This document shows, piece by piece, positions 1-35,538 of a DNA stretch of 35,538 nucleotides; position 1 is the first letter of the stretch, and each line of letters begins with the position of its first letter. This DNA is from Leptospirillum sp. (lineage in GTDB: Bacteria > Nitrospirota > Leptospirillia > Leptospirillales > Leptospirillaceae). The translations under genes were made by a program, and so were the position numbers. A model generated the notes under the pieces. That model saw nothing but the letters and a program-made list of their open reading frames with translations, did not search any database and was not told the DNA's origin. Location of the stretch: contig DAIEST010000183.1 in assembly GCA_027346125.1 (NCBI GenBank), positions 1-35,538 on the forward strand, read 5' to 3'.

Positions 1-5
1 ATTCA

Positions 6-454
6 TTTCTGAGCTGCCTACCCGGCAGTGAACGAGAAATGCAGACAAATCCGATACGAATACAATTTCTGAGCTGCCGACCCGGCAGTGAACCTGGACA
101 TACTCTTGTTCCTGTTTCTTTCTCTTTTCTGAGCTGCCTACCCGGCAGTGAACGGTTATGCCCGTCAGGCCGTTGCCAATACTTCTTTCTGAGCTGCCTA
201 CCCGGCAGTGAACCTCGGAACGGGAACGGTCTAAGGAGCGGAGATTTTCTGAGCTGCCTACCCGGCAGTGAACGACCAGATCGTTTCGCGTGGAGGGGCG
301 CAGACTTTCTGAGCTGCCTACCCGGCAGTGAACGTCCCGATCCGGTGCGACTGGTGCGATGAGAATTTCTGAGCTGCCTACCCGGCAGTGAACATCATGA
401 TTGTTTCAATGATAGAGATTGTCATTTTTCTGAGCTGCCTACCCGGCAGTGAAC
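6..454 (-). CRISPR. Type I-F CRISPR array, 8 repeats / 7 spacers visible, may continue left of the window; crRNA sense on minus strand
   Basis: 28-nt repeat TTTCTGAGCTGCCTACCCGGCAGTGAAC (crRNA sense GTTCACTGCCGGGTAGGCAGCTCAGAAA, I-F hairpin plus CTCAGAAA handle) at 6-33, 66-93 (one variant base), 126-153, 186-213, 246-273, 306-333, 366-393, 427-454; spacers 32 nt (last one 33 nt). Confidence 0.98.
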
Positions 455-583
455 AACGATGTGCTTTATAAAAAGCGCCTCCAATACATGTTTTTCACCT
501 AATCACATCGCAAGAACCCAAAAAATAATCATTCCTTCAAATCCTTCTCATGTAATGATTTATTTTTACCCTCCAAAAAAGGG
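455..583 (-). promoter_or_regulatory. Candidate CRISPR leader
   Basis: AT-rich non-coding stretch between the csy4 stop and the first repeat in the transcription direction; leader position inferred from repeat orientation. Confidence 0.7.
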
Positions 584-1141
584 TCAGAACCAAGGAATCG
601 ATCCCCCCGCACTCAATCCATAACTGTTAAATGAGTTCGTCTGTCTTTCCTCCAGTAATGGCCCATGCTGAACAAACAAACGAAAATCGTGTCCGGAGCT
701 TTTGCTTGAAATCTGCAAATACGGGAGTTCTAGCTTTCTTGCAACACTATCGGGGATTTTCCTTTCGGCTTCTTCCGGGGTGATTCCCTGTCGTCGCTCT
801 AGCCGTCTTCGAAGCCGATCCGGACTGCTTTTTGCTTGAACCCGCAGAACCTTTCGGAACTTTGTGCCTTGAGGAACGCGATCAACTTCAGATAAATCAA
901 TGTAGTCCCGCATTCCTTTCCACCAATTGTCAGCCACAAGATTCCGCAGTGCCCCTTCCGACCCATGGATTCTCAGGCAAGATCCAAAACTTTTGCCCTT
1001 GACCTCAGGAAAACTGATCCCAACATCCCGATATCCACCCTTTACCAAGGCAAGATGGAACGCACCGAATAGGGTGTTCATTACATGGTTTGGAGAAATT
1101 TCTGGATTTTCCAGTATTTTGATATCGCAATAGTGATCCAT
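584..1141 (-). CDS. csy4: Cas6f/Csy4 crRNA endonuclease
   Basis: 185 aa; C-terminal FNSYGLSAGGSIPWF typical of Csy4; last gene of the I-F operon before the array. Confidence 0.95.
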   Translation of the reverse strand: MDHYCDIKILENPEISPNHVMNTLFGAFHLALVKGGYRDVGISFPEVKGKSFGSCLRIHGSEGALRNLVADNWWKGMRDYIDLSEVDRVPQGTKFRKVLRVQAKSSPDRLRRRLERRQGITPEEAERKIPDSVARKLELPYLQISSKSSGHDFRLFVQHGPLLEERQTNSFNSYGLSAGGSIPWF

Positions 1142-1159
1142 TTCACCCGCTCCTCATAA

Positions 1160-2188
1160 TTACTCCGATTTTTCTCCAAAAACTCCACCCCGTACAAGAA
1201 CGGCCATAACGAAATGCTGGTTCTCCTGTGTAGGTATCTTATCTTTGATGAGCCAGTTGTCGAACAGCGAGTAAAAATCAGTTTTTTCACGGGGCTGACG
1301 ATAGGCTTTCCCTTCGGAAGTTACCGAACCATAAGGCTCAACTGCGATAGGGAAAGAGGCTTCTGGATACCAGGTGTCGATCGTCCGGATAGCGTTTCCT
1401 ATTTTCTGAGAATGAATTCCGGCAATTCCGTCGATATGATAAAGCGTTTTGCTTTTTTTCCCCTGTCCCTTGTCGAGGATCAGTTCCTGGGAAGGATAGA
1501 CTTCGCCGGACCCCATCCGAACAAAGGCTTCGACTTCCAGCAAAACATGCCGGGATCCCGACAGCCCTTCTCCTATCAAAGCGGCCACCTCCCTCAACGG
1601 GTCACCAGCCTGTGAGACAGAATCGAATTGACGCAACGACAGGGACAAGGCATCGAATGTCCATGATTTTTGGGGATGACCCTCGACGATATGCCTGATC
1701 CGTATCTCGACCCGTTCCACACCGAGTCGGTTTCTCCAGAGAAATCGTCCGTTTGCCAGATTGAAGGTATAGCGGTATGCCAGCTCCGACAAACCGTGAG
1801 AGTCCATGTAGGTCTGGACAATTTCCGAGATCCTCTGTTTGTATTCCGGACTGTTGCAGGCCGAGGGGACGCCAACACCAGGCAAAACCCGGAGTGAAAA
1901 ATGAACTTTCAGCGTATCAGATCCTTCCGGAAGAGTGGCCACATCGATCGTCTGGAGATTGGGGTTTTCAATAGAAGCGTTGATTTTTAGCGGATCCTGG
2001 TTTTTTTCTCCTTTGAGCCTGTTCGAGATCGTTCCCCGAACAGACTTCTCGCGGATTCTGACAGGATCCCATCCGACATTTTTCTCCCGGCCCTCCCATC
2101 GGCCGTGGTAAAGAAGAGCGTCGGACGGATCAAGTTTGCGTTCGAAGGCGAGAACAGAAGCGGTTTCTAATTTTTCAGACATGATCAT
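1160..2188 (-). CDS. csy3: Cas7f/Csy3 backbone subunit (start 2188 or 2182)
   Basis: 342 aa, MSEKLETASVLAFERKLDPSDALLYHGRW...; AGGGAGG ribosome binding site; order consistent with I-F. Confidence 0.95.
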   Translation of the reverse strand: MIMSEKLETASVLAFERKLDPSDALLYHGRWEGREKNVGWDPVRIREKSVRGTISNRLKGEKNQDPLKINASIENPNLQTIDVATLPEGSDTLKVHFSLRVLPGVGVPSACNSPEYKQRISEIVQTYMDSHGLSELAYRYTFNLANGRFLWRNRLGVERVEIRIRHIVEGHPQKSWTFDALSLSLRQFDSVSQAGDPLREVAALIGEGLSGSRHVLLEVEAFVRMGSGEVYPSQELILDKGQGKKSKTLYHIDGIAGIHSQKIGNAIRTIDTWYPEASFPIAVEPYGSVTSEGKAYRQPREKTDFYSLFDNWLIKDKIPTQENQHFVMAVLVRGGVFGEKSE

Positions 2189-3176
2189 CCTCCCTTGTTG
2201 GTTTATAGCCGTTTACGCAACGGTAAAGGCCATGTTCTTCATCGTAGTGACCCCACCACAGAAGCTCCCTGGCATCAGACAAATGATGAGGCCCGATCCA
2301 CTCACCAATGGAATAGGCACTTTCGACAAATCGGACAGGGGTCGTACTGTCCCGGGTGTTTGCAACGGATCCTGCGGGATGGATTCCGGTGAGGGAGCCG
2401 TAACCGATGGGAATGGGAACGATCCATCTCCTCCGCTCCTTGCGGCTGGAGACCCAGGTGGCGATTTTATCCGATTCACCATCCTGTCCGTCATCCTGAA
2501 TCACCGCCCGTACATTGTTTCGGGATAAGTCAAGCCAGGCATCCAAAGGAGTAGAGTCCGCCTTTTCCTCTTTCAATTCGTCAAGACGTTCCTGCAAAAG
2601 ATCCTCGCGAGAGACCAGAGAAAATCCGGGAAGAAGACTTCGCCTGAGTTTCCTGAAGGCGAGTCTTCTTTTTTCGATATCCTCGTCCACCACCTCGAGT
2701 CGGGGTGTTCGGGAGGATCCCGGAATGACCGTTCCCCCGGCGATCCGCATTTCTTCGATCGTCCGGGAAATCCGGAGTGCCATTTTTTTTCTCTCTTCTT
2801 CAGAAACAAGGATTTCCGATGGTGCGTCGACACCCAAGATCAGGCTCATCTCAAGGCGCGCCCGTCCTTCTTCGATAATCGAATCGGTTTCTCCGTTGGA
2901 CTTGACAGGATTGCGCGTCAGAGAGAATTTTCTTGTAAAAAAATTGGTAGAGCCGACCTGTGGATCGAACCTGTGACAGACGATACCGATGGAATTGAAG
3001 GCGATCCTGAACTCCGAGTCGGCGTGAATCATCTTTCTCTCGAGGGCTCCCATCAATCCAAGAAAGGCCGTCAGAGATGGGAACCCCCATGTGAGTGGGG
3101 CAGAAATGGCGTTGGCGTTCTGAATCCGGATCCTTGGGATCACTAGAAGTGCGTTGAAATCCGGGATGTCAAGCAT
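2175..3176 (-). CDS. csy2: Cas5f/Csy2
   Basis: MLDIPDFNALLVIPRIRIQNANAISAPLTWGFPSLTAFLGLMGALERK is Csy2-like; the ORF is open to 3293, but the Csy2-like N-terminus begins at the ATG at 3176, overlapping the csy1 stop. Confidence 0.92.
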   Translation of the reverse strand: MLDIPDFNALLVIPRIRIQNANAISAPLTWGFPSLTAFLGLMGALERKMIHADSEFRIAFNSIGIVCHRFDPQVGSTNFFTRKFSLTRNPVKSNGETDSIIEEGRARLEMSLILGVDAPSEILVSEEERKKMALRISRTIEEMRIAGGTVIPGSSRTPRLEVVDEDIEKRRLAFRKLRRSLLPGFSLVSREDLLQERLDELKEEKADSTPLDAWLDLSRNNVRAVIQDDGQDGESDKIATWVSSRKERRRWIVPIPIGYGSLTGIHPAGSVANTRDSTTPVRFVESAYSIGEWIGPHHLSDARELLWWGHYDEEHGLYRCVNGYKPTREDDHV

Positions 3177-4542
3177 TGGCATTCTCCTTCTCCATCGGCG
3201 ATCCAAGGATCGAATCCCATGGCTCGCCTTCCAGCATTCCGGAAAAATAGTCATGCTCGACATCGCCCAGCAGAAGGATTTTTCCAAGCTCATGGTTCAG
3301 CCAGTTTCCAAATTTGTGACGTATTTTTTCCTTCCATTCCGGAGGAGGGGAGTTTGCCCCTTTCGGATCGAAAAGGAATTTCTCTTCGGCCGACAAACGG
3401 CACCGGGGATCGGATGACCACCCCGGGTCGAGCGAGTGAATCTTGTCCAAATACAGGACGATCTCACCGATGATCCGCTCGACGAGGTCGTCCCGTCGGA
3501 TCCTTGTTTCAAGAATCGGAGGAGGATCGGCTTCCAGAAAAGTTCGAAGGGCACGGATGAGCGGTTTCAACTCCGGACGCTTCCCGGCGTGATCAAAAAA
3601 AGTGGTCGTTCCCCAGAGAGGGGCGGCCGGACGCTCTTTCCATGAAGGAGGGAGAGATGCCAGAAGATAGTTGACTCCCCCTCGCTCACTGTTGAGTTGA
3701 CTGATGTTCAGGGGTTTTGTACCACCGATTTTTCTCATTGCGAGGTTCGTGTATTCATGGATCTCATGTTCCGAAAAACTTTTTTCCCTTCTGGCCTTCC
3801 TCGCATCCTTAGCCGCTTCTCCATAAAGATCCTCACTGATAATCTCATGAATTCTGTGAACAAGAGAGCTTTCGAACAGGGGGAGCAGAAGATGATAGTC
3901 TTCATCCTTGGCGGGATCCTTGCCGATCATCCAGTAAACCTGCTTGGCGAGCGTATGGGAGGCAAGTCCTCTGTCTGTTCTTCGCACAATTCCAGAAAAG
4001 CTCCGTGCCAACTTTTCGCCCTGACCGGGCTCGTCCGACAGAATGTGGGAGATCTCCGGCCGGCCTTCCAGGATCAAGCGCAAAAGACTTGTCCCCTCGA
4101 ACTCGAGGGATAGAAATTTGTAGACATCCAGAGCGGCGGCATTCCCAACGACATCTTTGAAGAATTGGTCTTGAAGAAGATAGGATCCAACAAATCCATG
4201 CGGGGAGAGTTCGACAGGCTCGACGTACAGGCTGGAACCTCTGGAATACTGATGAGCCGCCTTGGCGATATGTGTTGCAAATTCAAGCTGGGAAACCCTG
4301 CGCGCGGCATCGTCAATCCAGACAGACGGAGTATATTTTTCCGACAGTTCCAGCGGTATTTCTCCATCACCAGAATTTTGGGATAACTGTTCAGGATCAT
4401 CCGCCGGGACTTCCAGAATCGCTCCCGGTTCTTTTTTGCTTTTCTTCCCTTCCTGTTTTTTCCTGTTCTCAAGTCTGGCACCCAGAAATTCGGAAATGGC
4501 CTCCCTGAAGCCGGCGACAACATCCATGTTGACTTTTTCCAT
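3169..4542 (-). CDS. csy1: Cas8f/Csy1 large subunit
   Basis: ORF open to 4617, but ATG at 4542 is preceded by a strong SD (AGAAAGGAGGGGGTCTG-ATG) and begins MEKVNMDVVAGFREAISEFLGARL; position in I-F operon. Confidence 0.9.
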   Translation of the reverse strand: MEKVNMDVVAGFREAISEFLGARLENRKKQEGKKSKKEPGAILEVPADDPEQLSQNSGDGEIPLELSEKYTPSVWIDDAARRVSQLEFATHIAKAAHQYSRGSSLYVEPVELSPHGFVGSYLLQDQFFKDVVGNAAALDVYKFLSLEFEGTSLLRLILEGRPEISHILSDEPGQGEKLARSFSGIVRRTDRGLASHTLAKQVYWMIGKDPAKDEDYHLLLPLFESSLVHRIHEIISEDLYGEAAKDARKARREKSFSEHEIHEYTNLAMRKIGGTKPLNISQLNSERGGVNYLLASLPPSWKERPAAPLWGTTTFFDHAGKRPELKPLIRALRTFLEADPPPILETRIRRDDLVERIIGEIVLYLDKIHSLDPGWSSDPRCRLSAEEKFLFDPKGANSPPPEWKEKIRHKFGNWLNHELGKILLLGDVEHDYFSGMLEGEPWDSILGSPMEKENANA

Positions 4543-4597
4543 CAGACCCCCTCCTTTCTGAGGATCAGAATGAACCTCCCCGAATAAAAAATCAACC

Positions 4598-4618
4598 TTT
4601 AGGTTTTTATTTTTCATA
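4598..4618 (+). promoter_or_regulatory. Candidate protospacer-like operator of the csy1 promoter, with CC PAM at 4596-4597
   Basis: CC-TTTAGGTTTTTATTTTTCATA matches the guide-like sequence at 4683-4703 (TTTAGATTTTTATTTTTTAAC) at positions 1-5, 7-17 and 19. Confidence 0.65.
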
Positions 4619-4642
4619 CATTTAAAAAAATTTTTTGATAAG
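4608..4642 (-). promoter_or_regulatory. Candidate csy1 promoter (minus-strand -35 TTATCA, 17-bp spacer, -10 TATGAA)
   Basis: Read by eye on the reverse complement: TTATCA-aaaaatttttttaaatg-TATGAA; AT-rich, so could be fortuitous. Confidence 0.4.
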
Positions 4643-4654
4643 CTAGACCGTGCA

Positions 4655-4731
4655 TACCACTGCCGAACAGGCAGCTCAGAAATTTAGATTTTTATTTTTT
4701 AACCTTCACTGCCGGACAGGCAGACATCAGT
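4655..4731 (+). ncRNA. CreR-like crRNA-mimic / degenerate two-repeat mini-CRISPR between cas2-3 and csy1
   Basis: Repeat-like TACCACTGCCGAACAGGCAGCTCAGAAA (22/28 identical to the array repeat, intact stem CTGCC/GGCAG and handle CTCAGAAA), 21-nt guide TTTAGATTTTTATTTTTTAAC, then CTTCACTGCCGGACAGGCAGACATCAGT (stem kept, handle lost). Confidence 0.75.
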
Positions 4732-7700
4732 CATCAATATCCAGAGCGGAACTGAACCCAAGGGCGGGGTGAAATCTCCACCCGTTTTTGGATTCGGGAA
4801 GTCGAACCGTTCCGAAACGGATGGCACAGTTCCGAAGATCCATCTCAAGCTCGTCGGCCAGATTGAGGAGCAATGTCATGTAATCGGACTCACCCCAGAT
4901 TCCTATCCGGACTCCCTTGACCTTTTCGTCGGGAATCCGGTGGTTTTTGGAGCGTTCGACAGGAACTATCGCGACCTCTCCCTTGTCTTCCCGGATTTCA
5001 TGAAGGCAGTAATCTTCTTCATCACTGTCCGGCAACAGGACCAAATCACTATAGTTTCGCCCATCCTTCCGGAACCTCTGTTCTTTCTGCAATATCCCGG
5101 TCAGCATGGCCCGTGGGTATGACCACCACGAAAAGGCCCCCAATCCCGGACCTTTTTTCTCATTCCCCGATCCGCGCACCCGGGAACCTTTTGTTGCCGC
5201 TTCGGATTCGGAAGCATCGGAAGGGATCATCAACTTTCCGAGACGGGCATGTTCGAGATCGACGAGCCTAGACTCCCAGTGAAGCACCGGTCGTTCAACG
5301 ATCCTGGAGGAAGAATCGAGGACCCTCCATTCTTCCTCCAGAAGGATCTTTTTCAGGGAATGGCTTTCAAGGGTAAAGTCCGCACTTTCAAATCCCGGCC
5401 TCCAGTAGGCGGGATTCTTGCCCTCAAGAGAATTGATATTTCTTTCGAATATCGCGACATTGGGAGATCCAACTTCTTTCTTCCGATGGCGGAGGACGCG
5501 TCCGGCAAGCTGGATCAGAGACCGCATCGAGGAGGGTTCAACCACGGCCCAGTCGTAATCGTGATCCCGCCCGACCTCCGTCACGGGGGAGCCAAGCACG
5601 ATAAAAAGATGATCCGTTTCCGGAAAAACATCTAGATCACGGCGAACATCGGTATCCCGGAAAACCTGCCGGGGATCCTTGCGGCGGAGAACCTTGTCGA
5701 GACGGTGTTCGATGGATGAGCGGACAAGAAGCGGAAGCTGTGAATGATAGACGCATAGGTGAATGCGATACCCCTCCGGAATCCCCAGCTTAAAAAGTGC
5801 GAGAGCCACATCGACAAGGGGATTGATATTTGCCATTCGCACGAGGCCAAAACTGACTCGCTTTCCGCTGTCCGGATCGACCTCGTGGTGGTTTTTATGG
5901 AGATCGAGGGCCGTGGCGAGTGCCTTCTCGGCAAAGATCTCCCGTACGTTTCCCCCCTTTCCGTTAGGTATAGCGATATCGATAAGTGCTCCCCGTCTCA
6001 AAATGGCCTGTTGTGAAAGCTTTTCCTTCCGCTTTTCCGAAAATTTCCGATGGATCTCCACAAAATCGCTTCGATCCCTACACTCTTTTTCGAGCACCCC
6101 GAATTCGTCGACCCACAGGCAACAGATGTCGGGCATTTCTTCGGGATGTTCCCCCCTGTTTTTCTGGTAATGCCGGCGTCCTTCCCTGTAGGATTCGAAC
6201 ATCCCCGAAACCAGGGCGGGAGGCAGGGTGGCGGAGGAAAGCAAAACCCGGCACCCCAGGAGACCCGCCCAATGCACAAGACGGGAAATCGCCGGAAGAT
6301 CGGAGATGTCGTAGTCGTCGAGTTCGTCCAGTACAAGATCTCCGCTCAAAAGACGCAGGACCGGGGCGATCTGGTGGCCACCACGGGTTCCTTCCGTTGC
6401 CGGAACGAGATGGTCGATCGTGCAAACCAGCATGGGGGCAGACAAAAGGTCCTTCACCCTGGAATCGTCCAGAAGCCGGTCGAGTATCGGGTTTGCTTCC
6501 GGATTTCCCTCGTAAAAAACATGGCTGCCCTCCTCGATCAGGGATTCGGCGGAGGCCGATCCGGACCTTTCGGCCTCTCGCCCATATAGATCCAGAAGCT
6601 CCATGGTGGCCGCCCCGCCGATGCGGATCGCGACCTCGTCCTCTCCCAGTTCGAGTCGCTCCCGATATTCCGTTCCCGTCTGCCGTGTCAGCGTCCGCAA
6701 TCCCAGGGCAAAGGAGCAACGCATCCCGTGCTCAGGATCGTTCAGGGCATACATCATGCGAGCATTGGCCAGTGTCTTCCCGCACCCCGTGGAGGCCATA
6801 TTCACGATAAAGGCCCCTTGGAGCGCGGAACGATGACAGATGCCTTCAGCGTGATCGGCAGCCCGGTTCTGCCAGCGGAATTGCTCGTCGGGGCTTCTTT
6901 TCCTGAGACCCCTGTGGCGGGCCAGTCTGGAGAGGTCCGAAGAAACCATCGGAAGAGCCCGGACGATTTTTCCGACCAGCGACTCGACTCCCAGAAGATG
7001 TTCGTCCAGCGGTTGGTTGAGTTTTCCCGTTTTCCGATCCGTATTGGCAAAGACCTTCCATCCGCTTTTTACAGGCAACCGTGTTTCTGGGGAAATCCTT
7101 CCCGAATAGTCATGGTCAGCCAGCATCAGGCAGAGCCGGGACAGATGCATGACAAAGGGATCCTCGAGCATTTCTTTCGGATCGATCATCGGCAGGCGGA
7201 AAAGGAGCCTGTTGGCCAGCTTCGCGATCCTTTTCCTCCAGTCCGGCCTGTCGAAAGGTGTTCCATTGGGAAACGTCCAGTAGTGCTCGGGAGAGTCATT
7301 CACTTCGGTCTTCTGGTTCCATGTGGCGAGAATATTTTCAGGAACACTCTGTAAAAACTCCGTCCGGAATGAGTCATCCGGATACACGGGGAGACGATGG
7401 TGGGAGACGATCAGCCAGCCTATGATCTGGGCAAGAGGCGGAAGCTTTTTGAAGGGAGGAGTCGTCTCTCCAAGCCCATCTCTTTGAAGGCGCTCCAAAA
7501 GTCCCATGGACCTTTCTTCCGGATCCGAAAGGCGGGAAAGCCACCCATGATCATTGTCGTCTCCTACATAAGACTGTAAAAGTCTCAGGGAAACCCATTC
7601 GTGGCGATAAAGGTTTCCCAATGGAGATTTGGATTTCAAGAGGTTCTGAAACGCTCTGGAGGATTTTCCCAGATCATGGAGAAGAGCTGCCAGGGAAGTC

Positions 7701-8044
7701 AAAAGCGAGATGTTCTGAAGTGTGTGCCAATCGTTTTCGTCTTTTTCCCGAAGGATGTCCCGTGAAGTCGAATCGGTGGGAGCCGCCCCGCGCATGTTGA
7801 ACTGTCCCGAATCCCCCACAATCCATAATAGTTCGCTGTGATCGGCTCCCCGGATCCAGTGGCAGGCGACGGCCGTATTTTTGCGGGCGGTTTTTCCAAG
7901 CAGACGGCGAAGGGTATCGAGACCGTTCTTCGTCATCGCGGTCTGCCAAGTTCGTTCACCCCGGCGTTCCGCATACTGGTCCAAGATCCGTCGGCTTTCG
8001 GAGAGAGCCCTCCCTGAACATTGGGACACAAACAGGACGTTCAC
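4727..8044 (-). CDS. cas3: Cas2-Cas3 fusion (I-F nuclease-helicase)
   Basis: N-terminal Cas2-like NVLFVSQCSGRALSESRRILDQYAERRGERTW, HD motif LLHDLGKSSRAFQ, helicase motifs (NMASTGCGKTLANARMMY, DELDDYD); GTG start at 8044 overlaps the cas1 stop (GTGA). Confidence 0.95.
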   Translation of the reverse strand: MNVLFVSQCSGRALSESRRILDQYAERRGERTWQTAMTKNGLDTLRRLLGKTARKNTAVACHWIRGADHSELLWIVGDSGQFNMRGAAPTDSTSRDILREKDENDWHTLQNISLLTSLAALLHDLGKSSRAFQNLLKSKSPLGNLYRHEWVSLRLLQSYVGDDNDHGWLSRLSDPEERSMGLLERLQRDGLGETTPPFKKLPPLAQIIGWLIVSHHRLPVYPDDSFRTEFLQSVPENILATWNQKTEVNDSPEHYWTFPNGTPFDRPDWRKRIAKLANRLLFRLPMIDPKEMLEDPFVMHLSRLCLMLADHDYSGRISPETRLPVKSGWKVFANTDRKTGKLNQPLDEHLLGVESLVGKIVRALPMVSSDLSRLARHRGLRKRSPDEQFRWQNRAADHAEGICHRSALQGAFIVNMASTGCGKTLANARMMYALNDPEHGMRCSFALGLRTLTRQTGTEYRERLELGEDEVAIRIGGAATMELLDLYGREAERSGSASAESLIEEGSHVFYEGNPEANPILDRLLDDSRVKDLLSAPMLVCTIDHLVPATEGTRGGHQIAPVLRLLSGDLVLDELDDYDISDLPAISRLVHWAGLLGCRVLLSSATLPPALVSGMFESYREGRRHYQKNRGEHPEEMPDICCLWVDEFGVLEKECRDRSDFVEIHRKFSEKRKEKLSQQAILRRGALIDIAIPNGKGGNVREIFAEKALATALDLHKNHHEVDPDSGKRVSFGLVRMANINPLVDVALALFKLGIPEGYRIHLCVYHSQLPLLVRSSIEHRLDKVLRRKDPRQVFRDTDVRRDLDVFPETDHLFIVLGSPVTEVGRDHDYDWAVVEPSSMRSLIQLAGRVLRHRKKEVGSPNVAIFERNINSLEGKNPAYWRPGFESADFTLESHSLKKILLEEEWRVLDSSSRIVERPVLHWESRLVDLEHARLGKLMIPSDASESEAATKGSRVRGSGNEKKGPGLGAFSWWSYPRAMLTGILQKEQRFRKDGRNYSDLVLLPDSDEEDYCLHEIREDKGEVAIVPVERSKNHRIPDEKVKGVRIGIWGESDYMTLLLNLADELEMDLRNCAIRFGTVRLPESKNGWRFHPALGFSSALDIDD

Positions 8045-9048
8045 GTCTCTCTCCCAGAGAATTTGACGGCGACGGACTTGATCGTGTCGATCATGAAATC
8101 GAGCGATTCGGAACGGGTCAATGCCTCGATGCATGCCTGTCGGAATTCCTGCTCCCCATCTCCTCTCATAGCAGAAATAAATGCCTGCGGGAGGATGACC
8201 GCATCCTTGACCAGGTCAGCGACATCGAAAACAAGACCTCCCCGTCTTGTTTTCCCATGCAAGACGGAAAGGCCATGGGGAATCCCCAGTACCCAAGTCG
8301 CCGTTGCCCCGAGACCGTAGGCAAGGTAATTTCCATGGTCAAGGAATCGATTGGCTGAATCCGTTCCACTTCCCCTTTTGGCTCTCGTAAACTCACCGTA
8401 ATCCACGGCCCGGGCCGCAATCCGGAACAGCTCCTTTGTCAGCCGGGCTTCCTCGGTCAGGAGGGAAACATTGTCCGGGGCCTCCTCAACAGCCTTCATG
8501 GAGGTTTCAACCAGCAGACCGAGATGACCGGAGTCACCCTCGAACTCCGCCTCTCTCAGAGGACGGCTCGTCGTCCATGTGTTCCTGAGGCGCTCCAGCC
8601 GTGCCTTCTGAAACTCTTTTGCGGCGGAAAGCCTTTCTCCCTCGTCAAACCAGAGCCCGACCCAGGACTGAAGGTATTCGGTAGGGCGGTATTCGCTCTG
8701 GGGACTGAACCAGACCACCTCCACATCGGCTTCATTGGCAGCAAACAGGGGCGTGCCACCCCCTCCGCAAAAACCGACCAGCACGCCGGCCCGTGCCAGT
8801 TCCCTCATGGCCGCCTGTGTTACGGACGTCCCCGTTCCGAGAAGAATGTTCGTGGTGTTGGCGATGGGGATGTTCCAGTAGAGTGATCGCTTCCCGCGGT
8901 CGGTCACATACTCGACCCTTCCCCCATTGACGAGAACTCGACAATGCTCCAGATAGTAAATATTGGCTCTTTTGGAATGCAGGATAGTCTTGAGTGAAGA
9001 GCTGGCGATCGCTTCCATATCTTTCTGCCTCCTGATGGAGTGGATCAA
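8041..9048 (-). CDS. cas1: Cas1 integrase (I-F)
   Basis: 335 aa; LKTILHSKRANIYYLEHCRVLVNGGRVEYVTDRGKRSLYWNIPIANTTNILLGTGTSVTQAAMRELARAGVLVGFCGGGGTPL is typical I-F Cas1. Confidence 0.95.
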   Translation of the reverse strand: MIHSIRRQKDMEAIASSSLKTILHSKRANIYYLEHCRVLVNGGRVEYVTDRGKRSLYWNIPIANTTNILLGTGTSVTQAAMRELARAGVLVGFCGGGGTPLFAANEADVEVVWFSPQSEYRPTEYLQSWVGLWFDEGERLSAAKEFQKARLERLRNTWTTSRPLREAEFEGDSGHLGLLVETSMKAVEEAPDNVSLLTEEARLTKELFRIAARAVDYGEFTRAKRGSGTDSANRFLDHGNYLAYGLGATATWVLGIPHGLSVLHGKTRRGGLVFDVADLVKDAVILPQAFISAMRGDGEQEFRQACIEALTRSESLDFMIDTIKSVAVKFSGRET

Positions 9049-9133
9049 AATGGATCCTGATCACCCATGTTCCTCAGCCATCTATAAGGCGGTAAGAACG
9101 AAGGGGTGTCCGGAGAGTGAGATAGGCAAAGAA

Positions 9134-9830
9134 TCAGTTCGAGTCGTCAGAATCTTTCCTCTGTATGACGACTTTGTTTTTCCGAATGATTTTCCTGAAT
9201 GCTTCGCTTGTTACGGCCCAATCGATGATATTGACCTTGTAGGAATATTGGAGTCGCTGAAAGCGTCCCTCAGGAAGGCCAAGGTCCTGAAATCCAGCGG
9301 AGTACCCCCGATGATGTCCAGATCGAGGTCGAACACCTCATTGGATGTCTGTTTTTTCCGGGAAGCAGCCGGTTCAGGATCTCCATGATAATTCCGATGT
9401 GGTCCTCTCGAACATCAATCGGCATTTCGCAAGGCTTCCAGCAAACCGATCGCATTGGGGAGGAATCATTCGGCCCGTTTGAACACGACATTGGCAACTT
9501 GGGGATTATAGGAGTTCGAGGTCCCATTGCGGGCCTCATAATGTTGTCCAATCCACTCTTCGGCGCTCTGGATGAGCCGGAGTCGGGCGGATTTCCTGAA
9601 CAGGTCTCTTTTTGTACGGATTGCGCTTTCCGCAACCTGGGCGATATGCTTCAGATATTGCTGGATCTGCTTCCATCTGATCTCCATGGTGTACTTGAAG
9701 CGTTGGATGACGCTGTCCCGGAATAACTCGTTTTTGGGATCGGCTCGTCCTGATTCATTCCGGATTTGAGTTGTCCGATCGATTTTTCCAACGACTCAAG
9801 ATTCAGGGGTTCCAATCCAACTCCTTGACA
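9134..9830 (-). pseudogene. Degraded HEPN (HI0074-like) plus MNT nucleotidyltransferase (HI0073-like) pair
   Basis: Across broken frames: LESLEKSIGQLKSGMN..ELFRDSVIQRFKYTMEI...WIGQHYEARNGTSNSYNPQVANVVFKRAE*FLPNAIGLLEALRNAD (HEPN) then VFDLDLDIIGGTPLDFRTLAFLRDAFSDS..YKVNIIDWAVTSEAFRKIIRKNKVVIQ (MNT), with stops and frameshifts. Confidence 0.7.
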
Positions 9831-10039
9831 AAAAGTGTTTGCGGATTCTTCCTCGCTGTTTTTTCATGGGAAACTTGCCCGTTTAGGTCCGGGTAGTCAA
9901 AACTCCTCCAAAGATTCCCTTTTCTTTTAGCATCTTCCCTCTAATTGCGTTCTTGATGATGGTAATAGAGTCAGTTTTCTTCTCCGGGTGATGGAAAGGG
10001 AGAAGGTTTCAGGGGAAAATATATCTGGGGACGATATCC

Positions 10040-10702
10040 TTACAAATCTAGATCGAGATGCCTGTTGGAAAACCCGGATGCTAGGGGGCAGATCAGATGA
10101 GTGACCGGTTTGACGGTATTCTCTTCGATTCGGGTGCTATAGGCTGAAAGCGTATATTTGTATGTGCCGCAGTAACTCTCCAGAAAGAAGGGACCGATTT
10201 TCGGATCGATACGAATCGTCTTATCGAGACGGGTCAGTCCGATAACCATTTCCAGAATATCTTCTCTCAATTCCTTGGCCTCATCCAGTGCCGAATTGAT
10301 ATCGTCCTCGGAAAGAGATGCGGAGGTTTTCCTCTTATAGTCCGATTTGTGATAGGGGTGGCTATGATACGTTCCTAGGTACTGAATCATGGGATAGGCT
10401 TCCAGAACCTCCCGAATCCGCTCATAATGGCGGGAGGACGGTTCCACCGATGTTGGGGTTTTGATTTCAAGAACATGCATTGGAATGGTGAACTGGACCG
10501 TGTGAACAATCAAATTGTTTTTAAGGACGCGCTGACCAAAGAGCAGTCCAAAAACCTCCCCCTCTGGGAAGCGGAATCGGAGTTTGAAAAAGGGAGAACC
10601 CACCTCTCGCTTTCCTCCGTATTTAGATGGATAGGATTCGATGGATGAGGCGAGTATTGAGAGAAAGGCTGCGTCCGAGAGATACACGAGTGATTCCATC
10701 AA
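10040..10702 (-). CDS. JAMM/MPN (JAB1/Mov34-like) metalloprotease-domain protein
   Basis: 220 aa; GEVFGLLFG (E motif), YLGTYHSHP...SLSEDD (HxH...S..D-type motif with a longer insertion). Confidence 0.65.
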   Translation of the reverse strand: MMESLVYLSDAAFLSILASSIESYPSKYGGKREVGSPFFKLRFRFPEGEVFGLLFGQRVLKNNLIVHTVQFTIPMHVLEIKTPTSVEPSSRHYERIREVLEAYPMIQYLGTYHSHPYHKSDYKRKTSASLSEDDINSALDEAKELREDILEMVIGLTRLDKTIRIDPKIGPFFLESYCGTYKYTLSAYSTRIEENTVKPVTHLICPLASGFSNRHLDLDL

Positions 10703-10772
10703 ATTATCCCCCTCCGTCTGTCAAGGGAAGAACTACCCCTGTTCGGTCCCGTCCAAGTCTTTTACAAGGTCT

Positions 10773-11843
10773 TCAATCCGCATGCCCCGAAAGGCGGTTG
10801 GAAAACAACGACTCAAGAAACTGTACATTGGTGGTCAAGACGATAGGCGCATCCCAGTTCTGAGAGAGCAGGCGGCGTTGACGGTCAGTTACATTTTCCG
10901 CGTCACCTCTCGCCGCCTCCTCACCAAGACCAGCCAAACTATGATGCTCCAGAACAAAGTTGTCTGGAAAACCCGTAAATACACTTCTGTATACTCTCGC
11001 CGTTTGGTCAATGATGGAGAGAAAAGGCATGACAACTATGATCCGACACAACTTATGCCGGGCGGCATGTTCCAGGGCAAACTTGAGCATAGCCAATGTT
11101 TTTCCGGAACCAGTCGGCGCGGTGAAGGTAAATGTCCCGGTTTCGCTCTGCGAGGCTTTGATCGCATCTTGCCAAAGCATCTCCCTTGCTAAGCGCACTC
11201 TCCCCTCAGTCTGATTTTTGTTCCGGATATTGAGCATGTACGAATCAAGTGCAGTCAAAGCAGCATCCGTATCGAGGTCTGATCCGTTGGGACGATAGCG
11301 TTTTCCGTTTGCGTTGCCCTCGAAATGTGCCTCGGTGTCGACAAAGTCAGCATCCGAAAGGCAGGAAAACAAGAGTCGGACATCGAGCATCGCGGCAACG
11401 GGGTATCTCATACCGTCCTTTAACGAAAGCGCTGTGCGTTCTGGAGTCTCAAATGCCAAGCCGTCCATTTCGGCCAGATGTTTAAGGTGCAGTGGGTCAG
11501 GATCGCTCAGTTCGAGACGGAAAGGATGGTTCTGGATAAGCATCTTGGGATCTATGCCTCGCAAAAATTCTACTGATGCACCTTGCAATCCGACATGATG
11601 TCCCTGGATTGCCAAAGCGGCGGCTACTGTGTGTGTTTCCGTCAGAGCAATCCAAGCACCCTGCGACCAGTGGTCGAGGCCGGAGTCCATGCCATGGAGC
11701 CTGTCCTGGAAACGGGTACCATACTTGCCTAAATCGTGTAACAGACCGGCTAATGCTGCTTCATTAGACCACGATGCTTTCCCGGCAAACTGCTTTGCGA
11801 GTCGACCTACACACTCTTCAGGTGATCGGCAAGCAGATGCCAT
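10773..11843 (-). pseudogene. Truncated Cas3 (HD domain plus N-terminal helicase part) of a second CRISPR-Cas system
   Basis: HD motif AGLLHDLGKYGTRFQDRL, GHH, Walker A FTAPTGSGKTLAMLKFALEHA, VVMPFLSIIDQTARVYR, then TTNVQFLESLFSNR and an abrupt stop before the DEAD-box and helicase C-terminal part. Confidence 0.8.
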
Positions 11844-12273
11844 TGTCCAGCCGAATTTTCACTATGTGCGTAAACTGCTTCCATTAATAATCGACTCACT
11901 CATAATTGTAATGAAGGTCTTCAAAAATTGAATTTTAGAGGGCGATGTAATCGTTTATGAAAAAGTAATCGTTTGAATAGAAAATATCAATAAAATATAC
12001 CCAAAATCGAAATTGATTTTCTGTCCACCGCTTTCAAAAGGGGTGTGGAGGGCAATTCCGGTTTTTGGGCCGGGGTTCCTCTCCAATGTGTCCGACTTTT
12101 ACCCAAAGAAGGGGGAAAGTTCAGAAATCCTGGCCTTTCCCCAATTTAAGGCCGCATTTTTACTCAGGTCTCCTTTTGTTTCCGTTGACCCCGGGATGGA
12201 TGGGGCCGGACAACCCCTATGCATCACTCTTTCCTGGACAAAAAACATTCATTTTTTCCGAGCCCCGGTGTCT

Positions 12274-12306
12274 GTTTTCCCCCGTGAAAGACGGGGTGTG
12301 GAAAAC
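12274..12306. repeat. 33-nt extended palindrome/hairpin
   Basis: GTTTTCC-CCCGT-GAAAG-ACGGG-gtgt-GGAAAAC: outer 7-bp and inner 5-bp stems. Confidence 0.5.
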
Positions 12307-12563
12307 TTGACTTTTCTCGGATCATCCGAAAACAAAATCAATTTCCGATAAGGATTTTCAGTTTCGAATCCCCACACCGGCTCTGCTTTTAGACAGATTT
12401 TACTTTTTCGACTTCTTCTCAGGCTTCCGGGGATCATCTGTGGAAAACTCTGTGGAGAAATCCCGACAAGACAATAGCCGCCCGTTTTTCTTCTCCTTGA
12501 TCAAGATCTGGTCAAGCGACCGAGTGGGAAAATAGAGGGCAAATCTGATCCGGGTGGATCCTT

Positions 12564-13463
12564 TCAGGGGGATGTCCGGGCGATTTCCTGGAGAATTCGT
12601 TCGATTATTCGAATCTCGGTGGGGTAGGTCCACAAGACACAAAGGAGTTCCCCGAAATGGGTGGACTCGATCTTCTCCTGAAAAGAATAGGCCGCGACCG
12701 CACGGGCCGCCATCAGCACTTTTTTCCATCTGCGGTCGGAGATCCAGACTCCTTCCTGGAAAAACCGCTCCCTCAGGTGCAGGATGGCTTCGAGACCGCT
12801 TTTACCCAGTCCGATCCTGTTCCGGATACTGTCTTCGCTTTCCTTGAACCGTTCCGGGGGAATCCCGTTTCCGGAATCGGGAGAAACGATCTCCGACCGG
12901 TCCGTTCCCATGGACAGAAACCGCTGGAAGTTTTCGGAGCCGGAGATCGGCCTCACGATCGACCGGAAGGTGAACCGGTCATAGAACGCATCCAGTCCGT
13001 CGGCAGGAGACGGGTTCTGGTTGCTGGCGCCGAAAAGGGTCAAAAGAGGAATCCTTCGGGTGTCCGGGAGATAGGCAATCCGTTCGTTCAGGATGGGGAG
13101 CAGTCCCAGAAGGGTCTCCTTCGGAGCCCTGAAGACTTCGTCCAGAAAGACGACGTGGGCGCCGGGGATCTGATCTTCTCCCATGAGGGAGCGGAATGCC
13201 GTTTCTCCGGTCATCGATGTTTCATGGTAGCGGGCTCCCTCCAATCGCCGGACCAGAGAACGGATCAGAAGACTCTTGGCGGTACCCGGGGCTCCGATCT
13301 GATAGACATGTTCGTTGATCAGGAGGGCCAGGAGTGCGGAACGGACCACTTCCTTTCGCTCCAGGAAGGCGTCGTTCAACTCTTCCTCGATCGCCCGGCA
13401 CCTCTCGATGAGGTCGAAGAGCGCATCGAGAGGCATGGAGGACTCGCCGGTTCCGGAAATCAT
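12564..13463 (-). CDS. MoxR/RavA-family AAA+ ATPase encoded at the end of the T4SS operon
   Basis: QIGAPGTAKSLLIRSLVRRL (Walker A), VVFLDEVFRAPKETLLGLLPILNER (Walker B), FGASNQNP; ATGA overlap with the virB10-like gene. Confidence 0.88.
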   Translation of the reverse strand: MISGTGESSMPLDALFDLIERCRAIEEELNDAFLERKEVVRSALLALLINEHVYQIGAPGTAKSLLIRSLVRRLEGARYHETSMTGETAFRSLMGEDQIPGAHVVFLDEVFRAPKETLLGLLPILNERIAYLPDTRRIPLLTLFGASNQNPSPADGLDAFYDRFTFRSIVRPISGSENFQRFLSMGTDRSEIVSPDSGNGIPPERFKESEDSIRNRIGLGKSGLEAILHLRERFFQEGVWISDRRWKKVLMAARAVAAYSFQEKIESTHFGELLCVLWTYPTEIRIIERILQEIARTSP

Positions 13464-14413
13464 GGTTTGCGGGATGCGGCCGGCAAGGGAAATCCCTGGA
13501 GGACCACGACATCGACGGGGGTTCCCCGTTCGAGCCGGTATGTGGACTGTCGGGTCTGGATCGGCATATTGTTCTGCGTTTCGTAGAGCACGTTCCCGGC
13601 TTCCTGCATGGCAAGGGCGTTTCCGATACTCGCGTTTCCCATCCATCCTGCGCTTCCGATGGCTTCGCCGCCCAACATCAGGGAGTCTCTGCCGACAGAG
13701 CTTCCCATGTTGCCGGCGTAGTGGCGGGCCAGACGCACCGGAACGCCTTCCCTGCCCTCCGCCATGGCGTATCCGGACATGGATGCCTCAAGCGCATTGC
13801 CGAACAGGACCCGGACGAACCGGATCCTGAGACGCCCGTCTCCGCCGAGGGTTTCCGGGTACCCGAGAATTTCGATGGTCCGGCCCAGTCTCAGGCGTCC
13901 CACCGACTGTGGAGGGACCGACACAAAAACAGGCGCGCTGCTGCCGGGCCCGTCGGCCTCCCGCAGGACCGTTCCCCGAAGAATGCTTCCGGCCGGAATG
14001 GTCCGGCCGGGAGCCGGAGGAGTGTCCTGTCGCGCCGCCAGAACCGGAGGCAGTGCGTCGGGGTGGCCCCGGAAAATGGTCTGCACCAGTGAAAGGAGGG
14101 GATTGCCCGGACCGGGTGCGGCCGGACCGGAAGGAGCCCCTATATAGACGGTGCTCTGGGTGTTGAGATCGTGAGGGCTATCCTGACCGCGACCGACAGG
14201 GATCTTCTCTCCGGACCCCGTCCGTCCGGACAGGGTTTGCCATGAGGGTTTTATGGACCATTCCGGAGGCTGGCTGCCGGGAAGACTTTGCCAGTTCTCG
14301 GCCCCGCTTTCGAGGTTTTTCCCTCCGGAACCGGGAAGCGTCCGGGGATGGAGCGCCGAATACAGAAAAAGGCCCACGCCCACAAGTCCCAGAATGAAGC
14401 CCCAGCGTCCCAT
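13460..14413 (-). CDS. VirB10/TrbI-like T4SS protein
   Basis: N-terminal TM, Pro-rich linker, IPAGSILRGTVL and C-terminal LERGTPVDVVVLQGF pattern; directly after virB9-like gene. Confidence 0.8.
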   Translation of the reverse strand: MGRWGFILGLVGVGLFLYSALHPRTLPGSGGKNLESGAENWQSLPGSQPPEWSIKPSWQTLSGRTGSGEKIPVGRGQDSPHDLNTQSTVYIGAPSGPAAPGPGNPLLSLVQTIFRGHPDALPPVLAARQDTPPAPGRTIPAGSILRGTVLREADGPGSSAPVFVSVPPQSVGRLRLGRTIEILGYPETLGGDGRLRIRFVRVLFGNALEASMSGYAMAEGREGVPVRLARHYAGNMGSSVGRDSLMLGGEAIGSAGWMGNASIGNALAMQEAGNVLYETQNNMPIQTRQSTYRLERGTPVDVVVLQGFPLPAASRKP

Positions 14414-15525
14414 CAGTGCCCCCCTGCCCCGGAGTCCCGGCTCAGGACGATTTCCGGGCCACCCCGGTAATGTCCGGAAAGATCGACCTGTATCCCTTCG
14501 TGGCTGCCCACCCGAGGGATCGATTCCACGGGGATCAGGAACCGGGCTCTCCCCCCGGCGGGCATCTCTTCCTGGAATCCCCTCTCCCAGTCCGACTGGC
14601 TGTCGTATTTCTTTTCCCCCTCCCACAGGAGTGCCGTCCGGAACAGCCGGATCCGGATTCGGGTCACCCGGAACGGATGGGTCCCCCGATCGATGGCCTC
14701 GAGCAGTCCGAACGTGTGATGCGACGATTGCGAGAAACCCAGGAAGGTAAAGACAATGCCCGACTCTTCCCCATGGATCGGGAACGGGACGGTAGGCCCC
14801 GCTTCGGAGAGGGATTTCTCGCGGTTGGATTCGATTTCCCGGTCTGCCTTTTCTTCGATCGTTTTTTTCAGATCCGTCCGGATGGGGTTCAGGTTGACGA
14901 CCGTTTCCGCCCGGGGCGACCTGAAGGTGATCAGATCGTCCTCCCGTCCTGCCGGGGCCATGAGGATCCTGAAGGTCAGGCGCTTGTGCAGGGTATAGAT
15001 GATCATGTTGGTCCGTGCCTCCGGATCGTAGGTGATCGGCTTGACCTTCACGCGGGATCCGAAGACTTCCGCCAGAAAAAGCTTCGAATCCCCCATATAG
15101 ACTTCTTTGGCCTCCTCGGGCAGATCGATCAGGGAGACATGGGAAACGGCGGTCCGAAGGGTGTAGATGCGGTCCGGATCGTATGTCCGGGTCTGAATGC
15201 CGCGACGATGGCGATGCTCCGGAAAGGCGTGAAGTGGAAGAGGTTTCTTGAGCATCACGATATTGTCCGTACGGGGGTCCCCTTCCGACGCGGTCTCAGG
15301 AGGAAGCGCAGGATCTTTCCTGGGGGCGACAGGTGCCGTTGGCGCCGGAAGGGGAGCGGGTGCCGGGGGAAGCGGGTCCAGCCCGGGAGCGGCGGGGATC
15401 GCCACAACCTGGGGTGCGGCGGTTTCCGTCTGGCGCGAAGACGGGCGGGCATCCATATAAAGGAAGACCGGTAGCAGGACGATTGTCAGGCTCAGGACGA
15501 ATCCCGCGAGAAATCCTTTTTTCAT
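14413..15525 (-). CDS. VirB9/TrbG-like T4SS protein
   Basis: TYDPDRIYTLRTAVSHVSLIDLPEEAKEVYMGDSKLF ... TNMIIYTLHKRLTFRIL typical of VirB9/CagX. Confidence 0.85.
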   Translation of the reverse strand: MKKGFLAGFVLSLTIVLLPVFLYMDARPSSRQTETAAPQVVAIPAAPGLDPLPPAPAPLPAPTAPVAPRKDPALPPETASEGDPRTDNIVMLKKPLPLHAFPEHRHRRGIQTRTYDPDRIYTLRTAVSHVSLIDLPEEAKEVYMGDSKLFLAEVFGSRVKVKPITYDPEARTNMIIYTLHKRLTFRILMAPAGREDDLITFRSPRAETVVNLNPIRTDLKKTIEEKADREIESNREKSLSEAGPTVPFPIHGEESGIVFTFLGFSQSSHHTFGLLEAIDRGTHPFRVTRIRIRLFRTALLWEGEKKYDSQSDWERGFQEEMPAGGRARFLIPVESIPRVGSHEGIQVDLSGHYRGGPEIVLSRDSGAGGH

Positions 15526-16208
15526 GGTTTTTTTCCTTCTGCTGTCGTCCGGTCGATCAGATGTTCCGCATAGGACGAGACCCACAGCCCATAGGGATTC
15601 GTTCCGGTCGCTTCCCCTTCCCGGACGACCATGCGGGATTTCAGGATGTCGTCGCGTTTCCGGGAGGGATCATCATAGGAGTGCACGTGCCGGACGCTGA
15701 CGACCACGATCGAGTAGATGCCGCTCGAAATCTCGTGGATTTGACTTTCTTTGACCTCAAGCCGGCTCCGGATCCGGGAAGACACGATCTTCGAAACGAA
15801 CTGGCTGTCGGAAAAAGCCTTCTGGAGATGATTCCTGAGGTCCGGGGTCATCATCCGGAAGGCCCGCGAAAGCCGGTAGGTTTCCTGAAACGAGTCGTAT
15901 TGGGTGAAGTTCCGCATAAAATCATGGACGAAGGCCGACAGGATCAATCGGAACCGGGCCTGTTCGTCCTCCCTGGACAAAGGGGCCAGTGCGATCATCT
16001 GGCCGTTCCGGGCGATTCCGACAACGAGGGGTTCCCGGGGAGAGAGTCGCCAGAGAAGCCCGAGAGCCAGGAGGAACAGGATGGCGGTCGCCCAATAGGC
16101 GCGCTGGTGCCAGACCAGTCTGGCCTCGAGTTCCAGAAGGCGATCCGTCCCGGAGGGAGGTCGGGGGATTTCTCGTTCGCCCTCTTCTTTCATGAATGGA
16201 AAAATCAT
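15522..16208 (-). CDS. VirB8/TrbF-like T4SS protein
   Basis: Single N-terminal TM and periplasmic NTF2-like region; position upstream of virB9. Confidence 0.7.
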   Translation of the reverse strand: MIFPFMKEEGEREIPRPPSGTDRLLELEARLVWHQRAYWATAILFLLALGLLWRLSPREPLVVGIARNGQMIALAPLSREDEQARFRLILSAFVHDFMRNFTQYDSFQETYRLSRAFRMMTPDLRNHLQKAFSDSQFVSKIVSSRIRSRLEVKESQIHEISSGIYSIVVVSVRHVHSYDDPSRKRDDILKSRMVVREGEATGTNPYGLWVSSYAEHLIDRTTAEGKKP

Positions 16209-17470
16209 GGGGTCTCCTCGTTCGGGACAGATGTCTCTGGCGTTTTCCGGGTTTTACGCGCTTTGGCCACCGGTTTTTCGGAAGCGGACCCCTCTGGAGA
16301 CACCGTTTTTCGGGGCGAACGCTTCCGGACCGGAGCGTCGGTTGCCGTCCGGGCGGGGGAGGATTTTTTCGGGACGGTTTTTCGGGTGCGCGAAGAGGCG
16401 GGAGGGGTTGCGGTCTCTTCGGCGGCTGCCCGGGATCCGGTCTTGCGGCCGGACCTTGTCTTCCTGGCTTCTTCTTTTTCTTTCGGTTTCCGTTTCCAGA
16501 CGAGGGATGTCATGCTGTAGGGTCCGATCCTGAGCTGTCTTTTCCGATAGACCCTTTTCCCCTGCCCCAGATCTTTCGTGACGCTTCCGACCTTGAATTC
16601 TCCCAGTCCCAGGGGCAGTTCTCCGGTGGTCACCGGACGGAGCACTCCTTCGGAGAAGATCCTTTTTCCGAGAAGGACCGCCTGGGGTCCGGCGAAAGAT
16701 CCGACCCCTTCGTAGGACCGGTCCAGAAGAAGATGTGTCAGGACCGGTACCATCAGGAACATCAGGACCAGGATCAGCATGATGCCGAGAGAGAGGGTCT
16801 GGTTTTCGAAAACCGATCCGAAGCCTCCGGGATTCAGGGCCTGGACGAGATTCACGGCGGTGAAGATTCCGACGAACAGGTTGTGGATGACCACCCATAG
16901 CATGATCTCGAGCGCGTTGCGACCCCACTGGACGATCATGAAGAACATGCCCGGGATGATCGCCATCGCGCACAGGAGCGGCCCGATCGCATAGAGGAAG
17001 GCCAGCAGAGCGTACCGGAGAAGGGTGAACAGGAAGATCAGCACCTTCAGGAAATCCATCAGGAGGAGGTAGATCATTCCCATCGGATCGGTCAGGACGC
17101 TGAAAAAGGATCCGGAGGAACCGGGGACCAACGGGGCGTTCCAGATGGATTCATAGAAAAGGAGGACCATCCGGCCCGGGTAGATGGCGTTGGCGATGGC
17201 TCCCACCAGAAGGGACAGATCCTGGAAGAAAGCGCCATATCCGACGAGAAGGATGAAGACTGCGACAATGCGGAGAAGGTCCGGGAAGACGGATTTCTGA
17301 TCCCGCATCTTTCCCCACAGGAACAGGATTGCGATCGGAAGCGTGATCATCATCAGAATCCGGGCCACCGACAGCACCTGGTTCTGGATCGGAGACATGA
17401 CGCAGGGAATGGTATAGGAATCCTGGAAAAGGAGTGTCCCAAAACGACCGTTCGGGTCCGCACAGTTCAT
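16205..17470 (-). CDS. VirB6/TrbL-like polytopic T4SS membrane protein
   Basis: Many TM segments followed by a basic C-terminal tail; operon position. Confidence 0.75.
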   Translation of the reverse strand: MNCADPNGRFGTLLFQDSYTIPCVMSPIQNQVLSVARILMMITLPIAILFLWGKMRDQKSVFPDLLRIVAVFILLVGYGAFFQDLSLLVGAIANAIYPGRMVLLFYESIWNAPLVPGSSGSFFSVLTDPMGMIYLLLMDFLKVLIFLFTLLRYALLAFLYAIGPLLCAMAIIPGMFFMIVQWGRNALEIMLWVVIHNLFVGIFTAVNLVQALNPGGFGSVFENQTLSLGIMLILVLMFLMVPVLTHLLLDRSYEGVGSFAGPQAVLLGKRIFSEGVLRPVTTGELPLGLGEFKVGSVTKDLGQGKRVYRKRQLRIGPYSMTSLVWKRKPKEKEEARKTRSGRKTGSRAAAEETATPPASSRTRKTVPKKSSPARTATDAPVRKRSPRKTVSPEGSASEKPVAKARKTRKTPETSVPNEETP

Positions 17471-17477
17471 CGATGGC

Positions 17478-18104
17478 TTACCGGAACATGATCCACTGGG
17501 GAATCTCCATCCGGACCCGTTCCTGGTCGAGCTGCGTCCGTTGGTGGGACTGATTGATGACCCGCCCTTCGAGTCCGATCGAGGAGGACTGCTCCTTCAG
17601 GAGGTACAGGAGGTCTTTGTGGATGGAGAGGAGCATCTGGTAGATGTGCCCCTGGGTATCGGCTCCGAGCCGGAGCGCCCCCTGGGGGCTGGCCTGGTAG
17701 GCCATCTGGTGGATCCCCGCGCCGATCGCCTCTTCTCCCGGTGCCTGGGCGATGCCTCCCAGGGCCTCGCCCATCCCTTCATGAGCGGATCGGGTCAACT
17801 CCGACACGCCGGGGACGGGGCCGCCCGGAGAGGGCGCCGGCCTCAGGGGTTCGGCCGGCAGAACCGGCAATCCGTAAAAATCCACCCCCTGGTTCTTTTC
17901 GGCAAAGAAATTCTTCAGCCGCTGGATATTCTGGAGCGTTCTGGTTTCGACCCAGAGGATCCGTCCTTCCATCATGTTTCCGAGACCTCCGATGGCCTGG
18001 GCCCGTTCCGGAAGAACGACAAGAAGGAGGAGGATCGAACCGGCCGCAAGAGAGAACATGCCCGGAAGATGTGGAAAGAGCTTTCGATCGCGGCCGTTCG
18101 TCAA
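17478..18104 (-). CDS. VirB5/TrbJ-like T4SS protein
   Basis: Signal-peptide-like N-terminus and NQSHQRTQLDQERVR; candidate TTG start overlapping the virB4 stop (TTGA), alternative ATG at 18059. Confidence 0.6.
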   Translation of the reverse strand: MTNGRDRKLFPHLPGMFSLAAGSILLLLVVLPERAQAIGGLGNMMEGRILWVETRTLQNIQRLKNFFAEKNQGVDFYGLPVLPAEPLRPAPSPGGPVPGVSELTRSAHEGMGEALGGIAQAPGEEAIGAGIHQMAYQASPQGALRLGADTQGHIYQMLLSIHKDLLYLLKEQSSSIGLEGRVINQSHQRTQLDQERVRMEIPQWIMFR

Positions 18105-20611
18105 AGCGGTCCTTCCTTCGCGAGGGCGGCCAGCGCTTCGTCCAGCGTGCCCGTTGTCCGCAACGCTTCCTGAAACCGGGCATCTTCTTCGGGAGAGCGG
18201 GCGGATATCCAGAAGGCCAGGGGAGACGGCTCCAGTCTCAGCAGACGGCTTTCCATCCCCATCTTGAGCAGTCCTTCCGAGAACTTCCCTTTCTCGGAAA
18301 CAAGCGTCTGCGCCAGTTCCTGCTCCCGCTGGTGAAACCCCAGCTCCGCGAGCCGGCCGTGGCCGTTCTGGAGGGGAAAGATCCATTTCCAGAAGGTATT
18401 GTTCACAAGCCCTGCGGACAGGTCTTCTTCCAGAAAGTCTCCCGGGGACTGGCTGATCGCGATGACCCCTCCCCCGAATTTCCTGACGGTCCGGTAGAGG
18501 TGGGTCAGGAACTCGGTGCCCCGGAGTTCGTGCAGGATCCGGTGCGCCTCGTCGAAGACGAGGAAAAGCCGTCTTCCCGGACCCTCTTCTTTCAGGCGGT
18601 AAAGCGCCAGGCTGGCGATGAAGGAAAAGACGATCCCCTTGAGCGCGGCGTGGCTGTCCAGTGCGGAAAGATCGAAGGCGATCAGCCGTTCCCCCCTCTC
18701 CAGTCCGCGGGGATTGTTCAGGAGGGAGCCGTAAATCCCCGTGGCCCAGGATTCCAGGAGTTTTCCCATGGCATAGGAGAGCGTTTCGTCTTCCCGGTCC
18801 CGTCCCCGGTACTGCAAGAGTTCCTGCGCCAGAAGAGACAGCATGGGTCTGGCATCCGGTCCCGGAAGCCGGTCGTAGACGGTTTCCAGGCAGGACATCA
18901 GGATTTTGCGGTGAATCGCTCCGACTGCCATGCCGGGAACCAGGAATGTCTCGAGGACACCCCCCAGAACCCCCAGGAGATCCGGGTCGTAGACGCGGGG
19001 AGGTCCCGGAGCGACTTCCAGTTCCTTCCTTGCGGGGAAGGGGTTCAGGGAAAAGCGGCCCGACAGGTCTATCTTGAGATACTCTCCTTCGAAGAAGGCA
19101 CTGAACCGCTCGAAGTCCCCTCCGTTTTCCACGACGATGGCGTGATGGGAGGCGGATTCGCAGAGGAATTGGCCCAGCAGGAGCTTGGCTCCGAACGACT
19201 TTCCGCTTCCGGACTGTCCCAGGATCAGGCCATTGTGGTTCGAGTGGCGATCGCTCCAGAAATCCAGTCCGACCGGTTCATCCAGATGGTTCTTGGCCCA
19301 GAACCAGGGGGTTTCATGGTCGGGGGGCTTGTCCCAGATGGGGAGGAAGTGGGGAAGCTTGCCGGAAAGGAGAATCTCCCACCGGTCGTTCGAATCCCCC
19401 TGGAGCGGGAGTCCCGACAGGAAAAGCGGCCACTGCCGGTAGGGCTCATGGGCCATGATGGACCCCATGGCTTCGGAAAATCCCCTGAGAATCTCCTTTC
19501 CCATTTCCGGGAGATCGTCGGGATCCGGGGACCAGTAGGCGACCGAAAGGTTCAGGAGGAAAGGGATTCTCTCTTCCTCCTGCGTTTCGTGGGCGCTTTC
19601 GAGAAACTCTTCCTGCTGGCGGGTTTCCGAGGCCAGGCGGTAGGACTTTCCCGGAAGAAGGAGCGACAGGAACCTGTTGACCGTCATCTGGCTCTGGACC
19701 GATTTCAGCGTCTGTTCCCGCTCGGGTTTCCAGAGATTCATGACAAGATCGTGGCTGAAGTCGATTCCATGAAGGATCGGGGCCAGCGTTTCCCGGTCCA
19801 GTTCGGCGGGAAGGACGCGGAGGGCATGAATGCGGCCGTATTGCACGGTTCCGTCCGGGCCGAAGGCTTTGAGACCCGCCGGAGATTCGAGAAACGCCGT
19901 CTGGGCCAGACGCTCTCCGAAAGACTGCCCTTGCCGGAAGCGCTCCTCCTGAAACGGGATCGGATCGGTCGGAGAGGCGGGGTTCAGGATCCGGTACAGA
20001 TATTCATGCAGTTCCGGCCCTTCAAGCGGACTTCCGAGCATTGCGCATCCCGGCAGAAGCGTTTCGACCAGGGCCCCGATCTCCAGAAGCCGGCGAATCC
20101 GTTTTTGATGGCGTTCCATGGAAAAGCGGGAAGCGGATCTCCCGGGAATCCGGAGGGGAAACAGGGACGGACGGATGCGACGCTGTTCGGCGTCGGTGTG
20201 GGAAACGACCGCGAGAAACAGATCCCTGGTTCTCGCGAGCCGATGGCTCATGTCTTCCCACCGGTCATTGCGGTACCATGCGCTCCGCTCCGGCCCGGAT
20301 GTCTCCCGGAGAATATCGCCCTGAAACCAGTCGGGCATCCTGAGATCCCCTTCTTTCGGGATTCCGACCCGGGTCCGGATCCGGAACTGGAGACTCATTC
20401 CCTCAGGGAGGTGGCCCAAGAGCGACTGGATTCCCCGGTGGATCTGAAGGACTTCGGATTCCGACTTCGCGAAAAGATCCGCTCCCGACAACCGGAATAT
20501 GCGCGCGTAGCGCCCCCTGGCTCCGTACAGGATCCCGTCTTCTTCTCCGATCAGATCGAAATAGCGGGAAACCGGAGGGGAGGGAGGTCTTTTTCCGAGA
20601 GGAGAGATCAT
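18101..20611 (-). CDS. VirB4/TraC-family T4SS ATPase
   Basis: 836 aa, Walker A ILGQSGSGKSFGAKLLLGQF, Walker B LFLVFDEAHRIL, GGGVIAISQSPGDFL. Confidence 0.93.
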   Translation of the reverse strand: MISPLGKRPPSPPVSRYFDLIGEEDGILYGARGRYARIFRLSGADLFAKSESEVLQIHRGIQSLLGHLPEGMSLQFRIRTRVGIPKEGDLRMPDWFQGDILRETSGPERSAWYRNDRWEDMSHRLARTRDLFLAVVSHTDAEQRRIRPSLFPLRIPGRSASRFSMERHQKRIRRLLEIGALVETLLPGCAMLGSPLEGPELHEYLYRILNPASPTDPIPFQEERFRQGQSFGERLAQTAFLESPAGLKAFGPDGTVQYGRIHALRVLPAELDRETLAPILHGIDFSHDLVMNLWKPEREQTLKSVQSQMTVNRFLSLLLPGKSYRLASETRQQEEFLESAHETQEEERIPFLLNLSVAYWSPDPDDLPEMGKEILRGFSEAMGSIMAHEPYRQWPLFLSGLPLQGDSNDRWEILLSGKLPHFLPIWDKPPDHETPWFWAKNHLDEPVGLDFWSDRHSNHNGLILGQSGSGKSFGAKLLLGQFLCESASHHAIVVENGGDFERFSAFFEGEYLKIDLSGRFSLNPFPARKELEVAPGPPRVYDPDLLGVLGGVLETFLVPGMAVGAIHRKILMSCLETVYDRLPGPDARPMLSLLAQELLQYRGRDREDETLSYAMGKLLESWATGIYGSLLNNPRGLERGERLIAFDLSALDSHAALKGIVFSFIASLALYRLKEEGPGRRLFLVFDEAHRILHELRGTEFLTHLYRTVRKFGGGVIAISQSPGDFLEEDLSAGLVNNTFWKWIFPLQNGHGRLAELGFHQREQELAQTLVSEKGKFSEGLLKMGMESRLLRLEPSPLAFWISARSPEEDARFQEALRTTGTLDEALAALAKEGPL

Positions 20612-20892
20612 CCGGGAGGGGTCCTTTTTCCGGAGAGATCTCTTCCCGGCAAATGGAGACGGCTGGCCGCCCGGAACAGGAGGAATCCCCGAAGGAAGCC
20701 ATTTCCCAGGCGGCGGATGCTGGCATTCGCGATTCCTGCCAGAATGGTGAGGACTCCCGAAACCCAGAGAGGCATTCCGGTGAAGATCCCCAGCCCCAGG
20801 ACGAAGAAAATCGGGATCAGGTCCAGGGGAACGCGAAACGGTCCCATTCTGGGGGCGTTCAGAACCCCCCGGGGAACGGATCCGTCGGCCAT
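20608..20892 (-). CDS. VirB3-like T4SS protein
   Basis: MADGSVPRGVLNAPRMGPFRVPLDLIPIFFVLGLGIFTGMPLW; ATGA overlap with virB4. Confidence 0.7.
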   Translation of the reverse strand: MADGSVPRGVLNAPRMGPFRVPLDLIPIFFVLGLGIFTGMPLWVSGVLTILAGIANASIRRLGNGFLRGFLLFRAASRLHLPGRDLSGKRTPPG

Positions 20893-21155
20893 CAGAATCC
20901 GGCCCAGCCGGTCAATGTGTCCCAGATGGCCTTGGACATCAGAACGAGCGATCCGCCGGCGATCGTCATGACTCCCTGCCGGATGCCGTCCGCGTCGTGG
21001 GATTTCATGGCGAACCCTGCACGGGCCATTCCCAGGATAAAGAGAAATCCCCCCAGCCCATAGACGACGAAGTTTGCGATACTGTTCGCAAACGTCGTGA
21101 TCATGGAATTCTCCCCATAGTTCTGAATGAAAAGAGTCACCTTTTCCGCATGCAT
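20892..21155 (-). CDS. VirB2-like pilin
   Basis: Small hydrophobic two-TM protein (ANFVVYGLGGFLFILGMARAGFAMKSHDADGIRQGVMTIAGGSLVLMSKAIW), SD AGGAGG upstream. Confidence 0.6.
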   Translation of the reverse strand: MHAEKVTLFIQNYGENSMITTFANSIANFVVYGLGGFLFILGMARAGFAMKSHDADGIRQGVMTIAGGSLVLMSKAIWDTLTGWAGF

Positions 21156-21335
21156 CGCTGAATCCTCCTCTCCATGGCCTGTACAATTTTCGTGCCATTC
21201 GGGAACCCCTTTGGAACAGGGTTTTTCCGACGCGCTTCCTGAATGGAAACGGCCGTCCGGGTTCCCTTCGCCCGTCGACTCCCCTTCAAAAGACCGGCTG
21301 TCATGGGAGTTTGGTGAAGTCATCTTTGGTGGCCG

Positions 21336-21354
21336 GAAAATGAGAATCATTCTC
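21336..21354. promoter_or_regulatory. Fur-box-like operator
   Basis: GAAAATGAGAATCATTCTC matches 16/19 of the consensus GATAATGATAATCATTATC. Confidence 0.6.
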
Positions 21355-21435
21355 GAAGTCGTGGAATCCGCGGCCCCCCTCCAGTACAATGGTGGAAAAA
21401 GACTGGAGGCGAAGGTGGAAAGAGGAAGGACTGAT

Positions 21436-22317
21436 GTGACAGAACCGGCAACGATCGGCTGGATCGGGTTCGGCAGCATGGGCTCCCGGATGGTCAGGCG
21501 TCTTCTGGATCGGGGAATCCCCGTGGCGGGATACAACAGGACGGTTTCCCGGATTCCACGGCATCCCCTTCTCCAGGAAGCGGGGACTCCGGGGGAGGTG
21601 GCCAGGAAGGCGGAAATCCTTTTCGTCATGCTTACGGACGGACCGGCGTCCCTGTCGATCCTGTCCGGGGCCGACGGCGTCGTCCGGGAAATACGCCCCG
21701 GATCCCTTCTGGTCAACCTGTCCACGATCGCCCCGGAAGAGGCGGTCGAAGAAAGCAGGCTCCTCCGGGAGCGCGGTGCGGGTTATCTGGATGTTCCTGT
21801 TTCCGGATCCGTTGTCCCTGCCGAAAAAGGAGAGCTTCTCTTCCTGGCGGGAGGGGATCCCGCCGGGCTCGACCGGATCCGTCACTACCTTGAGGTCATG
21901 GGCCGGAAAACCCTCCATTTCGGCCCGGTCGGATCGGGGATGAAAGCCAAGCTCGTCATCAATGCCCTGCTGGCCTCCCACATGGAAGCGCTGGCCGAGG
22001 TCCTCCTGATCGGAGAGGGGCTGGGTCTCGACCGTAGCGCGGTTCTCGACATGATCCTCGACAGTCCCCTGGCCACGCCTCTCTACCGGATCAAGCGCTC
22101 CAACCTGGAGCGCCGCTCCTATGAAAAAGCGTTTTCGGTGGATTTGATGACAAAGGACCTTGGGCTTCTTGTGGGGACCCTTCTCAGGGGAGATCCTCCA
22201 TCCTCCCTTCCGTCCCGGCTCTACAACCATTTCAGGGAGACCCAGATCCTGGGCCGCGGAAACGAAGACATCTCGTCCATCTACGAATATTTCCGGGATC
22301 GGATGCTGAAACGATGA
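21436..22317 (+). CDS. NAD(P)-dependent beta-hydroxyacid dehydrogenase (3-hydroxyisobutyrate dehydrogenase family)
   Basis: GTG start with SD AGAGGAAGGA; IGWIGFGSMGSRMVRRLLDRG, DVPVSGSVVPAEKGELLFLAGG, GPVGSGMKAKLVINAL. Confidence 0.88.
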   Translation: MTEPATIGWIGFGSMGSRMVRRLLDRGIPVAGYNRTVSRIPRHPLLQEAGTPGEVARKAEILFVMLTDGPASLSILSGADGVVREIRPGSLLVNLSTIAPEEAVEESRLLRERGAGYLDVPVSGSVVPAEKGELLFLAGGDPAGLDRIRHYLEVMGRKTLHFGPVGSGMKAKLVINALLASHMEALAEVLLIGEGLGLDRSAVLDMILDSPLATPLYRIKRSNLERRSYEKAFSVDLMTKDLGLLVGTLLRGDPPSSLPSRLYNHFRETQILGRGNEDISSIYEYFRDRMLKR

Positions 22318-23060
22318 CGGAAGATCTTCCGTCGGAGGCGCTTCCGGTTTCCGGTCTTCAACGGGGACTTTCCGTCCGGGTCGACCGGGTCGTGAAACGG
22401 TACGGTCCGGCTTCCCGTGAAGAGCGTCCCGCCCTGAACGGGGTTTCCCTCGATATTTCCTCCGGAGAATGGGTTGTCCTGATGGGCGATTCCGGATCCG
22501 GAAAGTCCACCCTCCTGAATCTCCTGGCCGGTGTGGATTATCCGGACTCCGGCGAGATCCTGATGGGAGACACCGTTCTGACCAGGCTGGACGAACGTCG
22601 AAGGACGCTCTTCCGGAGAAAGAGGATGGGGTTCGTCTTCCAGTTCTTCAATCTTTTCCCCACGCTGACAGCCTGGGAAAACATCCTTTTGCCCCTGCGG
22701 CTTCTGGGGATCTCCGACACGGAACCTGCGAAGCGTCTTCTCATGGAAGTCGAACTGGATGGAAAAGAGCACCGCTATCCGGCCGAAATGTCGGGAGGAG
22801 AGCAGCAGCGGGTGGCCCTGGCGAGGGCGCTGGTCCATCGGCCGGACCTGATCCTGGCCGATGAGCCGACCGGTTCGCTGGACCACCGGACCGGCCTGGT
22901 CGTTCTCTCCCTTCTCTCCCGGCTTCATCGCGAATACCGTTCCACCGTCATCATGACCACCCATAGCGCGGAAGCTTCCAGGTTCGGCCAGAGAATCCTC
23001 CATATCCGGGACGGGGAGATCCTCGAACCCGGACTGCCCTCTTTTCGCGAGATCCCGTGA
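22314..23060 (+). CDS. ABC transporter ATP-binding protein (LolD/MacB-like)
   Basis: [43 protein letters not shown]. Confidence 0.95.
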
Positions 23061-25606
23061 TCGGGTTCCTGTTTCTCCTCAGGTTTTCCGTTTTGTCCCT
23101 CCTCCGTCAACGCTGGGTCTTTCTCCTGACCCTTCTGGGGGTTTCCACGGGAACGGCGGTGGTTTCGGCTGTCCTTCTCGCCAACAACAGCGCGCTCCAC
23201 TCCTTCAGGAACGCGGTTTCTCATGTCCAGGGAAAAACCGACTACGCGATCCGGAGTCCCGCAGGGGTGCTTTTTTCGGACCGGGTGCTCGACCGGCTGG
23301 AACGGACTCTCCCTTCGCTCGATTTCGAGATTTCGCCTCTTCTGACCCGGACAGTCCGCTACCAGGGAGAGGTCTTCTGGGTGAGGGGCGTCGATTTCCT
23401 CTCCTCGATCGACCATGTTTCCCGACACGCTTCTTTCGGGGTCCTGACCCGGGGAGGCGCGTTTCTCCCTCCCGGCGGTCTGGCCCGTCTGGGGATCCGG
23501 CCGGGAAGCGCGATCCGGGTTCTCTTCGGAACCCGGCTGGTTTCCATTCCCGTTGCCGGCGAGATCCCCCCTTCCCCTTCCGATTCCCTGATCCCCTCGA
23601 ACACGCTGTTCATGGATTTGTCCTGGGCCCAGATGCGCTTCGGGGCCTCCGGAAAGTTGAGCCGGATCGATCTTCGCTGGAAAGGCAAGCCCCCGTCCCC
23701 GAAAGAGAGGGCAGAATGGAAACGGATCGTGAAAGACAGGATTGGCCCAGGGCTCTCCCTGATCAGCGAACGGGAGCGTCACAAGGAATTTTCGCGCCTT
23801 CTGTTCTCCTATCGCTCCAACCTCTTTGCCCTCAGCCTGGTCTCTCTCATCGTCGGGATGTTCCTGATCTACAACACGCTTTCCCTGTTGACCCTCCAGA
23901 ACCGCAGACAGTTCTCGACCTTCCGGCTTCTCGGAGCCACGCCGGGAGGGATCCGGGGGCTCGTCCTCCTTCAGGGGCTCTTTGTGGGGTGTCTGGGAGG
24001 AGGAATCGGCATCCTGTTCGGGCACCTTCTCTCCCGTCTCACCATCGGCGCCGTTTCCAGGACGCTCGACACCCTCTATCTTCCCGTGGGGATCCTCCCG
24101 GGGTACGGAGCGACCCGGGAGGATCTCGAACTCTGGGTGCTGACCATCGGGGCGTCTCTTTTTTCCGCCTCTTTTCCTGCCCGGGAAGCGGTCAGGGTTC
24201 AGCCCATCCTCTCCCAGAACCGGATTTCCCTGGAACGGGCACTGGAACGAAAGGGATCGAACCGTTTTCTGTACGGGATTCTTGCCTTTGTCGTCGGGGT
24301 TGTGTTTCTCGATCTCGGGCCTGTCGGGGGCTTTCCCCTGTTCGGGTACCTGGGGGCGCTCCTCTGGGTATTTGCCGCGAGTCTCTGCGTTCCCCTCTGC
24401 GTCCGGGGGGGCTCGGCCATTGTCGGGAGGGTCCGGCAAATCTTTTCCATGAGTTCCCCCGTCGGCGAACTCGCCCTTTCCCATTTCCGTTTCGGGATTT
24501 CGCGGAGCGGAATCGCCATTTCTTCTGTCATGATCGGGTTGGCGATGATGACGGGAATCGTCATTCTGGTCCATTCTTTCGAACAGACGCTGAACCTCTG
24601 GATCTCCCAGAATCTTGTCGCCGATCTTTACGTCAAGCCCTTGTCCTGCCGGGCGGCCGTCTGCGGGGATGTTCTGGGGGAACGGGTCGTCGACGCCATA
24701 CGGACGCTCCCCGATGTCGATTTCGTCGCCCGGTACGCCTCTTTTCCCGCGCTTTACAGGGGGCGTTCCATCCGGATCGGATTTACCGAACTGGATCGGG
24801 TCCGGAAACGGGCTCCTCTCTCCCTGATGACGGAGCATCCCCGCAGGGTTCTGGACGACTTCGAGGAAGGTCGGGGGGTTCTTGTCTCGGAGAGCTTCTC
24901 CTACCATTCCGGAAAGCGGGAGGGGGATTTCCTGACCCTTCCTTCGCCCGTCGGGCCGACGACGGTCCGGATCCTTTCGCTCTACCACGATTACTCCTCC
25001 GAAGCCGGCGTCGTTCTTTTTCCCTATTCCAGGCTCGGATCCCTGTTCAGATCCCGGGAGGTGACGAATCTTTCCATTTTTCTGAAGGACAACCGTCCGT
25101 CCGACCCCGTGATCGAGACCCTTCTCCATTCCCTGCCGGGACACCCGAAACTGTTTGTCCGTTCCCAGCCGGAACTGAAGCGGCGGGTGCTCCGGATCTT
25201 CCATCAGTCCTTCGCGATCACCTATGCTTTATTGGGGATCAGTCTGGTCGTTTCCGTCATCGGTGTCGGAAACACCCTGATCATGCTCCTGTACGAACGG
25301 GAGCAGGAGTTTGCCCTGATGAGATCCATGGGCTTCCTCCTGTCAGATCTGCGAACAATGCTTGTGCTGGAGGCGTTCTATATGGGGCTCACCGGAACCG
25401 TTCTGGGACTGCTTCTGGGTACGGGGGTAGGATGGATCATTGTCCATGTCATCAACCGGCAGGCGTTCGGATGGACAATCCTCTGGACGTGGCCGGCCGG
25501 AACCGTGCTCTCTCTCTCGGCGATCCTGCTGATCGTGGCGACTGCGGCAAGTCTTCTTCCTGCCCTGTTGCTGAAGAAAAACAGACCTTCGGGACGGGAA
25601 GAGTGA
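23057..25606 (+). CDS. FtsX/MacB-like ABC transporter permease
   Basis: 849 aa, two FtsX-like TM blocks (GVGNTLIMLLYEREQEFALMRSMGFLLSDLRTMLVLEAFYMGLTG). Confidence 0.92.
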   Translation: MIGFLFLLRFSVLSLLRQRWVFLLTLLGVSTGTAVVSAVLLANNSALHSFRNAVSHVQGKTDYAIRSPAGVLFSDRVLDRLERTLPSLDFEISPLLTRTVRYQGEVFWVRGVDFLSSIDHVSRHASFGVLTRGGAFLPPGGLARLGIRPGSAIRVLFGTRLVSIPVAGEIPPSPSDSLIPSNTLFMDLSWAQMRFGASGKLSRIDLRWKGKPPSPKERAEWKRIVKDRIGPGLSLISERERHKEFSRLLFSYRSNLFALSLVSLIVGMFLIYNTLSLLTLQNRRQFSTFRLLGATPGGIRGLVLLQGLFVGCLGGGIGILFGHLLSRLTIGAVSRTLDTLYLPVGILPGYGATREDLELWVLTIGASLFSASFPAREAVRVQPILSQNRISLERALERKGSNRFLYGILAFVVGVVFLDLGPVGGFPLFGYLGALLWVFAASLCVPLCVRGGSAIVGRVRQIFSMSSPVGELALSHFRFGISRSGIAISSVMIGLAMMTGIVILVHSFEQTLNLWISQNLVADLYVKPLSCRAAVCGDVLGERVVDAIRTLPDVDFVARYASFPALYRGRSIRIGFTELDRVRKRAPLSLMTEHPRRVLDDFEEGRGVLVSESFSYHSGKREGDFLTLPSPVGPTTVRILSLYHDYSSEAGVVLFPYSRLGSLFRSREVTNLSIFLKDNRPSDPVIETLLHSLPGHPKLFVRSQPELKRRVLRIFHQSFAITYALLGISLVVSVIGVGNTLIMLLYEREQEFALMRSMGFLLSDLRTMLVLEAFYMGLTGTVLGLLLGTGVGWIIVHVINRQAFGWTILWTWPAGTVLSLSAILLIVATAASLLPALLLKKNRPSGREE

Positions 25607-26781
25607 AAAAGCGGACGATCTCGTTCGGAATCGCCTTTTTCCTGGGTTTCTCTTTCTGGGTCGCGGGATCGGGCCTCCTGTCCCGGGCGCTTGCGCTTCC
25701 CCCTTCCGGAGGGGGGTCCGACTCCGTCGGATCCCTGATGAACCCGCACCCCGGGTATGCGATCGAATGGTGGTACCTGACGGGAAGGCTCCATGTCCCG
25801 GGAGAACCCGGAGCCGACGGGTTTGAAGGAACCTTCTTCCGGTTTGAAACGGGATACCGGCATCCCGGGGGTCTTCCGGCTTCGCCCTGGGAACCGAAAA
25901 CGATCCTCTCGTTCCATGGAGCGTTTACGGACCCTTCCCGACCTCTTTTCCGATGGACACAGTCCATGGGACGGACGTTCAGGCAGTCCTCTGTGCTTCA
26001 TTCGGATCCGTTGCGCGTGTCGCTGGAGGGCAACCGCCTTGTCTTTCATTCCGATCCCCGCGACGCGCGGCGTTTTTCCCTGCATCTTCTCGAGCAGGTC
26101 AAAGACAAAGTCCTGGATCTGACGCTGACGGGAGAAGGCCGCCCGCTATGGGAATCGGAAACGGGGAAACTCGTCACGGGGCCGGGACCGGAAGACTGGG
26201 CGTGGTATCTCTCCTATCCGGCATTGTCCGTCTCGGGACGGATCGGTACCGTCGTCCATGGGGCGATCGTCGCCTGGAAGACAGTGCGGGGGGTTGCCTG
26301 GTTCGATCACGAGTGGACCCGCGCGATGCTGGGTCAGGGACAGACCGGATGGATCTGGATGGGAGGAAGGATCCGGGGAGAAACGGCCCTGATGGCCTTC
26401 GAAATGCAGAAGAATGGCCATCCGGACCATTTCAGGGGAGGAACCTTCAAAGAGAAGGGATCCGATCCCGTCTGGATCGGATCCGGAGGAATCCGCTTTC
26501 ATGTGCTCTCCGCATGGAGAAGCCCTCATACCGGTATCTGCTACCCCCGGGAGATCCGGATCACCTTCCCCGGGCAAAAAAAGCAGTTTCTGATCCGGCC
26601 GATTGCGACCGACCAGGAACTGGGCGGCACTCCCTCCTATTGGGAAGGAGCGGTCCGGATCCTGGATCCGGTCTCGAGACAGCCTCTTGGAGAGGGATAT
26701 CTGGAACTGACCGGATTCTCCCGTTTGTCGCCGGACGCCTGTCTTCATTGGGCGGAAGATCTCATCGGTAGAAAGCCTTGA
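25603..26781 (+). CDS. CrtC/AttH lipocalin-like (hydroxyneurosporene synthase-like) protein
   Basis: GTG start overlapping the permease stop; HPGYAIEWWYLTGRLHV, WFDHEWTR, WIWMGGRI. Confidence 0.85.
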   Translation: MKKRTISFGIAFFLGFSFWVAGSGLLSRALALPPSGGGSDSVGSLMNPHPGYAIEWWYLTGRLHVPGEPGADGFEGTFFRFETGYRHPGGLPASPWEPKTILSFHGAFTDPSRPLFRWTQSMGRTFRQSSVLHSDPLRVSLEGNRLVFHSDPRDARRFSLHLLEQVKDKVLDLTLTGEGRPLWESETGKLVTGPGPEDWAWYLSYPALSVSGRIGTVVHGAIVAWKTVRGVAWFDHEWTRAMLGQGQTGWIWMGGRIRGETALMAFEMQKNGHPDHFRGGTFKEKGSDPVWIGSGGIRFHVLSAWRSPHTGICYPREIRITFPGQKKQFLIRPIATDQELGGTPSYWEGAVRILDPVSRQPLGEGYLELTGFSRLSPDACLHWAEDLIGRKP

Positions 26782-27034
26782 GGACGAGAATGGAAATGGA
26801 GAGAACCAGGGTAATCGTATTGAAGAGGATGATCGGCAGGGAGTCCAGCAGGACGCCATACAGGAGCCAGAGGGCCACACCGGTCGAAAAAAGGATGTAC
26901 ATCGATCCGGACAGGCTCCGGGTATCGCGGGTCTTCCAGACTTTGAGCACCTGCGGAAGGAAGGCGACCGTCGTCAGCGTTCCCGCCAGAAAACCGATGG
27001 CCGTCCGTACGTTCTCCATCCCGGCCGGGGTCAT
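26762..27034 (-). CDS. SemiSWEET/PQ-loop transporter
   Basis: IGFLAGTLTTVAFLPQVLKVWKTRDTRSLSGSMYILFSTGVALWLLYG; three TM segments. Confidence 0.88.
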   Translation of the reverse strand: MTPAGMENVRTAIGFLAGTLTTVAFLPQVLKVWKTRDTRSLSGSMYILFSTGVALWLLYGVLLDSLPIILFNTITLVLSISILVLKAFYR

Positions 27035-27088
27035 CCGATCCGCCCGTGGCACAGACAAGCGCTCTCTTTCCGGAAAAAGGTTCCCCTC

Positions 27089-27532
27089 ATGATCGCGACC
27101 GCCCTCCATCCGTTCCTGGTCCATTTTCTGGTTGCCGCAGCGGCGGTCTTTCTCCTGTCCAGAATTCCGGGACGCCTTTCGGTCGCGCTGTCTCCCATGA
27201 GACGATTCCTTTGCGTTCTGTTGCTCATCCTTTTTCCGCTGGTGGTGTCGGCCGGGATATTGGCGCGGGCCTATCTGCTCGGTCATCATGTCCAGGGGAA
27301 CGAAAGAGGACTGACGGTCCATTTGTGGATGGGGGTTCTGACGGCCATCGTCTGGATTCCGATGGTGACGGAGCAGATCCTGGTGAAGGAGGAAGAATCG
27401 GCATCACGGAAAAGATCCTGGTTCCAGCGCCCGTGGTGGTGGGTTCTGGCGGCGTCGATGCTCGTCTCGACCGCATTTCTGGGCGGGGAGCTTGTCTACG
27501 GAAGTCATGGCTTCGCGTTTCCGGTCAAATAA
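27089..27532 (+). CDS. DUF2231-like membrane protein
   Basis: LHPFLVHFLVAAAAVFLLS plus GGELVYGSHG near the C-terminus. Confidence 0.55.
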   Translation: MIATALHPFLVHFLVAAAAVFLLSRIPGRLSVALSPMRRFLCVLLLILFPLVVSAGILARAYLLGHHVQGNERGLTVHLWMGVLTAIVWIPMVTEQILVKEEESASRKRSWFQRPWWWVLAASMLVSTAFLGGELVYGSHGFAFPVK

Positions 27533-27950
27533 AGAACATCGGATTGGATTCGTTCCGGTCCTTCTGGGCGGCCGCCAGAAAATCCTTCAGCGTGATGTTG
27601 CTCATCAATCCGACCAGTTGGGACGTCAGCTGCTGATAGATGGCCTGTGTGGCCACTCCTGGAGGCGATGCCGGGTCGTAGAAGGTGATTCCGCCCTCGA
27701 TGAGTTCCAGAAGACGGTAAAGAGAGACCTCTTCGGGGGTCAGCCCCAGCCTGTATCGTCCCTGTCGTCCCCGGGTGCTCTCGATGACGCCTCCCTTGAC
27801 CAGCAACGCCAGAATCTGCTTGAGAAACGGGTTCGGGATTCCGGCCCGGGTCGAGATCTGGGATCCGGAAAGCCCGGATTCCCGGGCAATTGCCAGTTCG
27901 ATCAGTGCCCGAACCGCGTATTCCACACGCTGAGAGAGTCTGCAAGCCAT
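27525..27950 (-). CDS. Rrf2-family transcriptional regulator
   Basis: LSQRVEYAVRALIELAIARESGLSGSQISTRAGIPNPFLKQILALLVKGGVIESTRGRQGRYRL. Confidence 0.88.
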   Translation of the reverse strand: MACRLSQRVEYAVRALIELAIARESGLSGSQISTRAGIPNPFLKQILALLVKGGVIESTRGRQGRYRLGLTPEEVSLYRLLELIEGGITFYDPASPPGVATQAIYQQLTSQLVGLMSNITLKDFLAAAQKDRNESNPMFFI

Positions 27951-27968
27951 TCTTGTCCCCTTTAACTT

Positions 27969-29744
27969 TCAGGATTTGAAGCGGCTGAGTTCCTGTTCCA
28001 GTTCCCTTGCGACTTTCAGGATCTCCCGGAGCCTCATCTCCATCACCGGACGTCTGGCCTCCCGGACCCGTTCTTTTTCCTGAAGCTCCTGAAGCTCGCC
28101 TTCGATTGTCCGGAGCGATTCGGACTCCATGGCGACTTTTCTCTCCAGTGCCAGAAGTATCTGGCCCAGAGGGCCCATCAGTCCCGAGATCTGCCGGAAA
28201 TCCCTGACTGAAAGAGGGATATGCTCTTCGGCAAGAGATCCCGTCCCCCCTTCGGCATCCATGTGCAGCAATTCCTTGAATTCACCCTGAAGATCCTCGA
28301 AGTTCCGGGCCGATAAAGTCGCCATCTCGGCGGTTTTCCGGGAGAGTTCGGTCATGGCGTCGGAGATGGGCCGCAGGGCTCGACCGTAGGGTCCGGTCTG
28401 GGCGGACTGAATGGAAATCTCCATGGCAACCCGGTGAGTCTCGTCCGAAATCTCCTTCATCCATTGGAGGATTTCTTCCAGCCTGGCTTCCCCCGCCTTG
28501 ATTGCGGAGATCTGCCGTTTTTTTCCTTTTTCCGCTCTTTCCAGGGACGCAAGAGTCGAGATTCCGTTGAGAACTTCCTGGATCCCCATCCGGAGAATAT
28601 TGGCCCGTTCCATCAGATCCATGAATGACTCTCGGGGAACCGGCCCTGCCCCTGCCCGGCCAATATCGGTATGAAGAGACTGGATCCTGAGCCCGATCTG
28701 GCGAAGTTCCTGTTTCCATTCGAGGTCTTCTCTCCTCTGGGCGTCGCTGTCTTCCGAGAGACGTTCGGAATGGCTCGTCACCCAGCGGACACGGTCGGAG
28801 ATTTCTCCGATCCACCCCTGGAACAGGTCAATGAACCGATTGACGAACAATGCAAGCTGTCCGATCTCGTCTTCCCGTTTCAGCGTAAGACGGGTCTTGA
28901 GATCCGGATTCTGGGCAGCGATCTGTCCCATTGTACCCGAGACGCTGACAAGCGGGGTGACCAGTTTCCCCCGGATCATCCAGATCAGGAGAAGGACAAG
29001 GACTTCAAGAGTGCCCAGAAATGCCCAGAAAAGCTTCATTCCCAGCGCATGGAGCGAACGATGGTAGGAGGCGGAATCCTGATATGCGGCGACATATCCC
29101 AGAACGGCCCCTTCGCTGTTGTGGCACATCTGGCAAGAGGCAGCGTTGGGAATGGCCTTGAGAAGGATGAACGCGGGAGGAGACGACTCGGGACGCGATT
29201 CGAGAAATGCCGGTTTCGGGTAGCCGGATGAGGAGGACAGTTCCATCTTCTGGTAGGCATTGATCGCTTCGGGCGTTTCCAGAAGATCCATCCGGAGTTC
29301 CTGCGGTCTCAGTCTTCTGGCCTGACCGAGAGTCGGCAGAAGGATCGCGCGTTTTCTCATCTCCTCGATGGTGGAGATGTCTGAAAATGCCGGCGTTTGT
29401 CCATCGGATTTGAGAAGGATGATTCCTTCCCTGTTCTTCCGGATTTTCGGAGCATCCAGGAGATCCCTCGATCCGACAATGTCCTGGTGCTCCATCAGAA
29501 GGGAGAGCGTGTGGGTGAAAAAATCGAGTCTCTGTCGGAGGGATTGCTGTATCTGGTTTCGATCCCGGACGGCGACAATATGATAGATCTGGAACCCCAC
29601 TCCCGTGAAACCAAATGCAAGAAGCAGAAAAAACCACAGAAAAAGACGTGTGGTCAACCGCTTCCGCCAGGGAACTTTCCCGATGATGGGGGGGAGACCG
29701 TGTGGAAGTTTCTGTGTGGTGGAGAGTGGACTTGACGGTCCCAT
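27969..29744 (-). CDS. Chemoreceptor-like protein with c-type haem (CxxCH) periplasmic sensor domain and HAMP
   Basis: Two TM segments, CQMCHNSEG in the periplasmic part, HAMP-like MIRGKLVTPLVSVSGTMGQIAAQNPDLKTRLTLKREDEIGQLALFVNRFI; coiled-coil C-terminus. Confidence 0.72.
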   Translation of the reverse strand: MGPSSPLSTTQKLPHGLPPIIGKVPWRKRLTTRLFLWFFLLLAFGFTGVGFQIYHIVAVRDRNQIQQSLRQRLDFFTHTLSLLMEHQDIVGSRDLLDAPKIRKNREGIILLKSDGQTPAFSDISTIEEMRKRAILLPTLGQARRLRPQELRMDLLETPEAINAYQKMELSSSSGYPKPAFLESRPESSPPAFILLKAIPNAASCQMCHNSEGAVLGYVAAYQDSASYHRSLHALGMKLFWAFLGTLEVLVLLLIWMIRGKLVTPLVSVSGTMGQIAAQNPDLKTRLTLKREDEIGQLALFVNRFIDLFQGWIGEISDRVRWVTSHSERLSEDSDAQRREDLEWKQELRQIGLRIQSLHTDIGRAGAGPVPRESFMDLMERANILRMGIQEVLNGISTLASLERAEKGKKRQISAIKAGEARLEEILQWMKEISDETHRVAMEISIQSAQTGPYGRALRPISDAMTELSRKTAEMATLSARNFEDLQGEFKELLHMDAEGGTGSLAEEHIPLSVRDFRQISGLMGPLGQILLALERKVAMESESLRTIEGELQELQEKERVREARRPVMEMRLREILKVARELEQELSRFKS

Positions 29745-29753
29745 GGCCCCTCC

Positions 29754-30572
29754 CTATCTCAAGGATTGCGAAATCGGCCGGGCGGTCTCTTCTTTTTGAT
29801 TTTTTCGGAGACTGAAGATCACGATCCCCAGTCCCAGAAAGATCATGGGAACGGACAGCATCTGTCCCATGGTGACCGGACCGATCAGAAATCCCAGTTG
29901 CGGGTCGGGTTGGCGAAAAAATTCCCCGATTGTCCGGAAAAGTCCGTAGCACCCGATGAACGTTCCGAACAAGACCCCCTCCGGTCGCTGTTTCCGGGAC
30001 AGGACAAAAAGAATGAGGAACAAAAGGATGCCTTCCATGAACGCTTCGTACAGCTGGGACGGATGGCGGCAGATCGGACCTCCCATCGGAAACTCCATGC
30101 ACCAGGGAACATCGGTTTCCCGACCGAAGAGTTCGCCATTGATGAAATTCCCGATCCGTCCAAAGAAAAGTGCGATCGGAACGGGGAGAACGGCCAGATC
30201 GGCAAGGCTGAGAAAAGAGATCTTCCGGTTTCTGGCGAAGAGCCATCCGGCAACCAGAACCCCGACAAATCCCCCATGGAACGACATTCCGCCCTTCCAG
30301 ACAGAGACGATCTCCAGCGGGTGGCTGACGTAGTACGAAAAATTGTAGACGAGAACATACCCCAGCCTTCCCCCGAGAATGACACCCAAGGCCGCGTAGG
30401 ACAGGAAGTCGTACACTCCGTCCTTGTCGAGGGGAACGGATTTTTTGCGAACCTCGGACTTGAGCAGAAAATAGGCCACGAAGAAGCCGATGACGTACAT
30501 CAGACCGTACCACCGGATTTTTAATGGCCCAAGCTTCAGGAGGACAGGATTGAAATCAGGATAGGGGATCAT
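29754..30572 (-). CDS. lgt: Prolipoprotein diacylglyceryl transferase
   Basis: KIRWYGLMYVIGFFVAYFLL, GRIGNFINGELFGRETDVPW, RHPSQLYEAFMEG. Confidence 0.96.
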   Translation of the reverse strand: MIPYPDFNPVLLKLGPLKIRWYGLMYVIGFFVAYFLLKSEVRKKSVPLDKDGVYDFLSYAALGVILGGRLGYVLVYNFSYYVSHPLEIVSVWKGGMSFHGGFVGVLVAGWLFARNRKISFLSLADLAVLPVPIALFFGRIGNFINGELFGRETDVPWCMEFPMGGPICRHPSQLYEAFMEGILLFLILFVLSRKQRPEGVLFGTFIGCYGLFRTIGEFFRQPDPQLGFLIGPVTMGQMLSVPMIFLGLGIVIFSLRKNQKEETARPISQSLR

Positions 30573-30598
30573 TGGCTGTCGGGGGGGGCTTCGGCGGA

Positions 30599-31009
30599 TT
30601 AAGCCGAGTCTGTATCCCTGATTGATTCCTCTCTTTCAATTTTCTCAAGTTCTTCCTTTTTCCGTTGACAGATGATGCAGAGTTGGGCAAAAGGCATCAC
30701 CTTCAACCGCTTTTCCTCGATCTCTCCCGAACATTCCTCGCAATAGCCGTAATTGCCCTCGTCCAGTCGAAGGATCGCCAGCGTAATGGCCTTACGGATT
30801 TTATTCCGCATTTCCAGAAGAGCGAGGTCGACGCCTTCCCCCATATCGATCGATGACAAATCCCCCTGGTCAAGAACCGAATCGAGACGATGCTCGTTTT
30901 CCGGGCCGATCTGCCGGGCCAGATGTTGACGGATGTCTTTTTCGACTTCCGCTTTCTTTGAGAGGAGGATTTCCTTTAATCTCTGGTGACGCTCTTCTGT
31001 CTTGACCAT
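30599..31009 (-). CDS. DksA/TraR-family zinc finger protein
   Basis: YGYCEECSGEIEEKRLKVMPFAQLCIICQ zinc finger. Confidence 0.92.
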   Translation of the reverse strand: MVKTEERHQRLKEILLSKKAEVEKDIRQHLARQIGPENEHRLDSVLDQGDLSSIDMGEGVDLALLEMRNKIRKAITLAILRLDEGNYGYCEECSGEIEEKRLKVMPFAQLCIICQRKKEELEKIEREESIRDTDSA

Positions 31010-31102
31010 ATCCTTCTTAGCCTTTCTGATGGAGGGAACTGTCCGCCCATGAGTTTTTCAGAAAAAGGTCCAATCTTGTATCTGCCTACGGAAGGAAGAA
31101 AA

Positions 31103-31762
31103 ATGAACCTGATCAAGACGATTGACTTTCTTCAGCGAGTAGAACGCTTCATTGAGGAAGAAAGCCTGCCTGAACCGGCTGCCGAACAATTGGCAGGCGC
31201 AGGCAACCCTTATCAGGTTCTGATGATGACGATCCTCTCGTTGAGGACCAAGGACGAAGTCACGCTTCCAGCCGCCCTAAGGCTGTTCGAGCAGGCCCCA
31301 ACGCTTGAACGTCTCGCCAGAATGGAGACTGGGGCTGTTGAAAACAGCATATTTCCGGTCGGATTCTACAGGACGAAGGCTAAAACAATCAAGAGAATTG
31401 CAGAGATTCTTTTGGAAAAGCACGGAGGCAAGATTCCCGACACATTGCCCGAGCTTCTGTCCCTGCCGGGCGTCGGACTGAAAACGGCCAATCTCGTGCT
31501 GACCGTCGGCCACGAAAAGGACGGGTTCTGTGTTGATATTCATGTGCACAGGATCCTCAATCGCTGGGGAACGATCGAAACCAGGGATCCCGATGCAACT
31601 TACCGTCTGCTGGAACCGGTACTCCCTTCAAAATGGAAAAGGAGGGCAAATGCCCTCCTTGTTTCCTTCGGACAGCATGTTTGCCGTCCGGTCTCGCCAT
31701 ACTGCTCGAAATGCCCCCTGTCAGCGGACTGTGACCGTGTCAAAGTGGATAAACACCGGTGA
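31103..31762 (+). CDS. nth: Endonuclease III
   Basis: HhH LPGVGLKTANLVL, VDIHVHRILNRWG, C-x6-C-x2-C-x5-C Fe-S loop CRPVSPYCSKCPLSADC. Confidence 0.94.
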   Translation: MNLIKTIDFLQRVERFIEEESLPEPAAEQLAGAGNPYQVLMMTILSLRTKDEVTLPAALRLFEQAPTLERLARMETGAVENSIFPVGFYRTKAKTIKRIAEILLEKHGGKIPDTLPELLSLPGVGLKTANLVLTVGHEKDGFCVDIHVHRILNRWGTIETRDPDATYRLLEPVLPSKWKRRANALLVSFGQHVCRPVSPYCSKCPLSADCDRVKVDKHR

Positions 31763-34700
31763 CATATGGTCTTCCGACTTGTTGATCTTGTCGGAAGGAT
31801 CCATGCGCCCTTCAAGCTCGCACCGTATGCAGCGGGATGCTTCTTTCCAGGCTTCCTGTACATTGAACCCTGTTTCCACTTCGCTGAAACCGGATCTTGC
31901 GTCGATGGGGATGGCCGGCATCGGAATGCGGTGCATATCCCCGAGGTCCATCGGATCTTCCAGGACGGGAGGCGCATAGAATGCATAGTTCCGATCCGGG
32001 TTTCCCTTGAAATACCGGTCGATGAAAACGGCGCATTGCTCTCCGTCGCGGATGGAATGGATGACGTCGAGCGGACCGGTCATGGCATCACCGCCCGCAA
32101 AAACTGCCGGACGCGATTCGCTCATGAGCGTATCGGGGTCCACCTTGACCGTTCCCCACTTATGGAAGGAAATTCCGTTCTTTTCGAAAACGCTTGTGTC
32201 CATGGTTTGCCCGATGGCGGCGACAATCGTGTCCACATGAACAGACTTGATGTTCCCTTTCACTGCAACCGGCTTTCTCCGTCCGCTGTTATCGAATTCG
32301 CGGGAGAGCGTGTTGACCTGGAAATCGATGACAGATTCCTTTTCTCCGTTCGGGAGTTCTGCTTCCCGAATCTCCAGAGGAGCCAGGAGAAATTCAAAGG
32401 TGATTCCTTCGTGCTCCGCTTCCTGAACCTCAAACTCGTGTGCAGGCATTTCTTCACGGGTACGGCGATAGTAAACCGTCACATGTTCCGCTCCCATCCG
32501 GATGGCGGACCGGGCAACGTCAATGGCAACGTTTCCGCCGCCAATGACGGCAACCCTTTTCCCGACATGAACCGGTTCTTCAAGACAGACCTTGCGGAGG
32601 AAGACAATCCCGTCCTGGACGGAGGGAAGGTCCTCGCCGGGAATCCTCATCTTGCTGGGTTTGTGGGCTCCGATTCCGACAAAGGCCGCATCATATCCTT
32701 CCTGGAACAGGTCTTCCAGGGAGAAGTCTCTACCCATCGACGTGTTTGTCCTGAACTCGACCGGGAGGTTGTCAAAGATTCCCATCTCAAAATTCAGGAG
32801 TTCTCTGGGAAGACGGTATTTCGGAATTCCGACGGCCAGCATTCCGCCAATGACGGGCAGCTGGTCAAACACAGTGACTTTATACCCCATTTTTCCCAGG
32901 TAGAATGCACAGGTCAGTCCAGCCGGACCGGCACCGATGACGGCGACTTTCTTGTCGAGGTCGGCATCGGGGAAATATTCGGGACGGATTCCCTGGTTGT
33001 ATTCCCAGTCATAGGCAAAACGTTTCAGCCCGTTGATGGCAATGGGTTCGTCCAGGTCCCCTCTTCGGCAGGGGCCTTCGCAGGGTCGATAGCAGGTGCG
33101 GCTGATGATCCCCGGGAAAGGCAGTCTCTTCCGGATTGTGGCAAGGGCTTCTGCGTACTGCCCCCTGAAGATTTCCGTGATATACCGCGGAATGTCGATC
33201 CCGACAGGGCACTCGTGCTGGCAGGGAGCATAAACAATCTCTTTGCAGGACTGGGAGACACATTTTTTCCGCTTGATGTGATCTTCGTACTCCGCACGGA
33301 AATACCGGATGGTGGAAAGAACCGGATTGGGAGCCGCCTGACCGAGGCCGCAAAGGGAGTTCGCCTTGACGTAGGTCGAGAGATTCACCAGGTCGTCAAG
33401 ATCCTTCATTTCTCCCCGGCCATCGCTGATGCGCTGGATCATGTCGAGCATGACCTTTGTTCCGTCGCGGCATGGCGTGCACTCTCCGCAGGACTCATCT
33501 TTCGTAAAGGTCATGAAATATTTTGCCGTATCGACGATACAGTTGGCTTCGTCGAGAACAATGATGCCTCCGGAGCCCATAATGGCGCCAGCGGAAATCA
33601 GCGATTCGAAGTCGACCGGGGTATCGATCAGATCAACGGGAATACAGCCCCCTGAGGGTCCCCCAAGCTGGGCCGCCTTGAACTTCTTCTGTCCCGACAT
33701 GCCGCCCGCGATTTCGTAGACGATCTCCTTGAGTGTCGTTCCGGCCGCCACTTCGATCAGACCTGTTCTCTTGATCTTTCCAGTCAGGGCAAAGGTTTTT
33801 GTTCCCTTTGTCTTCTCCGTCCCGAAACTGGCAAACCACTCTGCCCCTCCGACAATGATATGGGGGATGTTCGCCAGTGTTTCGACGTTGTTGATCAAGG
33901 TGGGGTTGTTCCAGATGCCTCTCTGCGCCGGGAATGGCGGTTTTGGCCAAGGCATTCCGCGATCACCCATAATGGAGGCCAGAAGGGCTGTTTCTTCCCC
34001 GCAGACATACGCTCCCGCGCCTTCCTTGATCTCGATATGGAAGGACAGGTCCGAACCAAGAATGCGTTCTCCGAGGAATCCCCGATCCATGGCCTGGGCA
34101 ATGGCTTTTTTCAGCAGGCGGATGGCGTGAGGGTATTCCGCCCGACAGTAGATGTATCCCTGGCGGGCATTGCCGATTGCGAAAGATGCAAGGATCATCC
34201 CTTCGATGACGGAGTGCGGGTCTCCTTCCAGGACGGAGCGGTCCATGAATGCTCCGGGATCGCCTTCATCGGCATTGCAGACGACGTACTTCGTGTCTCC
34301 CTGCGACTGCCTGGTGAATTTCCATTTCAATCCGGTCGGAAATCCTGCCCCGCCTCTTCCGCGCAATCCGGACTGGATCAATGTCTCGACAACGGCATCG
34401 GGAGACCATCCTGCCAGAACGGATTTTAATGCCTCGTATCCTCCGGTCCCGATGTAGTCGTCAATCGAGGAAGGATCGATGACGCCGCATCGCTTGGAAA
34501 CAATCTTGACCTGTTTCCGGAAATAGTCGGCTTCGTCGACTCTGGCCAGCCCTTCAATCGCAACGGAGTCCGCCACGGCGGTCTGACCATAGACCAGCTC
34601 GGGGAAGTATGTCCCCTTCTTGAAATGGGACTCCAGAATGGATGTGACGGACTCGGGAGTGACCTGTGCATATGTGACCCTGGGCTGTCCCGGGATTTCC

Positions 34701-34867
34701 ACCTCGAGGATGGGCTCATTGTGGCACATCCCGATACACCCGGTGGGATGGATGTGCAGATCATAGCCGTTGTCCCTGGCTTCCCGCTCTACCGCCTCAT
34801 GAATCCTGCGAGCACCACTGGCGAGACCGCAGGTTGCCATACCGATATATATATTGGATTTTGTCAT
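31721..34867 (-). CDS. NuoE-like [2Fe-2S] / NuoF-like / GltD-like fused FeS-flavoprotein oxidoreductase
   Basis: 1048 aa; thioredoxin-like Fd domain (GMATCGLASGA...HPTGCIGMCHNEP), NuoF (GLRGRGGAGFPTGLKWKF, GAGAYVCGEETAL, ESCGECTPCRDG), GltD-like FAD/NAD domain (VAVIGAGPAGLTCAFYLGKMGYKVTVFD, VAVIGGGNVAIDVARSAIRMGAEHVTVYYRR). Confidence 0.92.
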   Translation of the reverse strand: MTKSNIYIGMATCGLASGARRIHEAVEREARDNGYDLHIHPTGCIGMCHNEPILEVEIPGQPRVTYAQVTPESVTSILESHFKKGTYFPELVYGQTAVADSVAIEGLARVDEADYFRKQVKIVSKRCGVIDPSSIDDYIGTGGYEALKSVLAGWSPDAVVETLIQSGLRGRGGAGFPTGLKWKFTRQSQGDTKYVVCNADEGDPGAFMDRSVLEGDPHSVIEGMILASFAIGNARQGYIYCRAEYPHAIRLLKKAIAQAMDRGFLGERILGSDLSFHIEIKEGAGAYVCGEETALLASIMGDRGMPWPKPPFPAQRGIWNNPTLINNVETLANIPHIIVGGAEWFASFGTEKTKGTKTFALTGKIKRTGLIEVAAGTTLKEIVYEIAGGMSGQKKFKAAQLGGPSGGCIPVDLIDTPVDFESLISAGAIMGSGGIIVLDEANCIVDTAKYFMTFTKDESCGECTPCRDGTKVMLDMIQRISDGRGEMKDLDDLVNLSTYVKANSLCGLGQAAPNPVLSTIRYFRAEYEDHIKRKKCVSQSCKEIVYAPCQHECPVGIDIPRYITEIFRGQYAEALATIRKRLPFPGIISRTCYRPCEGPCRRGDLDEPIAINGLKRFAYDWEYNQGIRPEYFPDADLDKKVAVIGAGPAGLTCAFYLGKMGYKVTVFDQLPVIGGMLAVGIPKYRLPRELLNFEMGIFDNLPVEFRTNTSMGRDFSLEDLFQEGYDAAFVGIGAHKPSKMRIPGEDLPSVQDGIVFLRKVCLEEPVHVGKRVAVIGGGNVAIDVARSAIRMGAEHVTVYYRRTREEMPAHEFEVQEAEHEGITFEFLLAPLEIREAELPNGEKESVIDFQVNTLSREFDNSGRRKPVAVKGNIKSVHVDTIVAAIGQTMDTSVFEKNGISFHKWGTVKVDPDTLMSESRPAVFAGGDAMTGPLDVIHSIRDGEQCAVFIDRYFKGNPDRNYAFYAPPVLEDPMDLGDMHRIPMPAIPIDARSGFSEVETGFNVQEAWKEASRCIRCELEGRMDPSDKINKSEDHMSPVFIHFDTVTVR

Positions 34868-35369
34868 TGTCTCTTGATCCCCTTAATGGACAGATATTGG
34901 TAGTCATTTCTGCCAGGAGATGCCGCTGGGCAGAAAAACAATCGGAGATGCAGGGAGGGAAAAAAGGGGAGCCATGTATCAGACCTGTTTAAGAGGTTTG
35001 ACGGATTGCGCCGGAAAAACCGGGAAGAAAACAGGACTGATAATGACATATCTGCCAGGCTCCTCTTCATTGAGAAGTTTTTCCGAAAAATCAGGGCAAA
35101 CTCCCTTGTCCACATTGACAGGGGAGATACAGCCTTCCGTTGATTCTAGCCATGATAAAAGGTCTGTGTCAAGAATCGGGGCAGAAGACAATCGTAGATT
35201 ATTGATTCAAGCAGGGAAAAAGTGAAGATTCATTCTGGAAGGTGTGATGACTGAAAGAGTTCTGCGGAAGAAGGAGGAATCTGATCGGGGCGGAAGCAAT
35301 CATCGGGAACCTCGCTGCTGAGAAACCGTGAGACTCTCGCAGGAGCGCGAACCAGAGAAAAGGGGGAGG

Positions 35370-35405
35370 AAAAAAAGAGGGGGGAGCGAAAGGTCCACTC
35401 CCCCC
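35370..35405 (-). terminator. Rho-independent terminator of the rRNA operon
   Basis: Minus strand GGGGGAGTGGACCTTTCGCTCCCCCCTCTTTTTTT: GC-rich hairpin plus T tract just after 5S. Confidence 0.75.
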
Positions 35406-35414
35406 GATGAAGAT

Positions 35415-35530
35415 TCCGGCGGCGTCCTACTTTCCCACAACCTCGCGGTTGCAGTATCATCGGCCCTGGAGGGCTTAACGGCCGTGTTCGGGATGGGAAC
35501 GGGTGGGTCCCCTCCGGCATGGCCACCGGA
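35415..35530 (-). rRNA. rrf: 5S ribosomal RNA
   Basis: Minus strand TCCGGTGGCCATGCCGGAGGGGACCCACCCGTTCCCATCCCGAACACGGCCGTTAAG...GGGAAAGTAGGACGCCGCCGGA. Confidence 0.96.
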
Positions 35531-35538
35531 AAACCGGC

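Follow-up and report, generated by a model that had tools for sequence, protein, structure and literature searches.

Does a type I-F CRISPR-Cas locus carry its own brake? The window analysed here, a stretch of DNA of 35,538 nt, holds a full I-F cas operon on the minus strand (cas1, cas2/3, csy1, csy2, csy3 and csy4, with the array next to it; Table 1), and the 184-bp gap between the stop codon of cas2/3 (4727) and the likely start of csy1 (4542) is home to a small crRNA-like unit on the plus strand. A first-pass annotation had read this unit as a CreR-like crRNA mimic with the csy1 promoter as its target, and the covariation that we describe across 32 related loci strongly supports that claim. 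We propose, with a probability of about 0.93, that positions 4655-4723 encode a CreR-like regulatory RNA through which a short Csy complex would repress csy1-csy4 in a homeostatic manner.

A degenerate two-repeat mini-array lies between cas2/3 and csy1

The repeat of the adjacent I-F array has the sequence GTTCACTGCCGGGTAGGCAGCTCAGAAA. Repeat 1 of the unit (TACCACTGCCGAACAGGCAGCTCAGAAA) differs from it at 6/28 positions and keeps the handle CTCAGAAA intact, in agreement with the earlier description of a degenerate repeat at 4655-4682 ending in an I-F 5' handle. Its hairpin is present in the MFE fold, and its score against Rfam CRISPR-DR4 is 31.8 bits, under the 35-bit cut-off. The earlier delineation of repeat 1 and the guide holds; a second degenerate repeat at 4704-4723 had not been singled out, and with its hairpin the unit becomes a mini-array of two repeats around a 21-nt spacer. 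The stop codon of cas2/3 follows 3 bp past the second hairpin. The unit thus combines repeat-like elements outside the array, two hairpins and an intact CTCAGAAA, as in I-F regulatory mini-arrays and CreR, and it is encoded on the strand opposite to the array and to every cas gene. A promoter-terminator consensus scan of the cas2/3-csy1 gap returned no match at its cut-off.

The likely start codon of csy1 is the ATG at 4542, behind AGGAGGGGG; a start at 4617, which would give a longer open reading frame, was considered and rejected as less likely. Six further repeats of the kind found in the array, the last of them a variant (CTGCCGCATAGGCAG), are present on another contig (C226), and because the array in the window meets the contig end it is probably split across contigs.

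Table 1. Coordinates of the I-F locus and its mini-array in the window
Feature	Position	Strand	Remarks
I-F CRISPR array	6..454	-	8 repeats in window; runs to contig end
csy4/cas6f	584-1141	-	TIGR02563
csy3	1160-2188	-	TIGR02566
csy2	2175-3293	-	TIGR02565
csy1 (cas8f)	3169..4542	-	TIGR02564; start from sequence; gene of the putatively targeted promoter
Predicted csy1 promoter	4567..4595	-	-35 TTGATT (4595-4590), 17 nt, -10 CATTCT (4572-4567)
Target	4596..4618	+	PAM CC 4596-4597; protospacer from 4598; guide positions 1-5, 7-17 and 19 match
Degenerate repeat 1	4655..4682	+	hairpin 4660-4674; 5' handle CTCAGAAA at 4675-4682
Guide (21-nt spacer)	4683..4703	+	TTTAGATTTTTATTTTTTAAC; in handle register
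Degenerate repeat 2	4704..4723	+	CTTCACTGCCGGACAGGCAG; hairpin 4709-4723; predicted 3' handle of processed RNA
cas2/3 (cas3f)	4727..8134	-	TIGR02562
cas1f	8041..9048	-	TIGR03637

The guide matches a PAM-flanked site beside the predicted csy1 promoter

Just upstream of csy1, the guide meets a CC-flanked match at 4598-4614. When the guide is aligned in the handle register with CC-TTTAGGTTTTTATTTTTCAT at 4596-4617, mismatches within the first 20 positions fall at 6, 18 and 20, and this alignment agrees with the pairing read in the first pass (matches at 1-5, 7-17 and 19, mismatches at 6 and 18). We scored this single case as the number of matches over 17 of the first 20 guide positions, with the sixth positions omitted, and the window's own guide and target reach 16/17. 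No dinucleotide shuffle of the 115-bp intergenic region (0/20,000) and no shuffle of its AT-rich block alone (0/20,000) reached 16, and 26/20,000 shuffles of the T-rich, low-complexity guide did so (0.0013). The window has 6,488 CC sites, of which the runner-up scores 12, and the csy1-proximal site is the sole full match to the guide in the genome, which is 87% complete. A shuffled-sequence test had been named at the outset as something that could weaken the reading: the intergenic shuffles favour it, and the 0.13% of guide shuffles that reach the score weaken it slightly on account of T-richness. This dents the single case a little, and the family evidence presented below removes the doubt.

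The predicted csy1 promoter (Table 1) is the best-scoring cas-strand promoter within 80 bp of the PAM; it is weak by consensus, and a consensus promoter scan did not recover it at its cut-off. In cas-strand orientation the PAM reads GG and directly precedes TTGATT-17-CATTCT, which sets the target right on the upstream side of the predicted -35 box. The PAM-flanked partial match adjoins the predicted -35 box of a cas promoter in its own locus. The earlier assignment of the csy1 promoter as the target is retained in this corrected form, with the -10 box uncovered; a placement of the target over the -10 box was dropped because the csy1 promoter scan sets the -35 box right after the PAM. In 12/22 loci the distance on the cas strand from the PAM to the best -35 box is 0-2 nt, and PAM-adjacent promoters include those of L027 (TTGACA-17-TACACT) and L043 (TTGACA-17-TAAGAT). 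The L033 PAM overlaps the last part of the -35 box, and the L033 target lies over the core promoter of csy1, in the -35/-10 spacer.

Guide and target covary among related I-F loci

A Cas2/3-based scan of genome contigs yielded 80 related I-F loci (47-56% identity), mainly from Beta- and Gammaproteobacteria and some Desulfo- lineages. We searched their cas2/3-csy1 gaps for a hairpin plus handle and found mini-arrays in 32/80: 25 in the first search, 5 with an insert between cas2/3 and the unit, and 2 under relaxed criteria (L045 and L082). The hairpin-plus-handle search found no mini-array in the other 48/80 retrieved loci, where some contigs end near the site. The Cas3f relatives from the host's own phylum (L084-L086) are distant, and no convincing mini-array was found in them. 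A candidate in L053 was discarded as a chance hit, its target being 552 bp off and its handle poor. Among viral contigs no Cas3f relative was found, and two Csy3 relatives were present.

Nearly every guide among the related mini-arrays matches a CC-flanked site upstream of its own csy1, and guides from different lineages mostly share just 4-8/17 bases. Of 29 guides, one from the window and 28 from non-redundant related loci, 27 reach 13/15 or more at their own csy1-proximal CC site. The maximum for array spacers (n = 1,048) against their own cas2/3-csy1 region is 12/15, with none at 13, and after exchange of guides and regions between loci a score of 13 is reached in only 6/2,262 combinations. 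The choice of site does not depend on how the sixth positions are treated, as a selection on total matches that ignores the sixths returned the same site in 24/24 pairs. Drift of the guide independent of its target had been named as an observation that would speak against regulation; across the 32 loci we find that guide and target co-vary and that pairing is kept, with only the sixth positions drifting freely.

Two loci from Desulfo- lineages, L019 and L033, differ from the window and the other loci in carrying the mini-array on the csy1 strand, upstream of the target (at ~11461-11560 and ~5150-5330, respectively). Csy1 identity was confirmed in the window and in both of these loci.

Mismatches concentrate on the sixth positions and pairing ends near position 17

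Across the 29 pairs, mismatch frequency is 0 at positions 1-5, 0.79 at 6 and 0.03 at 7; it is 0.21, 0.10, 0.21, 0, 0.83 and 0 at positions 8 to 13, 0.10-0.17 at 14-16, 0.34 at 17 and 0.83 at 18, and pairing is lost beyond. Positions 6 and 12 together account for 47 mismatches in 58 comparisons; the remaining 15 positions together have 37/435 (Fisher p = 6e-32). With mismatches at ~80%, close to the 75% that bases under no constraint would give, the sixth positions look free and not under selection for mismatch. Position 6 most often has A in the target (18/24 pairs) and G in the guide (15/24). The mismatch profile agrees with the genetics of the CreA guide, where the essential positions are 1-5 and 7-11, with 6 and 12 dispensable (PMC8501985). 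Together, the PAM and the drift at sixth positions are signatures of Cascade.

Spacers in the family range from 14 to 38 nt, mostly 18-28 nt, and pairing stops near position 17 even in the longer ones. In a studied I-F1 system the number of Cas7f subunits obeys L = 6N - 4. Complexes there that carry a 20-nt spacer bind their target DNA but fail to trigger Cas2/3, and truncated R-loops escape cutting (PMC7296934). The 21-nt spacer in the window fits four Csy3 subunits.

The 29 pairs can be regarded as nature's own mutagenesis of target recognition by Cascade, in which pairing at positions 1-5, 7, 11 and 13 is almost invariant, the sixths are free and pairing fades beyond position 17. A CC-flanked match in the same locus combined with mismatches at sixth positions offers a simple sequence test for regulators of this kind.

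Proposed mechanism and alternative explanations

The mechanism that we infer from this anatomy, pairing and covariation would begin with transcription of the unit, creR, from the plus strand at 4655-4723. Cas6f cleaves 3' of each hairpin, and in the mini-array Csy4 would by extension cut after each degenerate hairpin to yield an RNA of ~49 nt composed of the handle, the 21-nt guide and a 3' hairpin. The predicted mature RNA (4675-4723) would have the 5' end CUCAGAAAUUUAGAUUUUU and the handle-guide junction CUCAGAAA-UUUAGAUUUUU. Once loaded in a short Csy complex with about four Csy3 subunits, it would place that complex on 4598-4614, beside the csy1 -35 box, through an R-loop of ~17 bp with the sixth positions unpaired. 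The bound complex would block RNA polymerase and so repress csy1-csy4, of which the csy2-csy3-csy4 block (584..3293, minus strand) forms the remaining part expected to be under this control. We predict that so short an R-loop would fail to trigger Cas2/3, and the chromosome would accordingly be bound and left uncut (from PMC7296934). By analogy with published CreR systems, consumption of Csy subunits by competing array crRNAs or by anti-CRISPRs would derepress csy1-csy4. We expect the unit to behave as a built-in thermostat that holds the immune complex low until needed, and we predict that Csy production in this host would increase in response to phage anti-CRISPRs.

We considered whether the unit could instead be the remnant of a decayed CRISPR array whose T-rich match to the csy1 region is fortuitous. 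The degeneracy of the repeats, the T-rich guide and the 0.13% of shuffled guides that reach the observed score are compatible with such decay, but 32 other loci carry such a mini-array together with a matching guide of their own, none of the 1,048 array spacers scores 13/15 at its own cas2/3-csy1 region, and mismatches concentrate on the sixth positions. Since the covariation of guide and target already contradicts it, we consider a decayed remnant scarcely credible. It is also very unlikely that the RNA, instead of directing Csy to DNA, acts as an antisense transcript by pairing with the leader of the csy1 mRNA. The RNA from the window is indeed complementary to cas-strand DNA upstream of csy1, but the PAM and the sixth-position drift point to Cascade, and a target upstream of the predicted -35 box should be absent from the csy1 mRNA. 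In L019 and L033, moreover, the unit is on the csy1 strand and its match runs in the sense direction, which makes pairing with the mRNA impossible there and excludes antisense action as a general mechanism.

The third possibility accepts a Csy-RNA complex at this site and proposes that it activates or only fine-tunes csy1, or that it mainly controls the divergent creR transcript. The position of the target, upstream of the csy1 -35 box and off the core promoter, could accommodate this, as could the partial overlap of the candidate creR promoters with the target. The search for a creR promoter settled on no consistent or confident candidate. The published Cascade and CreR cases repress, however (PMC13131331, PMC12737573), and in L033 the target sits over the csy1 -35/-10 spacer. 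We regard this third possibility as improbable and favour repression of csy1-csy4 by the short Csy complex.

Relation to known crRNA-like regulators

Shmakov et al. (Nucleic Acids Res 2023, doi 10.1093/nar/gkad495) reportedly described mini-arrays partially complementary to cas promoters, notably that of cas8, with one I-F1 case tested experimentally. Those I-F1 mini-arrays are said there to have two repeat-like sequences around a spacer that partly matches the cas8 (csy1) promoter, as the present unit does; the present host differs in belonging to a phylum that seldom carries I-F. As I-F1 mini-arrays directed at the cas8 promoter were thus reportedly described in 2023, the type of regulator is already known and the locus is a new instance of it. 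The first-pass annotation had called the concept known in other type I systems, which the CreR papers bear out and which should be widened to I-F1 on the strength of that reported 2023 work. PMC10651486 cites Shmakov et al. for Cas-dependent transcriptional repression.

CreR autorepression is stated for I-B, I-E and V-A (PMC13131331), and CreR is stated for type I and V-A (PMC12737573). Like these, the present unit would supply a crRNA-like RNA with partial complementarity to a cas promoter, loaded by the system's own effector; unlike the CreR of I-B, I-E and V-A, it belongs to subtype I-F. With CreTA and CrePA (PMC8501985, PMC9458426, PMC12737573) it shares a degenerate two-repeat unit, a seed at positions 1-5 and 7-11, free sixth positions and the use of Cascade as a transcriptional repressor, the last being a proposal here. 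In those systems the guide represses an adjacent toxin gene, whereas the target in the window precedes csy1 and no toxin gene adjoins the unit; with the second hairpin ending at 4723 and the cas2/3 stop codon at 4727, there is no space for one. Racr RNA anti-CRISPRs (PMC10651486) are likewise repeat mimics, and they bind Cas6f and Cas7f. They are, however, single repeats in phages, whereas the present unit has two repeats inside a cas operon and a guide that matches a promoter, and so is not a solitary phage or prophage repeat that lacks a targeting guide.

Inserts between the cas2/3 stop codon and the mini-array, on the strand of the mini-array, occur in several relatives. They encode a nucleotidyltransferase with HepT in L009 and L054, a nucleotidyltransferase alone in L018, MqsR with MqsA (supported by Pfam) in L031, a helix-turn-helix (HTH) protein resembling HigA in L065, and small open reading frames without Pfam matches in L076. 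The toxin-antitoxin-like character of such inserts suggests an addiction of the CreTA/CrePA kind tied to csy1 control. We put forward only tentatively the broader idea that diverse I-F1 systems share a fixed architecture (a PAM abutting the csy1 -35 box, pairing over ~17 positions, sixths saturated by drift, and a short spacer by which binding is uncoupled from cleavage by Cas2/3) and that in several lineages a single site would set both the level of Cascade and addiction through the inserted toxin-antitoxin pair.

The locus is a well-supported case of RNA-guided autoregulation in a host phylum that rarely has I-F, Cas3f being found in 7/396 of its genomes. Near the cas locus (12564-20611 in the window) are a MoxR-type AAA ATPase gene and conjugation-type genes, the latter comprising a weak VirB9/CagX-like match at 14413-15585 and a VirB4/TraG-like ATPase at 18101-20611. 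Given these conjugation-type neighbours and the rarity of Cas3f in the phylum, the I-F locus may have arrived on a conjugative element.
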